This document shows, one piece after another, positions 1 through 64,000 of a stretch of DNA of 64,000 nucleotides (position 1 is the stretch's first letter; each line of letters starts with the position of its first letter). The notes under the pieces were generated by a model. That model saw only the letters and a program-made list of their open reading frames with translations. It was not told the DNA's origin and ran no database searches. Source of the DNA: Chlamydiota bacterium (lineage in GTDB: Bacteria > Auribacterota > Tritonobacteria > UBA1439); NCBI GenBank assembly GCA_012729785.1, contig JAAYCL010000011.1, positions 3,987 to 67,986 on the forward strand, given 5' to 3'. The position numbers were made by a program, and so were the translations under genes.

Positions 1-88
1 AGTTGCTACTCAACTAATGTCGCGCATCTGATTGGCGCGCAATATAATATGTTGTATGCCAGGTAGTTATAGAAGGGCCTCTTTAGGC

Positions 89-127
89 TTTCAAGACCGG
101 CGCTTTCGACCGCTCAGCCACCCCTCC
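89..127 (-). tRNA. 5' half of a tRNA-Ser (TGA) gene, truncated
   Basis: Read on the minus strand from 127, the sequence matches the serine tRNA 5' half: acceptor strand GGAGGGG, then TG, a D-arm of serine type, the anticodon 5' stem CCGGT and the loop CTTGAAA with anticodon TGA. The match ends at the last loop base (89). The following bases cannot pair with the 5' stem, and no variable arm, T-arm or CCA is found down to position 1. The gene is therefore interrupted or truncated exactly at the anticodon loop, a known target of tRNA-directed integrases. A long intron or an assembly join would look the same. Confidence 0.6.
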
Positions 128-199
128 GGATGCCCGGCATGATGATACTATGCCCCGGGCGGTGGGGGGAACAGCAATGCGCGGCGGCGGCAGCCGGCG

Positions 200-447
200 T
201 GTTTCCGGGATGACGGGATCCACTGCAACGCCGAGATGGGGCACCGGCAGATACGGCGGCACTGCGTTCCGGATGCGGAGGGACAGGAGCTCCCGAGGAA
301 GGCGATCACGGAGCTGGGGCTCTCTCGGCGCGGGCCTACGACCGGGCGCTCAAGGTCTCCCGCTCCATCGCGGACCTTGAGGGCGCGGAGGCCATCGCCC
401 CCGACCACGTCTCCGAGGCGATCCAGTACCGCGCCCTCGACCGCCAG
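200..447 (+). pseudogene. comM: comM (YifB) Mg-chelatase-like C-terminal remnant, frameshifted
   Basis: From about 200 the frame reads [15 protein letters not shown] and KAITELGLS, which is the C-terminal region of ComM/YifB AAA+ proteins. At about 322 a 2-base excess shifts the frame, and the family sequence continues in another frame as [18 protein letters not shown] and [10 protein letters not shown], up to 447. Only the last roughly 80 residues remain. There is no start, no Walker A region and no stop at the usual place after the terminal ALDR. ComM is a helicase acting in natural transformation. This copy cannot make a functional protein. Confidence 0.7.
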
Positions 448-450
448 CCT

Positions 451-724
451 GGATCGCCAGATCCTCCGAGTCACGTCCCACCCACACACCCACCGGCTGC
501 GGCGTGCAATCGTGATGCGCCGTCGAGCGGCTTGTCCACGTCGCAGGTTCTCTACCGTGGCTGCACTTGCGCCGGCGATTTGCGTATGACGGTTCGGTTA
601 GAAGATGGGCGCCTACCCTTCATACGATGATGCCTGCATATTGGTTGGTCAGGGATGAGATTCCATGCGTCGACAGGTTGATGCTACCGGCGTCACATCC
701 TTTGACCGGTATAGGGACATGCTC
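451..724. other. No recognisable gene
   Basis: This stretch lies between the comM remnant and the CPBP protease stop. The reading frames here have no family resemblance and no Shine-Dalgarno sequence. It looks like degenerate non-coding sequence. Confidence 0.5.
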
Positions 725-1651
725 TCATGCCATGTTGTCGCTTTGTGCTCCAGGCATGTCTTGGGCGGATTCTGGCCCCATGCCGACCGGAGGCCTGCGA
801 GATCTTCCCGTGAGCGAAGCAGGCCCATAGATCATCGTCACCGCAACAGCGATCAGCGCCAGCCACACGAACTGGTAATTCTTGATCTCTCCGGGCAGTC
901 GCAGAAACTCGCCGGTGAAGTTCATCATGAAGTGCAGCAGGACCGCAGCGAGCGTGCTGCGGCGCGTGTTGTTGTAGACCCATGTCATGACCACGGAGCC
1001 CGCCAGGAGGCCCGGTCCCATGGCGACCCAGAACCCCGTTGACCACAGCGGGAATACGTCTGACATCAACGAGCCGCGCATGAAGAACATCGGCATGTGC
1101 CAGATCGCCCAAATGACCCCCAGTACGAGGCTGGAGGCCAGCGCACTCCACCTTCTCTGCAGCCGGTCCAGGGCGTATCCGCGCCACCCCATCTCCTCGG
1201 GCAGCGGTCCATAGAGCATCCTTGTGATCGCGAACGGCATGATCGTCAAGGGGTGCGTCACATATCCGACCGCCGTATCGAGCGGAGGGATTTCCCCCTT
1301 GATGATCCACGCCATCAGAACGGCCAGGGCGCTGTAGACGGGCGCCACCAGCATGATGGTCACGTACCATCCCGGCCGTATTCGCCTGATATTGATCAGC
1401 CGGTTCCAGTACTCCCGCTGTGCCTCCTTGTCGGATGCCAGGCAGGTGAGGAGGATCGCCGAGACCGCCGGCCCAAAGATTCCAACGATACACAGAACGA
1501 CCCCCGGCCCCGCCGAGGTGTCCAGCCCCGACGCTGCAACCGGGATCCAGAACAGCCATGACCACCCGAGCGCCAGTGCGAAGTAGGGCCACGGGCTTGT
1601 CTTCCAGTCCGCTGCAATCCGTGTTCTCGGGCACATCGGCTCTCCGAGCAT
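725..1651 (-). CDS. CPBP-family intramembrane glutamic/metallo endopeptidase
   Basis: 308-residue polytopic membrane protein of the CPBP (CAAX prenyl protease 2/Rce1-like) family. The three family motifs are visible: EEMGWR (Glu152-Glu153, Arg157), His185 in the WAIWH segment, and HFMMN (His240, Asn244). Several hydrophobic segments flank them. Bacterial members cleave membrane substrates; many are linked to bacteriocin immunity or membrane-protein maturation, but this substrate is unknown. The start was set at the ATG at 1651, which has GGAG a few bases upstream. The frame stays open further upstream, but that part is Arg-rich and not protein-like. It stands alone, divergent from msrAB. Confidence 0.85.
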
Positions 1652-1971
1652 GCTCGAGCTCCACGACCGGCGCGTGCGTGCGCCCCGCCCCACCAACGGA
1701 TGATCATAGCACGCCTGCGCCAACTCGTTGCGGTATATCGCGCCTCTCGGGCGATGGGGGGGGCGACGGCGAGCATCCACCCCCTCCTCTCCCTCCGTGT
1801 CCCGAACCGCCTCCGTGCTGGAACGCGCCCCCTGCCGCCGGACCGGATCCCGATGTGCAGGTTCCCCTTCCGTCGAAATCGATGGAGCGGCGCAGTCACC
1901 CCGCTGCAAATGGTGGTATGCTCTCTATGGAATGCAGCGCCGCCTGTATGTACCGACGGCATGGGGGAGAC

Positions 1972-3033
1972 ATGGTTGCGCCAATCTGCGCCCTCGCCGC
2001 GAGCGTCCTGTGTTGCGCTTCGGGAGCGGCGCATGGAGGGATTCCCGCGATGAAAAAGGCGACATTCGCCGGCGGATGTTTCTGGTGTATGGAGCACCCG
2101 TTCAGGGAACTGGAAGGGGTCGCGGAGGCGGTCTCCGGGTATACGGGCGGGACCGGTACGAACCCGACCTACGGGGATTACGCGTCGAAGGGGCACCTTG
2201 AGGCGGTACAGGTCGTCTACGATCCTTCCAAGGTCCGCTACGCCGACCTGCTCCGCCTTTTCTGGAGGCAGATCGATCCGACGGACGCGGGGGGACAGTT
2301 CGCCGACCGGGGTCCGCAGTACCGGAGCGCCATCTTCTACCACGACGACGAGCAGAAGAAGGAGGCGGAGGCGTCGAAACGCGCGCTGGGGAAGTCGGAA
2401 AAATTCTCCGCCCCGATCGCCACGGAGATCCTTCCGGCGGGACGGTTCTACCGGGCCGAGGAGTATCACCAGGAGTACCGCCAGAAGTGCCCCGTCCGCT
2501 ACGCGGCCTACCGGCTCGGCTCCGGGCGGGACCGGTTCATCAAAAAGCACTGGGGCGACGACATTGAAACCGCCGCCTCGCCGACGCCGACGGCGGCACC
2601 GGTTCCCGGCGCAGCCCGCAAGGAAAGATTGACCCCGCTTCAGTACGAGGTCACGCAGCAGTGCGGGACGGAGCCCCCGTTCAAAAACGACTACTGGGAC
2701 AACCGCCGCGAGGGGATCTACGTGGACGTGGTCTCCGGGGAGCCGCTGTTCAGCTCCCGCGACAAGTTCGACTCAGGCACCGGCTGGCCTAGCTTCACGA
2801 AGCCGATCGGGGAGGACACCGTCGTGCGGCGGGAGGACCGCGCCCTCGGGATGCGGCGGACGGAGGTGCGGAGCAGGGGCGCCGATTCCCACCTCGGGCA
2901 CGTCTTCGACGACGGCCCCGCTCCCACAGGGCTCCGCTACTGCATCAACTCCGCCGCGCTCAAGTTCATCCCGAAGGAGGAGATGGAAAAGGCCGGTTAC
3001 GGAAAGTACCTGGAGCTTCTGCGGCGGCGATAG
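1972..3033 (+). CDS. msrAB: Bifunctional peptide methionine sulfoxide reductase MsrA-MsrB
   Basis: 353 residues. The N-terminal MsrA domain carries the GCFWC motif (catalytic Cys36) and reduces the S epimer of methionine sulfoxide. The C-terminal MsrB domain (from about residue 215) carries GTGWPSF and the catalytic RYCINS Cys324 for the R epimer. The paired CxxC zinc sites of some MsrBs are absent, so this is the zinc-free type. ATG 1972 has GGGGGAG just upstream and gives a short hydrophobic N-terminus that may export the enzyme. An internal ATG at 2050, just before MsrA, would give a cytosolic form. The protein repairs oxidised methionine and is monocistronic. Confidence 0.93.
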
Positions 3034-3246
3034 GCGGCCGGTTGCGGGTCTGCTCGATCCGCAGCGGATACATCGTCATCCCCGGTTCGCCGCGTCCCGC
3101 GAACGTGCCGCTCCTTGCGCTTGGCGAACGAGCCGTCCGCGCTTCGCTGCTCTTTTCAGGCCCCCAAAATGCCTGCAAGGCCCTTTTCCAGGGGCGGATA
3201 TTGCCTGTCCGTCTCCGCTGCAGCAGGATAACGTGGTCCGCCCCCG
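3034..3246. other. Convergent intergenic region, no gene seen
   Basis: 213 bases between the msrAB stop and the DUF523 stop. An imperfect GGC...GCC hairpin lies near 3155-3175, without a T-run. No convincing coding sequence was seen on either strand. Confidence 0.5.
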
Positions 3247-4194
3247 CTACACGTGATTGCGCAGCATCAGCTCGCGCGGGTGCGGGTGCAGATAGTGCTG
3301 CCGGGCGAGGTACGGCTCCCGGAACTTGCGCACGTAGTGTTGGAGGAGGGTCACGGGGACGACGAGCGGCACCAGCCCGTCGTGGTACTGCGTCACCACC
3401 TCGCCCAGCTCCTTCTTCTCGTCCGCGGAGAGCGCCTTCTTGAAGTAGCCCGCGATATGGTAGAGCACGTTCGTGTTCTGCCGTACCGTCGCCGGCCGTT
3501 TCAACGCCTCCAGCAGGCCGCGTAGATACTCTTCCTGGAGCGCCTTGCGGCCCATCCCCTTCCCCCGCGCCACGAGCGCGCCCAGCTCCGTGAGCGCCTT
3601 CGGCCCGTGCGCCATCAGGATAAGCTTGTGCCGCGTGTGGAACTCCACGAGCCCCTTCAGCGCGCCGCCGGCGTCGAGGTAGCCGTGCCAGCGGTGCAGC
3701 ACGAAGACCCGTTCGATGAAGTTCTCCCGAAGGCCCGGGTCCTGGAGGCGCCCGTCGTCCTCGACGGGCAGGAGGGGGAAGTGCCGCATGAACTCCCTCG
3801 CCCAGATGCCGACGCCGTCCTTCCGGACGCCCGCGTCCCTGTAGACCTTCACGGCGCGCATCCCGGAGCTGGGGGAGTTGATCTTGAAGACGAAGCCGCA
3901 GAGGCGTTCCTGCGCGAGCGCCCTCAGCCGCGCGCCGGCCCATCGCACCATCCGATCGGTGTGGTCGACGCCGGTCTCGCGCGTCACGAGACGGGGCGAC
4001 GCGGGGTCGCCGACCAGGCGCATCGCCTCGCGCGGCACCTGGAGGCCGCATTCCACCTCGGGGCAGACGGGCACCCACTCCACGAACCGCCCCAGCGTGC
4101 CGGAGAGGTAGCGGTCGAGCTGGTGCCCGCCGTCGTAGCGCACGTTGCGCCCCAGCAGGCAGGCGCTTATCCCGAGCCTGATCGTATCGCCCAC
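3247..4194 (-). CDS. DUF523-DUF1722 fusion protein (YbgA-like)
   Basis: 315 residues. The N-terminal half is DUF523: it opens with ISACLLG and VRYDGG and continues with PVCPE and FKINSPS, a Cys-containing family of unknown activity. The C-terminal half, from about residue 185, is DUF1722 (KLILMAH, LPL-type helices, HHHP-like end), the domain of E. coli YbgA, which often sits next to DNA photolyase. The fusion of the two is common. No photolyase is nearby. Two conserved Cys in the N-half suggest metal or Fe-S binding, but this is inference. ATG 4194 has a purine-rich GGGGG leader. Confidence 0.85.
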   Translation of the reverse strand: MGDTIRLGISACLLGRNVRYDGGHQLDRYLSGTLGRFVEWVPVCPEVECGLQVPREAMRLVGDPASPRLVTRETGVDHTDRMVRWAGARLRALAQERLCGFVFKINSPSSGMRAVKVYRDAGVRKDGVGIWAREFMRHFPLLPVEDDGRLQDPGLRENFIERVFVLHRWHGYLDAGGALKGLVEFHTRHKLILMAHGPKALTELGALVARGKGMGRKALQEEYLRGLLEALKRPATVRQNTNVLYHIAGYFKKALSADEKKELGEVVTQYHDGLVPLVVPVTLLQHYVRKFREPYLARQHYLHPHPRELMLRNHV

Positions 4195-4501
4195 GCGGCC
4201 CCCTTTCGCCGTTTCGGAATCGACCTACCATAGCGGGATTGCGCCGCAAAGTCGACGATTGAATTGCCGGCCGCGGGGCGCGCCGCGCGCGCGATCTTTC
4301 CGTCCGCGCCGGATGCGGGCGGGTCGACCGCCGCCCCCGCGGCGAGGCCCGGGTGGCCCTCCCTTCCGATCATCCGTGGCGCGGATCTGCGCTGCCCGGC
4401 GGACGGCTTGCGGCTTCACCGCGCCGGAACGGCGTATCGAGCGGCAATCCTGCCGGGCAACTATGAGCGGGAAAAAGAGCGAATTGACAAGCTCTCGGTT
4501 C

Positions 4502-4517
4502 GGCCCCCTAGGGGGCC
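4502..4517. repeat. Perfect 16-bp palindrome GGCCCCCTAGGGGGCC
   Basis: A perfectly self-complementary 16-mer in the AT-richer stretch upstream of the secreted protein at 4792. It lies just left of the IS-like repeat pair. Another palindrome, CGGACACC-TC-GGTGTCCG, is at 4664-4681. It may be a protein-binding site or part of a mobile-element remnant. Confidence 0.7.
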
Positions 4518-4550
4518 AAGGGAAGATGCACTCTCCACGGAGTGAATCTC

Positions 4551-4605
4551 AAAACCGGACATTTTAACTTTGCTAGAAATAGGACATTTTAGCTTTGCTA
4601 TTACA
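4551..4605. mobile_element. Solo IS-like end with two tandem terminal repeats
   Basis: Two 19-bp direct repeats, GGACATTTTAACTTTGCTA (4557-4575) and the same with one change (4582-4600), sit 25 bp apart. On the minus strand the block begins TGTAATAGC at 4605. Multiple short direct repeats at a terminus beginning TG are typical of IS21-like and related DDE elements. No transposase gene or partner end is nearby, so this is a relic. The 180-base region around it is far less GC-rich than its neighbours, as expected of foreign DNA. Confidence 0.5.
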
Positions 4606-4791
4606 CCGCTGAAAAATAGATTTGCATCACGTACGCACGCGTGGTACTTTGTTATCCCCCTTCCGGACACCTCGGTGTCCGCATGCGGCGTGGTCTGCGC
4701 CGCGCGTTCTGTTCCCGTCGGCTGTCGGCGTCATCCGGGCGTGACCGGTGTCCCTGTATCCGGCGGGAGCGCAACACGAAGGAGGTGGTGG

Positions 4792-5451
4792 ATGCAGCGA
4801 TTGCGCGTGGTTACGGCGGCGACCGCCGTCGCGGCGGCGCTCGCCGTCGCGGGCCTCGGCGAGGCGACGGCGGCGAGCTGGGTGAAGGTCTATTCGACGA
4901 ACTGGAGCAACGGGGCGAACGGCTGGAGCGTCGGGCAGTCGTACCTGAAGGAGAAGAACGCCCCCTCGTGGGTGCGGCTCAATCACCCGCTCGCGCCGAT
5001 GGCCCTGCTCTTCAACGGGCAGGACGGATGGGCCATCCGGTCGGGGGGGATCCCCCACCGGCCGATGAAGATCGTCACGCGGATCTACGTGATGGGGAGC
5101 AATCAGAACGCCCTCTCCGTCAACGTGCGCAACCGCGGCGGGGGCCTGATCTTCAAGTACGGTCTCGGCGGCAGCAACAGCGTGATCGCCAACTGCCAGG
5201 GATCCATCGACCGCCCCGTGACGCTTTCCGGTCTCAGCTACCGTCTCAAACACCCGTACGACCTCATCTCCTACTACGACGGAAGGGGGTATCACGTCGG
5301 GATACGTGACGTGCTGACGGGCCAGGAGCGCTGGAGCGGCAGGCGGAACAACACCAAGGGCGGCGGTCCGGCGGCCTGCCTCGACCTCGACCAGGAAAAC
5401 GGGCGCGGGCCCGTGTACCTCGGCAAGGTGGAGGTGTGGCTGTACCTGTAA
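4792..5451 (+). CDS. Secreted protein of unknown function
   Basis: 219 residues. The start ATG 4792 has an excellent AAGGAGGTGG sequence. Residues 1-28 form a signal peptide (basic start, Ala/Val/Leu core, AxA-type end around TAAS). The mature part is rich in Gly, Asn, Ser and aromatic residues (for example YSTNWSNGANGWS), predicts as beta-rich and contains two Cys (near residues 146 and 203) that could form a disulfide. I recognise no family. It is monocistronic and followed by a strong terminator. Confidence 0.75.
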   Translation: MQRLRVVTAATAVAAALAVAGLGEATAASWVKVYSTNWSNGANGWSVGQSYLKEKNAPSWVRLNHPLAPMALLFNGQDGWAIRSGGIPHRPMKIVTRIYVMGSNQNALSVNVRNRGGGLIFKYGLGGSNSVIANCQGSIDRPVTLSGLSYRLKHPYDLISYYDGRGYHVGIRDVLTGQERWSGRRNNTKGGGPAACLDLDQENGRGPVYLGKVEVWLYL

Positions 5452-5474
5452 GCCGCCGCGGGGCAGCGCGGCAC

Positions 5475-5509
5475 GGGGGGAGGGCGTCGACGCCCTCCCC
5501 CCTTTTTTT
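5475..5509 (+). terminator. Strong intrinsic terminator
   Basis: A perfect 28-bp inverted repeat, GGGGGGAGGGCGTC and its complement (5475-5502), is followed by seven T (5503-5509). It lies 23 bases after the 4792-5451 gene and ends transcription from it. It abuts the stop codon of the convergent gene. It is the only classical hairpin-plus-T terminator I found in the window. Confidence 0.92.
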
Positions 5510-6540
5510 CACGGAACGAGAAGATCGCCCACGCAGGAGAACATCGGCCAGGACCCCGCGAACTCGTCCACCGGATACGGGCCGAACGAGAATTCCGCGC
5601 TCCCGGGGCCCTCGCTGGAGATGGTGTAGCGGAGGCCGTCGGTGGCGACCAGGATCTGCCCCCGCGCCACGGTGACGTTGTGGGCCGTCGCCCCGCAGCC
5701 GCGCTCCGTCAGGAATATCCTCCGCACCCCGACCTCCGGATGGTTGAGCCGGTTCAGCACCGCCCGCGTGGGATGCCCGTAGGGGTTGTCCGCCCCCACG
5801 GAGATCGTCGCGAACTCCGGCATGATCCTCTTGAGGAAATGGAGGTTGGAACTGGAGCGGCTCCCGTGGTGGTGGACCTTGTAGACGTCGATGCGGATGC
5901 CCAGGCCGGCGAGGGCGTCCCCGAGCGGGGTCTCGACGTCGGGGTGGTGCCCGGTCCCGGTGAGATCGCCGCCCGACAGGTAGTCGAAGCCGTGGTAGCT
6001 GACGTTCAACACGATGCTCCGCGCGTTGTTGTTTCCCTTCGGTCGCACGTACGCCCCGCCCGCGACGCGGGCCCCCGCCGCGTAGCAGGTCACCGTCGCG
6101 CCGCCGCAGTCGCAGAGGAGATCGCCGGCCCTGACGCGGCGCCAGCGTATCCCGCCCCATTGTCGCCCCGACCAGGCGTACCCGGTCGTCGAGGGACCCA
6201 GGTACCCCGCCTCGGCGAGCGCCCCGAAGCCGCCGATATGGTCCGGGTGGCCGTGGGACGCGACGGCGAAATCCAGCGCGCGGATGCCGAGGCGGTCGAG
6301 GAGGCCGATGACCGCCCCCGCGGCCTCCGCTTCCCCGGCGTCGATGAGCATCGTCTGCCCGTTCGGGAAGATCAGAAGCGTCGAGTCCCCCTGCCCCACG
6401 TCGATCAGGTAGACGCGGAGCCCTTGGGCGCCCGAGGCGGGGTCGGCGAAGGCAAGCGGCGCGGCGAGGACCAGGAGGCGGAGAACCCCCCTCGCCAGGG
6501 CCGCGGCGACGCGCGCGGTGGATCCGATCTGGGCGCCCAT
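5509..6540 (-). CDS. Secreted metallo-beta-lactamase-fold hydrolase, ComEC C-terminal-like
   Basis: 343 residues. A signal peptide (about 1-38, ending ASGAQ) precedes a ComEC/Rec2-type metallo-beta-lactamase domain opening with YLIDVGQGDS. The metal-binding motif is HGHPDH (His96, His98, Asp100, His101). Later motifs SGGDLTG and KVHHHGS also match the ComEC competence-protein C-terminal domain. The ComEC channel domains are missing, so it is a stand-alone exported hydrolase, possibly a nuclease or phosphodiesterase. ATG 6540 was chosen because it starts the signal peptide; GGAGG lies 12 bases upstream, slightly far. Confidence 0.8.
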   Translation of the reverse strand: MGAQIGSTARVAAALARGVLRLLVLAAPLAFADPASGAQGLRVYLIDVGQGDSTLLIFPNGQTMLIDAGEAEAAGAVIGLLDRLGIRALDFAVASHGHPDHIGGFGALAEAGYLGPSTTGYAWSGRQWGGIRWRRVRAGDLLCDCGGATVTCYAAGARVAGGAYVRPKGNNNARSIVLNVSYHGFDYLSGGDLTGTGHHPDVETPLGDALAGLGIRIDVYKVHHHGSRSSSNLHFLKRIMPEFATISVGADNPYGHPTRAVLNRLNHPEVGVRRIFLTERGCGATAHNVTVARGQILVATDGLRYTISSEGPGSAEFSFGPYPVDEFAGSWPMFSCVGDLLVP

Positions 6541-6655
6541 CGGGATGCGCCTCCGGGTTGGATGGAGGGGGAGAGGATACGCCGCCGCGCCGCGGATGTC
6601 ACGAACTGAAAACAACCCGGGGCCCTGCGGGGGGAGGCGGAACACCGGCGCCGCG

Positions 6656-7138
6656 TCAATCTCCCGCGGTGTTCCCGAACGACTCCTCCACCCGTATCGC
6701 CTCCCGTTCCATCGGGCCGTTGGGGTACCCGTGCCTGAGGCACTCCGCGAGGTAGCTCCGGTAGAAGGGCCGCACCCCCCCGAGCGCCTCGGTCTGCGCG
6801 ACGTGCTTCAGTTCGTGCGCGATGAGGGCGCGCTCCCCGCGGTGCGCGCGGTGGAGGTAGACGCCGTAGCCCAGCGTCAACGCCTCGGTCTCCGGCGGGA
6901 TAAGACGGCTCCTGCCGAAGGCGGGGACGAACAGCGGATGCTCCGGGGAGGGCATCGCCGGCACCTCGAGCAGCCGCACCCGTTCGGGGCGCTTCACCCC
7001 GATGCGCCGCGCGTCCTCCGCCTCCGGGGGGTCGAGCGCGCGCCCCCGGCGTTGGATGCGTCGCTCCTCGCGCTCGGCCCAGGCGCAGTATGCCTCGAGG
7101 AGCGCGCCGAACTGCTCCGGCGTCAGCCCCGCGGTCAT
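6656..7138 (-). CDS. Small HExxH putative zinc metalloprotease
   Basis: 160 residues, cytosolic by sequence. The motif HELKH (108-112) inside IAHELKHVAQ is a zinc-protease signature of the gluzincin type, as in DUF4157-like domains. A downstream acidic patch (MEREA, about 143-147) could give the third ligand. ATG 7138 has GGGAGGGG five bases upstream, so the start is firm. It lies downstream of the secreted protein at 7183-8052 on the same strand and may share its transcript. The substrate is unknown. Confidence 0.75.
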   Translation of the reverse strand: MTAGLTPEQFGALLEAYCAWAEREERRIQRRGRALDPPEAEDARRIGVKRPERVRLLEVPAMPSPEHPLFVPAFGRSRLIPPETEALTLGYGVYLHRAHRGERALIAHELKHVAQTEALGGVRPFYRSYLAECLRHGYPNGPMEREAIRVEESFGNTAGD

Positions 7139-7182
7139 TTCCCCTCCCGCGCCCGGCGCGCCGGGGCGCGCATGCCTCGCGC

Positions 7183-8052
7183 TCAGATCGGGCCGTTCTT
7201 GAGCGGCAGCCCCCGGTCCTTCAGGTAAGACCCGTACGACTGCTTCCCCGCCTTCACGAACCTGAAGTAGGTCTCGATATCCCCTGCGGTGGGAGGGTCC
7301 TTGAGATCCTCGTGCAGGCGCCGGACGAAGTACCGCCCGTTCTCCGCGATGCGCCGCATCGTCTCCCCCTTGAAGAAATGCGCCGGCGCGCATTCGCAGA
7401 GCATCCGCACCTCGAAGACGAGGCGGTCGCCCGCGTCGCGGCCCGCGAAGAAGAAATCCCTGCTCGTGAGGTAGTCGCTGATGTACGAGGGGTGGTCGTG
7501 GTAGAAGGCCGTCTTCCCGTCGGCGCTCACGCCGATGCGCAGGCTCGTCTTGATCGTGTAGTCCGACGCCCCGAAGCCGCCGCGCGCCGTCACCTCGTAG
7601 GCGACCTCCTTGCCGCGGAGCGCCTCGGCGAGGTCGTAGCGGGAATCCGCCGCCTCCCTGAGAAAGTCGGGGGGATAGGTGAAACTCGACGCCCTGATCG
7701 ACTGCGGGAACACATACTCGTACAGCCCGGCGTCGCAGGCGTACATCACCACCAGATCGAGGGCGTCCGGGCGGTATTTCTCCGGCCACCCGTTCGTCGA
7801 GACCGACCAGCGGGCGATCATCGAGACGAGCGGCCACTCCTGCGTGAAACTGAACTCCGGCTCCGCGCCGGGCCGCGGGAACGCGGCGCGGAGCACCTCG
7901 TCCGGGTAGCAGGTTCGTCGCCCCAGAAAGTCGAAACAGAGCGAACGGTGGTCCGGCCCCCACGTTGCGGCGAGGGGCGCCCCCGCCCCGGCGCGGGGAC
8001 AGGCCGCCGCGACAACGAGGAACATCCCGACCGCGATCCCTCTTCCACGCAT
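7183..8052 (-). CDS. Secreted protein of unknown function
   Basis: 289 residues with a clear signal peptide (MRGRG start, hydrophobic core, AGAGAP). The mature protein is mixed alpha/beta with several Cys (SLCFDF, RRTCYP, CACD-like, MLCECAP) that could make disulfides. No family was recognised. The start at 8052 has an AAGGGGCGG leader. It is divergent from the GluR0-like channel gene, and the 13-bp palindrome at 8087-8099 lies between them. Confidence 0.7.
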   Translation of the reverse strand: MRGRGIAVGMFLVVAAACPRAGAGAPLAATWGPDHRSLCFDFLGRRTCYPDEVLRAAFPRPGAEPEFSFTQEWPLVSMIARWSVSTNGWPEKYRPDALDLVVMYACDAGLYEYVFPQSIRASSFTYPPDFLREAADSRYDLAEALRGKEVAYEVTARGGFGASDYTIKTSLRIGVSADGKTAFYHDHPSYISDYLTSRDFFFAGRDAGDRLVFEVRMLCECAPAHFFKGETMRRIAENGRYFVRRLHEDLKDPPTAGDIETYFRFVKAGKQSYGSYLKDRGLPLKNGPI

Positions 8053-8086
8053 CGCCGCCCCTTTTTTTTCGCCTCGAACCGCCGCT

Positions 8087-8099
8087 ATTGTGCCACAAT
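8087..8099. promoter_or_regulatory. Operator-like palindrome ATTGTG-C-CACAAT
   Basis: A perfect 6-bp inverted repeat with a 1-base spacer, 35 bases upstream of the 8052 start and 131 bases upstream of the channel start. The divergent intergenic position suits a regulator-binding site. A TATACT box for the channel gene is at 8196-8201, without a good -35. Confidence 0.4.
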
Positions 8100-8230
8100 C
8101 GGGTCCGCCCGGGGAGGATCCCGTACGGTCCGGGGATTTGCGGCCGCCGCGGGAAACGGGAAGCGAAAGGGCGCCCGGCGCGCCGCCCGATGGTGTATAC
8201 TCTTCCCGGGAATCGAGGAACAGGCGGCGT

Positions 8231-9349
8231 ATGAACAGGACGCACCTTCCCGCGGCGGCGCGCACCCTCCTGGCCGCCGCCCTCTTCTCCACGACGCTTC
8301 TCCCCAACGCGGTGTGCGCCTTCGGGGCCAGGAGGCCGCTCCGCGTCGCGACGAAGCCGATCGCGCCGTTCGTGCTCCTGGAGCACGGGCGCCTCACCGG
8401 GTTCAGCATAGACCTGTGGGACGCCATCGCGCATAAGCTCGGCCGCGCCTACACGCTCGTCGACACCGGCACCACCCCCGCGCTCATCGAGGCGGTGCGC
8501 GACGGCGACGCGGACCTCGGCATCGCCGGCGTCAGCATGACCTCCGAGCGCGCCAAGGTCGTCGATTTCAGCTGCCCCTACTTCATGTCCGGCCTCCAGA
8601 TACTGGTTGAGCGCGGCGCGGTCACGCGCCACAGCGGCGTCGCGGGATACTTCCTCCTTCTCCTCACGGAGGCGGGCCATATCGCGCTCATCCTCCTGGC
8701 GTTCTTCTCGGTCGTCGCCGTCTTCGCGCATATCGTCTGGTTCTGCGAGCGGCACCACAACCCCGACTTCTCGCGCGGCTACCTCGCCGGCATCTACGAC
8801 GCGCTCTGGTGGTCGGCGCAGACCTTCACGACGGTCGGCTACGGCGACAAGACCCCGCGCCGGCCGATCGGGCGGCTCTTCGGGATTCTCTGGATGCTCG
8901 TCGGCTGCATCCTCTTCTCCTACCTCACGGCGAGCATCACGACGCGCCTGACGCTGCGCGGCATCAACCTGGAAGGCGTCCGGGTGGCGGACCTCGTCCA
9001 CTGGCGCGTGGCGACGGTGAAGGGGAGCACCGCGGCGCAGTACCTCGCCGCCGAGATGATCCACCCGGATGAGTTCGACAGCCCCGAAGAGGCCTGCGCG
9101 GCACTCAAGAGCGGCCAGGTGGAGGCGGTCGTCTACGACTACCCGTTCCTCGCGTACTATGCCGCCCGCGAGGGGAAGGGGAAGGTGATGCTGGCGGGCC
9201 CGGTCTTCCACAGCGAGGCGTACGCGCTCGTCCTTCCCAGCGGCAGTCCGCACCGCGAGTCGATCAACCGCGCGGTCCTCGAACTGCTCGAGGACGGCAC
9301 CTGGGACAAGCTCTCCCAGAAGTGGCTGAGGCCGCAGATCCGCCGCTGA
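8231..9349 (+). CDS. GluR0-type ligand-gated potassium channel (prokaryotic ionotropic glutamate receptor)
   Basis: 372 residues. A signal peptide (1-30) is followed by the first lobe of a bacterial type-3 solute-binding domain (about 35-135), then a transmembrane helix (about 148-170), a pore helix and the potassium selectivity filter TVGYGD (201-206), a second transmembrane helix (about 214-235), and the second binding lobe (about 240-370). This inserted-pore order is that of GluR0 from Synechocystis, the bacterial relative of animal glutamate receptors. The ligand is probably an amino acid. The full lobe set and filter are intact. ATG 8231 starts the signal peptide and has an AGGCGG leader. 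Confidence 0.9.
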   Translation: MNRTHLPAAARTLLAAALFSTTLLPNAVCAFGARRPLRVATKPIAPFVLLEHGRLTGFSIDLWDAIAHKLGRAYTLVDTGTTPALIEAVRDGDADLGIAGVSMTSERAKVVDFSCPYFMSGLQILVERGAVTRHSGVAGYFLLLLTEAGHIALILLAFFSVVAVFAHIVWFCERHHNPDFSRGYLAGIYDALWWSAQTFTTVGYGDKTPRRPIGRLFGILWMLVGCILFSYLTASITTRLTLRGINLEGVRVADLVHWRVATVKGSTAAQYLAAEMIHPDEFDSPEEACAALKSGQVEAVVYDYPFLAYYAAREGKGKVMLAGPVFHSEAYALVLPSGSPHRESINRAVLELLEDGTWDKLSQKWLRPQIRR

Positions 9350-9388
9350 CGCCCTCCCGCACCCCGCCGCCGCACCGGAGACGAGATC

Positions 9389-10258
9389 GTGCCCGTCATC
9401 GAACCCGCGATACGGCCCCCCGCGGAGGCCGGAAGCTTCCTGCTCCAGGTCACGACCGGCTGCTCGGCGCACGGCTGCACCTTCTGCGGCGCCTACGCGG
9501 GAAAACCGTTCCGATCCAAACCGGCGGGGGAGGTGGACGCCGACATCGCGGAGGAGCGGCGCGCCCGCCCCGGCACGCGGCGCGTCTTCTTGATGGACGG
9601 CGACGCGCTCGCCCTCTCCAACGCGCGCCTCGTCCCGGTCCTCGACCGGCTCCTCGAAGCGTTTCCGCTGCTCACCCGCGTGTCGAGCTACGCCTGCGGA
9701 GACCAGCTCGCCCAAAGGAGCGGCGAGGAGCTTTCCGCGCTCCGCGACCGGGAGCTCTCGCTCGTCTACCTGGGCCTGGAGAGCGGGAGCCGGGACATCC
9801 TCGAGCGCCGCCGCAAGCGCGCGACCGTCGAGGAGATGGTCGAGGGCGTGCGCAGGGCGGACGCCGCGGGGATACGGTCATCGGTCATCGTCCTCCTCGG
9901 CCTTGGCGGGAAGGAGCGCTCGGCGGAACACGTCCGCGAGACGGTACGCGCCCTCAACCGGATGCAGCCGCGTCATCTGTCGTTCCTCTCCCTCATGCTG
10001 ATCCCCGGGACGCCGCTCTGGGAAGAGGCGCGGCGGGGCCGCTTTGTTGAACTCGACTCCGCCGGGCTCCTCCGCGAGGCGCGCGACATCCTCGCCGGAC
10101 TCGACCTCCGCCGGACCGTCTTCCGCTCCGACCACGCCTCCAACCACCTCTTCCTCGAGGGGCGCCTCCCGGCCGACAGGGACAAACTGGTGCGCGCCCT
10201 CGACCTCGCCCGTGCGGGAGGGCTGCCCACGCGGCCCGATTCCTCTCGAGGGCTGTGA
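9389..10258 (+). CDS. Radical SAM protein
   Basis: 289 residues. The Fe-S cluster motif is CSAHGCTFC (Cys25, Cys30, Cys33), a C-x4-C-x2-C spacing seen in a subgroup with the context QVTTGC...CTFCG. Other radical SAM signatures are present: a Gly-rich LGLESGS strand near residue 131 and MLIPGTPLW near 213. The substrate is unknown; related proteins resemble oxygen-independent coproporphyrinogen oxidase-like enzymes in fold. It starts at GTG 9389 with GGAG seven bases upstream. It follows the GluR0-like gene by 39 bases and may be co-transcribed. Confidence 0.82.
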   Translation: MPVIEPAIRPPAEAGSFLLQVTTGCSAHGCTFCGAYAGKPFRSKPAGEVDADIAEERRARPGTRRVFLMDGDALALSNARLVPVLDRLLEAFPLLTRVSSYACGDQLAQRSGEELSALRDRELSLVYLGLESGSRDILERRRKRATVEEMVEGVRRADAAGIRSSVIVLLGLGGKERSAEHVRETVRALNRMQPRHLSFLSLMLIPGTPLWEEARRGRFVELDSAGLLREARDILAGLDLRRTVFRSDHASNHLFLEGRLPADRDKLVRALDLARAGGLPTRPDSSRGL

Positions 10259-10328
10259 CCGGGGCCTCGCCGCCCCCGCGCGCCTATTTCCCCTTTGTCC
10301 CCCGCCCGCCTGCCGCTACACTATACGC

Positions 10329-11210
10329 ATGACACCCGCCCAGAGGCGGCCGCGACGCCCCCCCGGGCATCCGCCCGCGGAGGGGTACCCGCTCGACACC
10401 CCGATCGACCGGATCGAGTTCACGGTGCTCGACTCCGAGACCACCGGCATCAACCCGGAAGAGGGGCATCAGATCATCGAGATCGGGATGGCCCGCTACG
10501 GGGCCCGCGGCAAAATCTCCGAGACCTTCGAGGCCCTCGTCCGTCCCACGCGCCCGCTCTCCCCCGAGGCCCTCGCCGTGCACAAGATCCCACCGGAACA
10601 GATCGCGCGGGCGCGCCCGCTCGAGGAGCGCATCGACGAGGTCCTCGCCTTCATCGGCGGCTCGGTCATCGCGGCCCACAACGTAAAGTTCGACCTGACA
10701 TTCCTCCACACCGCGCTCCGCGCGCTCGGGCGCCCGGTGCCCGGCAACCGGGCGATCGACACCATCGAGCTGAGCCGCCGGATGTGGCCGGAGATGAAGT
10801 GCCACTGCCTGATGTGCATGGCGCGCCGCCTCGACCTCCCCCACCAGGGGACGCACCGTGCGCTCGAGGACGTGTACGCCACGGCCGAGCTTCTCGACGC
10901 CGTCATCGTGCGCCTCCGCGAGGAGAAACCGCGGCCCGTTCTCCTCGACCTCTCGCCCGTGCGGGGCGATTTCACCTGGAGCAAGGGCGACGCACACGCG
11001 CGCCTCGAGGCGGCGCTCGCCTGCGCCATCCGCCGCGCATGGCCGGTCCACATCTTCCTCTACGACCGAAACGCCTGCCACTTCACGAAGAAGACCGTGG
11101 ATCCGGTCAGGGTGGAGAACGGCAGCCTCTTCGCGCGCGTCGCCGGCGAGGAGGGCGAACGGGAGTTCCCCCTCATCAGCATCGCCAAGGCCCTCGCCGC
11201 GCCCGCCTAG
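10329..11210 (+). CDS. DEDDh 3'-5' exonuclease, DNA polymerase III epsilon-like, with extra C-terminal domain
   Basis: 293 residues. Exonuclease motifs are complete: DSETTG (ExoI), HNVKFDLTFL (ExoII) and HRALEDVYAT (ExoIII, with catalytic His and Asp). After about residue 205 there is a domain of about 85 residues (LEAALACAIRRAW, VHIFLYDRN, VRVENG) that resembles the WYL-like tail in some epsilon homologues and may bind nucleic acid. The start ATG 10329 follows a TACACTATACG sequence with no Shine-Dalgarno, so the mRNA may be leaderless. Likely a DNA-repair or proofreading exonuclease rather than the replicative epsilon. Confidence 0.85.
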   Translation: MTPAQRRPRRPPGHPPAEGYPLDTPIDRIEFTVLDSETTGINPEEGHQIIEIGMARYGARGKISETFEALVRPTRPLSPEALAVHKIPPEQIARARPLEERIDEVLAFIGGSVIAAHNVKFDLTFLHTALRALGRPVPGNRAIDTIELSRRMWPEMKCHCLMCMARRLDLPHQGTHRALEDVYATAELLDAVIVRLREEKPRPVLLDLSPVRGDFTWSKGDAHARLEAALACAIRRAWPVHIFLYDRNACHFTKKTVDPVRVENGSLFARVAGEEGEREFPLISIAKALAAPA

Positions 11211-11691
11211 ACGCCGCGGCGGGCCGGTGCCGCTCCTATCCCCGCCCGGTCCCCTTCCGCCCTCTCCTCGCGCGTTCATCCCCCTGCGCGCGCCGGGTGG
11301 CACCCGGTCCGGATCCGTTCGCGCAGCGCCGCGAACCGAACCGCCTTCTTCGAAGCGCCACAACGCGCGCGGCCGCGGCAAGGGCGGTGCACGTTCTCCG
11401 CGGAAAGATCCAATCCCCCCCACCGCGTGGATCGTGGCGCCCCAGCCGGACCGCAGTCGGGCCCGCGCCGCGCGATATCCTCGTTTGTTGCGCGCCCCCC
11501 CATATCCTCCGGCCCCGCGCGGGGACCGGGCCTGCCGACCGGACCGCGGATGCATCCGTGTTCATCCTATTAGTCGCGAAAATCGGAAATTTATTACGGA
11601 AAATCTTCAAGAATTTCGTGCTAGCATGAATCCGCGCGCGGGGACGCTTTGCAGCGACCGGATGCGTGTGCGGGAAGGAGCGAGGGGGGCA
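11211..11691. other. Intergenic region with AT-rich island and ATCCG-type repeat
   Basis: No gene was seen in this 481-base stretch. Positions 11547-11568 read GCGGATGCATCCGTGTTCATCC, a member of the intergenic repeat type also at 29776 and 42570. Positions 11565-11630 are AT-rich and probably hold the promoter of the gene at 11692, but no single -35/-10 pair stands out. Confidence 0.5.
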
Positions 11692-12120
11692 ATGACAAGC
11701 CTGCTGTGCGGCATCGCGGCGCTTTGCGCCGCGTCCGGCGCATGCGCGGCCGACACGGCGGGAGGGCGCGCCGCGCAGCAGCCGCGGGGCTCGTCCGAGC
11801 CCTACTGGAGTTCCTCGGATACAGCCCCCTGGTACGACTCGTACGGCCGGCTCCGGCGCGGCTACCAAGACGCGCCGATGCAACAGTACCCGCCGGGGAA
11901 GGAACCGTACTATCATTCCAGCGAAAAGTCTAACTGGTACGACTCGCAAGGAAGACTGCGGCACGGGCCGTCGGCGACCGACACCAAAACGTACAGCCCC
12001 GGGAGGGAGCCGTACTTCCACTACAGCGACAGCACCCCCTGGTACGACTCGTACGGAAACCTGAGGTACGGCCCTCGGGGGATCCCGGCGGACAGGCACC
12101 GGGGCGGGCGCAGCAGATAG
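11692..12120 (+). CDS. Small secreted protein with three tandem Tyr/Ser repeats
   Basis: 142 residues. A signal peptide (1-20) is followed by three repeats of about 37 residues. Each contains EPYxxxS, then WYDSxGxLRxG and a Pro-Gly spacer. Trp, Tyr and Asp of WYDS are kept in all three units. I do not recognise the family; extracellular Tyr-rich repeats suggest cell-wall or carbohydrate contact. The start used is ATG 11692 (AAGGAG about 12 bases upstream); an in-frame ATG at 11662 would add ten residues. It opens a cluster of small secreted proteins. Confidence 0.72.
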   Translation: MTSLLCGIAALCAASGACAADTAGGRAAQQPRGSSEPYWSSSDTAPWYDSYGRLRRGYQDAPMQQYPPGKEPYYHSSEKSNWYDSQGRLRHGPSATDTKTYSPGREPYFHYSDSTPWYDSYGNLRYGPRGIPADRHRGGRSR

Positions 12121-12139
12121 CGCCGGGGCGAACAACCGG

Positions 12140-12319
12140 TCAGTCGAAGTAGCCCATCGCGGCGAGCATCGCGATGAAATCCGCCTCGCCGGGCGTCGCG
12201 CACGGCGAGCTGCGCGGCCGTGCGGGCCCGACGGGCGGAGAGGCGGGAATCGATACCCCGGCCTTTTCCGCACGCCTTCGGACCGGCGTCTCTTTTCCGC
12301 GGCGCTTCTTCGCGGGCAT
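12140..12319 (-). CDS. 59-residue basic small protein, unknown
   Basis: A short frame whose ATG (12319) is directly preceded by the strong Shine-Dalgarno GGAGGGAGGGGGG. The N-terminal two thirds are very basic and Pro-rich (MPAKKRRGKE, then VRRRAEKAG). The last 15 residues are a neat acidic-hydrophobic helix (EADFIAMLAAMGYFD). No signal peptide. It ends convergently with the repeat protein at 11692-12120, 19 bases apart. Support is the start signal and protein-like composition only; no family was recognised. Confidence 0.5.
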   Translation of the reverse strand: MPAKKRRGKETPVRRRAEKAGVSIPASPPVGPARPRSSPCATPGEADFIAMLAAMGYFD

Positions 12320-12408
12320 CCCCCCCTCCCTCCCGCAACGCCCTTTCCGCGGACGTTCGAGCGGCCGGCATCGGATCCGCCGTCAAGGGACCGACGGAAC
12401 GGACCGCC

Positions 12409-12837
12409 CTACTCCACCACGGTGACGGTGTCGGTCACGATCTGCGAGCCGACCGGCGCGTACGAAACCGGCGGCGCGTAGCAGGGCGCCGGGTAGTACG
12501 CGGGCGGCGCGTAGTATGCAGGCGGCGCATAGTACGCCGGGGCATAGCAGCCGGGATAGTACGCCTCGTAGCCGCGGTTGATGGCGTACGCCGCGACGCC
12601 TGCGTTGATCGCCGCCCCCGCCACGTACGGCCATCCGCCGCCGCGCCAGTAGCCCCACCCGGGCCTCCATCCGCCCCATCCCCATCCTCTGTGGTGGTAC
12701 CCCCAGCCGCCGTGCCGCGGCCCCCCGTGCCAGCCGCGATGCCATCCGTGGCCCCCGTGATGCGGGCCACGCGCAAAAGAGGTCCCCGCCGCGAGAAGCA
12801 CCGCGGCACAGAAGATCAGCGCAATCGCCTTTTTCAT
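12409..12837 (-). CDS. Secreted Gly/His/Trp/Tyr-rich protein
   Basis: 142 residues. A typical signal peptide (MKKAIALIF to TSFA, about 1-22) is followed by a His-Gly-Trp-rich stretch (about 24-72), a short hydrophobic segment (PYVAGAAINAGVAAYAI), and a Tyr/Pro/Ala-rich region with repeated YYAPPA and four Cys. It resembles low-complexity surface or metal-binding proteins found in many environmental bacteria. The start is ATG 12837 with AAAGGGGGG upstream. The signal peptide is nearly the same as in the secreted protein at 19494. Confidence 0.75.
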   Translation of the reverse strand: MKKAIALIFCAAVLLAAGTSFARGPHHGGHGWHRGWHGGPRHGGWGYHHRGWGWGGWRPGWGYWRGGGWPYVAGAAINAGVAAYAINRGYEAYYPGCYAPAYYAPPAYYAPPAYYPAPCYAPPVSYAPVGSQIVTDTVTVVE

Positions 12838-13083
12838 CGCACCCCCCTTTCATCCGCATCTCTTAATAGAGCATACTTCATGCCGAATGGCAATTCGGCG
12901 AGAGGTGAGAATGCATCGCATTGCACCGCGTGCGGTTACGGCATGAATCCCGAGTAGGCCGCGTTGCGGGGCCACCTGCCCCATGCTCCGTTTCGAGACG
13001 GATACGGAGAAAACGGCGCAGCGGGGACACAGTCGCGGGACTCGTGCGAGGCCGGGCGGCGAACCGGTCTCTCGCGGCGCCGG

Positions 13084-13413
13084 TCACGGCCCGCAGGGCT
13101 GCGGCGTGATCAAGCCGTCCATGTACACGCGCGCGCCGAATTCGCCGCCGAGCCGGGGAGAGGTCCAGGTCCACTGCAGGTGCCAGTAACGGCCCCGGCG
13201 CCCGGGAGCTTCATCCACGCAGAGCCGCGCCCAGCTCAGGTGCTGGGCCGAAAGATCCACGCCTCCCGCGCGCGCCCACTCCTCGGCGAGCCGTATCGCC
13301 TCCCGGAGGGGAAGCGGCGGCACGGCGGGGGCATCGGTGGCGGCGGCGGCGCGCGCGAGGACCAGGGCGAGGAGAAGCGCCACGGCCCCCGACGAGCGTC
13401 CCGCCCCCCTCAC
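13084..13413 (-). CDS. Secreted small protein, translationally coupled
   Basis: 109 residues. Starts at GTG 13413, which overlaps the upstream gene's TGA in a GTGA arrangement, so translation is coupled. Residues 1-28 are a signal peptide (SSGAVALLLALV core, RAAAATDA end). The mature part is Trp-rich (HLQWTWTSPR) and ends in an acidic, Pro-rich tail. The LREAIRLAEEWAR helix and YWHLQWTW strand resemble PepSY-like small domains, but I would not assign it. Functions presumably with the 13410-14171 product. Confidence 0.62.
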   Translation of the reverse strand: MRGAGRSSGAVALLLALVLARAAAATDAPAVPPLPLREAIRLAEEWARAGGVDLSAQHLSWARLCVDEAPGRRGRYWHLQWTWTSPRLGGEFGARVYMDGLITPQPCGP

Positions 13414-14171
13414 CAGACCGTCCACGCGATCTCGTCCCCCTCGCCGCGGAATACGTCGAGTCGCCCGACGGGGGCCACCCAGTACGGGACGCCGCCGATC
13501 AACCGCTGCTCGACGGTGAACTCCACACGGACAGGATCGTACTTGTTCGAATGCTCCCGCAACTCTTTCGCCCGGGCCTCCGGGAGGATAAACGTCACCC
13601 TGCGCGCGGCGAGATCCGCGGAACTCCCGCCGACGTGCCGTTCCCCTTTGAGCGTCCCGGGCGGGAGCAGCTCGATCGCATAGACCCCCATCACCGGCCG
13701 TATCTCTCCGAGCTTGACCCGGTGGAAGACGATCCGCTGCCCGCGGAAACGCGCGGGATCCGCCTCGAGCGCCCTGAGCGTGACGGCGCCGGAGGGCGCC
13801 GCGGGAGAGGCGGCCGGCCGCGGATGGGACGGGGTGGGAGTGTCGGCGGCGGCTTCCGGGGGGGCGGTGCGCCGCGGGGCGGCAATGTTCACGGCCGGCC
13901 CGAACCCGGCGAGCTCCTCCCGCGACAGGCCGGGACAGCCGGCCGCGTCGCCGTGGTACTCGATCTCGTCCCGGACGATCTCGAACTCGACCCCGTACGA
14001 CTCGACCAGGACCGCGCGCTCGTCCTCCCGGACGATCCGGCAGGGCATGATCGATCCGTTCTTGAATTTCACGACGGAGCCGGCGGGAGCGGGGCGGTCC
14101 TGGGCGGCGGCCGATGCGGCCCAGGCGAACAGCAGGGCTGCGGCGATCGAAACGGTTGCGGCATTCATCAT
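13410..14171 (-). CDS. Secreted protein of unknown function
   Basis: 253 residues. Signal peptide 1-24. The first domain (about 28-75) reads KFKNGSIMPCRIV then VEFEIVRDEIEY, a short beta barrel like those in other extracellular proteins with a KNG-type turn. A Pro/Ala-rich linker (about 95-125) leads to a C-terminal beta domain (about 130-253). The start ATG 14171 has GGAGGGGGGAGAG. It is coupled to the downstream 13084-13413 gene by a 4-base overlap. Function unknown. Confidence 0.72.
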   Translation of the reverse strand: MMNAATVSIAAALLFAWAASAAAQDRPAPAGSVVKFKNGSIMPCRIVREDERAVLVESYGVEFEIVRDEIEYHGDAAGCPGLSREELAGFGPAVNIAAPRRTAPPEAAADTPTPSHPRPAASPAAPSGAVTLRALEADPARFRGQRIVFHRVKLGEIRPVMGVYAIELLPPGTLKGERHVGGSSADLAARRVTFILPEARAKELREHSNKYDPVRVEFTVEQRLIGGVPYWVAPVGRLDVFRGEGDEIAWTVW

Positions 14172-14204
14172 CTCTCTCCCCCCCTCCGTCTTGCGCGCCC
14201 CGCG

Positions 14205-14507
14205 CTAGAACCAGCTGCGGCGCTCCACGGGCCTCCCGTACTGGTCGGATCCGACCCCGGGGCCGTAGGCGTCCGGCTTCACGCGCAGCGTCGGATCCGG
14301 CAGACTGGGAGCGCCCGCGGGGGAATGTTTCGGCGCCCAGAAGAAGGGGCGCCCGGTCGCATCGGAGTCCAGGCCCGGGCCGTAGGCGTTCCTCCTCGCG
14401 GGCGGAAGCATCCCGTCGCTCGACACCCCGAACTCGTACCGGTCCCCATCCCCCGCGCGCGCGGCGGGGGCCGCCGCCAGCAACGCCAGCGCCAGGCACC
14501 ATCTCAT
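14205..14507 (-). CDS. Small secreted protein with duplicated YGPG-GRP motif
   Basis: 100 residues. Signal peptide 1-18. Two copies of a short unit, AYGPGLDSDATGRP (41-53) and AYGPGVGSDQYGRP (80-93), share Ala-Tyr-Gly-Pro-Gly, a Ser-Asp pair and Gly-Arg-Pro. Related YGPG...D-YGRP motifs occur in small exported proteins of uncultured bacteria, but no function is known. ATG 14507 has GGGAGGGGG upstream. It heads the secreted gene set 14507-13084. Confidence 0.7.
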   Translation of the reverse strand: MRWCLALALLAAAPAARAGDGDRYEFGVSSDGMLPPARRNAYGPGLDSDATGRPFFWAPKHSPAGAPSLPDPTLRVKPDAYGPGVGSDQYGRPVERRSWF

Positions 14508-14545
14508 GTCCCCCTCCCGGCGGAGACCCCGCCCTCGGCGCCGTT

Positions 14546-16225
14546 TCACAGCTTCCCCGAACGCATGATGCCGAATATGAGCCGCAGGCCGAGCAGCCCC
14601 GTCAGGACGAACCCCGCGAGGCCGAGGAGCGGCAGCCCGAACAGGTGCGGGCCCCGATCGCTCAGGATCACGACCGAGGATCCGACGATGAGCGCCGCCA
14701 CCACCAGGCCGAACGCGATCCTGTTGCTCGACCGGTCCATCTCCATGATGAAGGTGTCGAGGCCGCGGTGCTCGAACTCGAGCTTGAGCTTGCCCCGCGT
14801 GGCCTTGCGGACTATGAGCTGGAGATCCCCCGGGAGCTCCCGCAGGAGGTGGAGGAGGTCGCCCGCCATATACTCGACCCGCTCCTTCACGCGCCCGGGG
14901 CTGAAACGCGAGAGCGCGTACCGGCGCGCGTAGTCGCGGGCGGCGGCGACCATGTCGAACTCCGGATCGAGCCGCCGTCCCACGTTCTCCATCGCGACAA
15001 CCGCCTTCCCCAACAAAACGCAATCCGGCGGCACGCGGATCCGGTAGCGGCCCGCGATGTAGATCGTTTCGTTCAACACCTGCCCGAGGTTGATATCCTT
15101 CAGGGGACGGCCCGCGTAGCTCTCGATCATGTAGGCGAGATCGGACCTGAACGCGTCCTCGTCGATCTCCTCGTCGAGCAGGCGGAGGCGCAGGAGGTGG
15201 CGCGCCGCCCGGGAGGCGTCCCACTCCGACACCGCCAGCACCACCTGCGCGAGCTCCTCCAGGAGATCCCCGTCCAGCCGCCCCGCCATCCCGAAGTCCA
15301 CGAGCGCGAGCCGGCCGTCGGGGAGGACCGAGAAGTTTCCCGGGTGCGGGTCGGCGTGGAAGAACCGGTCCTCGAAGACCTGCTTGAGGAACGCCCGCGC
15401 GCCCTTCAGGGCGATCTCCTTATGGTCGATGCCGAGGGCGTCGAGACGCGCCGAGTCGTCCACCCGCACGCCCTCGACATCCTCCATGACGAGGACGCGC
15501 GGGGTCGTGAGGCGCCAATGCACCTCGGGGACGACGATATCCGGCTCCCCGGCGAAGTTGTGGCGGAACCGCGCGGCGTTCCTCCCCTCCGTGACGAAGT
15601 CGAGCTCCCGGCCGATCGTCTTGCGGAAGAACCTCACGAGATCCACCGGCGCGAAGGCGCGGCTCTCGGGCAGGTAGCGCTCGAGACCGTGGGCGAGCAG
15701 CTGGAGGATATTCAGGTCGACGGCCACCTGGCGCTGGATCCCCGGCCGCTGCACCTTGACCACCACCCGCTCCCCGGAAAGAAGGGTCGCCCGGTGGACC
15801 TGTGCGATCGAGGCGGCGGCCATCGGCGCGGACTCGAACTCCCCGAACAGCTCCTCCGGCGGTCGGTGGAGCTCGGCGATGACGGTCTCGCGGACCTCGG
15901 CGAACGGAAAGGCGGGCGCGTGGTCCTGGAGGCGCGTCAGCTCCGCGACGACCTCGGGGGGGACGAGATCCGAGCGGTTGCTCAAAAGCTGGCCGAACTT
16001 GATGAAGGTGGGCCCGAGCTCCTCGAAGGAGAGGCGGAGGCGCGCGCCGAAGGTGAGCGGGCGGTCCTCCTCGTCGCGTCCGAGCGCGCGGTTCAGGAAT
16101 GGGACGTGCTCCCCGAGCCGGAGCGCGTAGACCACGTGGCCGAAGCCGTGCCGGAAGAGGACCGCCATCACCTGCCGCAGGCGGACCAGCTCGCCGCGAC
16201 GCCTGATGAGGGCATAGTATCGCAC
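14546..16225 (-). CDS. ABC1/AarF/UbiB-family atypical kinase
   Basis: 559 residues. UbiB-family landmarks are all present: KFGQ (76-79), the Ala-rich loop AAASIAQVH in place of a normal P-loop, VVVKVQ with the catalytic Lys, FFHADPHPGN and DFGMAGR. A pair of transmembrane helices sits at the C-terminus (about 505-550). In E. coli UbiB supports ubiquinone synthesis and lipid trafficking; in anaerobes the role of homologues is unclear. It follows the phasin-like gene at 16262-16564 by 36 bases, a pairing common for this family. Confidence 0.93.
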   Translation of the reverse strand: MRYYALIRRRGELVRLRQVMAVLFRHGFGHVVYALRLGEHVPFLNRALGRDEEDRPLTFGARLRLSFEELGPTFIKFGQLLSNRSDLVPPEVVAELTRLQDHAPAFPFAEVRETVIAELHRPPEELFGEFESAPMAAASIAQVHRATLLSGERVVVKVQRPGIQRQVAVDLNILQLLAHGLERYLPESRAFAPVDLVRFFRKTIGRELDFVTEGRNAARFRHNFAGEPDIVVPEVHWRLTTPRVLVMEDVEGVRVDDSARLDALGIDHKEIALKGARAFLKQVFEDRFFHADPHPGNFSVLPDGRLALVDFGMAGRLDGDLLEELAQVVLAVSEWDASRAARHLLRLRLLDEEIDEDAFRSDLAYMIESYAGRPLKDINLGQVLNETIYIAGRYRIRVPPDCVLLGKAVVAMENVGRRLDPEFDMVAAARDYARRYALSRFSPGRVKERVEYMAGDLLHLLRELPGDLQLIVRKATRGKLKLEFEHRGLDTFIMEMDRSSNRIAFGLVVAALIVGSSVVILSDRGPHLFGLPLLGLAGFVLTGLLGLRLIFGIMRSGKL

Positions 16226-16261
16226 AACCGCCTCCCGGGCCTCGAAATCCCCTGCGGGGGG

Positions 16262-16564
16262 CTATCGTTTCGCCCTGGATTTCCTCTCAAGGGCGCGCAG
16301 GCGTTTCTCGAGTTCCTCCAGCCGGTCGGTGGTCGCCAGGTGCATCTTGTCGAGCATCGCCGCGACGGCGCGCTCGATTCCTTCCTCGAGCTCGCCGCGG
16401 CGCTCCCTGGCGGTGCGCCTGAACGACTGCATGACCTTCTCCGCCTCGGCGCGGCTCATCTCGCCGCGCTTCTCGAGATCGGCGACGGCGCGGGCGAGCG
16501 TCTCCCGGGTAAACTCCGCCGCGCCCATCCCGATGAGCAGCGCCTTCCTGCACAGATCCTTCAT
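16262..16564 (-). CDS. Phasin/PhaF-like coiled-coil protein
   Basis: 100 residues, nearly all helical and rich in Lys, Arg, Glu and Ala. An N-terminal hydrophobic start (LCRKALLIGMG) is followed by amphipathic helix (VADLEKRGEMSRAEAEKVMQ) and a heptad-like C-terminal coiled coil (RLEELEKRLRALE). It matches the phasin/poly(hydroxyalkanoate) granule-associated type, often encoded beside UbiB-like kinases. ATG 16564 has GGAAAGGAGG upstream. It is probably an adaptor for the kinase encoded next. Confidence 0.8.
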   Translation of the reverse strand: MKDLCRKALLIGMGAAEFTRETLARAVADLEKRGEMSRAEAEKVMQSFRRTARERRGELEEGIERAVAAMLDKMHLATTDRLEELEKRLRALERKSRAKR

Positions 16565-16702
16565 CGCCGGCCTCCTTTCCTCCCGAGCACCAGCATACCC
16601 CGTTTTGACGCGCCCGGCAATCGCGGAGTGCGCGGAGTGCGCGGGCGAAACCGACCGGCGGCGGCCCGCGCGAGGCGGCGGCGGATCGCGGGCGGGGACG
16701 GG

Positions 16703-17173
16703 TCAGGCGTCCCGGCCGAGAAGCCGATCCGCGGAGCAAGGGCATTCGGGCGAAAGGAGGACCCAGCAGGAGAGCGCCAGGAAGACGACGTCGCGGACGA
16801 GCAGATCCAGCGCCGCGCCCGGCCCGGTGCGGGCGAAGGAGAAGCAGCCGCAATCGAAGTCGAGGCCGCGCGCGAGGTTGAAGGCGAGCGCGCAGATGAA
16901 CACGAGCAGGCTCAAAGAGACGGCGAGCGCCGCGCCGCGGCGCAGCAGCCCCGCCAGGAGGAGCGCCCCCGCGGCGAGCTCCACACCGGGCAGGACGATC
17001 GCTGTGAGGTTGATCGCCCAGGGGGGGAGGATCTTGTAGCCGTAGACGATCCGGCTGAACGAGACCGGATCCGCGAGCTTGTGGAGGCTCGCATAGACGA
17101 AGAGGCCGCCGAGGAACAGCCGGGCGAGGAGCAGTCCCGCCGCCCGCACCCAACGCGCCGCGCGCGGACTCAT
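16703..17173 (-). CDS. MauE/DoxX-family membrane protein
   Basis: 156 residues with four predicted transmembrane segments. The motif FVYASLHKLADPVSFS near residue 26 is typical of MauE (methylamine utilisation) and DoxX families. Cys residues sit at 108 and 110 (FDCGCFSF) and at 144 and 146 (ECPCS), possible redox pairs. Its start overlaps the stop of the upstream rhodanese gene (ATGA). The pair probably handles periplasmic thiols or disulfides. Confidence 0.85.
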   Translation of the reverse strand: MSPRAARWVRAAGLLLARLFLGGLFVYASLHKLADPVSFSRIVYGYKILPPWAINLTAIVLPGVELAAGALLLAGLLRRGAALAVSLSLLVFICALAFNLARGLDFDCGCFSFARTGPGAALDLLVRDVVFLALSCWVLLSPECPCSADRLLGRDA

Positions 17174-17688
17174 GGGGCCCCCTCCGCGGCCGTCGCCCTG
17201 CCCGCCGCGCGCCACTCCCTGAGGCCGCCCGCGAAGACGCGCACGGCGTCGACCCCCGCCTCGCGCAGCCGGCGGGCGACGAGGTGCGCCTCGTCGCAGT
17301 CGATCCCCGCGCAGTAGACCACCGTCGATTCGGCCTCCCCGCAGAGCAGGAGGGCCTCCTCGATCCTCTCGTCCGCCTCGTCCTCCGGGAAGGAGGCCGC
17401 GCCGGGGATATGCCCCGCGGCGTACTCCTCCGCGGGGCGGGCGTCGAGGAAGAGGGCGCCCTCGTCGAGGAGGCGCGCCGCCTCGGCCAACCCGATCTCC
17501 ACGTTGCCGTAGGTCGGCGCGTGCACGCCGCCGGCGGAGCGGACGCCGTACGGCTTCGTCCAGTCCCCCAGGAGCGGGATGCCGCGGGGGGAGACGGCGT
17601 TGCTCAGGAGCCCCGCGAGCGCACCCGCGGCCAAAACCAGCGCGAGTTCCCGCGCGGCGCGCGGGGGATCGTGGTGTCGGGCTCTCAT
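17170..17688 (-). CDS. Membrane-anchored rhodanese-like protein
   Basis: 172 residues. An N-terminal hydrophobic segment (about 13-30) anchors it. The rhodanese fold shows FLDARPAEEYAAGHIPGA, then VVYCAGIDCDEAH with active-site Cys126 (a second Cys at 131), and a C-terminal RVFAGGLREWR. Rhodaneses move sulfane sulfur or sense redox state. ATG 17688 has no clear Shine-Dalgarno; an in-frame ATG pair 18-21 bases upstream is an alternative. Translationally coupled to the MauE-like gene. Confidence 0.85.
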   Translation of the reverse strand: MRARHHDPPRAARELALVLAAGALAGLLSNAVSPRGIPLLGDWTKPYGVRSAGGVHAPTYGNVEIGLAEAARLLDEGALFLDARPAEEYAAGHIPGAASFPEDEADERIEEALLLCGEAESTVVYCAGIDCDEAHLVARRLREAGVDAVRVFAGGLREWRAAGRATAAEGAP

Positions 17689-17971
17689 AGTCTCTGCGGC
17701 CATCATAGCGGAGTCGCCGCCGCCGAAACAAGCATTTCCGCGGATTTTCGCGCCGCCTTTCCCGGCCGGCGCGCGCCGTCGGATTTGCACCGCCGCGCCG
17801 ACGCCGGTTCCGCGCCGTTCGCCGCCTCCGGGAACGATCCCCGCGCCGGCCCGCCGCCTCGCCGATGTCGCCGTCCTCCGCGACGGGGCGCAGGCGGCCC
17901 CCAAGCGGGGGGAGGGAGGTTTTTTCTGTTTCCGCCCGGGCGCCCGGTGTATACTGATGCGCCGCGAAACA

Positions 17972-19273
17972 ATGAACGCATCCGCCCGCATCGCCGTCTC
18001 GGCGCTCGTCGCCGCCTGTCTGCTTCCCGCGTTCGCGGGGGCGCAGGTGGACATCACCATCACCAAGCAGTACGCCCGCAAGACCGTGATCGCCGTCCCC
18101 TCCTTCGCGCGCCAGGAGGGCGGCGACGAGAAGCTGTCCCGTTCGCTCGCCGAGATGCTCAAGTCCGATCTCGACGCCTCCGGGTATTTCGACACGGTGA
18201 AGAAGCAGCAGTTCGCGGACGAGACCGACCGGGAGGACCGCCAAAGGGGGAGGATCGACCTCCAGGAGTGGACGCGCCTCCGCGCGGAGATGGTCGTCAA
18301 GACCGAGGTCGCCGTCCGCGGCGCCGCCCTCTCCCTCACCTCCCGGCTCTACGCCGTCCGGGACGGAAAGAACCTCTTCTCGCAGGCGTACCGCGGGGAG
18401 CTGTCGGCCTCCGCGCAGCTCATCCACCGGCTCGCCAACGACATCATCAAGGCGGTCACCGGCGAGACGGGCCTCTGCGGGACGCAGATCGCCTTCGTCT
18501 CCGACGCCAGCGGCATGAAGCAGATCTGCCTGATGGAGTACGGGAGCGCCGCCTACCGCCAGGTCACGAGCGGCAAGAACATCTCGCTCTTCCCGTCGTG
18601 GACCCCCGACGCCGGAAGCCTCGTCTTCACCTCGTACGTCCGCGGCTTCCCCGAGCTGTTCCTGATGGACCTCGGATCGAGGAACGCGCGGGCGATCGCC
18701 TCGTTCCCGGGCCTCAACGCCTTCGGCGACGTGTCGCCGGACGGTCGCGAGATGCTGCTCACGCTCTCCAGGTCCGGGAACCCCGAGCTCTACCGGATGG
18801 AGCTGGCCTCGGGAACGGTGACGCGCCTGACCCGCACGGCGTGGATAGAGTCGTCGCCCTGCTGGTCTCCGGACGGCCGGCAGATCGCCTTCGTCTCCGA
18901 CCAGACCGGCTCGCCGCAGATCTACCTGATGGACGCCCGGGGAAAGACGCCGCCGAAGCGCCTGACATTCAAAGGCTCCTACAACACCGAGCCCGACTGG
19001 TCGCCGGACGGCGAATCGATCGTCTACAGTTCCCGGCAGGGCGGCTTCGGCATCTGGCTGGTCAACCTGAAGACGCGCGAGGAGATCCCCCTGCCCCGCT
19101 CGGGCTCCAGCGACGAGGCGCCCTCCTGGGCCCCCGACAGCCGGCACATCGTCTACTGCGTCCAGCGCGGCAGGAAGCGCGATCTGTTCATAATGGACGT
19201 CTACGACCGCGCGCCGACGCAGATCACCCGCGGTCCCGGCAACTTCTCCTCCCCCGCCTGGGCCCCCCGCTGA
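17972..19273 (+). CDS. tolB: TolB-like periplasmic beta-propeller protein
   Basis: 433 residues. Signal peptide 1-24 (ends AFAGAQ). The TolB N-terminal domain (about 25-155) is followed by five propeller blades with WD40-like PD40 repeats (SWTPDAGSLVFTS, VSPDGREMLLT, CWSPDGRQIAFVS, DWSPDGESIVYSS and SWAPDSRHIVYC). TolB normally works with TolA-TolQ-TolR and Pal at the envelope during division; none of those is nearby. ATG 17972 was preferred over ATG 17957, because a TATACT box at 17950-17955 puts the transcript start between them. Confidence 0.92.
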   Translation: MNASARIAVSALVAACLLPAFAGAQVDITITKQYARKTVIAVPSFARQEGGDEKLSRSLAEMLKSDLDASGYFDTVKKQQFADETDREDRQRGRIDLQEWTRLRAEMVVKTEVAVRGAALSLTSRLYAVRDGKNLFSQAYRGELSASAQLIHRLANDIIKAVTGETGLCGTQIAFVSDASGMKQICLMEYGSAAYRQVTSGKNISLFPSWTPDAGSLVFTSYVRGFPELFLMDLGSRNARAIASFPGLNAFGDVSPDGREMLLTLSRSGNPELYRMELASGTVTRLTRTAWIESSPCWSPDGRQIAFVSDQTGSPQIYLMDARGKTPPKRLTFKGSYNTEPDWSPDGESIVYSSRQGGFGIWLVNLKTREEIPLPRSGSSDEAPSWAPDSRHIVYCVQRGRKRDLFIMDVYDRAPTQITRGPGNFSSPAWAPR

Positions 19274-19493
19274 CGCAGACGTCGTGCCCGACCCGCGCGC
19301 CTCGGACAGGGGGCGCCATCCTGCTCCCCCCGGCGCCGCGTTCCGCTCCGTTTCGTCACCGGGCGAATCTCCACGCGCCATCCTCCGCTGAAATATGCCG
19401 GCTGCAGGCGGGGATGGCGCGGGCCGACCTGTCGTATAACTCCATGAACAGCCGCGGTGCGGCGACGGCCGGGCCAACAGGGAGGAGGGTGCG

Positions 19494-19838
19494 ATGAAAA
19501 AGGCGATCGTGGCGCTGATGATCCTCGCGGTGGCGGCGAGCCCCGCCCTCGCGAAAAAGCACGGAAAACCGCGGCACTCGCGAAAATCGAACGCGGCCCT
19601 CTGTTTCCCCTACGGCGACACCGCGGTGGCGGCGGCCACGGCCTTCAGCATCATCTTCGACAGCATCAAGGGCGTCGACAGGTACTACCCGGTGCCCGTG
19701 GCGCAACCGGTCTACGTGCCGCAACCGGTGCCAGTCTCGGTCTGCCCGCCACAGCCGGTCTACTACCAGGCGTACCAGCCGGTCGCCTGCAACCTCCCCG
19801 CGGCGTACGCGCCCGTTCCGTACTATCCGGTCCGCTGA
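19494..19838 (+). CDS. Small secreted Pro/Tyr/Val-rich protein
   Basis: 114 residues. Signal peptide MKKAIVALMILAV to SPALA (about 1-20). A short basic stretch (KKHGKPRHSRK) follows, then a region rich in Pro, Tyr and Val with PVPVAQP, QPVPVS and three Cys. The signal peptide is very close to that of the 12409-12837 product, and both have Tyr/Pro-rich tails, so they probably form a paralogous family. ATG 19494 has GGGAGGAGGG. Confidence 0.75.
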   Translation: MKKAIVALMILAVAASPALAKKHGKPRHSRKSNAALCFPYGDTAVAAATAFSIIFDSIKGVDRYYPVPVAQPVYVPQPVPVSVCPPQPVYYQAYQPVACNLPAAYAPVPYYPVR

Positions 19839-19950
19839 CCGGAAGCCGCGGAGGGGTTCGGGGGAAACGCAGCGGATCCGGCGGGACGCCTCGTCCGGCG
19901 CCCCGCCCGGTCCGATCGGCGGCTTCTCCCGAACCGGTTCCCGATCCTCC

Positions 19951-19979
19951 TTGAGGCGACGGCATCAGTATGCTACTAT
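19951..19979 (+). promoter_or_regulatory. Promoter of the topoisomerase VI operon
   Basis: TTGAGG (19951-19956), a 17-base spacer, TACTAT (19974-19979). The predicted start near 19987 leaves about 30 bases of leader before the ATG at 20017. Confidence 0.7.
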
Positions 19980-20016
19980 GCCGAATCGTCGCAATTGGAT
20001 CGGGGAACACGACACA

Positions 20017-21753
20017 ATGTCGGCGAAGAAAGCCGCGAAAAAACCGGCCGCGAAAGCAGCCGCGGGCGGGGAAAACCCCCGGGGGACGCGCGCCGCCCAG
20101 GCGCGGGGCCGGCGCGGGGTAAAGACCCCGCACGAGCTCCGTGAGAACGGCATCGCCCTCCACCAGGAGGAGATCGCCTACCAGATGGCGCTCCGGCAGC
20201 GCGAGATCTCCGTCTCCGAGTTCTTCACGAAGAACCGGCACCTGCTCGGTTTCGACAATCCGAAGAAGGCGCTCCTCACCACGGTCAAGGAGGCGGTGGA
20301 CAACAGCCTCGACGCGTGCGAGGAGGCCAAGATACTCCCCGAACTCACGGTGGAGGTGCGCCAGACCGGCGAGGACCGGTACCGCGTCGCGGTCGAGGAC
20401 AACGGCCCCGGGATCGTCAGGAGCCAGGTGCCGCGGATATTCGGCAAGCTCCTCTACGGCTCCAAGTTCCACGCCCTCAAGCAGGCCAGGGGCCAGCAGG
20501 GGATCGGCATCTCCGCCGCGGGGATGTACGGCCAGCTCACGACCGGCCAGTCGATTCGGATCATCTCCCGCATCGGCCCGCGGAAGCCCGCCCACTATTT
20601 CGAGATCCGCATCGACACGGTGAAGAACGCCCCCGAGATCGTCCGGGACGAACCGGCGGAGTGGGCCCCCCCGCACGGCACGCGGGTCGAGATCGACCTC
20701 GAGGCCCGATACCAGCGGGGGCGGCAGTCCGTGGAGCAGTACCTCGAGCAGGTCTCACTCGCCAACCCGCACGTCCGCATCGTCTACCAGGGGCCCGAAG
20801 GGGAGAAGGCCGTGCTCGCCCGCGCGGCCACGCAGCTCCCGCGCGAACCCAAGCAGATCCGGCCGCACCCGTACGGGGTGGAGCTCGGGGTGCTGATGCA
20901 GATGCTCAAGACGACGAAGGCCAGGCGCCTCCGCTCGTTCCTCATGCAGGACTTCTCCCGGGTCGGCGGGAAGGTCGCGCGGGAGATATGCGCGAAGGCC
21001 GGCCTCAACGAGACGGCATGGCCCTCCCGCATCGCGCGCGAGGAGTCCGACAAGCTCTACGCCGCACTCAACGCCACGAAGATAATGAGCCCCCCCACCG
21101 ACTGCCTCTCCCCGATCGGGGAGGAGCTCATCCTGGCCGCCCTGAAGAAGGGGATCGCGGCGCACTTCTACACCGCCACCACCCGCCCCCCCGGCGTCTA
21201 CCGCGGCAACCCGTTCCAGATCGAGGTCGGGCTCGCCTGGGGCGGCGCCGCGACCGCGGAGGACGACGAGGAGGGCGGGGACGCGGGGGGGCAGGAACAG
21301 CTCGCCAGCCTCGTCCGCTTCGCCAACCGCGTGCCGCTCCTCTACCAGCAGTCGGCCTGCGCCATCACGCGCGCGGTGATCGGGACCAACTGGCGCGCCT
21401 ACGGCCTCGCGCAGGGACGCGGCGCCCTCCCCTCGGGGCCGCTCACCCTGATGGTGCACATGGTGTCGGTCTGGGTCCCGTTCACCTCCGAGAGCAAGGA
21501 GGCGATCGCCCACTATCCGGAGGTCATGAAGGAGATACGTCTCGGCCTCCAGGAGGTGGGGAGGAAGCTCAAGGGGTTCCTCGGCCGGCGCGCCCGGATC
21601 GCCGACGCCGAGAAGAAGAAGGCGTATATCGAGAAGTACCTGCCGCACATCGGCATCGCGCTCCGGGAGATCCTGAAGCTCGACAAGGCGGAGGAGGCGA
21701 AGGTCGTGCGGATCCTGACGGAGATACTCGAGAAGTCGAGGTCGATCGAATGA
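20017..21753 (+). CDS. top6B: DNA topoisomerase VI subunit B
   Basis: 578 residues. An ATP-binding GHKL domain has EAVDNSLDA (Asn96 of the N box), VEDNGPG (127-132) and GQQGIG (159-164). It is followed by helix-turn-helix and transducer regions typical of Top6B. A Lys/Ala-rich N-terminal extension (1-37) is not part of the usual core and may bind DNA. An acidic Gly-rich insert (ATAEDDEEGGD, about 410-425) is also present. Type IIB enzymes relax and decatenate DNA in archaea and plants and are rare in bacteria. The start ATG 20017 fits the promoter just upstream. Overlaps top6A. Confidence 0.95.
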   Translation: MSAKKAAKKPAAKAAAGGENPRGTRAAQARGRRGVKTPHELRENGIALHQEEIAYQMALRQREISVSEFFTKNRHLLGFDNPKKALLTTVKEAVDNSLDACEEAKILPELTVEVRQTGEDRYRVAVEDNGPGIVRSQVPRIFGKLLYGSKFHALKQARGQQGIGISAAGMYGQLTTGQSIRIISRIGPRKPAHYFEIRIDTVKNAPEIVRDEPAEWAPPHGTRVEIDLEARYQRGRQSVEQYLEQVSLANPHVRIVYQGPEGEKAVLARAATQLPREPKQIRPHPYGVELGVLMQMLKTTKARRLRSFLMQDFSRVGGKVAREICAKAGLNETAWPSRIAREESDKLYAALNATKIMSPPTDCLSPIGEELILAALKKGIAAHFYTATTRPPGVYRGNPFQIEVGLAWGGAATAEDDEEGGDAGGQEQLASLVRFANRVPLLYQQSACAITRAVIGTNWRAYGLAQGRGALPSGPLTLMVHMVSVWVPFTSESKEAIAHYPEVMKEIRLGLQEVGRKLKGFLGRRARIADAEKKKAYIEKYLPHIGIALREILKLDKAEEAKVVRILTEILEKSRSIE

Positions 21754-22862
21754 GCCGCCGGGGAGGAAAGACGGTGAACAAGACATCCGCCAGGATCGCG
21801 CAGGCGGCCCGCGACATCTACCGGACGGTCCTGAAGAAGAAGAAACCGTCCCTCAACCTCCCGATCCGCTCGCTCGACAACGTCCGCTACAACCCGAAAA
21901 CCGGCTACTTCGAGATCGGGCGGCGCAAAAAGCAGCGGACGCTCACCGTCGGGACCGCCAAGACGTTCGCCCAGTCGCTGAAGATGATGTCCCTCTCCAA
22001 CGAGCTGCTCCGGAAGGACGATATCGCCACGAAGCGGGAGGCGTACTACGTCTCGAAGAACTGGGGCGACGCGCGGTTCGACGAGCAGCCCGAGTCGGAC
22101 GCGGTGATGGACGATATCGAGGCGTTCTTCGAGGTCAACCGCGAGCAGCTCGGTTTCATCCCCGAGGAGAAGGGCGGCGAGGTGGCGGGCCGCCTCGTCG
22201 TGGTGGACCGCGACGCGGAGACCGGGAAGCGGCTGAAGATCGACTGCACCCGCTTCGGCTCCGGCGCCTACTCGATCCCGATCTCCGTCGAGGAGCTCGA
22301 GTTCCAGACCGGCGCCCGCTTCATCCTCGCGATCGAGACCGCCGGGATGTTCCAGCGCCTCGTGAAGCACAACTTCTGGAAGAAGGCGGACTGCATCCTC
22401 GTCTCGATGGGCGGGGTCCCCACGCGCGCCTGCCGCCGGTTCATCCGCCGCCTCGCGGACGAGAGGCGCATCCCGGTCTATGCGTTCGTGGACGGCGACC
22501 CGTACGGGATCACGAACATCTACCGCACGCTCAAGGTGGGGTCCGGGAACGCCGCCCACATCAACCGCTTCTTCTGCGTCCCGCAGGCGCGCTACCTGGG
22601 CGTCACCCCGCAGGACATCGTCGACTACAAGCTCCAGGACGCCACCCATCCGCTCAAGGAGGTGGACGTCAAGCGCGCCAGGGACGCCCTCGCGAACGAC
22701 CCGTTCATACGGCACGAGAAGGCGTGGCAGGAGGCGCTCGAGCAGATGATCCGGATGGGGGTGAGGGTCGAGCAGCAGGCGTTCGCCAAGCACAACCTCA
22801 ACTACGTCCTCGACGTCTACCTGCCGAAGAAGCTGAAGAATCCCGAGCGGTTCCTGCCCTGA
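21750..22862 (+). CDS. top6A: DNA topoisomerase VI subunit A (Spo11-like)
   Basis: 370 residues. The N-terminal winged-helix (CAP-like) domain carries the DNA-cleaving Tyr in TKREAYYVSKN (Tyr99 or Tyr100). The Toprim domain has the acidic residues in LAIETAGM and FVDGDPYG (DxD). Together with Top6B it forms the heterotetramer that cuts both strands with 2-base overhangs. The ATG lies inside the stop of top6B (ATGA), so the subunits are translationally coupled. It ends three bases before the converging CNNM gene. Confidence 0.95.
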   Translation: MSRRGGKTVNKTSARIAQAARDIYRTVLKKKKPSLNLPIRSLDNVRYNPKTGYFEIGRRKKQRTLTVGTAKTFAQSLKMMSLSNELLRKDDIATKREAYYVSKNWGDARFDEQPESDAVMDDIEAFFEVNREQLGFIPEEKGGEVAGRLVVVDRDAETGKRLKIDCTRFGSGAYSIPISVEELEFQTGARFILAIETAGMFQRLVKHNFWKKADCILVSMGGVPTRACRRFIRRLADERRIPVYAFVDGDPYGITNIYRTLKVGSGNAAHINRFFCVPQARYLGVTPQDIVDYKLQDATHPLKEVDVKRARDALANDPFIRHEKAWQEALEQMIRMGVRVEQQAFAKHNLNYVLDVYLPKKLKNPERFLP

Positions 22863-22865
22863 CCC

Positions 22866-24206
22866 TCAGCGGGAGTCGTCACGCGGCGGGCCCTCCGCCC
22901 CGATGCGGCTCACGATCGCCTCGAGCATCCTCCCGCTCCTGAACTTTCTCGGGATGACGCGCACCGCGTCGTGTTCGATGCATTCACCCCCCACGAGCGG
23001 GCCTCCCGCCCGCTCCGCGCACCAGTCCGAGAGCGTGGGGACGTCGCCGCCGGGGTACCGCGCCGCCCAGTCGAGGCCCAGCGCCGCGCCGACCGAGGTC
23101 ATGGGCACCCCTCCCCCCATTATCCACGACGCCCCGTAGGGCCTGACGTGCGTCATCGCCCGGTCGAACTCGTCCTCGATCTCGCCCACGAGCTCCTCGA
23201 GGATGTCCTCGAGCGTCAGCATCCCCAAAATCACGCGGCCGGGCCCCTCGATGAGCGCGATGTGGGCCTTCTCCATCATCATCCGTTCGAGCGCGTCGGC
23301 GACCGAGAGCCCCTCGTCGAGGCGCAGGAGGGGGCGGGTGATCCCCCGGACGGTGGGGTCCTCCGGGTTGATCCTGAGGGCCATCACGATATCCTTGAAG
23401 TTGACGTACCCCTCGATGGTCTGCGGCTCCCCTTTCCGCGCGCAGACGGGGAAGCGCGTGTGCATATCCATATGCGCCAGCACGAGGGCATCGGCGAGGC
23501 TGCTCTCCCGGGGGATCATGTAGATGTCGGCCGCGGGCACCATCAGGTCGCGCACCGCGTGCGTGGACAGGTGGGCCGCCGCCAGAACGATCCTCTCCCC
23601 CCGGGCGCCCAGCAGCTTCGAGGTCCTGCCGAGGGAGGCCGCCGCCCGCAGCTCGTAGAGCCCCGCCATCCTCTCGTCGACCGGGCCGGGCACCCTCTTC
23701 GAGATGAGGCCCACCGCCCTCGTGACGGCGGCCTCCACGAGCGAGACGACCGGATAGACGAGGGAGGCCAGCCGCTTCATCGCCGGCGAGAGCGAGAGGA
23801 CCATCAGCTCCTTGTTCCGCAGCGCGAGCATCTTGGGTATGAGCTCGCCGACCGTCATCGTGACGAACGTCAGGGGGATGACCAGCAGCACAAGCCCCAG
23901 GATCTCCGCGAGGAAGGCGGGGAGGCCCCACGAGTCCCTCAGCAGCGGGGAGAGCCGCTGCTCGACCCCGGCCCCGCCGACGGCGGCGGCGACCGCCCCG
24001 ACGAGGGTGATGCCGAGCTGGATGACGACGAGGCTCGCCTCCATCCTGCCCTTCATATACGCCGCCTCGGCGGCGCCCGGGCGGCCCGCGGCGACGGTCG
24101 CGTCGATCCTGGACTGGGAGATCGACGCGAGCGCCATCTCGTAGGCGGCGAAGACGGCGTTGCACGCGATCATCAAGGCGATCAGGAAGAGGTCTACGAG
24201 CGGCAT
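22866..24206 (-). CDS. CNNM/CorB-type CBS-domain transporter (hemolysin C-like)
   Basis: 446 residues. An N-terminal CNNM (DUF21) membrane domain with about four helices (about 1-185) is followed by a CBS pair (about 210-325; MVPAADIYMIP, VCARKGEPQTIEGYVN) and a C-terminal CorC_HlyC domain (from about 345, reading SWIMGGGVPM). The family exports magnesium or cobalt ions, or affects their balance. The frame starts at ATG 24206. It runs opposite to the topoisomerase operon, only three bases away. Confidence 0.9.
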   Translation of the reverse strand: MPLVDLFLIALMIACNAVFAAYEMALASISQSRIDATVAAGRPGAAEAAYMKGRMEASLVVIQLGITLVGAVAAAVGGAGVEQRLSPLLRDSWGLPAFLAEILGLVLLVIPLTFVTMTVGELIPKMLALRNKELMVLSLSPAMKRLASLVYPVVSLVEAAVTRAVGLISKRVPGPVDERMAGLYELRAAASLGRTSKLLGARGERIVLAAAHLSTHAVRDLMVPAADIYMIPRESSLADALVLAHMDMHTRFPVCARKGEPQTIEGYVNFKDIVMALRINPEDPTVRGITRPLLRLDEGLSVADALERMMMEKAHIALIEGPGRVILGMLTLEDILEELVGEIEDEFDRAMTHVRPYGASWIMGGGVPMTSVGAALGLDWAARYPGGDVPTLSDWCAERAGGPLVGGECIEHDAVRVIPRKFRSGRMLEAIVSRIGAEGPPRDDSR

Positions 24207-24243
24207 CGCATCCCTGTTTCAGGCGCGGCCTGCCGGAACGGCG

Positions 24244-25329
24244 TCAGTCGCCTGGAGACGGGCCCTCGGCGGAGGCGGCGGCCGCCCTCCTCCACTCCTT
24301 CCACTGCCGTCGCCACTCCCGCGTGACGGCCGCCTTGACCTTCTCGAGGGCGCGCGGGAGGCTCCCCTCGACGACCGCGCCCGCGGCGAGCCAGTGGCCG
24401 CCCCCCCCGAGCACGCGGGCGAGATCGTTCACCCGGAAGAAGTTCTTCGAACGGAAACTCACCTTGACCCTCCCCTCCGGGACCTGGCGGAGCAGGACGA
24501 CCAGCTCGACCGTCCTGATGGCGCGCACGTAGTTCATCAGGTAGTTCTCGCTCGCCTCGGGATCGGCGCCGGAGGCGTCGTACATCCTGCTGGTGACCGT
24601 GATCCACGCGATCCTCCCCCCGTGCTCCAGCCGCAGGGAGTTCAGCGCCTTCCCGAACAAGGCGGCCTCAGGGGCGGTGTGCGTCTGGAAGAGCTTGTCG
24701 AACACCTCGTACGGCTTCACCCCCGCCTCCATCAGTTCCGCGATGATCCGGTGCGTCTCCGGGGAGATCTTGGTGTAGATGAAGCCGCCGCTGTCGGTGT
24801 AGATCGCGACGTACAGGGCCAGGGCGATCCGCCGGTCGAGCGCGCACCCGAGCGCGCGCCCGAGGTCATGGATGAGCATCCCGGTCGCCACCGCCCGTTC
24901 GTCGATGATGTTGATGTCGGCGAACGCCTCCTCCTCGGCGAAGACGTGGTGGTCGATCGTGATCTTCGGGCAGGAAAGCGCGGGGACGAGCTCGCCCATC
25001 GCGCCGATGCGGAGCAGGGCGCAGGTGTCCACGACGAACCACGCGTCGCACGGGCCGATCCATTCCGCCCCGCCGCCCGGCGGGTAGACCTCGACGGTGC
25101 GGTCGGGATCGATGAACCGGAGGAGGCGCTGCGGCTCGTCGCAGTTCACCGCGCGGACATTCTTCCCCTTCTGGGTGAGGAACCAGGCGAGGGCGAGCTG
25201 CGAGCCGAGGGCGTCGCCGTCGGCGTGCTCGTGCCCGGTGATCAGGAACCGCGTCCCCCTCTCGATGATCGGGATGATTTGGTCCCAGCGCGACGCCCCT
25301 TCCCGCACCGCGGCCCTGTCGGGTTCCAT
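24244..25329 (-). CDS. nrnA: DHH-family phosphoesterase, NrnA-type
   Basis: 361 residues. DHH motifs: HADGDALGS, VVDTC, DHH (in KITIDHHV) and TDSGGF. The DHHA1 domain ends in GGGGHWLAAG. NrnA degrades short RNA oligonucleotides and 3'-phosphoadenosine 5'-phosphate. A Trp/Arg-rich C-terminal tail of about 35 residues (EWRRQWKEWRR) is outside the usual core. ATG 25329 was chosen; TTG three bases upstream is an alternative. It precedes the CNNM gene on the same strand by 37 bases. Confidence 0.88.
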   Translation of the reverse strand: MEPDRAAVREGASRWDQIIPIIERGTRFLITGHEHADGDALGSQLALAWFLTQKGKNVRAVNCDEPQRLLRFIDPDRTVEVYPPGGGAEWIGPCDAWFVVDTCALLRIGAMGELVPALSCPKITIDHHVFAEEEAFADINIIDERAVATGMLIHDLGRALGCALDRRIALALYVAIYTDSGGFIYTKISPETHRIIAELMEAGVKPYEVFDKLFQTHTAPEAALFGKALNSLRLEHGGRIAWITVTSRMYDASGADPEASENYLMNYVRAIRTVELVVLLRQVPEGRVKVSFRSKNFFRVNDLARVLGGGGHWLAAGAVVEGSLPRALEKVKAAVTREWRRQWKEWRRAAAASAEGPSPGD

Positions 25330-25350
25330 CAAACGAACGCCCCTCTTGTG

Positions 25351-25405
25351 TGGCAATCCCCCGGATCGGGAGTATACTATAGCACGTCGGCCGGACGCCC
25401 GCCAA
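25351..25405. promoter_or_regulatory. Overlapping divergent promoters (nrnA and GT)
   Basis: Plus strand: TGGCAA (25351-25356), 16-base spacer, TATACT (25373-25378). Minus strand: TTGGCG (25405-25400), 18-base spacer, TATAGT (25381-25376). The two -10 boxes overlap by three bases, so the two polymerases should exclude each other. Confidence 0.5.
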
Positions 25406-25414
25406 GGAGCGACC

Positions 25415-26998
25415 ATGGACACGCGCAGGATGACGAGCGCCGCCCTCCTCGCCGCCTTCTGTTGCGGCACGCTGCTCCCCGCCGTCGCGTTCAGGGGGCT
25501 GGCGGGGATGGAGTTCAGGACCGCCCTCTTCGTGCGCGAACTGCTCCGGCACGGCCCCTCCCTCATCCCCCGCCTCGACGGCGCCCCGTACTTCGACTAC
25601 CCGCCCCTCTACTTCCTCGTCGCCGCCTTCTCCTCCCGGCTCCTGGGCGCGATCAGCCCGCTCTCCCTCGCCCTCCCCTCGATGCTCGCCGCGGCGGGGA
25701 CCGCCGTCCTCGTCCTCCTGATGGGGGGCGGACGGCGGGCGAACGAAGGCCTGGCGGCGGGGGCCGCGCTGGCGGTCACGCCGTTGCTCCTGGTCTGCGC
25801 GTCGCAGGCGAACGTCGATGCGATGCTCGTCTTCTTCATCACCCTCGCCCTCGCGGGCTGCCGGCGGCGCGTCCTCTCCGGCGGGCGCGGTGCGCTTTTC
25901 GTCGCCTGTCTCGGCCTCGCCGGGGCGCTGTGCACCAAGGGACCGATCGGGGCGGCGATCCCGCTCTGCGCCGCGGCGGCGTGGCTCGTCGCGCGAAGAA
26001 GGTTCCGCCTCCTCGCGGGTCTTTTCGTCCCGCTCGGCATCTTCCTCGCCGCCCTTGCCGCCGCCGTCGCCGCGGCGGTGTGCGCCCTCGAGGGGCGGGA
26101 GGCGCTCGCCGGGATTTTGAACGCCCAGCTTTTCGACCGCGTCAGCGACGAGGCGAACCAGTCCCGCCTCTACTACCTCGGGGTCTTTTTCGGCGCCTTC
26201 GCCCCCTGGTCGCTCCTCGCGACGGGCCGCCTCTTCAGGCGCCTCGACCCCGCCCGCGCGGACCTGGACTCGTTCTGCGCCTCGTGGTTCCTCTCGACGC
26301 TCCTCCTCCTCTCCCTGGCGAGCATCAAGCACTCGCGCTACCTGCTCCCCGCCGCCCCGCCGGTCGCCCTCCTCGCCGCATCCCTCTGGGGCGATCTGTG
26401 CGCGCCCGGCGGGCCGCCGCGCGCGGCGGCGGCGGTGCGCCTCGTCCGGCGCTGCTGCCTCGTCCTCCTCGCCTCGGGCGCGGCGTTCGGCGCCCTCGGC
26501 CCTCTCCTGCTCCCCTTCGCCTCCCCCATCCTCTGGGCGGTCGTCCCGGCCGCGTGCCTCGCCCCGCTGCTCGCCCCCCCGCTGCGCCGCGGGGACGGCG
26601 CCTACGGCGTCTTCCTCCTCGCCGCCTGGACGATGGCGGCCGGCTTCGCCGCCTACTGTCAGTTCGACACGCCGCGGATGGTCGCGAAGGAGGAGGCCCG
26701 CACGCTCGTCCGGGAGATCGAGCGCGCGGCCGACGGGGACCGGATCGTCTTCTACCGCCTCGGGAAAGACACCGACGGCCTGAAGTTCCTCTACTGGCGG
26801 GAGAAAGACAACCCGCTTGCGTTCGCGGACTCCCTCCCCGGCCTGGCCGAGATTCTCGACGAAGGCCCGCCCTCCCTCCTCGTCGTCCGCAACCGCGACC
26901 GCGAAACGGTCGAGGGCGCCTTCGGGCCGCGTCTGCGCATCCTCGTCGAGGGACGGCTCGGCAAACGGCGGTGCGCGGTCTTCAGAACGGCGCAATAA
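25415..26998 (+). CDS. ArnT/PMT-like membrane glycosyltransferase
   Basis: 527 residues with about 12 hydrophobic segments. The first periplasmic loop carries FDYPPLYF after a GAP segment, the hallmark of ArnT-like lipid-sugar transferases (GT83), and an acidic residue in MEFRTALFVRE fits the PMT fold. Family members move sugars such as aminoarabinose from polyprenyl phosphate to lipid A or proteins. The C-terminal part (about 430-527) is soluble. ATG 25415 has AAGGAG. No lipid A genes are beside it; the downstream gene is adenosine deaminase, so the acceptor is unknown. Confidence 0.87.
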   Translation: MDTRRMTSAALLAAFCCGTLLPAVAFRGLAGMEFRTALFVRELLRHGPSLIPRLDGAPYFDYPPLYFLVAAFSSRLLGAISPLSLALPSMLAAAGTAVLVLLMGGGRRANEGLAAGAALAVTPLLLVCASQANVDAMLVFFITLALAGCRRRVLSGGRGALFVACLGLAGALCTKGPIGAAIPLCAAAAWLVARRRFRLLAGLFVPLGIFLAALAAAVAAAVCALEGREALAGILNAQLFDRVSDEANQSRLYYLGVFFGAFAPWSLLATGRLFRRLDPARADLDSFCASWFLSTLLLLSLASIKHSRYLLPAAPPVALLAASLWGDLCAPGGPPRAAAAVRLVRRCCLVLLASGAAFGALGPLLLPFASPILWAVVPAACLAPLLAPPLRRGDGAYGVFLLAAWTMAAGFAAYCQFDTPRMVAKEEARTLVREIERAADGDRIVFYRLGKDTDGLKFLYWREKDNPLAFADSLPGLAEILDEGPPSLLVVRNRDRETVEGAFGPRLRILVEGRLGKRRCAVFRTAQ

Positions 26999-27051
26999 GC
27001 TGTGGCGCGCGCCGGACGGCTCGGGTATACTTTCGCAAACCGGGGTTGCCG

Positions 27052-28131
27052 ATGAGACCGACTCCCGAGATCATCAAGAAACTCCCCAAGGTGCTGCTGC
27101 ACGACCATCTCGACGGCGGCCTGCGCGTCTCCACCATCATCGACCTGGCGCGCAAGGAGCGGTTCCCGCTCCCCTCCGAGGACCCGCAGGAGCTCCTCGC
27201 CTGGTTCCACCGCGGCGCCAACGCGGGCGACCTGCGCCTCTACCTCGAGACGTTCAAGGTCATCTACGCGGCGCTCCAGACCGGGGAGGCGCTCGAACGC
27301 GTCGCCTACGAGTCGCTCCTCGACCTCCACGCGGATAACGTCGTCTACGCGGAGCTGCGCTTCGCCCCGTTCTTCCACACCGCCAAAGGGCTCACGCACG
27401 ATGAGGTGATGGAGGCGGTCCTCCGCGGCCTGCGCCGCGCGGAGGGGGAGACGGGGACGCGCTTCGGCCTCATCGTCTGCTCGATGCGCGGCAGCCAATG
27501 GGCGATGCCGATGGCCGAGCTCGCGGTCGCGTACCGGGATAAGGGCGCGGTGGCGTTCGACCTCGCGGGGGACGAGGCGGGCAACCCGGCGAAGAAGGAC
27601 CAGGCGGCGTTCGACTTCTGCCTCCGCAATAACTTTAACATCACCATCCACGCCGGGGAGGCGTTCGGCGCGAAGTCGATCTGGCAGGCGCTCCAGTACT
27701 GCGGGGCGCACCGGATCGGGCACGGCACGCGTCTCGTGGAGGATTTCACCGTCGAGGAGGGGAAGGCGGTGCGGCTGGGGACGCTCGCCCAGTATATCCT
27801 CGACAAGCGCATCCCGCTGGAGTGCTGCCTGAGCAGCAACATCCAGACCGGCGCCGCCGAGAGCTTCGAGACGCACCCGTTCCGGCTCTTCTACGAGAAC
27901 CGGTTCCGCGTGACCCTGAACACCGACAACCGGCTGATGAGCGATACCTCGATGAGCAAGGAGCTGGGGATCGCGGCGCGCGTCTACGGGCTCACCCTCC
28001 GCGACCTCGAGGTGTTGACGCTGAACGCGATGAAGAGCGCCTTCATCCACTACCGCGAGCGCTGCGACATCATCTACCGGTCGATCAAGCCCGCCTTTGC
28101 GCGCCTCGACGACACGGAACGCGGCGGCTGA
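27052..28131 (+). CDS. add: Adenosine deaminase
   Basis: 359 residues. Zinc ligands HDH (His17, His19), IHAGEA, HRIGHG and NTDNRLM match the adenosine/AMP deaminase fold; DLAGDE and SSNIQT are also family motifs. It converts adenosine to inosine in purine salvage. A TATACT box is at 27026-27031, 20 bases before the ATG at 27052, so the leader is short. The last 47 bases overlap the end of the converging glycosylase gene. The protein is slightly longer than the usual 330-345 residues. Confidence 0.92.
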   Translation: MRPTPEIIKKLPKVLLHDHLDGGLRVSTIIDLARKERFPLPSEDPQELLAWFHRGANAGDLRLYLETFKVIYAALQTGEALERVAYESLLDLHADNVVYAELRFAPFFHTAKGLTHDEVMEAVLRGLRRAEGETGTRFGLIVCSMRGSQWAMPMAELAVAYRDKGAVAFDLAGDEAGNPAKKDQAAFDFCLRNNFNITIHAGEAFGAKSIWQALQYCGAHRIGHGTRLVEDFTVEEGKAVRLGTLAQYILDKRIPLECCLSSNIQTGAAESFETHPFRLFYENRFRVTLNTDNRLMSDTSMSKELGIAARVYGLTLRDLEVLTLNAMKSAFIHYRERCDIIYRSIKPAFARLDDTERGG

Positions 28132-28867
28132 GCGCCCGGTTCCCGTCCTCCCCGCTCTTCTGCGCCCCCCCGGCCCCTCCCCGTCTCTTCGGCGGCGCTG
28201 CGGCCCCCTCCCCCGCCGCGCCCCGGTGTTGCCACAGCGGGCACCCTCCGCACCGCGGCGTCTTCCGGCAGAACTCCTTGCCGACGCGGACGAAGAGGGC
28301 GTGGAACTCGTTGTAGAGGGCGCGGCGTCGCGGGATCCGCGCGGCGATGAGCCGCTGGAGATCCCCGTAGCGCGCCCGGGGCGCGGCGATCCCGTGCCGG
28401 GAGAGGACGCGCGCGGTGTAGGCGTCCACCACGAAGACCGGCCTGTCGAAGGCGTAGAGCAGGATGCTGTCCGCGGTCTCGGGGCCGATGCCGCGCACCG
28501 CGAGGAGTTGTTCGCGGAGCGCCGCAGTCGGCTCCCTCCCCATCCTCGCGAGGCTCCCGCCGTAGCCGCGCGCGAGGAAGCGGCTGAACGCCTTGAGGGC
28601 GGCCGCCTTCTGGTTGAAGTAGCCGGACGGCCTGACGAGGCGGGCGAGGCGCGCGCGGGGGATCCCGGCGAGCCCCCGGACCGAGAGGAGGCGCGCCTCC
28701 TTGAGGGCGGCGACGGCGCGCTCGACGTTCCTCCAGGCGGTGTTCTGCGTGAGGATGGCCCCGACGATCACCTCGAGCGGCGTCTCCCCGGGCCACCAGC
28801 CCTGAGGCCCGAAGCGGCGACGCAGCGCCCGATAGATCCAAAGGAGCTCCCCGTGCCGCCCCCTCAC
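28085..28867 (-). CDS. Endonuclease III-like HhH DNA glycosylase (COG2231 type)
   Basis: 260 residues. Helix-hairpin-helix motif LLAVRGIGPETADSI and the catalytic Asp in VVDAYTARV are clear. The Lys of bifunctional EndoIII is replaced by Glu (GIGPE), so it is probably a monofunctional glycosylase of the COG2231 group. Only three of the four usual Fe-S cysteines remain (CRKTPRCGGC, then PLWQH). A low-complexity basic tail of about 45 residues follows. The start is GTG 28867, overlapping the stop of era (GTGA). It overlaps the adenosine deaminase end by 47 bases. Confidence 0.82.
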   Translation of the reverse strand: MRGRHGELLWIYRALRRRFGPQGWWPGETPLEVIVGAILTQNTAWRNVERAVAALKEARLLSVRGLAGIPRARLARLVRPSGYFNQKAAALKAFSRFLARGYGGSLARMGREPTAALREQLLAVRGIGPETADSILLYAFDRPVFVVDAYTARVLSRHGIAAPRARYGDLQRLIAARIPRRRALYNEFHALFVRVGKEFCRKTPRCGGCPLWQHRGAAGEGAAAPPKRRGGAGGAQKSGEDGNRALSRRVPCRRGAQRRA

Positions 28868-29742
28868 TGCACGTACCCGAGCTTCCTGAGGAGCTCCTCG
28901 TCCCTCTTCCAATCCTTGACGACCCTCACCCGCAGGTCGAGGAAGACCCGCCGGCCGAGGAACTCCTCGATGTCGCGGCGCGCGGCGGTGCCGATCCGCT
29001 TGATCATCGCCCCGCCCCTGCCGACGAGCATCCCCTTGTGCGACTCCCGCTCCGCGACGATCGTGGCGGTGACGACGGTCACGCCGTCCTCCCGGTCCTT
29101 CATCCCCTCCATCCGCACGGCGGTGCCGTAGGGGACCTCCTGGTGGAGGAAGCTGAAGACCTTCTCCCGTATCATCTCGCCCACCGCGAATCGGGTCGGC
29201 TGGTCGGAGAGGAAATCGTCGGGGAACAGCTTCTCCCCCTCGGGAAGGAGTTCGATCGCGGCGCGGAGAAGACGCTCCACCCCGTCCCCGGTGCGCGCGG
29301 AGAGCGGGATGATCTCCCTGAACGGCAGCAGGCCGCGGTACGATTCGATCACGGGGAGGAGCGCCTCCTTCCGCACCGTGTCGGTCTTGTTGATGAGGAG
29401 GAAGAGGGGCGACCGGCACCCCCGCAGGAGGGAGAGCGACGCGCAGTCGGCGTCCGCGGCGGCCGCCGGTTCAACCATCAGACAGGCGAGGTCGGCGTCG
29501 CCCGAGGAGCGCTGGGCGCACCGAACCATGTACCGGCCCAGCGGGTCGCGGGGGACGTGGAGGCCGGGGGTGTCGAGAAACACGATCTGGGCGTCGGGGC
29601 GGGTCAAGATCCCGCGGATCGCGTCGCGCGTGGTCTGCGGCTTCGGCGTGACGATGGCGAGCTTCTGCCCGACGAGGCGATTCAACAGCGTGGACTTCCC
29701 GACGTTGGGTCGTCCGATGAGGGCCACGAATCCGAACTTCAT
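28864..29742 (-). CDS. era: GTPase Era
   Basis: 292 residues. GTPase motifs: GRPNVGKS (10-17, G1), DTPG, NKTD and LSART. The C-terminal KH domain reads GMLVGRGGAMIKRIG. Era binds 16S rRNA near the 3' end during 30S assembly and is essential. ATG 29742 is preceded by GGCAGGAACG. It is upstream of and coupled to the glycosylase gene. No rnc or recO neighbours were seen. Confidence 0.97.
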   Translation of the reverse strand: MKFGFVALIGRPNVGKSTLLNRLVGQKLAIVTPKPQTTRDAIRGILTRPDAQIVFLDTPGLHVPRDPLGRYMVRCAQRSSGDADLACLMVEPAAAADADCASLSLLRGCRSPLFLLINKTDTVRKEALLPVIESYRGLLPFREIIPLSARTGDGVERLLRAAIELLPEGEKLFPDDFLSDQPTRFAVGEMIREKVFSFLHQEVPYGTAVRMEGMKDREDGVTVVTATIVAERESHKGMLVGRGGAMIKRIGTAARRDIEEFLGRRVFLDLRVRVVKDWKRDEELLRKLGYVQ

Positions 29743-29775
29743 CGTTCCTGCCGCCGCGGTTTGAATAGCTCTTGT

Positions 29776-29868
29776 GCCGTCGATCCGCGCCGATGCACAC
29801 GAATCCGCGCGGACACCCCCGACAGACGCTTCATGTGTGAAGATCCGCGGCTATCCGCGGCGAAGAAC
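29776..29868. repeat. Intergenic ATCCGCGG-type repeat
   Basis: Several short units related to GATCCGCG, GAATCCGCG and ATCCGCGG fill the gap between era and the TrmJ-type gene. Similar sequences lie at 11547-11568 and 42570-42672. The unit resembles an interspersed repeat seen in many environmental genomes (ATCCGTGTTCATCC-like). No coding function. Confidence 0.5.
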
Positions 29869-29888
29869 CTGTCCGGGCAGACCCGCGG

Positions 29889-30629
29889 CTACCGCTCCTT
29901 CTCGGAGCCGAGGTGCTTCTCCACCTGCTGGCAGATGCCGTGGAGCGCGCGCCACTCGTCGTCCGCGATCCCGCTGCGTCCGAAGATCCTCCGGAGCGTC
30001 CGCATCACGCTCTCCAACACCTGCCGGTCCCCCTCGGTGCCGTAGCCGAGCGCCGCCAGCGTCGCCTCGATCCGCGCGTAGAGGTGCAGGAGACGCTCCT
30101 GGGAGACGAGCTCCGGCGGCTGCTCGGCCTGCTCCGACGCGCCGTACGAGAAGAGCTCGTGGAGGACGACCATCACCGCCTGGGCGACGTTCAGGGAGGC
30201 CATCGCACGGGCGGCCCGGATGCTCACCGCGCACTGGCAGAAGGCGAGCTCCTCGTTGCTCAGCCCCTTGTCCTCGCGCCCGAACAGGATGGCGACCCTG
30301 TTCCGCCTCGTCGCGGCGGCGATGCGGGGAAGGGCCTTCCGCAGATCCGTCACCGGCCTGCGCCCGCGCCCCTTCCGGCGCGTCGCCCCCACGACGAACC
30401 CGTACTCCCCGAGCGCCTCCCCGATCGTCGCATGGGAGCGCGCGCGCTGCACGATATCGAACGAGGCCCAGGCGAGCTTCCGCACCTCCGGGACGTCGAG
30501 GGGGGGCGGATCGACAAGCACGAGGTCGTCCACCCCGCAGTTCTTCATCGCGCGGGCCGCCGAACCGATATTGCCGGCGTTCCGGATCCCCACGAGGACC
30601 ACGGAGACATTGCGCATCAGGGCGTTCAT
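29889..30629 (-). CDS. TrmJ/LasT-type SpoU tRNA methyltransferase
   Basis: 246 residues. SPOUT-fold RNA methylase with the SpoU motifs NAGNIGSAARAMK (near the N-terminus), FGREDKGLSNEEL and SLNVAQAV. TrmJ methylates 2'-O of residue 32 in certain tRNAs, using SAM in a trefoil knot. The C-terminal helical extension is also typical. ATG 30629 has GGGAGGGG nine bases upstream; ATG 30614 is a second choice. Confidence 0.92.
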   Translation of the reverse strand: MNALMRNVSVVLVGIRNAGNIGSAARAMKNCGVDDLVLVDPPPLDVPEVRKLAWASFDIVQRARSHATIGEALGEYGFVVGATRRKGRGRRPVTDLRKALPRIAAATRRNRVAILFGREDKGLSNEELAFCQCAVSIRAARAMASLNVAQAVMVVLHELFSYGASEQAEQPPELVSQERLLHLYARIEATLAALGYGTEGDRQVLESVMRTLRRIFGRSGIADDEWRALHGICQQVEKHLGSEKER

Positions 30630-30699
30630 ACGGTGTGCCCCTCCCGCGGGCAGACGGCTCCTCCGGGATCGTCCGCGTTCGGGACCGGGGCGCGGGGAG

Positions 30700-30864
30700 T
30701 CAGGACTTCTTCGCCGTCACCGCGAAGAACGGCGCAAACCGCTGGCGGGCCTGCCGTGAGCCGCAGCGCGGACACGCGGGCTTCCTCCTGCCGTGCTCCG
30801 TGATCGCCATCGCAATACTGAACATCCGGCGGCACTTCCCGCACACATACTCGTAGGTCGGCAT
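30700..30864 (-). CDS. FmdB-family zinc ribbon protein
   Basis: 54 residues. Begins MPTYEYVC and has the paired knuckles CGKC and CPRC of the FmdB/CxxC regulatory family, followed by a Gln/Arg-rich turn. These small proteins are thought to regulate transcription, as in formamide/amide use in Methylophilus, but roles are mostly unproven. ATG 30864 has GGGAGG about 10 bases upstream. The frame is also open upstream without a good start. Confidence 0.85.
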   Translation of the reverse strand: MPTYEYVCGKCRRMFSIAMAITEHGRRKPACPRCGSRQARQRFAPFFAVTAKKS

Positions 30865-30916
30865 CGTCGGATCCCTCCCTTCCTCCGCGCGTGGCGACGG
30901 CCGCGACATACCGGCC

Positions 30917-31363
30917 TCACCCGAACAGCGACATCTCGAACTCCCATCCCTCGTAGGTCTTCAGAAGCTCCTCGAGCTCGTCCATGGAGATGAACGTCCC
31001 GTCCACGAGCAGCCCCACGCGCTCCGTCTCCGGGTCGAAGGCGATGGAACCGCGCATCAGGTCGTGCGTGAGGGCGAGCTTCTTCGACGAAACGTCGAGG
31101 TACTTCACCGCGAGCCCCGTCTTGATCTTGTGCCTGAGCGGCGCCAGCGCCTCGGCGGGGCTGGAGGTGGAGAACTCCTTGAAGTAGTACCCGTGCGGGC
31201 CGTCGACCTGTTCCGTCGCCGTCAGCACCCACCCGAGATCGGTCTGCTCGGACTCCAGCTTGAAGACGCGCCGCACCCCGGCGCAATCCCGGTACTCCTC
31301 GATGAGCGGGAACAGGATCGGATGCCCCGCGAAGCCGCCCTTTTCGGGCCTGTTGTCGATCAT
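30917..31363 (-). CDS. Conserved hypothetical cytosolic protein
   Basis: 148 residues. Acidic and without a signal peptide: YRDCAGVRRVF, GPHGYYFKEF and FDPETERVGLLVDGT look like a compact mixed fold. I do not recognise a named family. ATG 31363 has GGAGGAAGGGG. It sits between FmdB and the nnrED gene on the same strand, so it could be part of one transcript from pdxJ downward. Confidence 0.7.
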   Translation of the reverse strand: MIDNRPEKGGFAGHPILFPLIEEYRDCAGVRRVFKLESEQTDLGWVLTATEQVDGPHGYYFKEFSTSSPAEALAPLRHKIKTGLAVKYLDVSSKKLALTHDLMRGSIAFDPETERVGLLVDGTFISMDELEELLKTYEGWEFEMSLFG

Positions 31364-31411
31364 CGATTCCCCTTCCTCCCTTCGCGCCCCCTGCGGCGCG
31401 GCGGTCCCATC

Positions 31412-32974
31412 TCACCAGTCCCCGCGCACCAGCGCCTCGACGGCAGCGGGGAGGCGTTCGACGATGTCGGAGGCGGTCATCCCTCGTTCGCCCAGGCGCA
31501 TCGCGGCGCGGTCCCCCGCGTCGCCGTGGACGAAGACCGCCGCGCGCGCCGCGTCCCGCTGGTCCATCTGCTGCCCCAGGAACGAGGCGATGACGCCCGA
31601 GAGCACGTCGCCGCTCCCTGCGGTGGCCATCCCGGGGTTGCCGCTGGCGTTGATCGAAACGCCGCCGCCGGGCGAAACGACGAGCGTCTGCATCCCCTTC
31701 AGCACGACGACCGCGCCGTGCAGGCGGGCGAATCCCTCCGCGGCGCCGCGACGATCCCGGAGCACACCGGCGGCATCCCCCCCCGCGAGGCGCGCCATCT
31801 CGCCCGGGTGCGGGGTGAGGACGAGGGGGGCCTGCGCCCCCTTGAGGATCGACGGGTCTCCGGCGAGCGCGTACAGGCCGTCGGCATCGACGACCGTCGG
31901 GACGCGGAGCGCGGCGATCAGCGCCCGCACCATCGCAACGGTCTCCGGCCGCCGCCCGAGGCCGGGGCCGATCACCGCGGCGTCGAACCGATCGGCCGCG
32001 CGCAGGATCTCCTCACCGGCTTCGCCCCCCAGCGCCCCCTCGCGCGTCTCGGGGAGCGGGAGCGTCATCGCCTCGGTCAGCTTCGCGGCCAGCACGGGGT
32101 TCAACGAGCGCGCCGCCGCGACGGTGACCAGCCCCGCCCCGGAGCGCAAGGCGGCGGAGGCGGCGAGGCAGGCCGCCCCGGTCATCCCCGGGGACCCGGC
32201 CACGACGAGCACGTGCCCGAAATCGCCCTTGTGCGCGAGACGCGGGCGGGGAGGGAAGAGGGACTGCAGGTCCGCCTCGACGACGAGGTCGCCCGCGCCC
32301 TCGACCGCCTCGACGAGGTCCGGGGGCAGCCCGATGTCGGCGACCCGTATCCTCCCGCAGTGCGCGGGGCCGTCCCCGGAGACCATCCCCGTCTTCGGGA
32401 GGCCCATCGCGACCGTCGCCGCGGCGCGGACGGCGATCCCGCGGACCGCGCCGGTCGTCGCGTCGAGGCCCGACGGCACGTCGATGGCCAGCACCGGCGA
32501 GCGGAGCTCCCGGATGAACCCGATCGCCGCCGCCGCCTGCCCCGAGACCTCCCCGGCGGCGCCGGTCCCGAGGATCCCGTCGACGGCGAGGCCGTACGAC
32601 GCGGCGTCCTCACGGAAGGCGGCGAGCTCCGCGGGGGTCTCGACGGACGTCGTCTCGCCCCCCTCCGCCTCGTACCGCCGCAGATTCTCGATCGCGTCGC
32701 GCGCGATGTCGCCGCGGTGCGCGAAGAGGAGCATCCGTACCGCGATCCCCTCCGCCCGGAGGCGCCGGGCGGCCACGAACGCGTCGCCGCCGTTGTTCCC
32801 CTTCCCCGCGCACAGGAGGACGCGCGGACGCAGCCGCCCCTCGCGGATCATCGCGGCGGCGCAGCGCGCGACGGCGGCCCCGGCCCGCTCCATCAGGTCC
32901 AGGCCGGGGATCCCGCGTCCCACGATGGCGGCGCGATCGAGTTCCCGCATCTGCGCCGCGGTGACGAGTTTCAT
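31412..32974 (-). CDS. nnrED: Bifunctional NAD(P)H-hydrate epimerase/dehydratase (NnrE-NnrD)
   Basis: 520 residues from ATG 32974. The N-terminal epimerase (YjeF_N) shows MRELDRAA, GKGNNGGDAF and DVPSGLDATTG; the C-terminal ADP-dependent dehydratase (YjeF_C) shows VVAGSPGMTG, LTPHPGEMARL and AGSGDVLSG. The enzyme repairs hydrated NADH. A slightly longer frame reaches 33019, but the usual family start KLVTAAQM supports 32974. It follows pdxJ by 53 bases. Confidence 0.95.
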   Translation of the reverse strand: MKLVTAAQMRELDRAAIVGRGIPGLDLMERAGAAVARCAAAMIREGRLRPRVLLCAGKGNNGGDAFVAARRLRAEGIAVRMLLFAHRGDIARDAIENLRRYEAEGGETTSVETPAELAAFREDAASYGLAVDGILGTGAAGEVSGQAAAAIGFIRELRSPVLAIDVPSGLDATTGAVRGIAVRAAATVAMGLPKTGMVSGDGPAHCGRIRVADIGLPPDLVEAVEGAGDLVVEADLQSLFPPRPRLAHKGDFGHVLVVAGSPGMTGAACLAASAALRSGAGLVTVAAARSLNPVLAAKLTEAMTLPLPETREGALGGEAGEEILRAADRFDAAVIGPGLGRRPETVAMVRALIAALRVPTVVDADGLYALAGDPSILKGAQAPLVLTPHPGEMARLAGGDAAGVLRDRRGAAEGFARLHGAVVVLKGMQTLVVSPGGGVSINASGNPGMATAGSGDVLSGVIASFLGQQMDQRDAARAAVFVHGDAGDRAAMRLGERGMTASDIVERLPAAVEALVRGDW

Positions 32975-33027
32975 ATGGGCCTGCTCCCGCCGGGGCGGCG
33001 CGGAGTCGTTTCGACTCACCGGACCGG

Positions 33028-33792
33028 TCAGATTCGTTTGACACGTCCCTGCGACGATCCGAACGGCTCCTCCGGCCCGAGGCGGATCAGTTCCTTCATC
33101 TCGCGCACGGCGCGCTCGAGACCGACGAGCACCGCGCGGGAGATGATGCTGTGGCCGATGTTCAGCTCCTCGAGCCCCGGCAACGCGAGCGCGGACCGCA
33201 CGTTCCAGTAGGTCAGCCCGTGCCCGGCGTTGACCCGCAGCCCCTCGCGCAGCGCCATCGCCGCCCCCGCGGCGAGCGTCTCGAGCTCGCGGCGCCGCGC
33301 CTCCTCCCCCCGCGCGTCGGCGTAGCGCCCGGTGTGGAGCTCCACATACTGCGCGCCGGAGCGGGCCGCCGCCCGCACCTGTTCCTCACTCGGGTCGATG
33401 AAGAGGCTCACGATCACGCCGGCGCCGCGGAGGCGCTTCACCGTTTCCGCGACCCGGGGGAGGTTGCCGGCCACGTCGAGCCCCCCCTCCGTGGTGACCT
33501 CCTCGCGCCGCTCGGGGACCAGGCAGGCGTGGTCGGGCCTCAGCCGCTCCGCGAACGCCACGATCTCCTCCGCGACCGCCATCTCGAGGTTCAGGCGCGT
33601 CCGGACGGTCTTCCGCAGGATCTCCACGTCCCGGTCCTGCATGTGTCGCCGGTCCTCACGCAGGTGCACCGTGATCCCGTCCGCGCCCGCCAGCTCGCAG
33701 AGCGCCGCCGCCGCGACCGGGTCGGGCTCCACCGTCCGCCGGGCCTGCCGCACCGTGGCGACGTGGTCGATATTGACGCCGAGCCGCACCAT
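33028..33792 (-). CDS. pdxJ: Pyridoxine 5'-phosphate synthase PdxJ
   Basis: 254 residues. Typical start [15 protein letters not shown], then [21 protein letters not shown] and HTGRYAD. PdxJ condenses 1-deoxyxylulose 5-phosphate with 3-amino-2-oxopropyl phosphate to give pyridoxine 5'-phosphate. The last about 10 residues are basic and extra. ATG 33792 has GGAGGGG. It is divergent from the NSS transporter and its promoter shares sequence with it. Confidence 0.97.
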
Positions 33793-33811
33793 CTTTCCCC
33801 TCCTGCCCGGT

Positions 33812-33865
33812 ACTGTAGCATACCGCGGCGCGGGGTTGCAACCGCGCCGCCCTGTGCGCTATACT
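33812..33865. promoter_or_regulatory. Divergent promoters sharing one palindromic -35 (TTGCAA)
   Basis: TTGCAA (33836-33841) reads the same on both strands. On the plus strand an 18-base spacer leads to TATACT (33860-33865) before the NSS transporter. On the minus strand an 18-base spacer leads to TACAGT (33817-33812) before pdxJ. Each start codon is within about 20 bases of its -10. Confidence 0.55.
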
Positions 33866-33872
33866 GCCGCCT

Positions 33873-35414
33873 GTGCGTGCGATGAGAGAGAAGTGGACGT
33901 CCAGGATCGGGATCGTTCTCGCCGTGGCGGGCTCCGCGGTCGGCCTCGGCAACTTCCTCCGTTTCCCATCCCAGGCGGCGCAGAACGGCGGCGGCGCCTT
34001 CATGATCCCCTACTTCATCTCGTTCCTCCTCCTCGGCATCCCCCTGATGTGGATCGAGTGGGCGATCGGCCGGTACGGCGGCCTCTTCGGACACGGGACC
34101 GCCCCGCTCATATTCAACCGGCTCTGGCGGCACCGCATCGCCAAGTACTTCGGCGCGATCGGCGTCTTCGGCCCGCTCGCCATCTTCATCTACTACCTGT
34201 ACATCGAGAGCTGGCTGCTGGGTTACTGCGTCTACTCGCTCACCGGGACGCTCGGCGGCCTCTCCACGAAGGAGGAGATGCTCGGATTCCTCCAGCGGTA
34301 CCAGGGGATCGGCTCCCGCGACTTGTTCGCCCGGTCGTACCTGTTCTTCCTCGCCGCCTTCGCGTTGAACTTCCTCGTCATCTACCGGGGGGTCCGGGGC
34401 GGCATCGAAAGGCTCTGCAAGATCGCCCTCCCCCTCCTCTTCCTCTTCGCCCTTGTCATCGTGGTCCGGGTCTTCACCCTCGGCGCCCCCGATCCCGCCC
34501 GCCCGGACTGGAGCGTCTGGAACGGCCTCGGATTCCTCTGGAACCCCGACCTCGGCGCCCTGCTGGACGCGAAGGTCTGGCTTGCGGCGGCGGGGCAGAT
34601 CCTCTTCACCTTGAGCGTCGGCATCGGCGTCATCATCACCTACGCGAGCTACCTCTCCAAGGGGGACGACATCGTCCTCTCCGGGCTCACCGCCTCCTCG
34701 CTCAACGAGTTCGCGGAGGTGATCCTGGGCGGCTCCATCGTCATCCCGCTCGCCTTCGCCTTCTTCGGCAGCGCCGGGGCCCGGGAGGCGGCGCACAGCG
34801 GGAGCTTCAACATCAGTTTCGTGACGATGCCCCTGATCTTCGCCCGGATGGGATGGGGGACCCTCTTCTCGTTCCTCTGGTTCCTCCTCCTCTTTCTCGC
34901 GGGGCTGACCTCGAGCATCTCGCTCATCGAGCCGACGGTGGCGTTCCTGGGCGACGAGCTCTCGGTATCGCGGAAGAGGGCCGTGAAGATCGTCGCGGCG
35001 GCGACGTTCATCCTCTGCCAGTTCCCGATCTTCTTCATCGCCCGCGGCGTGGTGGACGACATCGACTTCTGGGCGGGCTCCTTCTTTTTGGTGGTCTTCG
35101 CGGCGGCGGAGTGCGTGCTGTTCATCTGGATCTTCGGCATCCAGCGGGCGTGGGACGAGCTACACCACGGGTCCGAGATGCGCGTGCCGCGCTTCTACAA
35201 GCCGGTGATCAGGTACGTCACGCCGACGTTCCTGCTCCTCATCCTCGGTTTCTGGTTCTTCCAGCAGGCGATCCCGACCTTCCTGATGCGGGGGGTCCCG
35301 CCGGAGAACGTGCCGTACATCCTCGCCACGAGGCTCGGCCTCCTCCTCATCTTCATCGGGATCGCCCTGCTGGTCAGGAAGGCGTACCACGGAAGCGTCT
35401 GGGGGAAACGATGA
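33873..35414 (+). CDS. Sodium-dependent neurotransmitter:sodium symporter (NSS) family transporter
   Basis: 513 residues if started at GTG 33873, 510 from ATG 33882. About 12 transmembrane helices. TM1 has the Na-site signature AGSAVGLGNFLRFP; other NSS residues are present in TM6 and TM8 (LTSSISLIEP). Family members, such as LeuT and MetP, import amino acids with sodium. The promoter's -10 lies seven bases upstream of the GTG, so the transcript probably starts at or near the GTG and is leaderless. The ATGA overlap with the small subunit gene fits a MetP-MetS-type system. Confidence 0.93.
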   Translation: MRAMREKWTSRIGIVLAVAGSAVGLGNFLRFPSQAAQNGGGAFMIPYFISFLLLGIPLMWIEWAIGRYGGLFGHGTAPLIFNRLWRHRIAKYFGAIGVFGPLAIFIYYLYIESWLLGYCVYSLTGTLGGLSTKEEMLGFLQRYQGIGSRDLFARSYLFFLAAFALNFLVIYRGVRGGIERLCKIALPLLFLFALVIVVRVFTLGAPDPARPDWSVWNGLGFLWNPDLGALLDAKVWLAAAGQILFTLSVGIGVIITYASYLSKGDDIVLSGLTASSLNEFAEVILGGSIVIPLAFAFFGSAGAREAAHSGSFNISFVTMPLIFARMGWGTLFSFLWFLLLFLAGLTSSISLIEPTVAFLGDELSVSRKRAVKIVAAATFILCQFPIFFIARGVVDDIDFWAGSFFLVVFAAAECVLFIWIFGIQRAWDELHHGSEMRVPRFYKPVIRYVTPTFLLLILGFWFFQQAIPTFLMRGVPPENVPYILATRLGLLLIFIGIALLVRKAYHGSVWGKR

Positions 35415-35518
35415 CCACGGGGGGGTGGCTGTTCATGCTGCTCTCGTGGGGGCTGATACTCTCCCTCACGGCCTACTGCGTCCGCCGCGTCCTGCGAGCG
35501 CCGTATAAAGATTTGTAG
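35411..35518 (+). CDS. metS: MetS-like small subunit of the NSS transporter
   Basis: 35 residues with one transmembrane helix (about 7-22, LFMLLSWGLILSLTAY) and a basic C-terminal tail (RRVLRAPYK). ATG sits inside the stop codon of the transporter gene (ATGA overlap). Small single-span proteins of this kind accompany some NSS members, as MetS with MetP in Corynebacterium, where both are needed for transport. It ends at the first bases of the 35517-35623 palindrome. Confidence 0.85.
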   Translation: MTTGGWLFMLLSWGLILSLTAYCVRRVLRAPYKDL

Positions 35519-35623
35519 ACGTTGTACGCAATGCTTTGCCGGAGAATGAGATGCGCCGTTAATCGCCCCGAGGACGAATAGCGGCGCATCTTGCTGCGGC
35601 GGTTGGCGTTATATACAACGTCT
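35517..35623. repeat. 107-bp nested palindrome between metS and ftsH
   Basis: Outer perfect 10-bp inverted repeat: AGACGTTGTA (35517-35526) with TACAACGTCT (35614-35623). Inner perfect 10-bp repeat: AGATGCGCCG (35549-35558) with CGGCGCATCT (35582-35591), around a 23-base loop. The middle arms are partly paired with bulges. The stretch is AT-richer than its neighbours. It could be a folded mobile element such as a MITE, an integron attC-like site, or a converging transcription barrier. The right end reads GGCGTTAT, reminiscent of attC, but the standard GTTRRRY core is not met. Confidence 0.6.
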
Positions 35624-35628
35624 GCGGA

Positions 35629-37587
35629 TCACGCCTCGGAGGGACGAAGGCGCTCCGGGACGGGGGCCTTGTCCGGCGCCGCCGGGGCCGCACCGGTCGC
35701 CGGGGCGCTCCCCCCGGGCGGAGCGGGCCGCCGGAGCGGCGGGAGCTCCTCGCCCCGCATCAAGGCGTCGATCTCCTTGCCGTCGAGCACCTCGCGATCG
35801 AGGAGCGCCTGCGCGATCCGGTCGAGCGTGTCGCGGTGCTCGAGCACGATCTCGCGCGCCCGCTGGTAACATCCGTCGACGATGAGCCGCACCTCGCGAT
35901 CGATCTCCTGGGCGGTCTTCTCGCTGTAGTCTACCGTCCGGGCGATCTCCTTGCCGAGGAAGATGTGCTCCTCGCGCTCGCCGAAGGTGACCGGCCCCAG
36001 GCGCCCGCTCATCCCCCACTCGCAGACCATCATCCGGGCGATATGCGTCGCCTGCTTGATGTCGCTCCGGGCGCCCGTGGTGATGTCGCCGAAGACGATC
36101 TCCTCCGCGATGCGCCCCCCCATCATCCCGGAGATCTGCCCGAGGAGCTCCTTCCTGCTGTGGTGGTACTTGTCCTTCTCCGGGAGCTGCATCGTGGCGC
36201 CGAGGTAGGCGATGCCGCGCGGGATGATCGTCACCTTGTGGAGCGGCTCGGTCTCCTCGATCAGGTTCAGCACGAGGGCGTGCCCCGCCTCGTGGTAGGC
36301 CGTGGTCTTCCGGTCCTTCTCGTCCATCACCTTGCTGCGCCGCTCGCGGCCCCAGCGGACCTTGTCGCGCGCCTCCTCGAGGTCCTCCATCATCACGCTC
36401 TTCTTGTCCTGCCGCGCGGCGAGCAGCGCCGCCTCGTTCACGAGGTTGGCGAGGTCCGCCCCCGAGAAGCCCGGCGTTCCCCGGGCGATCACGCCCAGCT
36501 CCACGGACGGGTCCAGCGGGACGTTCTTGACGTGCACCTTCAGTATCTCCTCGCGCCCGCGCAGATCCGGCATGTCGATGACGATCTGCCGGTCGAACCG
36601 TCCGGGCCTCAGCAGCGCCGGGTCGAGGACGTCGGGGCGGTTCGTGGCGGCGATGAGGATGACCCCCTCCTGGGTGTTGAAACCGTCCATCTCGACGAGC
36701 AGCGCGTTCAGCGTCTGCTCGCGCTCGTCGTGGCCGCCGCCGATCCCTGCGCCGCGGTAGCGCCCCACCGCGTCGATCTCGTCCATGAAAATCAGGCAGG
36801 GGGCGCTCTTCTTCCCCTGCTCGAAGAGGTCGCGCACCCGGGCGGCGCCGACCCCGACGAACATCTCGACGAAGTCGGAGCCGCTGATGCTGAAGAACGG
36901 CACGTCCGCCTCGCCCGCGATCGCCTTCGCCAGCAGCGTCTTGCCGCAGCCGGGGGGGCCGATGAGCATCACCCCCTTCGGGATCTTGCCGCCGAGCTTC
37001 TGGAACCGCTTCGGGTCCTTCAGGAAGTCGATGATCTCCTGGACCTCCTCCTTCGCCTCGTCGATGCCGGCCACGTCGCTGAACGTCACCTTCTCGTCGC
37101 CCTTGGCGAGGAGCCGCGCGCGGCTCTTGCCGAACGAGAGGGCGCTGTGCCCGACCCCGCGCATCTGGCGCGAGATGAGAAACCAGATGATCCCGGCGAT
37201 GAGAACGATCGGGAGGAAGGTGAAGATGACCTGAGTGACGAACGCCTTCGACGGCTCGACTCTGATCTCCACCTCGTGCTCGTTCAAAAGCCCGGTGAGG
37301 GCGCTTCGGGCGGCGTCGCCGGGGACGGTCTCGACGGTGAATTTGCCGCCGTCCCGGTAGACGCCGCGCCCGCTCACCGAGTCCTCGACGAGCGTGAACG
37401 AGACGACCTTCCCCTCCCTCACGTCGCGCTGGAACTGGCTGAAGGAGAGGGAGGCGACGCCGCGGTCCCCGAACCGCTGGAGGTGGAAGGCGAGCATGAT
37501 GCCGATGAAGACGACCAGCCAGAGCACGGCCGGCCGCACCGGCCCCCGCTGCGGCGACTTCATCCCGAGCTTCTTCAGATCCGCCAT
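35629..37587 (-). CDS. ftsH: ATP-dependent zinc metalloprotease FtsH
   Basis: 652 residues. Two transmembrane helices (about 20-35 and 122-139) bracket a periplasmic loop. AAA+ domain: Walker A GPPGCGKT (210-217), Walker B DEID (269-272). M41 protease: HEAGH (432-436) plus the downstream acidic ligand. It degrades membrane and regulatory proteins and is the essential inner membrane quality-control protease. The Pro/Ala-rich C-terminal tail is expected. ATG 37587 has GGGGAG. It is the last gene of the cohesin-like/tilS/ftsH run. Confidence 0.97.
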
Positions 37588-37633
37588 CCGTCACTCCCCT
37601 TCGGCCACAACGCTACGCGTCACTGTAGCACAT

Positions 37634-39115
37634 TCATCGCGCCCTTTCCAGAACGACCTCGAGCACCCGCCGCGTCGCCGGGGTCACCTTGAAACGCTCC
37701 GCGATCCGGTGCCCCGGGAGCCAGACGATCTCCCGGCCGCGGGCGAGGAGCGGGACGGCGCCGCGGAGGCGCGCGGGGAGCTTCTCGTCGATCAACACCC
37801 TCTTCAAGGCGCGCCCCCCCGCCGCACCGAGCGGGCGGAACCGGTCGCCCGGGCGCCGGGTCCTCACGGCGAGCCCCTCCCCTTCGAGCGCCTCCTGCGA
37901 GAGGAGCGCGGAGAGCGGCCACCCGTTCCAGTTGCCGCCCCATGCCGCCGCGAGCCCCGGCGTGTTCCGCCGAACGCGCCCGACCCCGCGGCGGGCGCGC
38001 ACGGCAACGCGGAACCGCAGGCGGCCCCCGGGGAACGGGATTTCGAGGCCGTCGGCGAGCGGATAGTCGTACGCCGGGTAGGCGGCCGGCGGCCGCCCGA
38101 TGACAAGCTCTCCGTACTCCCTGGAGACGACGACCCCGTCCGGGAGACAGACGGCCCCGCCTCCCCCCGGAACGCGGCAGAGGCGGGCGGCCGCCTCCGC
38201 GTCGGCGAACCGCACCTCGCCCGGTGTGCCGAGCGCGGCGAGCGCGCGGCGGAGGAGACCGGCCCTGAGGGCGGCGGGAAGGGCGGCGAAACGCCGCGCG
38301 GGAAAGACCACCCTGCGCTCCTCCTCCCGCGCCAGGGCGCGGTACCGCCTTGCGGCGTGCGTCTCGCAGAAGTCGTGCTCGCGGGCGAGCAGCTCCGCCG
38401 CCCGGATGAGGATCTCGCGCGCCCGGGGATTGAACTGCCGCTCCAGGTACGGGATCAGCCCGTGCCGCACCCGGTTCCTCAGGAAGAGGCGGTTTCGGTT
38501 GCTGGCGTCCGTCCGGAACGAAACGCCTTGCGCCTTCGCGACCGAGAGGATCTCCCTCCTCCAGAGGCAGAGGAGCGGCCGGACGATGCGCAGCGGCCCC
38601 TCGAAACGCACCGGCCGGATGCCGCCGAGCCCCCGCGCACCCGCCCCGCGGAGGAGTCGCAGCAGGAACGTCTCCGCCTGGTCGTCGGCGGTGTGCCCGA
38701 GGGCGACCGCCTCCGCCCTCGTTCGCGCGGCGCACCGCGCGAGGAACGCGTAGCGCGCCTCCCGCGCCGCCGTTTCGAATGAGAGACCCCTGCGCCGCGC
38801 GCGCGCGCGGACGTCCGACCTCCCCGCGAGGAGCGGGACGCCCAGGGACCGGCACGTGCGGCGCACGAGGGCGAGATCGCGATCGGCGTCGCGGCCGCGC
38901 AGGCCGTGGTGGAGGTGGGCGGCGCGAAGCGTGACGCCGAAAGACGGGGCAAGCGAGGCGAGCAGGTGCAGCAGCACCATCGAGTCGGGTCCGCCCGACA
39001 CGGCAACCAGGAGCGACCGCACGCCCCGCAGCATCCGGTGCAGGCGGATGAAGACCCGGACGCGCTCCACGGCCGCCGCCGCTTTCGGGGCGCCGCCCGC
39101 GCGTCCTCTCTTCAC
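37634..39115 (-). CDS. tilS: tRNA(Ile)-lysidine synthase TilS
   Basis: 493 residues. PP-loop SGGPDS (40-45), TADDQAETFL, NRNRLFLRNRVRHGLIP and a C-terminal domain with RTRRPGDRFRPLG. TilS puts lysidine on C34 of tRNA-Ile2, letting it read AUA. The start is GTG 39115, overlapping the stop of the upstream gene by four bases (GTGA). The tilS-ftsH order with a 46-base gap is conserved in many bacteria. Confidence 0.95.
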   Translation of the reverse strand: MKRGRAGGAPKAAAAVERVRVFIRLHRMLRGVRSLLVAVSGGPDSMVLLHLLASLAPSFGVTLRAAHLHHGLRGRDADRDLALVRRTCRSLGVPLLAGRSDVRARARRRGLSFETAAREARYAFLARCAARTRAEAVALGHTADDQAETFLLRLLRGAGARGLGGIRPVRFEGPLRIVRPLLCLWRREILSVAKAQGVSFRTDASNRNRLFLRNRVRHGLIPYLERQFNPRAREILIRAAELLAREHDFCETHAARRYRALAREEERRVVFPARRFAALPAALRAGLLRRALAALGTPGEVRFADAEAAARLCRVPGGGGAVCLPDGVVVSREYGELVIGRPPAAYPAYDYPLADGLEIPFPGGRLRFRVAVRARRGVGRVRRNTPGLAAAWGGNWNGWPLSALLSQEALEGEGLAVRTRRPGDRFRPLGAAGGRALKRVLIDEKLPARLRGAVPLLARGREIVWLPGHRIAERFKVTPATRRVLEVVLERAR

Positions 39116-40011
39116 GGCCCCGGAGCCGGCGTGGGCGCCGGGGTGGGCGTCGGGGTCGGCAGGAGCTCGAACCGCGTGTCGTCTATCCCCGTGATGCGCC
39201 CCTTCGTCTTCAAAGGGTTCATCCCCGGCCAGGCGAGCGCGCCGTAGAAGGTGTAGACCCCGGTCGGGTACTCAAGCGGCATCGGTCCGAAGTCGATCTC
39301 GCCGTCGAGATCGTCGATCTCGAGATTCCGGACGATCGGGTTCGGCTTCTCGTAGAAGCGGCCGCGCGAGCCGATGAAGAGCAGCCCCCCGGTCGGCGGG
39401 ACCACGGCGATGTACGCGTCCGCCGGAACCCCTTCCCACGACGGGTCCTGCACCTGGACCCGGTAGTTGAGGACGGCGTGCTCCCCCGGAACGATCCGGT
39501 CGAGCGACTCCATCCCGAGATCCACCGTCGGCGGCGGACCGCTCGGCAGCGGCGTGGGCGCGGAGACGACGGTGACAGTCCCGGCCCCCGCGCCCGCGTT
39601 CGACGAAGAGCCCCCGCCGTAGACCGTGCCGCTCGGGACTTCCACCTTGGTGACGGTGCCCACGGCGGCGCCGGGCGAGACGGTGAAGGAGAGAGTGGCG
39701 ACCGTCCCGTTGACCGAGTCGTCGCCGCTCACGGACCGCTCCCCCTCGAGTTTGAGGCGGCCGGCGTAGGGGGTGTCCACGTCCACCTTGAATCCGGCGG
39801 AGCCCATCACGTCGTCGTAGTCGAGAAAACCAGACTTGTACTCGACGGTGCAGTCGAACTTTGTGACGGCCAGATCCGTCCTGAGTCCGACCGGGATTCT
39901 CACCCGCTCGCCCGGGTAGCCGCTGACGCTTCCCACCGTGAAGTTCGTCGCCCCGCAGGGGGCCGCCAGGAGCGCCGGAACGACCATCCAGAACCACGCG
40001 CCACGTCGCAT
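39112..40011 (-). CDS. Secreted protein with cohesin-like domain
   Basis: 299 residues. Signal peptide (1-22). Residues about 23-150 form a cohesin-type beta domain: PGERVRIPVGL, KFDCTVEYKSGFLDYDD and VATLSFTVSPGA. A second beta domain follows (about 165-280), then a Thr-Pro-Ala tail (PTPTPTPAPTPAP) at the end. Cohesins bind dockerins in cellulosomes, but solitary ones also occur on surfaces. No dockerin was seen. ATG 40011 has GGGAGGTGG. Translation of tilS is coupled to it, an odd pairing. Confidence 0.75.
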   Translation of the reverse strand: MRRGAWFWMVVPALLAAPCGATNFTVGSVSGYPGERVRIPVGLRTDLAVTKFDCTVEYKSGFLDYDDVMGSAGFKVDVDTPYAGRLKLEGERSVSGDDSVNGTVATLSFTVSPGAAVGTVTKVEVPSGTVYGGGSSSNAGAGAGTVTVVSAPTPLPSGPPPTVDLGMESLDRIVPGEHAVLNYRVQVQDPSWEGVPADAYIAVVPPTGGLLFIGSRGRFYEKPNPIVRNLEIDDLDGEIDFGPMPLEYPTGVYTFYGALAWPGMNPLKTKGRITGIDDTRFELLPTPTPTPAPTPAPGP

Positions 40012-40147
40012 CGCCACCTCCCCGCCGCGCACCGCCGCGGCCTCTACAGTATATGATAGCCCACGAACTCGAGGGCGGCAAGGGCGCCGTCCCTCAGGGC
40101 GTCATCCCTAAGCCCCCATCCCTCGGCCCCATGCCTTTTCATCTTTC

Positions 40148-40178
40148 GTCCGACGGGTCCGACGGGTCCGACAGGTCC
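40148..40178. repeat. 9-bp tandem repeat (GTCCGACGG)x3.4
   Basis: Units GTCCGACGG at 40148-40156 and 40157-40165, GTCCGACAG at 40166-40174 and a partial GTCC. It lies 12 bases upstream of the nifU promoter's -35. Likely a slippage-prone minisatellite; effect unknown. Confidence 0.7.
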
Positions 40179-40189
40179 TCCCCTTCGCG

Positions 40190-40218
40190 TTGCCTGCCTG
40201 CGTCCGCTGTACTATAAT
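40190..40218 (+). promoter_or_regulatory. Promoter of the nifU-nifS operon
   Basis: TTGCCT (40190-40195), 17-base spacer, TATAAT (40213-40218). It is the closest match to consensus in the window. The nifU ATG at 40261 follows with GGGAGGTG. Confidence 0.8.
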
Positions 40219-40260
40219 GGCGTCGTCTCGCGGGCGCGCGCGGGACCGGGAGGTGCGACG

Positions 40261-41124
40261 ATGTGGGACTACAGCGACAAGGTCATGGACCATTTTCTCC
40301 GCCCGCGAAACGTCGGCGAGATCAAGGACGCCGACGCGGTCGGCGAGGTCGGCAACCTCGCCTGCGGCGACGCCCTGAAGCTCTACCTCAAGCTCGGCGA
40401 GGGGCGGCGCATCGTCGACGCGAAGTTCCAGACGTTCGGCTGCGCCAGCGCCATCGCCTCGGCCTCCGCCCTCACGGAGATCGTCAAGGGGAAGACGCTG
40501 GAGGAGGCGGCGCGGATCACGAACGACGACATCGCCGTCTTCCTCGGCGGCCTCCCGAAGGAGAAGATGCACTGCTCGGTGATGGGTCGCGAGGCGCTCG
40601 AGGCGGCGCTGGCGAACTACCGCGGGGAGCAGCCGGAGCGGCAAGAGGAGGGGGAGATCGTCTGCCGCTGCTTCGGCGTGACCGACACGAGGATCGCCCG
40701 GGTCGTCCGGGAGAACAAGCTCACGACCCCCGAGCAGGTCACCAACTACTGCAAGGCGGGCGGCGGCTGCGGGAACTGCATTCCCGCCATCCAGGCGATT
40801 ATCGACGAGGTCTGGGCGAAGGAGAAGGAGAAGAAGGCCCGGGCCGCGGAGCCCCCCCCGCGGAGACTCACCGTCATCCAGAAGATCCAGCTCATCCAGG
40901 AGACGATCGAGAAGGAGATCAAGCCCGCCCTGATGGCCGACGGCGGCGACATAGAGCTCATCGACGTCATCGGCGACCGGGTCCTCGTCGCCTTCCGCGG
41001 CGTCTGCGCCGGGTGCCCCTCCTCGGGGGTGACGATCGCCTCGGTGGTGGAGAAGAAGCTCCGGGAGTTCGTCTCGCCGTCGCTCGCCGTGGAGGAGGTC
41101 AGGGATGAAGACCGTGTATCTTGA
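40261..41124 (+). CDS. nifU: Full-length NifU Fe-S scaffold protein
   Basis: 287 residues with all three NifU parts. IscU-like: LACGDALKLYLK, FGCASAIASASALTE and EKMHCSVMGREA (three scaffold Cys). Central [2Fe-2S] ferredoxin-like: VCRCFGV then CKAGGGCGNC. C-terminal Nfu: ADGGDIEL and CAGCPSSGVT. It assembles Fe-S clusters from NifS-supplied sulfur. ATG 40261 has GGGAGGTG seven bases upstream. The stop overlaps the start of nifS by 20 bases. Confidence 0.96.
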   Translation: MWDYSDKVMDHFLRPRNVGEIKDADAVGEVGNLACGDALKLYLKLGEGRRIVDAKFQTFGCASAIASASALTEIVKGKTLEEAARITNDDIAVFLGGLPKEKMHCSVMGREALEAALANYRGEQPERQEEGEIVCRCFGVTDTRIARVVRENKLTTPEQVTNYCKAGGGCGNCIPAIQAIIDEVWAKEKEKKARAAEPPPRRLTVIQKIQLIQETIEKEIKPALMADGGDIELIDVIGDRVLVAFRGVCAGCPSSGVTIASVVEKKLREFVSPSLAVEEVRDEDRVS

Positions 41125-42262
41125 CAACAACGCCACCACGCGCGTCGCGCCCGAGGTGCTGGAGGCGATGCTGCCGTTCCTCCGCGAGCGCTACGGCAAC
41201 CCCTCCAGCATGCACACGTTCGGCGGCGGGGTGAAGAAGGCCGTCGATGAGGCGCGCGGGCTCGTCGCCGGCCTCATCGGCGCCGAACCCGGCGAGATCA
41301 TCTTCACCGGCTGCGGGACGGAGAGCGACAACGCGGCGATCCTCGCCGCGCACGTCGCCGACCCGCGGAGACCGCACGTCGTGACCACGCGCGTCGAGCA
41401 CCCGGCGGTCCTCGCCCTCTGCATGAAGATCGAGAAAAACGGGCACCGCGTCTCCTGGATCGGCGTGGACGCGCAGGGGATGCTCGATCTCGAGGAGATC
41501 CGCCGCGCGGTCCGCGACTGCACCGGCGTCGTCTCCGTGATGTGGGCGAACAACGAAACCGGCGTCGTCTTCCCGGTCGAGGAGATCGGGAAGATCGTCA
41601 AGTCCGCGGGCGCCTGTTTCCACGTGGACGCGGTCCAAGCGGTCGGCAAGATCCCGCTCGACATGCGCCGCAGCGCCGTCGACTACCTCTCCCTCTCCGG
41701 GCACAAGCTCCACGCGCCCAAAGGGGTGGGGGCGCTCTACATCCGGAAGGGGACGAAGTTCAGCCCGTTCATCGTCGGCGGCCACCAGGAGATGGGGCGC
41801 CGCGGCGGCACGGAGAACGTCGCCTCGATCGTCGGGCTCGGCGCCGCGTGCCTCCTGGCGGCGAAAAACCTGGCCGAGGAGCAGACGCGCGTGAAGACCC
41901 TGCGCGACCGGCTCGAGAAGGCGCTCCTGGAAAAGGCCCCGGACGCGCGCCTGAACGGCCACCCGGAGCGCCGCCTCCCCAACACCTCCAACATCAGCTT
42001 CGAGTACGTGGAGGGCGAGGCGATCCTCCTGCGGATGAACGCCCTCGGCATCTGCGCCTCCTCGGGCTCCGCCTGCACCTCCGGTTCGCTCGAGCCGTCG
42101 CATGTCCTGCGGGCGATGGGCGTCCCCTACACGGCGGCGCACGGCTCCGTCCGATTCTCCTTGAGCCGGTACACGACGGAGGAGGAGGTGGATTTCGTGA
42201 TCGAGCACCTCCCCCCGATCATCCGTACGCTCCGCGAGCTGAGCCCGTTCGGGAGGGCATAG
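41105..42262 (+). CDS. nifS: Cysteine desulfurase NifS/IscS
   Basis: 385 residues. PLP Lys201 in SGHKLHAPKG; active-site Cys324 in SSGSACTSG; HVDAVQAVGK and LDNNATTR motifs. It converts cysteine to alanine and passes persulfide sulfur to NifU. It overlaps nifU by 20 bases and is co-transcribed. No nif structural genes are nearby, so this is likely the general Fe-S supply system, and it sits next to the ferredoxin-rich kor operon. Confidence 0.96.
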   Translation: MKTVYLDNNATTRVAPEVLEAMLPFLRERYGNPSSMHTFGGGVKKAVDEARGLVAGLIGAEPGEIIFTGCGTESDNAAILAAHVADPRRPHVVTTRVEHPAVLALCMKIEKNGHRVSWIGVDAQGMLDLEEIRRAVRDCTGVVSVMWANNETGVVFPVEEIGKIVKSAGACFHVDAVQAVGKIPLDMRRSAVDYLSLSGHKLHAPKGVGALYIRKGTKFSPFIVGGHQEMGRRGGTENVASIVGLGAACLLAAKNLAEEQTRVKTLRDRLEKALLEKAPDARLNGHPERRLPNTSNISFEYVEGEAILLRMNALGICASSGSACTSGSLEPSHVLRAMGVPYTAAHGSVRFSLSRYTTEEEVDFVIEHLPPIIRTLRELSPFGRA

Positions 42263-42313
42263 CGGCGACGCTCCCCTTCGCCGCACCCCGGCGGGAGGCG
42301 GGAAACTGCGGTA

Positions 42314-42342
42314 TTGACACCCTTTCCCCCGCTCTCTACCAT
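42314..42342 (+). promoter_or_regulatory. Promoter of the kor operon
   Basis: TTGACA (42314-42319), 17-base spacer, TACCAT (42337-42342). CATAAT at 42340-42345 is another -10 choice. The ATG of the ferredoxin gene follows at 42357 with no Shine-Dalgarno, so the mRNA probably has a very short leader. Confidence 0.7.
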
Positions 42343-42356
42343 AATCGCGCTCTGCC

Positions 42357-42551
42357 ATGAAAAGGCGTTTCAAGGTCTCCATAGACCAGCGGCTTTGCAA
42401 AGGGTGCAGTCTCTGCGTGGGGTTCTGCCCGACCGGGAACCTGAAATTCAGGGACGGGGCGCTCGTCTGCGAGGGGGAGTGCTCCGGGTGCATGCTCTGC
42501 GTGCGCTACTGCCCGGACCTCGGCATATCCGTCGAGGAACTGGAAGGATGA
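42357..42551 (+). CDS. korD: 2x[4Fe-4S] ferredoxin, delta subunit of 2-oxoacid:ferredoxin oxidoreductase
   Basis: 64 residues. Two Fe-S motifs: CKGCSLCVGFCP and CSGCMLCVRYCP, each CxxCxxCxxxCP. It carries electrons for the KorABC enzyme that follows. Start at ATG 42357 without a good Shine-Dalgarno. It is separated from korA by 143 bases containing an intergenic repeat. Confidence 0.92.
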   Translation: MKRRFKVSIDQRLCKGCSLCVGFCPTGNLKFRDGALVCEGECSGCMLCVRYCPDLGISVEELEG

Positions 42552-42569
42552 CCGTGTGCCGCGGACCGG

Positions 42570-42672
42570 CGCGGTCCCCCCGCGGATCGTTACGGATGAA
42601 GCACCCATCCGGGGTATCCGTGTGGATCCGCGGCACACGACATAGTCGATCCGCCTGAATCCGCGGCGACGC
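42570..42672. repeat. Intergenic ATCCGCGG-type repeat
   Basis: Contains CCCGCGGATCG, CATCCGGGGTATCCGTGTGG, GATCCGCGGCAC and GATCCGCCTGAATCCGCGGC, all variants of a short unit. The related copies are at 11547 and 29776. It interrupts the kor operon between korD and korA. Confidence 0.55.
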
Positions 42673-42694
42673 GGTTTTGTTCGTGGACACGATC

Positions 42695-43714
42695 ATGGCC
42701 AAACGGATGCTGCTCCAGGGCAACGACGCGGTGGCGCTCGGCGCCGTGAAGGCGGGACTCGACTTCTTCGCGGGCTACCCGATCACCCCCGCCTCCGAGA
42801 TACTCCACAAGATCGTGGAGTTCCCGCGGCAGGTGAAGGTTCTCCAGATGGAGGACGAGATCGCCTCCATCAACGCCTGCGTCGGCGCGGCCCTCGCCGG
42901 CGCCAAGGCCATGACCGCCACCTCGGGCCCCGGCTTCTCCCTGATGCAGGAGGGGATCGGCCTCGGCCACATGGTCGAGGCGCCGCTCGTCGTCGTCAAC
43001 GTCCAGCGCGTCGGCCCCTCCACCGGCATGCCGACCTTCGGCGCGCAGGGCGACATCCTCCAGTGCCGCTGGGGGAGCCACGGCGACTATTTCCCGATCG
43101 CCCTCTACCCGAACTCGGTCGCCGAGCTCTACGCCTACACGATCCACGCCTTCAACGCCGCAGAGGAGTCGCTTTCGCCCGTCATCCTGCTGAGCGACGG
43201 CTGCATCGGACACCTGTACGAAACCGCCGAGCTCGCCGACGTGCCGCTGAAGAAGCGGGCGGCACAACCGCTCGGGAACGGCACCCGCCACTTCACCAGC
43301 CTCACGCACGCCGGCGACTACCCGCGGGCGACCTCCCCTGAGGCGCACCGAAAGCTCATCGCCTCGCTCGAGAAGAAGACCGCCGCGGTCGCCCCGCGCT
43401 ACGCCTTCTACGAGTACCTCCCCCGCGCGGGGGCCGACACCCTCCTCGTCGGCTTCGGGGGCGCCTCCCGGGCGCTCTACCATTTCAAGGACCGCTGCGC
43501 CATCTTCCGCCCGATCCGGATATTCCCGATGCTCGAGGAGCTCGCCGAGATCGCCCGCGGCTACCGGCGCGTCGTCGTCGTCGAGATGAACGCGGGGCAG
43601 TACCGGCTGCTGGTGGAGGCGCTGCTCCACCGCCCGGTCGGCTTCATCCCGCTGCTGGGCGGCGTGATGCAGATCAGCTACATCGAGGAGAGTTTGAAGC
43701 GATGCCTGTCATAG
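42695..43714 (+). CDS. korA: 2-oxoacid:ferredoxin oxidoreductase subunit alpha
   Basis: 339 residues from ATG 42695. Signature start LLQGNDAVALGAVKAGLDFFAGYPITP, then QMEDEIASI and SGPGFSLMQEGIG. Matches the KorA/VorB branch; whether it uses 2-oxoglutarate or branched 2-oxoacids cannot be told from sequence alone. TTG 42677 is an in-frame upstream alternative. The stop overlaps korB by 13 bases. Confidence 0.9.
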   Translation: MAKRMLLQGNDAVALGAVKAGLDFFAGYPITPASEILHKIVEFPRQVKVLQMEDEIASINACVGAALAGAKAMTATSGPGFSLMQEGIGLGHMVEAPLVVVNVQRVGPSTGMPTFGAQGDILQCRWGSHGDYFPIALYPNSVAELYAYTIHAFNAAEESLSPVILLSDGCIGHLYETAELADVPLKKRAAQPLGNGTRHFTSLTHAGDYPRATSPEAHRKLIASLEKKTAAVAPRYAFYEYLPRAGADTLLVGFGGASRALYHFKDRCAIFRPIRIFPMLEELAEIARGYRRVVVVEMNAGQYRLLVEALLHRPVGFIPLLGGVMQISYIEESLKRCLS

Positions 43715-44430
43715 AGTTTCTGCGGCCCGAGCGTCTGCCGACCTACTGGTGCCCCGGCTGCGGAGACGGGCTTGTCGTCAAGACGCTCGCCGCCGTCTTC
43801 GAGGAGCTCAAGATGGACGGCCGCGACACCGTGCTCGTCTCCGGCATCGGCTGCGCGGCGCGCGCCCCCGGCTACTTCCGGTTCGAGAGCGTCCACGGCC
43901 TCCACGGGCGCGCGATCCCGATCGCCGAGGGGATCAAGACGGCGAGGCCGGAGCTGAACGTCGTCGTCGTCAGCGGCGACGGGGACCTGCTCGGCATCGG
44001 CGGGAACCACCTCATCCACGCCTCCCGCCGCAACACCGACCTCACCATCGTCCTCATCGACAACCAGATCTACGGGATGACCGGCGGGCAGAAGTCGCCG
44101 ACCACCGCCGTCGGGATGAAGACGCTCACCAGCCCGGAGGGGAACACCGACCGCCCGGTGGACTGCCAGGCGCTCGTCAAGGCGCACGGGAGCTTCTACG
44201 CGCGGGCGACCACCTTCCACCTGCCGCTCCTCGCCCGGGCCCTCCGCCTGGCGCTCCTGCACCGCGGCTTCGCGCTGGTGGACGTCCGGTCGCAGTGCCC
44301 GGTGAATCTCGGCCGGCGGCTCGGCTACAAAAACGCCTACGAGATGCTGCTGCAGTACAAGAAAACCTTCAGGCCCGTCGCGGGCGAGGTCGCGATGCTC
44401 GCCCCCGACGAGGTGGGGATCACCCGATGA
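43702..44430 (+). CDS. korB: 2-oxoacid:ferredoxin oxidoreductase subunit beta
   Basis: 242 residues. Thiamine pyrophosphate motif GDGDLLGIGGNH with the terminal IDNQIYGMTGGQ; the Fe-S Cys are in YWCPGCGDG and IGCAARAP. The enzyme oxidatively decarboxylates a 2-oxoacid to its acyl-CoA with ferredoxin reduction, and can run in reverse. Overlaps both neighbours. Confidence 0.94.
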   Translation: MPVIEFLRPERLPTYWCPGCGDGLVVKTLAAVFEELKMDGRDTVLVSGIGCAARAPGYFRFESVHGLHGRAIPIAEGIKTARPELNVVVVSGDGDLLGIGGNHLIHASRRNTDLTIVLIDNQIYGMTGGQKSPTTAVGMKTLTSPEGNTDRPVDCQALVKAHGSFYARATTFHLPLLARALRLALLHRGFALVDVRSQCPVNLGRRLGYKNAYEMLLQYKKTFRPVAGEVAMLAPDEVGITR

Positions 44431-44990
44431 CCGCGCATCCGAAGCGTCCCGCCCCGGGGCCGGAGAAGACGACGCACTCGATCGTGCTCCTCGGCACGGC
44501 GGGACAGGGGATCAAGATGATGTCGCACGCCCTCGCCGCCATCCTCGCCTCCCTCGGCAAGCACGTGGCGCTCACCGTGACCTACCCCTCCTCCGTCCGC
44601 GCGGGGGTCGTCCGGGGCGACCTCACCTACTCCGACCGGCCCGTCGAGATGCCGTTCGTCGAGGAGGCGGACCTCCTCCTCCAGCTCGCCCCGGTGAAGA
44701 AGGCCGACGCGGTGAAGGCCGCCCGGGTCATCCGAGACCGCGAAATCGGGAAACTCCTCTCCGACGATTGCATCCCCGTCGATGGGGAGATCGAGGAGCG
44801 CTCCTTCAAGAAGGCCGCGCTCGACGAGTTCGGGAGCCCCCTCTTTGTCAACATGGTCGCCTTGGGGCGGCTGCTGCGGCGCCTGGGCATCGACGTCGGG
44901 AAGCTGGACCTCGCCGCCGCGCTGCCCGGGAAGCATTTCGACCAGAACGTCCGCGCCATCAACCACGGCTACTCGTTCCCCGACGACTGA
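44427..44990 (+). CDS. korC: 2-oxoacid:ferredoxin oxidoreductase subunit gamma
   Basis: 187 residues. The domain begins IVLLGTAGQGIKMMSHAL and contains VTYPSSVRAGVVRGDLTYSD, typical of the gamma (KorC) subunit. Start at ATG 44427 overlaps the korB stop (ATGA). Ends the four-gene operon. Confidence 0.92.
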   Translation: MTAHPKRPAPGPEKTTHSIVLLGTAGQGIKMMSHALAAILASLGKHVALTVTYPSSVRAGVVRGDLTYSDRPVEMPFVEEADLLLQLAPVKKADAVKAARVIRDREIGKLLSDDCIPVDGEIEERSFKKAALDEFGSPLFVNMVALGRLLRRLGIDVGKLDLAAALPGKHFDQNVRAINHGYSFPDD

Positions 44991-45025
44991 AACCCCCACG
45001 GTCTGGATCGCGGGGATGGGCCCGA

Positions 45026-45847
45026 TCACCCTTGCCGGGTCGGCAGGTGGCGGCGGTGGGCGCGAAGACGGGCGCGGATCTTCTTGACCCCGCCCATCCT
45101 CGGGTGCAGCTGGAGCGCGGCGAGGAGGGTGATCCTCGCGAGCCGTTCCTCCCCCGCACGGCAGTACCGCTCGGCGATCTTCTTGTACAGGAACGCCCGC
45201 TCCCTCCTGTTCATCTCCCCCGCCAGTTCGTCCGCGAACCCGCCGAGGGCGTAGGCGAACTGCCCTTCCGTCTCGAGCAGCTCCAGCACGAGGTTGCGCA
45301 TCCGCAGGCGGATCTCGGCCCTGAAGTGCCGGAAGTAGCGGCGCGACGCGTCCTCCCGGTAGATCTCCCGGTACTGCTCGAACGCCGCCCTCGGCCGGTG
45401 CTGGCGCTCGAGCTCCTCGGCGACGAGAAACCCGCAGTCGAGGAAGTCCCGGTACGGCATATGGGCCTTCAGGGAGAAGGCGCTCCGGGAATCCCGCATC
45501 CTCTCGTAGAGGGCGAGCCCCTCCCGGCCGCGCCCCTCGAGGAGGTCGAGGAAGACGAGCTGGCAGCAGGCGGCGGGATCGTTTCCCCTCCTCCGCAGCG
45601 ACTCCCGGTAGGCGCTCCCCCGACGAACCTCGATGCGGGAAAGGGTCCTGTCGTAGACCGCCCGCTTCTCGTCGTCGAACAGGACCTCGTAGGCCCTGAG
45701 CACCTCCTGGATGCGGTCGTGCGCCCAGCGGTTCCGGTCGGGGTGGAAGTCGGGATGGTACTTTTTCGCCATCGCACGGAAGGCGGCCTTCACCGCCTCC
45801 CGGGAGGCGGTGCGGTCGATCTCGAGCAGTTCGTAGTAGGTCGTCAT
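45026..45847 (-). CDS. DnaJ-domain protein
   Basis: 273 residues. J domain at the N-terminus: YYELLEIDRTAS, YHPDFHPDR with HPD (31-33). The rest is mostly helical, with tetratricopeptide-like character (YREIYREDASRRYFRHF), without the Gly/Phe or zinc domain of DnaJ. It would recruit a DnaK to an unknown client. ATG 45847 has no Shine-Dalgarno, but a TATACTATACGAT box ends about 20 bases upstream. Converges on korC, 35 bases apart. Confidence 0.82.
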   Translation of the reverse strand: MTTYYELLEIDRTASREAVKAAFRAMAKKYHPDFHPDRNRWAHDRIQEVLRAYEVLFDDEKRAVYDRTLSRIEVRRGSAYRESLRRRGNDPAACCQLVFLDLLEGRGREGLALYERMRDSRSAFSLKAHMPYRDFLDCGFLVAEELERQHRPRAAFEQYREIYREDASRRYFRHFRAEIRLRMRNLVLELLETEGQFAYALGGFADELAGEMNRRERAFLYKKIAERYCRAGEERLARITLLAALQLHPRMGGVKKIRARLRAHRRHLPTRQG

Positions 45848-46047
45848 GGGGCACAGGTCGATCGTATAGTATAGCGCAGCGCCTCGGCGCACGACACGCG
45901 GCAAAACCGCCCCCGCCGCCATCCCCCCGCCCGGGAGGCGGGAGCGGGGGGTCGCCTCCCCCCGGCGCCGCGCCGGAATAACTGTTGCGCCGGCGGTGCC
46001 GTTGGGGCAGAATCGCCGTGCCGGGGGCCGAGGCCCCCTCCGAGCCG

Positions 46048-47067
46048 ATGAACGCTGCAACCGGCGGGGCGCGCCCCCGCGTCACGGTCGTCATCCCCTC
46101 CTACAACGGGGAGAGACTCCTCCCGGGCTGCCTGGATGCGCTCGCCCGGCAGGAGTACCGTTCGTTTCGCACGGTCGTCGTGGACAACGGATCCACGGAC
46201 AACTCGCCCGGCCTCCTCGCCGCGCGGTACCCTTCCGTCCTCGTCATCCAGATGGGCCGCAACGCGGGGTTCGCCGCGGCGGTGAACGCGGGGATCCGCC
46301 GCGCGGAGACCGAATTCGTCTCCCTCCTCAACAACGACACCGCGGCGGACCCGGGCTGGCTCGGCGCGCTCGTCGGCGCCCTCGACGCCCATCCGGCGTT
46401 CGCCTTCTGCGCGTCGAAGATGGTCGACTTCTACGACCCCCGGATCATCGACAGCGCCGGGAACTGCCTCGCCTCGAACGGGCGCTCCGTCCCGCGCGCG
46501 TTCCTCGAGGAGGATCGCGGCCGTTACGACAAGTATGCGGAGGTCTTCGGCGCGTGCGCGGGGGCGGCGCTCTACCGCCGCTCCCTCTTCGACCGGACGG
46601 GGCTCTTCGACGAGCGGTTCGTCTCCTACAAGGAGGACGTGGACCTCGACTTCAGGGCGCAGCTCGCCGACCTCCGCTGCCTCTATGTCCCCTCCGCCGT
46701 CTGCCGGCATATCGGGGGGGCGACCAGCGGGCGCCGGAAGAGCGACCTCGCGGTGCGACTGGGCACGCGGAACGGGATCGCGCTCTTCGTCAAGAACATG
46801 CCCGCGGCCCTGCTCTTCCGCACGGTCCCGAGGCTGCTCCTCGACCTCGCCTTCCAGCTCGCCCACCAGACGCTCGGGGGAGGGCAGGCGGTTCCGCTGC
46901 TCCGCGGCCTCCTCGGCGGGGCGGCGATGGTGCCGCACGCCCTGCGCGAACGCAAGAGGATCCAGCGGCGGGCGACGCCGGACCTCCCGCGCCTGCGGCG
47001 GCTGCTGCGGGAGGGGGACGAGGAGGTCAAACGCCATCGCGCCCGGTGCCGCCGGGGCGGGGGATGA
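46048..47067 (+). CDS. Glycosyltransferase family 2
   Basis: 339 residues. GT-A fold: VVIPSYNGERLLPGCLDAL, VVDNGSTDNSP, NNDTAADPGWL and FDERFVSYKEDVDLDFRA. The C-terminal third is basic and helical. Resembles rhamnosyl or other surface-polysaccharide transferases. The ATG at 46048 was chosen as the first good Met before the catalytic core. It opens the glycan locus. Confidence 0.88.
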   Translation: MNAATGGARPRVTVVIPSYNGERLLPGCLDALARQEYRSFRTVVVDNGSTDNSPGLLAARYPSVLVIQMGRNAGFAAAVNAGIRRAETEFVSLLNNDTAADPGWLGALVGALDAHPAFAFCASKMVDFYDPRIIDSAGNCLASNGRSVPRAFLEEDRGRYDKYAEVFGACAGAALYRRSLFDRTGLFDERFVSYKEDVDLDFRAQLADLRCLYVPSAVCRHIGGATSGRRKSDLAVRLGTRNGIALFVKNMPAALLFRTVPRLLLDLAFQLAHQTLGGGQAVPLLRGLLGGAAMVPHALRERKRIQRRATPDLPRLRRLLREGDEEVKRHRARCRRGGG

Positions 47068-47118
47068 ACCGCGCGCGGAGCGCGGGGACGCCGACAGGGC
47101 TCGAACCGCGCAGGTCGT

Positions 47119-48276
47119 TCAGACCGGCCCCGCCGCTAAGGACTCCTCCTCGGGCATCCGGCCGCGCGGCCGGTAGCTGCTGGCGCAGCAGCCCGCGCAC
47201 GCCGGGAAGATCCGGCGTTCCTTCAGCCGTCTCCTGAACCGCGCCTGGTCCGGCCCGTTCCAGACGTCGCGCGGGCGTCTCCTCCTGATGTTCCCCAGCG
47301 ACAGGAACGGGCACGAGCTCATCTCGCCGTAAGCGGAGATGCCGAGCATGCGCCACGGGGTGAAGCAGCGGTACTCCGCGAGATTCGAACGGTCGTCGTA
47401 GTAGCGCACGATCTCCTCGGGCGTCACGCCGAACGGCGAGAAGCGCACCTGCGCCCCGCCCCCGCGCGCCTCCTCCGCGACCAGCCGCAGCTGGGCGCGG
47501 AGGAGTTTCGGGTCGATGCGCATCCGGGTTCCCGCAACCGCCTCGTGCCCGGGGAATTCGACGGTCGGGATGCGGCTGCCGAAGTCCGCGCTGTTCATGA
47601 CGGTGAAGTTGCAGTAGTCCGCCCCGACGTCCCTCGCCGCCCGGTACGTCTCCGCGAGATGCGGCGCGTTCCGGTCGGTGATGACGCAGGTCGCGTGGAT
47701 GTGCGGAAACGCGGCGCAGCGCCTCGCGCGCAGCGCGCGCAGCCGCCCGATCCCCGCGCAGGCGAGCGCGTGCGCCCCCTTCCTGCCGACGATCTCGTCG
47801 TGGACGCTGGCGGGGCCGTGCAGGGAGACGCCGACGGCGAAGAGCCCGCCGCCCCCGACCCACCGCAGCCGGTTCTCGAAGAGGAACGCGGCGGCCGCGT
47901 CGTCGAGGAGCGTGCCGTTGGTGATGACGTGGAGCTTGTTCCGCGGGGCGAGGGCGGCGAAGATCGCGGGAAGGTCCTTCCTGAGGAGCGGCTCGCCGCC
48001 GGTAAAGGTCACGACCGCGGTGCGCGGGAACGACTGCACGAACTCCAGGACCTCCGCCGCCGAGAGTTCCTCCCCCCTCCTCCCCTCCAGCCCGCCCTTC
48101 TCGAGGAGCGGGAGGAACTGGCACATCCGGCAACGGAGGTTGCAGCGGTAGGTGAGCTCGACGAAGAGGTGGAGCGGCGGGAACGCGAAGCCGGGGCGCA
48201 GACGGTACGGCGCGAGCGTGTAGAGCGAGCTCAAGGCGTCGTAGCAGCGGGCGAGGTTCAGCGGCGGCCTCTTCAC
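47119..48276 (-). CDS. Radical SAM protein with SPASM-like C-terminus
   Basis: 385 residues. Cluster motif CNLRCRMC (Cys45, Cys49, Cys52). Later, RCFTPWRMLGI, SSCPF and CAGCCAS near the end give extra Cys for an auxiliary cluster of SPASM/twitch type. The start GTG 48276 overlaps the stop of the DUF2723 gene (GTGA), so both are made together. Substrate unknown; peptide or sugar modification is possible in this glycan context. Confidence 0.85.
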   Translation of the reverse strand: MKRPPLNLARCYDALSSLYTLAPYRLRPGFAFPPLHLFVELTYRCNLRCRMCQFLPLLEKGGLEGRRGEELSAAEVLEFVQSFPRTAVVTFTGGEPLLRKDLPAIFAALAPRNKLHVITNGTLLDDAAAAFLFENRLRWVGGGGLFAVGVSLHGPASVHDEIVGRKGAHALACAGIGRLRALRARRCAAFPHIHATCVITDRNAPHLAETYRAARDVGADYCNFTVMNSADFGSRIPTVEFPGHEAVAGTRMRIDPKLLRAQLRLVAEEARGGGAQVRFSPFGVTPEEIVRYYDDRSNLAEYRCFTPWRMLGISAYGEMSSCPFLSLGNIRRRRPRDVWNGPDQARFRRRLKERRIFPACAGCCASSYRPRGRMPEEESLAAGPV

Positions 48277-50261
48277 CGGGCGCCCTCCGGGATGAGCTCG
48301 TAGACGGCGGCGTCGTTCATCCCGCTCAGGTCGCCGCACGAGTAGCGCAGGCGCTCCTCGACCTCGCCGGTCGACGGATCCACGATCGCCACGTTCACCC
48401 CGCGGTCCCCGCCCCCGACCGACCTGCCATCCACGCGGATCCGGCTCCGGTCGCCGCGGCCGAGCGGCGCGCTCTCGATCTCGATCGACGCGGGCGAGAC
48501 GATCCCGCTGTCGCCGACCGGGGCGCCCATGGCGAGGCGGATCCGCGCCACGCCGAAGCGGTGCACGACGATGCCGCGCGGCGCCCCCCGGACCGGCACC
48601 ACCGCCGCGGCGGTGCTCCAGCCCCACCGCATCCCGCCCGCGCTGCGGGGCTTGAGGCCGAGGGAGAGGAGGAAGTCGTACGCCGCGTCGTTGCAGACGG
48701 GCATCCCCTCGTCCTTCGCCGAGACGAGCAGGAGGCGCCCCTCCGCGCGTTTCCGGAGGGCGTCGAGCGCGGCGCTCTCCTGGAACAGCAGCGGCTCGAG
48801 CCGCTCCCCCGCCCTGCGGAACCGTGCGATGCGCGGGTCGAACGACGACTGCGCGTGGAACAGGATGCGAAGCGGCGGCGCGGGCGCCGCCGCCGGCCGG
48901 TAGACGAGGAAGTCTATCCCCCTCCCCCGCCGGTACTCCGGAACCCTCCCGGGCTCCCAGTTGTTCAGGATGAACACCGGGTCGTCGCCTCGCGCCCCCT
49001 CGCCGAGGATCTTGTACAGGTACGCCTCGGTCCACTGGTAGTTCGGCGAGAGGAGCAGCCCTCCCGCGGGGATGACCTCCAGCGCCTTCGAGGTGAACTC
49101 GTCGTAGTGCCTGACGCGGCTCAGGTCCGCGCCTGGCCAGTCCCGCGCCGCGGGGATTGCGATCAGGGCAACGGCGGCGCACGCGCAGACGGCGAGGAGC
49201 GCCCGCCCCGCGGCCCCCCGGTTCCGCGCGATCTCCGCGACGAGCGGCACGGAGCAGCCGGCGAGGACGGCCGCCGTCAGGCAGGAGGGGACGAAGTAGA
49301 CCGGGGTCTCGACCGTCACGGACGGGAGCGACAGGAAGAGCTGCCCCGCCCAGAGGGCGGCGAGGGCGGCGAGGAACCTCGGGTGGAGGCGGCCAAGCCA
49401 CACGGCGCCCGCCGCGGCCAGGACCGCCCCCGCGACGCCGAACTGGCTCCGCATGACGGAGAGATAGAGGCGCAGGTGCACGGTGAGTATCGTGCCCAGC
49501 GGCGCGGGGAAGTAGTTCGCCGTGTACCGTCCGCCGAGCGCGTAGCGGACGAGCCCGGCGAGGCCGTCCACACGCCCCTCGAGGTAGACGGGGTCGCCGC
49601 GCGACCAGGCGTAGATGAGGAGGTACTGCGCGGCCCCCGCCGCGGCGATCGCCGCCATCGGGAGCAGGTCGCCCCTCCGGAGCGACGGCCGGCCCTTCCC
49701 GGGCCACGCGGCCACGGCGAACGCCGGGAGGAACGCCAGGAGGGACGGGTGGTTGCCGAGCCCCGCGCAGAAGAACGCCCACGACAGGTACAGGAAACGG
49801 CGGCGGGGCCGGCGCAGCCACGCGGCGAGGAAGAGCAGCGCGGCGGAGAGCAGGAGGGTGTTGAGCGTGTACACCTCCGGGATGAGCGCCGACGACCAGA
49901 AGAGCGGGATCGTGCCGAGCAGCCCCGCCGAGAGGAGCCCGGCGAGCGTCCAGCCGGTGAGGAGGGAAACCAGCAAAGAGACCAGCGCGAGCGTCGCCGC
50001 GCCGCAGGCGGCGGAGATGAAGCTCACGCGCGCCGCGAGCATGCCCACGGGCAGTTGCGAGACGAGCCGGTTGATCGCCAGATACAGCGGGAACCCGGTC
50101 GGGTGCGGGAGCCCGCGGATCTTTCCGACGAACTGGAACTTCGAGCTGTCGCCGTACCCCCCGACGCACGGGAGCATCGTGCGGCCGTAGACGACGAGGA
50201 AAAGCGCCAGGACCGCCGCCGCGACCGCCAGGTTCCGCCTGGAGGGAGAAGGGACGCGCAT
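48273..50261 (-). CDS. DUF2723 membrane protein with C-terminal ILEI-like domain
   Basis: 662 residues. DUF2723 signature near the start: GYGDSSKFQFVGK then HPTGFPLYLA, and about 10 transmembrane helices to residue 370. DUF2723 proteins resemble O-mannosyltransferases. A soluble C-terminal part (about 370-662) ends in a beta domain with DRGVNVAIVDPSTGEV, like the interleukin-like EMT inducer (ILEI/FAM3) fold also found in bacterial glycan proteins. ATG 50261. It is coupled to the radical SAM gene downstream. Confidence 0.83.
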   Translation of the reverse strand: MRVPSPSRRNLAVAAAVLALFLVVYGRTMLPCVGGYGDSSKFQFVGKIRGLPHPTGFPLYLAINRLVSQLPVGMLAARVSFISAACGAATLALVSLLVSLLTGWTLAGLLSAGLLGTIPLFWSSALIPEVYTLNTLLLSAALLFLAAWLRRPRRRFLYLSWAFFCAGLGNHPSLLAFLPAFAVAAWPGKGRPSLRRGDLLPMAAIAAAGAAQYLLIYAWSRGDPVYLEGRVDGLAGLVRYALGGRYTANYFPAPLGTILTVHLRLYLSVMRSQFGVAGAVLAAAGAVWLGRLHPRFLAALAALWAGQLFLSLPSVTVETPVYFVPSCLTAAVLAGCSVPLVAEIARNRGAAGRALLAVCACAAVALIAIPAARDWPGADLSRVRHYDEFTSKALEVIPAGGLLLSPNYQWTEAYLYKILGEGARGDDPVFILNNWEPGRVPEYRRGRGIDFLVYRPAAAPAPPLRILFHAQSSFDPRIARFRRAGERLEPLLFQESAALDALRKRAEGRLLLVSAKDEGMPVCNDAAYDFLLSLGLKPRSAGGMRWGWSTAAAVVPVRGAPRGIVVHRFGVARIRLAMGAPVGDSGIVSPASIEIESAPLGRGDRSRIRVDGRSVGGGDRGVNVAIVDPSTGEVEERLRYSCGDLSGMNDAAVYELIPEGAR

Positions 50262-50388
50262 TGCCGCCTCTCGAGCCCCGGCCGTACCGGGGGATCACAT
50301 TCTACACGATGCCCCCCGCCGCCTCAAGCACGGGGGCGTTGCCAACGGCGGATCCGCGCGACCCCGCGGCCCGCCCGCCCTTTTCCGA

Positions 50389-50417
50389 TTGCCGCCGAGG
50401 GCGCCCTGTACTATCAT
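50389..50417 (+). promoter_or_regulatory. Promoter of the dolichyl-phosphate mannosyltransferase-like gene
   Basis: TTGCCG (50389-50394), 17-base spacer, TATCAT (50412-50417). It lies 26 bases upstream of the ATG at 50443. Confidence 0.7.
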
Positions 50418-50442
50418 TCAACCGGTGCGCGGAGCCCGCACG

Positions 50443-51390
50443 ATGGACCAGCCGAGATTGTCCGTGGTCATCCCCCTCCACGACGACGCAGGGATCGTCG
50501 GGGAATGCCTGGCATCCGTGCGCGCGGTCCTCGACGCCTCCTTCCCGGGCGCCTACGAGCTCGTCTTCGTGGACGACGGCAGCGCCGACGGCACCGCGGC
50601 CGCGCTCCTCTCCCGCGCCGAAAACGATCCGCGCGTGAAACTCGTCGAGCTCGACCGCAACTACGGGCAGCACGCCGCCCTCTGCGCGGGCCTGGAGGCC
50701 TCCTCCGGCGACGTCATCGTCACGCTCGACTCCGATCTCCAGATCGGCCCCGAGGCGATCCCGCTCCTCGCCGCGAAGCTGGCCGAGGGGCACGACCTCG
50801 TGAGCGGGGTGCGCCTCGGCCGCACCGACTCGTTGTTCCTCCGTACCCTCCCGTCGCGCCTGTTCAATCTCCTCGTCGTTCATATGACCGGCGTCCGGCT
50901 CCGCGACTGGGGCTGTCCCGCGGTCGCCCTGTCGAGGCCTCTCGCGACGCAGGTCCTCCGCTACGGCGAGATGCGCCGGTTCCTCAAGCCGCTCGGCGTG
51001 ATGCTCGCCCGCTCCACCGCCGAGGTCGAGCTCCGGCACCGCCCCCGCATCGGCGGGCGCTCCGGCTACTCGTTCGCCGACCTGTTCGAGCTCGCCCTCG
51101 ACTTCGTCACCAACTTCAGCCGCCGCCCGTTCCAGAAGGTCAGCCTCGCCGGGACCGCGCTCGTCGCGTTCGGCCTCGTCACGGGCGCCGCCTACACCCT
51201 GCTCCGCCTCCTCCTCGGCGTCTCGCCCGGCAACCGCGTGCAGGCGCTCGTCTTCCTCTCCCTCGTGCTGGGCCTCCAGCTCGCGGTCCTGGGCTTCCTC
51301 GGGGAGTTCATCATCCGCATCTACCGCCGCCAGAACAATCTCCCCTTCTACACCGTCCGGGCGGTCCGCGGGGGAAAGGGGGGGACGTGA
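50443..51390 (+). CDS. Polyprenyl-phosphate glycosyltransferase (DPM1/ArnC-like GT2)
   Basis: 315 residues. GT-A motifs: VVIPLHDDAGIVGECL, FVDDGSADGT, DRNYGQHAALCAGL and DSDLQIGPEAI. Two C-terminal transmembrane helices (about 238-290) anchor it. It loads a sugar onto polyprenyl phosphate, which could feed the DUF2723 or ArnT-like transferases. Its stop overlaps the acetyltransferase start (GTGA). Confidence 0.9.
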   Translation: MDQPRLSVVIPLHDDAGIVGECLASVRAVLDASFPGAYELVFVDDGSADGTAAALLSRAENDPRVKLVELDRNYGQHAALCAGLEASSGDVIVTLDSDLQIGPEAIPLLAAKLAEGHDLVSGVRLGRTDSLFLRTLPSRLFNLLVVHMTGVRLRDWGCPAVALSRPLATQVLRYGEMRRFLKPLGVMLARSTAEVELRHRPRIGGRSGYSFADLFELALDFVTNFSRRPFQKVSLAGTALVAFGLVTGAAYTLLRLLLGVSPGNRVQALVFLSLVLGLQLAVLGFLGEFIIRIYRRQNNLPFYTVRAVRGGKGGT

Positions 51391-52349
51391 TCAGGGACTA
51401 CCGCCCGGGCGACGAGGAGGCCGTCGGCGCGCTGTTCGCCGCGTACCCGTACGGCGACCTGCGCCGGTACCGCCTCGTCAACCGGGAGAAGCAGGCCGCC
51501 TACCTCCGGCACAAGCTCTCCTCCTGCCTCAAGGACGGCCGGGTTTTGGTGGCGGAGGCGGGCGGCGCGGTGCGCGCCCTCGCCGCCTTCAGACCGCTGC
51601 CGTGGGATTCCTCCATCTTCGGCATCTCGATGGGGCAGGCGCCCCTCTTCGTCCACGACGCAGGCGAGGGCGTCCGCGCGGAGATCGGACAGCTCGCCGG
51701 GGCGCTGCGGGACGCCTGCCGCGCCGGGGGCGTCGTCCACCTCAACGTCAGGGCCGACGCGGACGATCTGGCCCTGATGCAGTGCCTCGAGGGGAACGGC
51801 TTCTACCTCGCGGACACGATCGTCACCTACATCTTCATCCCGCGCCGCCAGCAGCTCGGGCACGGCAAGTACCTGTTCAAGACGCGCCTCTACGAGCCCC
51901 GGGACCACGACGCCGTCCTCGCGGTCGCCGCCGCGGCGTACCGGAACTTCATCGGCCGCTACCACGCCGACCCGCACCTGCCGCGCGAGCTGTGCGACCG
52001 CCTCTACCAGGCCTGGGCGCGCCAGCTCCTCGACGGCGGGATCGCCGAGACGATCATCGTGGCGGAGCGGAAGGGCACGGTGGTCGGCTTCCTCGGCTAC
52101 CGGCTCAAGAGGGACATCCTCGAGGCGACCGGCGTGCGGTGCGTGGGCGGCGGGCTCGGCGGCTGCACGCCGGAAGGGTTCGGGGCGTACACCGCCATCA
52201 TCGAGGAGGCGATGCGGGAGGGGATGCACCGCTACGACATGCAGGACTTCGAGACGCAGCTCAACAACGTCAACATCGTCCGCATCTACCAGAAGCTCAA
52301 CTTCGAGTACGCCCGCGCCAAACACACCTTCCACGCCTGGCTCGGCTGA
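51387..52349 (+). CDS. GNAT acetyltransferase, WecD-like, two-domain
   Basis: 320 residues. Begins at GTG 51387 (overlaps the stop of the upstream gene). Two GNAT-like halves: the first resembles WecD (PLPWDSSIFGISMG), the second holds the acetyl-CoA loop (VRCVGGGLGGCTP). WecD acetylates dTDP-fucosamine; here the acceptor would be an amino sugar, fitting the DegT aminotransferase beside it. Confidence 0.83.
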   Translation: MIRDYRPGDEEAVGALFAAYPYGDLRRYRLVNREKQAAYLRHKLSSCLKDGRVLVAEAGGAVRALAAFRPLPWDSSIFGISMGQAPLFVHDAGEGVRAEIGQLAGALRDACRAGGVVHLNVRADADDLALMQCLEGNGFYLADTIVTYIFIPRRQQLGHGKYLFKTRLYEPRDHDAVLAVAAAAYRNFIGRYHADPHLPRELCDRLYQAWARQLLDGGIAETIIVAERKGTVVGFLGYRLKRDILEATGVRCVGGGLGGCTPEGFGAYTAIIEEAMREGMHRYDMQDFETQLNNVNIVRIYQKLNFEYARAKHTFHAWLG

Positions 52350-52370
52350 GACGGGGGCGCGCCGCCGCCG

Positions 52371-53519
52371 TCACGCCAGCACCTTCCGCACCGCCGCGAT
52401 CACGTCCTCCACGTCCCCGTCGGAGAGCTTCGCCGAGAGCGGCAGCGAGATCGTCCGGTCCGACACGAACTCCGCGTTCGGGAACTCCCCGCGCCGGTAC
52501 CCGTACCGCTCGCGGTAGTACCGGTGCAGGTGCACGCTCACGAAATGGATCCCGGTCCCGATATTCTCCCGGTGGAGCGCCTGCTGGACCTCGTCCCGGC
52601 TCCTGCCGAGGGCGTCGATGTCCACGAGCGGGGTGTACAAATGGCGGGCGTGGACGGTGTCCGGCTCGGGGGGGGCGGGGAGGATGAGCGGCAGGTCCCG
52701 GAACGCCTCGTCGTAGCGGCGCCAGATCTCCTCGCGGCGCCGCAGGTAGCGCTCGATGCGCGGGAGCTGGTGGATCCCCAGCGACGCCTGCAGGTCCGTC
52801 ATGTTGTACTTGTAGCCGGGGTAGACCACCTCGTAGTGCTTGAAGCCGTCGTCGGTGTAGCGCCTCCAGGCGCCCTTGTTCAGTCCGTGCAGGCCGTACA
52901 TCTCGATCTGCTCGGCCCAGGCCGGGTTGTTCGTGGTGACCATCCCGCCCTCGCCGGTGGTGATGTTCTTCGTCACGTAGAAGGAGAAGACGGTGAGGTC
53001 GCCGATCGAGCCGATCTTCCTCCCCCGGTAGACCGCCTCGATGGCGTGCGCGGCGTCCTCGATGACCACGAGCCCGCGCTCCCGCGCGATCTCGAGGATC
53101 GGGTCCATCGCGCAGGGGCGCCCGGCGAAGTGCACCGGGATGACGGCGCGCGTCTTGGGGGAGAGCCGCCGCCGGATCTCCTCCGGGTCGATGTTCATCG
53201 TGCGGCGGTCGATCTCGGCGAAGACCGGGACGGCGCCGACGTGCGTGATGACGTTGACCGTGGCCGCGAAGGTCATCGGGGAGGTGATCACCTCGTCGCC
53301 GGGCCGGACCCCCGACACGAGCATCGAGAGGTGGAGCCCCGCCGTGCAGGAGCCGAGGGCGTGCGCGTAGTTCGCCCCGGCGTACGCGCGGAACATCTCC
53401 TCGAATCTGCCGACCCGCGGCCCCGTCGAGATCCAGCCCGACCGGAGGCACTCCACGGCCTCCGCGATCTCGGGCTCCTCGATCAGGGGGCTGCCGAACA
53501 CGAGGAATGTCTTTCTCAC
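52371..53519 (-). CDS. DegT/DnrJ/EryC1 sugar aminotransferase
   Basis: 382 residues. PLP Lys184 in YVTKNITTGEGG; VIEDAAHA (Asp155) and GSCTAGLHL are classic. It makes an amino deoxysugar from a nucleotide-keto sugar. Start is GTG 53519; the open frame continues upstream into the tRNA gene region, but that portion is not protein-like. Converges on the WecD-like gene, so the two probably act in one amino sugar pathway. Confidence 0.92.
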   Translation of the reverse strand: MRKTFLVFGSPLIEEPEIAEAVECLRSGWISTGPRVGRFEEMFRAYAGANYAHALGSCTAGLHLSMLVSGVRPGDEVITSPMTFAATVNVITHVGAVPVFAEIDRRTMNIDPEEIRRRLSPKTRAVIPVHFAGRPCAMDPILEIARERGLVVIEDAAHAIEAVYRGRKIGSIGDLTVFSFYVTKNITTGEGGMVTTNNPAWAEQIEMYGLHGLNKGAWRRYTDDGFKHYEVVYPGYKYNMTDLQASLGIHQLPRIERYLRRREEIWRRYDEAFRDLPLILPAPPEPDTVHARHLYTPLVDIDALGRSRDEVQQALHRENIGTGIHFVSVHLHRYYRERYGYRRGEFPNAEFVSDRTISLPLSAKLSDGDVEDVIAAVRKVLA

Positions 53520-53557
53520 GCGGATACTCGCCGGCTCATGTGCGGGGTATGTTGTCC

Positions 53558-53587
53558 CTAGAAACGAGCAACGAGAAACTAGAAACG
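53558..53587. repeat. Short direct repeat CTAGAAACG, 21-bp period
   Basis: Two copies (53558-53566, 53579-53587) in the leader between the aminotransferase and tRNA-Met. The pattern AACTAGAAAC occurs as an intergenic repeat in many uncultured genomes. Confidence 0.5.
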
Positions 53588-53594
53588 GTAGTTG

Positions 53595-53670
53595 TGGTGG
53601 CGGTGGCAGGAGTCGAACCTGCGACACGCGGATTATGATTCCGCTGCTCTGCCAGCTGAGCTACACCGCC
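53595..53670 (-). tRNA. tRNA-Met (CAT), elongator type, CCA encoded
   Basis: 76 bases. Acceptor GGCGGTG pairs with CACCGCC; the anticodon stem GCGGA/TCCGC brackets the loop ATCATAA with CAT; the T-loop TTCGACT is present; 3' end A-CCA is encoded (53598-53595). The start G-C pair at the acceptor fits an elongator rather than an initiator. tRNA-Ile2 with CAT is the alternative; TilS in the window would modify that one. Confidence 0.9.
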
Positions 53671-53684
53671 CCGTATCCACGCCC

Positions 53685-53713
53685 AGTATGCCAGCTTCGG
53701 CTTCCGTTTTCAA
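53685..53713 (-). promoter_or_regulatory. Promoter of tRNA-Met
   Basis: Minus strand: TTGAAA (53713-53708), 17-base spacer, CATACT (53690-53685). The transcript begins near 53678, leaving a short leader before the tRNA at 53670. Confidence 0.75.
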
Positions 53714-53823
53714 TCGGAACGGCCGACCGGCGCCGCGTCCGCGGGACGAACGGGCGGATCGTGAACCGGACACGGCCCATGCGGCGCGCCGGGAAGCGGA
53801 TGGGGGGGGCCAAATCCCGGGGG

Positions 53824-54288
53824 TCAGCGGACGCATGCGGCGGGGAGGCCGGCGAGGGCGTCGGCGATGCGCTCGCGGTGGTGCGCCATCAGGTCCATCC
53901 GCGCGATCTCATCCCGCGCGAAGAAGCCGCTCGCGGTCGTCTCGCTGCTCGCGGCCAATTTCCCCCCCTCGACCGCGGCCTCGAAGCTGAGCGCGACGAT
54001 CTGGAGGAGCTTCCCGTCGCCGTAGTCGACCGCGCGGTCCGGGCTGCTGTAGACGCCGATGAGCCGCCCCACCCGCACGCGCAGCCCCGTCTCCTCCTCC
54101 ACCTCGCGCCGGCACGACTCCGCGACCGTCTCCCCGGGATCGACGTGGCCGCCCGGGAGGCACCACTGCCCGTTGTCGGCGCGGCGCGTCAGGAGCACCT
54201 TGTGCCGCTCTGCGTCGAAGACGACGGCGTTGACGCAGAGGGCGATCCTGCCGCGCGCGCCGATCCGGGGCCCGGAGACGACCCTCAT
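53824..54288 (-). CDS. Nudix hydrolase
   Basis: 154 residues. Nudix box GGHVDPGETVAESC, then REVEEETGL (46-69), complete Gx5Ex7REUxEExGU. It would hydrolyse a nucleoside diphosphate derivative; the substrate is not evident. ATG 54288 has GGAGTGAG directly upstream, which is the end of the preceding gene; only one base separates them. Confidence 0.9.
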   Translation of the reverse strand: MRVVSGPRIGARGRIALCVNAVVFDAERHKVLLTRRADNGQWCLPGGHVDPGETVAESCRREVEEETGLRVRVGRLIGVYSSPDRAVDYGDGKLLQIVALSFEAAVEGGKLAASSETTASGFFARDEIARMDLMAHHRERIADALAGLPAACVR

Positions 54289-54289
54289 C

Positions 54290-54784
54290 TCACTCCAGCT
54301 CGACCTTCGTCGCGGTGAACTCCCGCGCGGCGCCCCAGTTCCCCTCGCACTCGACGCGCGCGCCCGCCTCGAGCTTCTCGAACGGGATCGCCGCATCGCG
54401 CCGGTCCTCGATCCGGGCCCCTTCGGGCACGCGGACCGCGACCCCGCCGACGGTGATCGTCCGCGCCGCCGCGTCCGCGGCCGAGACGGCCCCCTCGATC
54501 TTGCCGCCGGGGGAGGAGTCCCTCTCGATCTTCGTCGCCGCGAGCTCGCCGGCCGCGTTGAACGCGCCGTCGACCTCGATGCCGTCGCCCGCCTTGAGGT
54601 CCGCGAGCGGGATCCTCCGATCCTGCTCGTCCTCGATCACCGCCCCCCTGGCCAGGATCTTCACCCCGGACACCTCGATCGTCTCCGCCGCGGAGTCCAC
54701 CGCCGCGATCCTCCCCCGCAGCTCGTCGCGCCCCGCCGCCGCGAGCACCGCGCACACGGCCACCGCCGCCACCGCAACTTTCAT
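54290..54784 (-). CDS. Secreted DUF5666-like protein
   Basis: 164 residues. Signal peptide (1-18). Two similar beta repeats (about 20-88 and 92-164), each with a run like RGRIAAVDSAAETIEV and LKAGDGIEVDG then ATKIE. DUF5666-type proteins are periplasmic and of unknown function. ATG 54784 has GAGAGGAGGGGACG. It is immediately upstream of the Nudix gene in the same operon. Confidence 0.8.
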   Translation of the reverse strand: MKVAVAAVAVCAVLAAAGRDELRGRIAAVDSAAETIEVSGVKILARGAVIEDEQDRRIPLADLKAGDGIEVDGAFNAAGELAATKIERDSSPGGKIEGAVSAADAAARTITVGGVAVRVPEGARIEDRRDAAIPFEKLEAGARVECEGNWGAAREFTATKVELE

Positions 54785-54987
54785 CGTCCCCTCCTCTCTC
54801 GATGCGGTAAGGATACATCGTCCGACGGTCCCGGCGCAAGCGCGTCACGCGCCTTGCCGATCGCTTTTCCATCCTCCGGCCTCGACGCGGTCGTGCCTTT
54901 CGGCGCGCACTGTGCTATACTGACGATGGTCCCCGAAATGAAGCGTCCCCCGGGGACGGCGCGGCGGGCCGACAAAGGAGGAGGCCG

Positions 54988-57131
54988 GTGCGCGGAGCAG
55001 AAGCCGTTCGTCATCGCGGGGGCCCGATCCCCCGCCTCGCCGCGGCGCTCTCCCGCGGATCCCCGGCGCCGCGCGCCCCGCACGGAATCCCGTTTCGTTT
55101 CGCCCCCGCCCTGTTTCTCCTCTCCGCGTCGCTCCTCCTGGCGCCGCGTTCGGCGGGGGCGCTGACGCTCCGGGTCGGGGTGTACCAGAACAGCCCCAAG
55201 GTGTTCATCGACGCCGACGGCGCGGCGCAAGGCTTCTTCGTCGACATCGTCGACGAGGTGGCGCGTCGGGAACGATGGGAGATCGACTACGTCCCGGGGA
55301 CCTGGGTGGAGAATCTCCGGCGGCTGCAGCGGGGCGAGATCGACGCGCTCGTCGACGTGGCGTACTCGGAGGAGCGGGCCGAGCAGTTCCTCTTCGGCGG
55401 GGTCTTCGTGCTGGAGTCGTGGCTCGACGTCTACTCCCGGAGGGGGATGCGCGTCGAGTCGCTGGGAGACCTCGCCGGAAAGCGGATCGCGGTGCTCGAG
55501 GGGTCGGTCCAGGAAACGTTCCTGCGCGAGGAGCTGCGGCCGAACCTCGGGATCGACTTCACCATGCGCGCCTATCCCGACTATCCGCGCTGCGTCCGAT
55601 CGGTGAAGTCCGGCGAGACCGACCTGATGATCGCGACCCGGTTCTTCTCGTTCTCCCCCGAGCGCGACGAGGAGCTGGTCCCCTCGAACGTGATCTTCCG
55701 CCCGGACAACCTGTACCTCGCCTTCCGGAAAGGGATCGGCCCCGAGCTGATCTCGACCATCGACCGCCAGATCGCCTCGATGAAGAACGATCCGCGCTCG
55801 GCCTACTACCGGGCGCTGCACCGCTGGCTGGCCCTGCATCCGGAGCCGGTGATCCCGTTCTACGTCAAGGCGGCCCTCGCGGCCGCCGCGTGCCTGCTGG
55901 CGCTGATCGGGCTCTTCAGCGTCGTCCTCCGGCGGGAGGTCGCGCGGAGGACCCGGGCGCTCAAGCGGAGCTACGAAAAGCTGAAGGAGACGCACGCGGC
56001 GCTGCGCGACAGCGAGAACAAGTACCGCATCCTCTTCGAGGGGTCGGCCGACGGCATCTTCCTGATGACGGACCGGTTCACGGACTGCAACGAGCAGGCG
56101 TGCCGGCTCTGGAAATGCCGGCGCGAGGATATCGTCGGCCACAGCCCGGCGGAGTTCTCCCCGCCCCTCCAGCCGGACGGGCGCCCCTCCCTCTCCGCCG
56201 CCAAGGAGAGGATCGACCGCGCGCTCGCGGGCGAACCGCAGTTCTTCGAGTGGCAGCACCAGGCCCGGGACGGGACCCTGATGGACACCGAGGTCTCCTT
56301 GAAGGCCCTGACGGTCTCCAGGCAGACGTTCCTCCTGGCCACCGTGCGCGACGTCTCGGCGCGCAAGCGGGCTGAGCAGGAACTCGAGCGGTACCGACCC
56401 GCCTGGAGGAGATGGTGGAGGAGCGGACCGCCCAGCTCGCCGAGTCGAACCAACGTCTCGAAATGGTGAACCGGGAGCTCGAGGCGTTCAGCTACTCCGC
56501 CTCGCACGACCTGCGCGCCCCGCTGCGGAGCATGGAGGGGTTCGCCCAGGCGCTGCTGGAGGACTACGGCGACCGGATGGAGGAGAAGGCGCGGGACTAC
56601 CTCGGCCGCATCATCAACGCGAGCCGGACGATGGCCGAGCTGATCGACGACCTCCTCAGTCTCTCCCGCGTGACGAGATCGGAGATGCGCATCGAGAAGA
56701 CGGATCTGAGCGCGATCGCGGAGACGATCCTGGCGACGCACGCGCGCACCGAACCCGCGCGCGCCGTGGAATACGTCGTCGAGCCCGGCGCCGTCGCCCG
56801 CTGCGACCCGCGCCTGCTCCGCATCGCGCTGGAGAACCTCCTGGACAACGCCTGGAAGTTCACCGGGAAGACGCCGAACGCCCGTATCGAGTTCCGGGTG
56901 GTCCGTGAGAACGGGGTGACGATGTTCTGCGTTCAGGACAACGGCGCGGGGTTCGAGATGGAGTACGCGGGCAAGCTCTTCGCCCCGTTCCAGCGGCTCC
57001 ACGCCGCCGGCGACTTCCCGGGGACGGGCATCGGCCTCGCGATCGTGCAGAGGATCGTCCACCGCCACGGCGGGACCGTGCGGGCGGAGGGAAAACCGGG
57101 CGGCGGCGCGACGATATGCTTCACCCTGTGA
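54988..57131 (+). pseudogene. Sensor histidine kinase with periplasmic SBP domain, split by a frameshift
   Basis: The first part (54988 to about 56400, from GTG with AAAGGAGGAG) has a signal peptide, an SBP_bac_3 domain (about 60-290), a transmembrane helix (about 297-320), a PAS domain (about 345-460) and the start of a coiled coil. The second part, in another frame from about 56403, has the kinase: HisKA motif SASHDLRAPL, N box ENLLDNAWKF, GAGFE and GTGIGLAIV. Near 56398 one base is missing (or two extra); with that corrected, one 713-residue kinase is read. ATG 56412 could allow separate translation. Phytochrome-like kinases with an Rcp1 partner match this pattern; the next gene is that partner. 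Confidence 0.75.
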
Positions 57132-57153
57132 GAACCGTCGGAAGGAGGGAACG

Positions 57154-57579
57154 ATGGAAAACCGGATCATCTTGCTGATCGAAGACAATCCCGACGACGC
57201 GGAGCTGATCCTCAGGGCGTTCAAGAAGCACACGATCATGAACCCGGTAGTCCTGGCGCGCGACGGCGGGGAGGCGCTCGAGTACCTCATCGGCCCGGAT
57301 GCGTACGATCCGTCCCGGATCGGCTTCGTGCTGCTCGACCTCAAGCTCCCCAAGGTGGACGGCCTCGAGGTGCTGCGCCGCATCAGGGAGAACGAGAAGA
57401 CGAAGTTCCTCCCCGTCGTCATCCTCACCTCCTCGAAGGAGGACCGGGACCTGATCGAGGGATACCGGCTCGGGACGAACAGCTACGTGCAGAAACCGAT
57501 AGACTTCAACCAGTTCTCGGAGGCGGTGCGGCAGGTCGGGCTCTACTGGCTCATCGTCAACGTGCCGCCGCCCTCGTGA
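57154..57579 (+). CDS. Rcp1-like single-domain response regulator
   Basis: 141 residues. Receiver: LLIEDNPDDAEL, the phospho-Asp in FVLLDLKLPKVDG, and TSSKED with the Lys of YVQKPIDF. Rcp1-type regulators pair with HisKA kinases like the one upstream. ATG 57154 has GGAAGGAGGGAACG. No output domain, so it signals by protein contact. Confidence 0.93.
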   Translation: MENRIILLIEDNPDDAELILRAFKKHTIMNPVVLARDGGEALEYLIGPDAYDPSRIGFVLLDLKLPKVDGLEVLRRIRENEKTKFLPVVILTSSKEDRDLIEGYRLGTNSYVQKPIDFNQFSEAVRQVGLYWLIVNVPPPS

Positions 57580-57591
57580 CGAAAGGACGTT

Positions 57592-59791
57592 ATGCCCACG
57601 CCCCTGAAGGTGCTGATGGTCGAGGATTCGCCGAACGACGAGCTGCTGATGGTGCGCGAGCTTGAGCGCGGCGGCTACGCCCCCGCCCACGAGCGGGTCG
57701 AGACCGAGGAGGCGATGCGCGGGGCGCTCGACCGGGGGGGGTGGGACGTGATCCTCGCCGACTACTCCCTGCCGCGCTTCAGCGCGCCGAAGGCCCTCGC
57801 CCTCGTCCGCGAACGGGGGCTCGACATCCCGTTCATCATCGTCTCCGGCAGCATCGGGGAGGATATCGCCGTCGATGCGATGAAGGCCGGCGCCCACGAC
57901 TACTTCAGCAAGAACAACCTCGTCCGACTCGTCCCGGCGGTCGAGCGCGAGATCCGGCAGGCGGCGGTGCGGCGGGAGCGGCGGCGCGTCGCGGCCGAGC
58001 GCGACCGGGTCTTCAACCTCTCGATCGACATGCTCTGCATCCTGGGCTTCGACGGCTACTTCAGGCAGGTGAACCCCGCCTTCACCCGCACACTCGGCTG
58101 GTCGAAGGAAGAGCTGCTCCAGTCGAGCGTGCTCGACCTGGTCCATCCGGACGACCGGGAGGCGACCGTGGGGGCGGAAAAGCGCCTGCGCGCGGGCAAG
58201 GACCTGTTCCTCTTCGAGAACCGCTGCCGTTGCCGGGACGGGACGTACCGGTGGGCCTCCTGGAACGCCGTGCCGTTCCCGAAAGACGGGCTCATCGTCG
58301 CAATCGCAAGGGATATCACCCGGAAGAGGGCCGACGAGGAGAAGATGCGCCTCCTGGCGCGCTTCCCCGACGAGAGCCCGAGCCCGGTGCTCAGGGTATC
58401 GATCGAGGGCGAACTCCTCTACGCCAACGGCGCCGCGCGGCCCCTGCTCGAGGCATGGGGGATCACGGCGGGAAAGACCATCCCCGACGACTGGCGCGCC
58501 TTCGCCCGGGAGACGTTCCACGGGAAGGAGGGCAGGACCCGGGAGTCGGAGGTCGGGGGCCGCACCTACTCGGCCACCTTCACGCCGATCCCCGACGCGG
58601 AGTACGTCAACATCTACGCCGCCGACGTGACGGAACTCCGTCAGGTCGAGCGGCAGCTCCTCCAGCTGCAGAAGCTGGAGGCGGTGGGGACGCTCGCCGG
58701 AGGCCTCGCGCACGACTTCAACAACATCCTCTCGGGGATCATCGGCTACATCACCCTCATACGGAGCCGCGTGGCGAGGGACGGCGAGGCCCGGGCCGAC
58801 CTGGACACGATGGAGAAACTTGCGTGGCGCGGCTCGGACCTCACGAACTCGCTGCTGGCCTTCGCACGCAAGAGCGAGTACCACGCCGGGGTCTTCAACG
58901 TCAACACGGTGATCGAGGAGGTGCTCAAGGTGGTGGGGCGGACAGCGGGAAGGCGCGTGAAGATCGAGACCGCGCTCGATCCGACACTCCCGCACGTCCT
59001 CGGCGACAAGGGGCAGTGCCACCAGGTGATAATGAACCTCTGCCTCAACGCCTGCGACGCGATGCCCGAGGGGGGGACGCTCTCCCTGCGCACCTCGGCC
59101 GCCGTGCCCGACGAGGAGTTTGTGCGCGCCCACCCGCGGATGCGGAAGGGGAACCACGTCCGGATCTCCGTGGCCGACACCGGGATGGGGATGGGGAAGG
59201 AGACACTCGACCGGATATTCGAGCCGTTTTTCACCACCAAGCCCGTCGGCAAGGGGCGGGGCCTCGGCCTCGCGATGGTGAACGGCATCGTGGACCGGCA
59301 CGGGGGCGGCATCGCGGTGGAGAGCGCGTCGGGCAAGGGGACCACCTTCCGCGTCTTTCTCCCGGCCACGGAGAAGGCTGAGAAGAAGGAGGCGGCCCGG
59401 CCCGCGGGCGTCCTCCGCGGCAATGAAACCCTGCTGGTGGTGGACGACGAGGCGATGTTCCGGAGGATAACCGGGCGCATCCTGGGGGGCCTGGGCTACA
59501 CGGTGCTCGAGGCCACGAGCGGGGAGCAGGCGCTTGCGCTGCTCCGCGCGGGTGAGAAGCAGGCGGACCTCGTCCTCCTCGACATGGTGATGCCGAACAC
59601 GGGCGGGGCGGGAGACGTTTGCGCGGATCAAGCGGGAGTTCCCGAACCTCCCCGTCATCATCTGCACCGGCTTCTCGATCGACTACCAGTGCCAGAAGGC
59701 GCTCGACGAGGGGGCGCGGGACTTCATCCAGAAGCCGTTCGATCCCAACGCGCTCGCCCTGAAGATCCGCTCCGTCCTCGACGCACACTGA
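57592..59791 (+). pseudogene. Hybrid sensor kinase (REC-PAS-PAS-HK-REC), frameshifted in its last receiver
   Basis: From ATG 57592 (AAAGGA leader): N-terminal receiver (VLMVEDSPND, ILADYSLP), PAS (about 140-250), a second PAS-like region (about 255-355), HisKA (LAGGLAHDFNNILSG), HATPase (MNLCLNACDAM, GMGMGKE, GLGLAMV) and a C-terminal receiver (LLVVDDEAMFRR, VLLDMVMPNTGG). At about 59609 one extra G (in GGCGGGAG) shifts the frame; in the restored frame the receiver reads on to TGFSIDYQCQ, DFIQKPFDPNALA and stops at 59789-59791. As it stands the kinase core is intact, but the receiver lacks the Lys strand. In the unshifted frame it runs on to 59949. Confidence 0.75.
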
Positions 59792-59804
59792 GGCGGCGCG
59801 GAGG

Positions 59805-60180
59805 TCAGTCCCCGGCGGCCGGGAGCGTCTCCGCGGAGGCGTGGGGGCAACGAGCCGCGAGGGCAGGGTTCTTCCGCACTGCGGCCGCGAACGCGATGCA
59901 GGTGCGGTGCCCGCACGCCCCGCAGTCCGTCCGCGGCAGGCGCCGGTAGATCCCGAGGACGCCGGGCGGCGGCTTTGTCCCCTCGGATCCGAGTCACGGC
60001 GCGCCCCGCCGCTCCCGGATCCCGTTCACGATGCCGACGACGGCCCACGCGAGCGCGTCCGCCTCCTCCCTGTCGGCCACCGGCGCGATGGCTATGCGCC
60101 ACGGCCTGAATACGTACCTCTTCCCGCCGCTGCTCCGGAGTAGCACCCCGACCTCGAGCTGGTAGTCGGCCCGTATACCT
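59805..60180 (-). pseudogene. Fe-S domain protein (PF04060-like), start lost, in-frame TGA
   Basis: On the minus strand the frame reads YVFRPWRIAIAP, ADREEADALAWAVVG and IRERRGAP, then TGA (59994-59996), then continues in the same frame with PPPGVLGIYRRLPRTDCG, CGHRTCIAF and a Cys in AARCPH, ending at 59805. This matches a family with an N-terminal beta domain and a C-terminal CxxCxxxxC...C Fe-S module. The 5' end has no ATG/GTG before a stop, so the start is missing, and the internal TGA cuts it in two. No SECIS-like hairpin follows; the palindrome CTCGGATCCGAG right after the TGA is too short. Confidence 0.65.
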
Positions 60181-60285
60181 ACCCGGCCGATGCGTCAACA
60201 CAAGAAGCGCACAGGTGGAGTGGAAACATACAGGGGAAGACGCACGATGCCGGATGGATAGAACCCCCGTCGGCCACGTCCGCAC

Positions 60286-61194
60286 TCAGCCGCGGACGCG
60301 GTTCTTGCCCGCGCGCTTGGCGGCGTACAGCGCCCTGTCCGCCCGGCCGAGCAGGGCCTCCGGCGCTTCCCCGTCGTGCGGATACGTCGCCACGCCGATG
60401 CTGACCGTGAGCGGGCCCGCGGGCCTTCTCCGATCGTGCAGACAGCGGAGTTTTTCCACTGCGTCGCACAGCCGCACGGCGATATGCCGCGCCGCGATCT
60501 TCCTGGTGTGCGGCAGGATGAGCCCGAACTCCTCGCCGCCATATCGCGCCACCGTGTCTTGCGCGCGGATCGACCCGCCCAGGAGCCGCCCAACCGCACG
60601 GAGCGCCCTGTCGCCCTCGAGATGCCCGTGCCGGTCGTTGTACTCCTTGAAGTCGTCCAGATCGATCAGCATCACCGTGAGCGGGTAGCCGTAGCGGATT
60701 GCCGCCCGCACCCCCAGGTCCAACTGCTGCTGGAAATACCGGTGATTGTGCAGGCCGGTGAGCGTGTCGTGGAAGGCCATCCTCCGATACCGCTCCATCA
60801 ACCGCGAGCCGGCGTAGTACATCCTCCGCTCCATCGCCCGTGCAATCACGATCTCCGCCCACCTCCTCCGCACCGGCGTGAGAATCGTGTCGTACGCCCC
60901 GCTCTTCAGGCACTGGACGATCGCCCTTCCCTCCCGCGCCGGGGCGGCGATGAGGATGCACGAGTCCAGATCCATCCCCCTGATCATCCCTATCAATTCC
61001 GGCACCGATTTTCAGCGCACCCCGTCGCACAGAATTATCAGGTCCTGGTACTGCCTCCGCAACTCCTCCCCCGCCTCATCCCGCGTGGCGGCCCCCCTCG
61101 CCGACAGCCCCAGTTCCCCGCACAGGCCCACGAGCATCCTGCGGAGCGCTGCCTCGCCGCCGATGATCAGCGCCTTCCCGCCGTTGTCATTCAT
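60286..61194 (-). pseudogene. Response regulator-diguanylate cyclase (REC-GGDEF) with in-frame TGA
   Basis: From ATG 61194: half a receiver (ALIIGGEAALRRMLVGL, DLIILCDGVR), then TGA at 61014-61012, then in the same frame the rest of the receiver-like part (PELIGMIRGMD, YDTILTPV) and a complete GGDEF domain: LTGLHNHRYF, DLDDFKEYNDRHGH, ARYGGEEFG. GGEEF is an active-site variant accepted by cyclases. GTG at 61005, two codons after the TGA, allows a separate cyclase protein of 239 residues. The receiver itself has lost typical acidic residues near its start (GGEA in place of DD). Confidence 0.75.
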
Positions 61195-61315
61195 CGCTGC
61201 GCCTGGTATCCATTCTCGGCCATGCGATGCGGTAGCGCCGCACCGCACGGGCTCAACGCACTATTCGGGAAATGGTGAAGGTCGGAGGGATGCATGCTGC
61301 CGCGATGAGGCCGAA

Positions 61316-61624
61316 TCATTGCATCCGGAAAGCGCCGGCGCGATTCGTGATCGCCCGCTTCGCCGTGTCGAGATCGTCCCACTCGTTCATCGCATCCGCA
61401 GTAACCGCCTCCGGCCCGCCCCCCTCCATGCCGCGCCGGTTCACCCCCAACAACAGATGCAGGTGGAGAATGGTGCGCCGCAACGCATCGATCATCTCCC
61501 GCTGCGCCGAGAGTTCCCGCGTGAGCGTCCGCAGCAATCCATCCGTCTTTATCGCGGAATCACGCGTCCCGTCCCTGCGTTCCGCCCTCCTCGATCCTCT
61601 CGCCGCGCTCGCGTTCCTGATCAT
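61316..61624 (-). CDS. Small helical protein of unknown function
   Basis: 102 residues. Mostly helix, rich in Arg and Leu (GLLRTLTRELSAQREMIDALR, split as it stands in two helices). ATG 61624 lies in the stop of the upstream kinase (ATGA), so the two are coupled. No family recognised; possibly a partner of the kinase. Confidence 0.6.
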   Translation of the reverse strand: MIRNASAARGSRRAERRDGTRDSAIKTDGLLRTLTRELSAQREMIDALRRTILHLHLLLGVNRRGMEGGGPEAVTADAMNEWDDLDTAKRAITNRAGAFRMQ

Positions 61625-62382
61625 GTCAACCTTGATCCCGACGCATCCCCGCTCACCGTCCCCGGGCGAATATAGGTCGACATGCCTTCCGCCAGCGGAA
61701 GTATCAGCACGAATCTCGCTCCCGCGCCGACCCCGCGCTCCGCATGGAGACTCCCCCCGTGCTCCTCCGCTATCCTCCGCGCCATGCTCAAGCCAAGTCC
61801 CGTCCCCTCCCCATTTCTGGTGGTGTAAAATGGATCGAATATCCTCCCCGCATCCTCATCCCGTATCCCCGGCCCGCTGTCGCTGAATGTGATCACCGCT
61901 CGATCGCGTTCCCTCCACCCCGTGATTTCGATCGTCCGGCGCTCCACCCTGGTCAGTTCGTGGCATGCGTTCCGGATGATACTGAACACCACCTGCCGCA
62001 CCTGGACCTCGCTGACCAACGCCTCCATCCGCTCGTCCGAAAACCCGAGCCGCACCTTGATATCCGCTCCGTCGAGCATATCCCGGGCACTCTCCACGGC
62101 CTTTACCACGATCCCCCGGAGATCCTTTTTGATTCTGTACGTTCCCCCCTTGGCAAACGCCAGGACCTCGCGCGCCAGGCGGCAACACTGTTCGCACGAA
62201 TGTCTGAGCGCCCGCGGATACTCGCCGTTCGACAAGCCCTCTCCCTGTGCGCACAGCATCTCCGCATACCCCATCACAACGGTGAGCCGGTTGTTCAGCT
62301 CGTGCATGATCGCTGTCGTCGCTTCACCGATCGTCGCCAGCCGTTCGACCTTCCACAACTGCTCCGTTTCCACAGGGTACAT
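61621..62382 (-). CDS. Sensor histidine kinase (HisKA-HATPase)
   Basis: 253 residues from ATG 62382, which has GGGAAGGG six bases upstream. HisKA: AIMHELNNRLTVVMG with the phospho-His; HATPase: FSIIRNACHEL, FSDSGPGI, FDPFYTTRNGEGTGLGLSMARR. No transmembrane segment, so it is cytosolic. A longer frame from GTG 62478 is possible: a TATAGT box lies at 62498-62493. Coupled to the small helical protein. With the GGDEF protein downstream it makes a signalling operon. Confidence 0.88.
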   Translation of the reverse strand: MYPVETEQLWKVERLATIGEATTAIMHELNNRLTVVMGYAEMLCAQGEGLSNGEYPRALRHSCEQCCRLAREVLAFAKGGTYRIKKDLRGIVVKAVESARDMLDGADIKVRLGFSDERMEALVSEVQVRQVVFSIIRNACHELTRVERRTIEITGWRERDRAVITFSDSGPGIRDEDAGRIFDPFYTTRNGEGTGLGLSMARRIAEEHGGSLHAERGVGAGARFVLILPLAEGMSTYIRPGTVSGDASGSRLT

Positions 62383-62540
62383 TACCGCCCTTCCCGTCCG
62401 GACAAAGGTGACGGGGCGCCGATCACCTCCTGGCGCCCCGTCCGGATATAACATCGCATGTAGTACCGTACCTACCACTGCTCCAGGCGGTCACTATAAC
62501 CGCGAGGACCCCATGGAGGCCTCCTTTGCCGCCCTGCTTC

Positions 62541-64000
62541 TCACCATCCGTAATCCTGCGCCCCCACAGCCCCCCAGTGCCCGCCCTGCGTCGCCGCCCA
62601 ATCCCGATAGAACGACGCCGGTCCGGCGAACGATTCGGGCTGGAAGTTGATCATCACATCCCCGCCAGGCGCCGCGCACGCCACGCTCGTCAGCGCCGCG
62701 TCCCAGTACGTCGTCCCGTCCCTCCCGATGTACAGCGTCACGGCCTCCGCACTGCTGATTTCCGGCAGGTACACGTTCATCTCTTCTCCCGCCTCATTCA
62801 CGATCACCAGGCAGTCCCCAGCATCAACCGTGATCGTCGTATCGACCGGTTCCACAAACAGTGCCGTTGCCTCTGACGGATAAACCGCCCCCTCCATAAA
62901 CTCATTGCCGCTATCATTCACCGACCCCATGATCTCTTCGGATGGATTGACCGCGGTCCCCATGTAATACACAAAGCCATTCTCTTCCACGGATCTTGGC
63001 ACCGCGACTCTCATCCCCGATACGCTTCCCGTCTCCAGCGCCTGATTCGCCGGGGGCACCGTCGCCGTCGGCGTCGGCGTGGGGGCCGGAGGGCCCTGCG
63101 CCAGCTCGCACAGACCCGCATCCCAGTACGTCGACCCGTCCGCCCCCACGTACAGCCACTGTTCATCCCCACTAAAAGAGGGGAAGTAGACTTTCTTCGT
63201 CTGCCCCCCGTCGTACGTCACCGTCACGTAATCACCCGCTTCGATTGCGATTTCTTCCTCCTCAGTTTGCACCCCGACCACCATCGCCCGCGGCGAGTAG
63301 CTGCCCTCGTCGGTGAACGCGTTGCTGCGGTCGTACACGATCCCCATGGGAGACCACGGGCCGCCTTCCACCGACCCGAAAGAATAGAACCACCCGTTCC
63401 CCGCCTCCGCCCTCACCGTCCCGATCTCCAGCCCCTCCACGTCCCCGGCCCTGAACGCCTCCGCGCACGGTGTCTCCGTCGCCGTCGGTGTGATCGTCGG
63501 CGTCTCCGTCGGCTCAGGCGTCTCCGTCGGTGTCTCCGTCGGCGTTTCTGTCGGCGTTTCCGTCGGCTCCGGCGTTTCCGTCGGCGTCTCCGTCGGCTCC
63601 GGTGTCTCCGTCGGCTCCGGTGTCTCCGTCGGCGTCTCCGTCGGCGTCGGCGTCTCCGTGGGCGTCGGGGTGATCGTCGGCGTCTCCGTCGGTGTCTCTG
63701 TCGGCGTCGGCGTCTCCGTGGGCGTCGGGGTAATCGTCGGCGTTTCCGTCGGCGTCTCCGTCGGCTCCGGCGTCTCCGTCGGCGTTTCTGTCGGTGTCTC
63801 CGTCGGTTCCGGTGTCTCCGTCGGCGTCTCCGTCGGCTCCGGTGTCTCCGTCGGCGTTTCTGTCGGTGTCTCCGTCGGCGTCGGCGCGGGCGTCCACTCC
63901 GTCTTCACCAGGTAGCTCACCGGTTCCGCCGACCCGAAATGGATCCACCCTACGTTCTCTCCCCACGCGTAGCCGGAGAAATTGCCCCCTGAATCTATCG
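62541..64000 (-). CDS. Large secreted protein, 5' end beyond the window (partial)
   Basis: The frame is open to the window's right edge; the last 486 codons are seen. The edge part reads [16 protein letters not shown], the GYAW...GWI-F module often repeated in extracellular bacterial proteins. It is followed by a Pro-Thr-Glu linker of about 140 residues (63480-63900), then two related beta domains (about 63460-63115 and 63045-62660), each ending in a YWDA motif ([20 protein letters not shown]) and each with an AGD(Y/C) turn. A PTPTPTAT linker separates them. The stop is at 62541. Probably a surface or S-layer-like protein. Confidence 0.8.
63480..63900 (-). repeat. Degenerate 6/12-bp tandem repeats encoding Thr-Pro-Glu linker
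   Basis: Units of GGCGTCTCCGTC type in many variants, encoding TPTETPTE and TPEPTETP. The non-identical codons show it is old and maintained for protein composition. In the opposite frame it gives meaningless Gly-Val-Ser repeats. Prone to slippage and assembly errors. Confidence 0.85.

Follow-up and report, generated by a model that had tools for sequence, protein, structure and literature searches.

Does a radical SAM gene that overlaps the gene for a DUF2723 membrane transferase form, with it, a new surface modification system, as a sequence-only reading of this locus had proposed? The window (the whole stretch of DNA analysed, 64,000 nucleotides) comes from an uncultured bacterium of the phylum Candidatus Auribacterota, whose genome (G000) we compared with those of family members G001, G002, G003, G004 and G005. 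Both genes lie where that reading had placed them, on the minus strand; we refer to the radical SAM protein as P0001 and to the DUF2723 protein as P0002. The features of the locus are as follows.

45026..45982, minus strand: J-domain protein at the border of the conserved block (PF00226 DnaJ, 1.4e-18; orthologues 59-63% identical adjoin the block in G001, G003 and G004)
45985..47067, plus strand: soluble GT2 glycosyltransferase, a conserved locus member (PF00535, 3.7e-29; orthologues 63-66% identical adjoin DUF2723 in G002, G003 and G004)
47119..48276, minus strand: radical SAM gene, 385 aa, GTG start, with a radical SAM domain (PF04055, 2.1e-17) and a short, twitch-type SPASM region (PF13186, 1.5e-10)
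47188..47367, minus strand: twitch/SPASM region, C-x12-G-x4-C ... C-x2-C-C, from alignment (SPASM Pfam stretch, residues 304-363)
48121..48144, minus strand: CX3CX2C radical SAM cluster motif (C45, C49, C52), from sequence and kept in aligned homologues
48273..50261, minus strand: DUF2723/TMEM260-type GT-C glycosyltransferase, 662 aa (PF11028, 54.3 bits, E 1.9e-14)
48327..48494, minus strand: permuted ILEI domain, residues 590-645, which correspond to the N-terminal half of the canonical domain (PF15711 and profile matches)
48615..48779, minus strand: permuted ILEI domain, residues 495-549, which correspond to the C-terminal half of the canonical domain (profile against POMGNT1)
49713..50150, minus strand: PF11028 core, spanning residues 38-183; its first extracytoplasmic loop holds an invariant GGYGD (D38) (Pfam and alignment)
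50443..51390, plus strand: ArnC-like polyprenyl-phosphate glycosyltransferase (GT2, two C-terminal TM segments; ArnC 9bhc, 8.3e-53; ATG at 50443, ORF readable from 50389)
51387..52349, plus strand: acetyltransferase of the GNAT superfamily with a WecD-like motif, PWDSSIFG (Acetyltransf_1, 20.4 bits, just under the cut-off of 20.7)
52371..53564, minus strand: DegT-family sugar aminotransferase, ArnB-like (PF01041, 4.9e-125; ArnB 1mdo, 5.4e-90)

The two genes do share the GTGA overlap that had been reported, since the junction reads ...CCCGGTGAAGAG..., in which GTGA holds the GTG start of the radical SAM gene and the TGA stop of the DUF2723 gene. The GTG start is set by this overlap and by the orthologue in the close relative G005, whose ATG start occupies the corresponding position, in an ATGA overlap that likewise measures 4 bases. 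Both genes are under purifying selection between G000 and G005, with dN/dS of about 0.25 over the first 295 codons of the radical SAM gene and about 0.32 for the DUF2723 gene.

A survey for the same adjacency found that the pair is not unique to this genome. Radical SAM orthologues adjoin DUF2723 in three of the six family genomes, which belong to two genera (G000; G005, 78% identical; G002, 54% identical), always on the same strand, but downstream of DUF2723 in two and upstream in G002. At the other DUF2723 loci examined in the phylum, the pair was not found. What all six genomes have in common is a block comprising DUF2723, an ArnC homologue, a GNAT acetyltransferase, an ArnB-like DegT aminotransferase and a GT2 glycosyltransferase; the ArnB-like protein is 81-86% identical in G005, G004, G001 and G003, while the best match in G002 is weaker (53%) and on another contig. 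Since this block occurs without a radical SAM gene in the remaining three genomes, with other genes in the slot beside DUF2723 (sulfatase-superfamily genes in G003 and G004, a methyltransferase in G001), the conserved unit is the block, and the pair alone does not make up a system. Thus, of the proposed new system, the adjacency holds in three genomes, and the pair as a unit does not.

By sequence and structure model, P0002 has the fold class of a GT-C glycosyltransferase: it scores above the gathering score of PF11028 (TMEM260-like; 54.3 against 24.2 bits, with four relatives at 39-87 bits) and has a conserved acidic residue, D38, in the first extracytoplasmic loop. This residue is invariant in six homologues, and in the model (pLDDT 75, pTM 0.77) residues 34-55 around it are at pLDDT <50. 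VIA-align matched the model to the GT-C enzymes PMT, ArnT and PglB with Z of 24-25 (ArnT 24.4, PMT 25.0), and about ten hydrophobic segments all lie N-terminal of residue 375. A scan of 84,980 species genomes with narrow peptide patterns, which could miss rare distant relatives, recovered four relatives of P0002, all in known family genomes. In the literature searched, the term DUF2723 was not found, and no donor or acceptor was assigned to bacterial DUF2723/TMEM260 proteins.

The sequence-only reading had also described a C-terminal ILEI/FAM3-like domain in P0002. Both halves of the domain do match ILEI, but their order is inverted, and the domain is, as judged from sequence comparison, a circular permutation of ILEI, for which we found no prior description in the literature searched. 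The two halves match POMGNT1 and FAM3B independently and are joined by a segment absent from ILEI: residues 495-549 alone match the POMGNT1 chain at 70-125 (E 3.9e-5), residues 590-645 have FAM3B 54-79 and cell-surface hyaluronidase among their best matches, and PF15711 positions 1-23 align to residues 620-642. A profile of the family's domain matched POMGNT1 at 6.8e-6 and FAM3B at 1.1e-5. PF15711 itself matches all six family members (best 1.1e-6); in natural order, it scores 15.4-25.7 bits in five homologues, over single-half stretches and below the cut-off of 27 (P0002, 18.9). When the halves were computationally re-ordered, we obtained a single PF15711 stretch (profile 1-71 in P0002), with 33.1 (P0002), 27.4, 26.8, 33.0 and 24.8 bits. 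With a doubled-domain profile, the intervening segment kept the halves in separate stretches; once it was removed, they were joined. Structural comparison of the domain-only model gave a weak VIA-align match to POMGNT1 5ggj (Z 3.8, rmsd 3.1 over 82 residues) and no Foldseek match at E <0.001 in the PDB or among viral models.

Sugar binding is known for the ILEI-type domains of POMGNT1 and FAM3 (PMC9802357), and in an ungapped profile alignment the POMGNT1 sugar-binding residues R129, D179 and R207 correspond to R620, D517 and R545 of P0002, with the same 28-residue spacing from D to R in both proteins. The D179 equivalent is conserved in all six family members, and the two Arg equivalents only in some; Arg at the R207 position occurs in exactly the three genomes with the radical SAM gene (T, L or A in the others), a co-occurrence that is weak because there are only six genomes. 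Thus, P0002 shares with the ILEI/FAM3 domains (POMGNT1 stem, FAM3B/C, cell-surface hyaluronidase) the invariant D179-type residue and both Arg equivalents, but differs from them in its inverted halves, its extra joining segment and its fusion to a GT-C enzyme. In 44 genomes of the phylum, no additional proteins matched an ILEI profile, a permuted-domain profile found the six family members only, and scanned viral contigs held no permuted domain. The permutation would indicate that this sugar-binding fold can be re-cut.

The neighbours of the pair suggest a source for the sugar. The DPM1-like glycosyltransferase and the DegT aminotransferase of the earlier reading are real genes, the first an ArnC homologue and the second closest to ArnB; both score below the NCBIfam equivalog cut-offs (185.5 against 529 bits for NF007986; 373.7 against 631 bits), with ArnC and ArnB nevertheless as their best PDB matches. 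The acetyltransferase gene is likewise real, but its likeness to WecD is weak, with 25.7 bits to NF008212 for the G004 homologue and no match for the window protein. Elsewhere in the same genome (G000:C14, L094), we found a canonical full Arn operon, which encodes ArnB, ArnC, an ArnT-like GT-C, a separate formyltransferase, a UDP-4-keto-pentose synthase and ArnD, and in which ArnB and ArnC also score below the equivalog cut-offs. The window ArnB and ArnC are paralogues of these copies (53% and 41% identical), and ArnT, ArnA and ArnD, absent from the window locus, have their counterparts in that operon. The precursor pathway therefore exists in this genome, and the window locus would be a second, Arn-like module, with a TMEM260-type GT-C in ArnT's place. 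Like the Arn (L-Ara4N) pathway, it co-encodes an ArnB-like aminotransferase, an ArnC-like undecaprenyl-phosphate glycosyltransferase and a GT-C acceptor transferase; unlike it, the GT-C carries a permuted ILEI domain, a GNAT enzyme replaces the formyltransferase and there is no ArnD.

P0001 has no TM segments, and its NCBIfam scores all fall far short of the respective cut-offs (the best is 62.7 bits, where 380 are required). Many SPASM proteins act on peptides, and classical peptide maturases have seven SPASM Cys; by alignment, P0001 lacks the seven-Cys pattern and has 4-5 Cys (C-x12-G-x4-C and C-x2-C-C only), ligands for one auxiliary cluster. This one-cluster, twitch-type pattern is shared with the sugar-modifying enzymes of the BtrN/AprD4 type, but the PDB match to BtrN through the SPASM region (E 0.085-0.095) is too weak for membership. 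The nearest paralogues lie in XrtA-type exopolysaccharide loci of G000, G004, G005 and G002, with a GT1 on one side and a methyltransferase/XrtA-type polysaccharide deacetylase (TIGR03006, 312 against a cut-off of 276) on the other. We favour a glycan-related role for P0001, since neither condition that would have refuted the earlier reading applies (the pair recurs beyond this genome, and the protein falls in no known peptide-maturase family) and since these paralogues sit in exopolysaccharide loci.

Taken together, these results suggest, with our confidence evenly divided, that the locus is a second Arn-like module for extracytoplasmic glycosylation, in which an acylated amino sugar would be passed on from polyprenyl phosphate after lineage-specific tailoring of the donor by the radical SAM enzyme. 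The ArnB-like aminotransferase would make a nucleotide-linked 4-amino sugar, which the acetyltransferase may acylate, in place of the formylation carried out by ArnA in the Arn pathway, and which the ArnC-like enzyme would put onto undecaprenyl phosphate. A putative flippase would move the loaded carrier outward, although the examined genes of the locus encode none and GtrA family members were not found in the six genomes. The DUF2723/TMEM260-type GT-C would then transfer the sugar to an extracytoplasmic acceptor, and its permuted ILEI domain would probably assist by binding glycan. This acceptor may be a protein, since O-mannosylation of proteins is the activity for which the DUF2723 family is best known. 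Gene context suggests that the radical SAM enzyme most likely works on the donor sugar, or on this sugar once joined to polyprenyl phosphate, and that it carries out an epimerisation, a dehydration or an oxidation by radical chemistry; since it is soluble and cytoplasmic, it would act before flipping, as an optional tailoring enzyme whose slot is filled by other modifying genes in relatives. Against this Arn-like model count the lack of a locus flippase, ArnB and ArnC scores below the equivalog cut-offs, the link of the DUF2723 family to protein O-mannosylation, the missing radical SAM gene in half of the family, a substrate class for its enzyme that is drawn from gene context, and the weak structural match of the ILEI domain model.

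There is precedent for such an arrangement in three-component pentofuranose systems with GT136, in which a polyprenyl-P sugar synthase, a flippase and a GT-C with a C-terminal CBM act together and auxiliary epimerases diversify the donor (PMC11127046). Our locus is like these systems in its synthase, its GT-C with a C-terminal carbohydrate-binding domain and its optional donor modifier, but it has an ArnC/DPM1-like synthase rather than PPPRS, a permuted ILEI domain rather than an Ig-like CBM, a radical SAM enzyme rather than an epimerase, and no flippase gene. We tentatively raise a bolder version, which we would not expect to hold in full, that the radical SAM enzyme remodels a polyprenyl-phosphate- or nucleotide-linked amino sugar, that the permuted ILEI domain reads the modified glycan, and that the slot works as a swappable cassette through which the surface sugar differs among related species. 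A radical SAM enzyme in such an exchangeable position next to a GT-C would bring radical chemistry into surface-glycan diversification, and the tie of a DUF2723 protein to an ArnB/ArnC donor arm makes both the sugar and the lipid carrier testable.

We considered that the GT-C might instead be a TMEM260-like protein O-glycosyltransferase, with the radical SAM enzyme acting in the cytoplasm on an acceptor protein that is later exported, a reading that we regard as doubtful. Human TMEM260 (9rql) is the top PDB sequence match of P0002 (2.1e-12), the best PDB match of P0001 is an anaerobic sulfatase-maturating enzyme (anSME; 7e-9), and a J-domain gene borders the block. TMEM260 is a GT117 protein O-mannosyltransferase with C-terminal TPR repeats (PMC11292533), and P0002 shares its PF11028 core and GT-C fold; however, the P0002 family has the permuted ILEI domain and, alongside it, an ArnB/ArnC amino-sugar donor arm that is not of the mannose type. 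Moreover, the locus has no obvious gene for an acceptor protein or a precursor peptide, as neighbouring genes touch or overlap one another and the one small ORF of the divergent spacer (40 aa) is unconvincing, and the SPASM Cys count falls short of that of classical peptide maturases.

Donor tailoring by P0001 would also be mistaken if its gene lay beside DUF2723 only by chance, as a mobile or lineage-specific gene for exopolysaccharide that had come to lie in a glycan region but acts elsewhere, for example, at an XrtA-type locus. Its absence from G001, G003 and G004 (the last two 94-96% complete), its different order in G002 and its exopolysaccharide-locus paralogues speak for this explanation, but we consider it unlikely, given that adjacency and strand are kept in all three orthologue-bearing genomes, that a 4-base overlap persists in two species of one genus, that the gene is under purifying selection and, weakly, that it co-occurs with Arg at the R207 position. 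Finally, we largely reject an anSME-like activator of sulfatase-superfamily slot genes, which the best PDB match of P0001 and the genes flanking DUF2723 in G003 and G004 might suggest, as very improbable, because P0001 scores only 36.8 against 349.5 bits for TIGR03942, the G003 and G004 slot proteins carry T-x-P-S-H rather than the substrate motif C/S-x-P-x-R, and the genomes with these genes are not those with the radical SAM gene.

The DUF2723 and radical SAM genes were present as the sequence-only reading had placed them, both on the minus strand and joined by a GTGA overlap:

48273-50261, minus strand: DUF2723 gene, PF11028 (TMEM260-like) above cut-off
47119-48276, minus strand: radical SAM gene, PF04055 and PF13186 (SPASM) above cut-offs

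The same junction occurs in the congener G005, where the overlap is ATGA. Since dN/dS (Nei-Gojobori) was ~0.25 for the radical SAM gene (first 295 codons) and ~0.32 for the DUF2723 gene, both genes are under constraint. In G005, the radical SAM frame enters unrelated ferredoxin-like (4Fe-4S) sequence past residue ~298, close to the contig end (G005:C116; L072:6811-7344); this continuation probably reflects a chimeric MAG contig, or possibly a fusion.

The DUF2723 product, P0002, matches human TMEM260 (2.1e-12), and its AlphaFold model (5-sequence alignment, pLDDT 75, pTM 0.77) resembles the known GT-C structures of PMT (Z 25.0), PglB (Z 24.7) and ArnT (Z 24.4). D38 of the GGYGD motif is invariant among homologues, and the surrounding loop is poorly modelled.

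We found that the proposed ILEI/FAM3-like similarity of the P0002 C-terminal domain held up, but that the halves of the domain lie in swapped rather than canonical order. A profile built from the last ~190 residues of six P0002 homologues matched the POMGNT1 stem (6.8e-6), FAM3B (1.1e-5) and FAM3C (0.005); in both POMGNT1 and FAM3B, the N-terminal part of the chain corresponded to query 137-166, at the C-terminal end, and the following part to query 23-79, at the N-terminal end. Searched alone, the half equivalent to the C-terminal part of ILEI found POMGNT1 (3.9e-5), and the best matches of the other half, cell-surface hyaluronidase and FAM3B, were individually weak (0.05-0.1). When the halves were swapped in silico and the intervening segment dropped, five homologues each gave a single contiguous ILEI match of 33.1, 27.4, 26.8, 33.0 and 24.8 bits (cut-off 27), compared to 18.9, 18.5, 16.7, 25.7 and 15.4 bits for the natural full-length proteins, the outcome predicted by circular permutation. 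Thus, the sequence comparisons argue that this domain is a circularly permuted ILEI. On the structural side, Foldseek recovered no ILEI structure from the domain model, and VIA-align paired it with POMGNT1 at Z 3.8 (82 residues, rmsd 3.1), which speaks neither for nor against the permutation. The sugar-binding residues R129, D179 and R207 of POMGNT1 (PMC9802357) align, in an ungapped profile alignment, with R620, D517 and R545 of P0002. Asp is kept at position 517 in all six homologues, and position 545 carries Arg in the host genome (G000), G005 and G002, and Thr, Leu or Ala in the remaining three family genomes. This split coincides with that of radical SAM presence, which among six related genomes is only a lead.

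We compared the six genomes of the host family with 38 others of the phylum. P0002 homologues were full-length in all six (32-69% identity), and DUF2723 matches in the other 38 were partial at most and had no C-terminal domain; Candidatus Auribacterota MAGs are among the relatives found under named records. The block kept across the family comprises GT2, DUF2723, ArnC-like GT2, GNAT and DegT genes, although it is divided between two contigs in G001, and in G002 the block's contig has no close DegT (best match 53% identical, on a different contig). A J-domain gene (45026-45982 in the window) borders the block in four or more family genomes, among them the host genome, G001, G003 and G004. Thus, the conserved Arn-like glycosylation block, with its TMEM260-type GT-C and permuted ILEI domain, is real.

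The DPM1-like glycosyltransferase and DegT aminotransferase noted earlier are both there, and their closest relatives are ArnC (8.3e-53) and ArnB (5.4e-90). A complete canonical Arn operon lies elsewhere in the genome (G000:C14; L094:1068-8854), encoding ArnB, ArnC, an ArnT-like GT-C, a formyltransferase, UDP-4-keto-pentose synthase and ArnD, a sign of L-Ara4N-type modification of lipid A in Auribacterota; thus, the window block is a second, diverged ArnB/ArnC set coupled to a different GT-C. Together with the acetyltransferase, this set would most simply yield an N-acylated 4-amino sugar carried by undecaprenyl phosphate. The block shares its plan with published systems that combine a polyprenyl-phosphate sugar synthase, a flippase and a GT-C with a C-terminal binding module, in which accessory epimerases modify the donor prior to export (PMC11127046).

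The radical SAM protein has no TM segment, a CX3CX2C motif and a short SPASM domain (C-x12-G-x4-C and C-x2-C-C), and no NCBIfam model came close to its cut-off. Since a soluble enzyme cannot reach the extracytoplasmic acceptor of the GT-C, it should act at an earlier stage, either on a donor that has yet to be flipped or on an acceptor that has yet to be exported. Gene context fits acceptor action less well, and we favor a radical SAM enzyme that would act on the donor. Its nearest family paralogues are 33-37% identical and belong to exopolysaccharide loci that carry GT1, radical SAM/SPASM, methyltransferase and XrtA-type polysaccharide deacetylase (TIGR03006) genes (L080, L077, L078, L079 and L009-L014), and several remoter relatives in the phylum likewise adjoin glycosyltransferases. 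The gene order of the exopolysaccharide loci is fixed and includes a B12-binding radical SAM gene in L077, L079 and L080; the loci inspected at length, in G000, G004 and G005, have this gene.

The radical SAM orthologue occurs in three of the six family genomes, 3' of DUF2723 in G000 and G005, and 5' on the same strand in G002. A methyltransferase gene adjoins DUF2723 in G001, sulfatase-superfamily genes lie in the region in G003 and G004, and no related radical SAM gene was found within short flanks of the phylum's other DUF2723 loci. Therefore, the pair, proposed as a new surface modification system, is real but optional, with the radical SAM gene as a lineage-restricted accessory to the glycosylation block. 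The sulfatase-superfamily proteins (L074:5929-7383, L074:10837-12342 and L075:5336-6817; two copies in G004) carry T-x-P-S-H in place of C/S-x-P-x-R and may not be sulfatases but phospho-transferases or phosphodiesterases.

The window also encodes a secreted protein (39112-40032) whose cohesin domain (PF00963) scores 30.3 bits (cut-off 24.1). Its tail is Thr/Pro-rich, and tails of this kind could accept O-glycans. An ORF truncated by the window end (62541-63998), with no Pfam match, has long PTPTET/TPEPTE-type repeats and may encode a surface protein.
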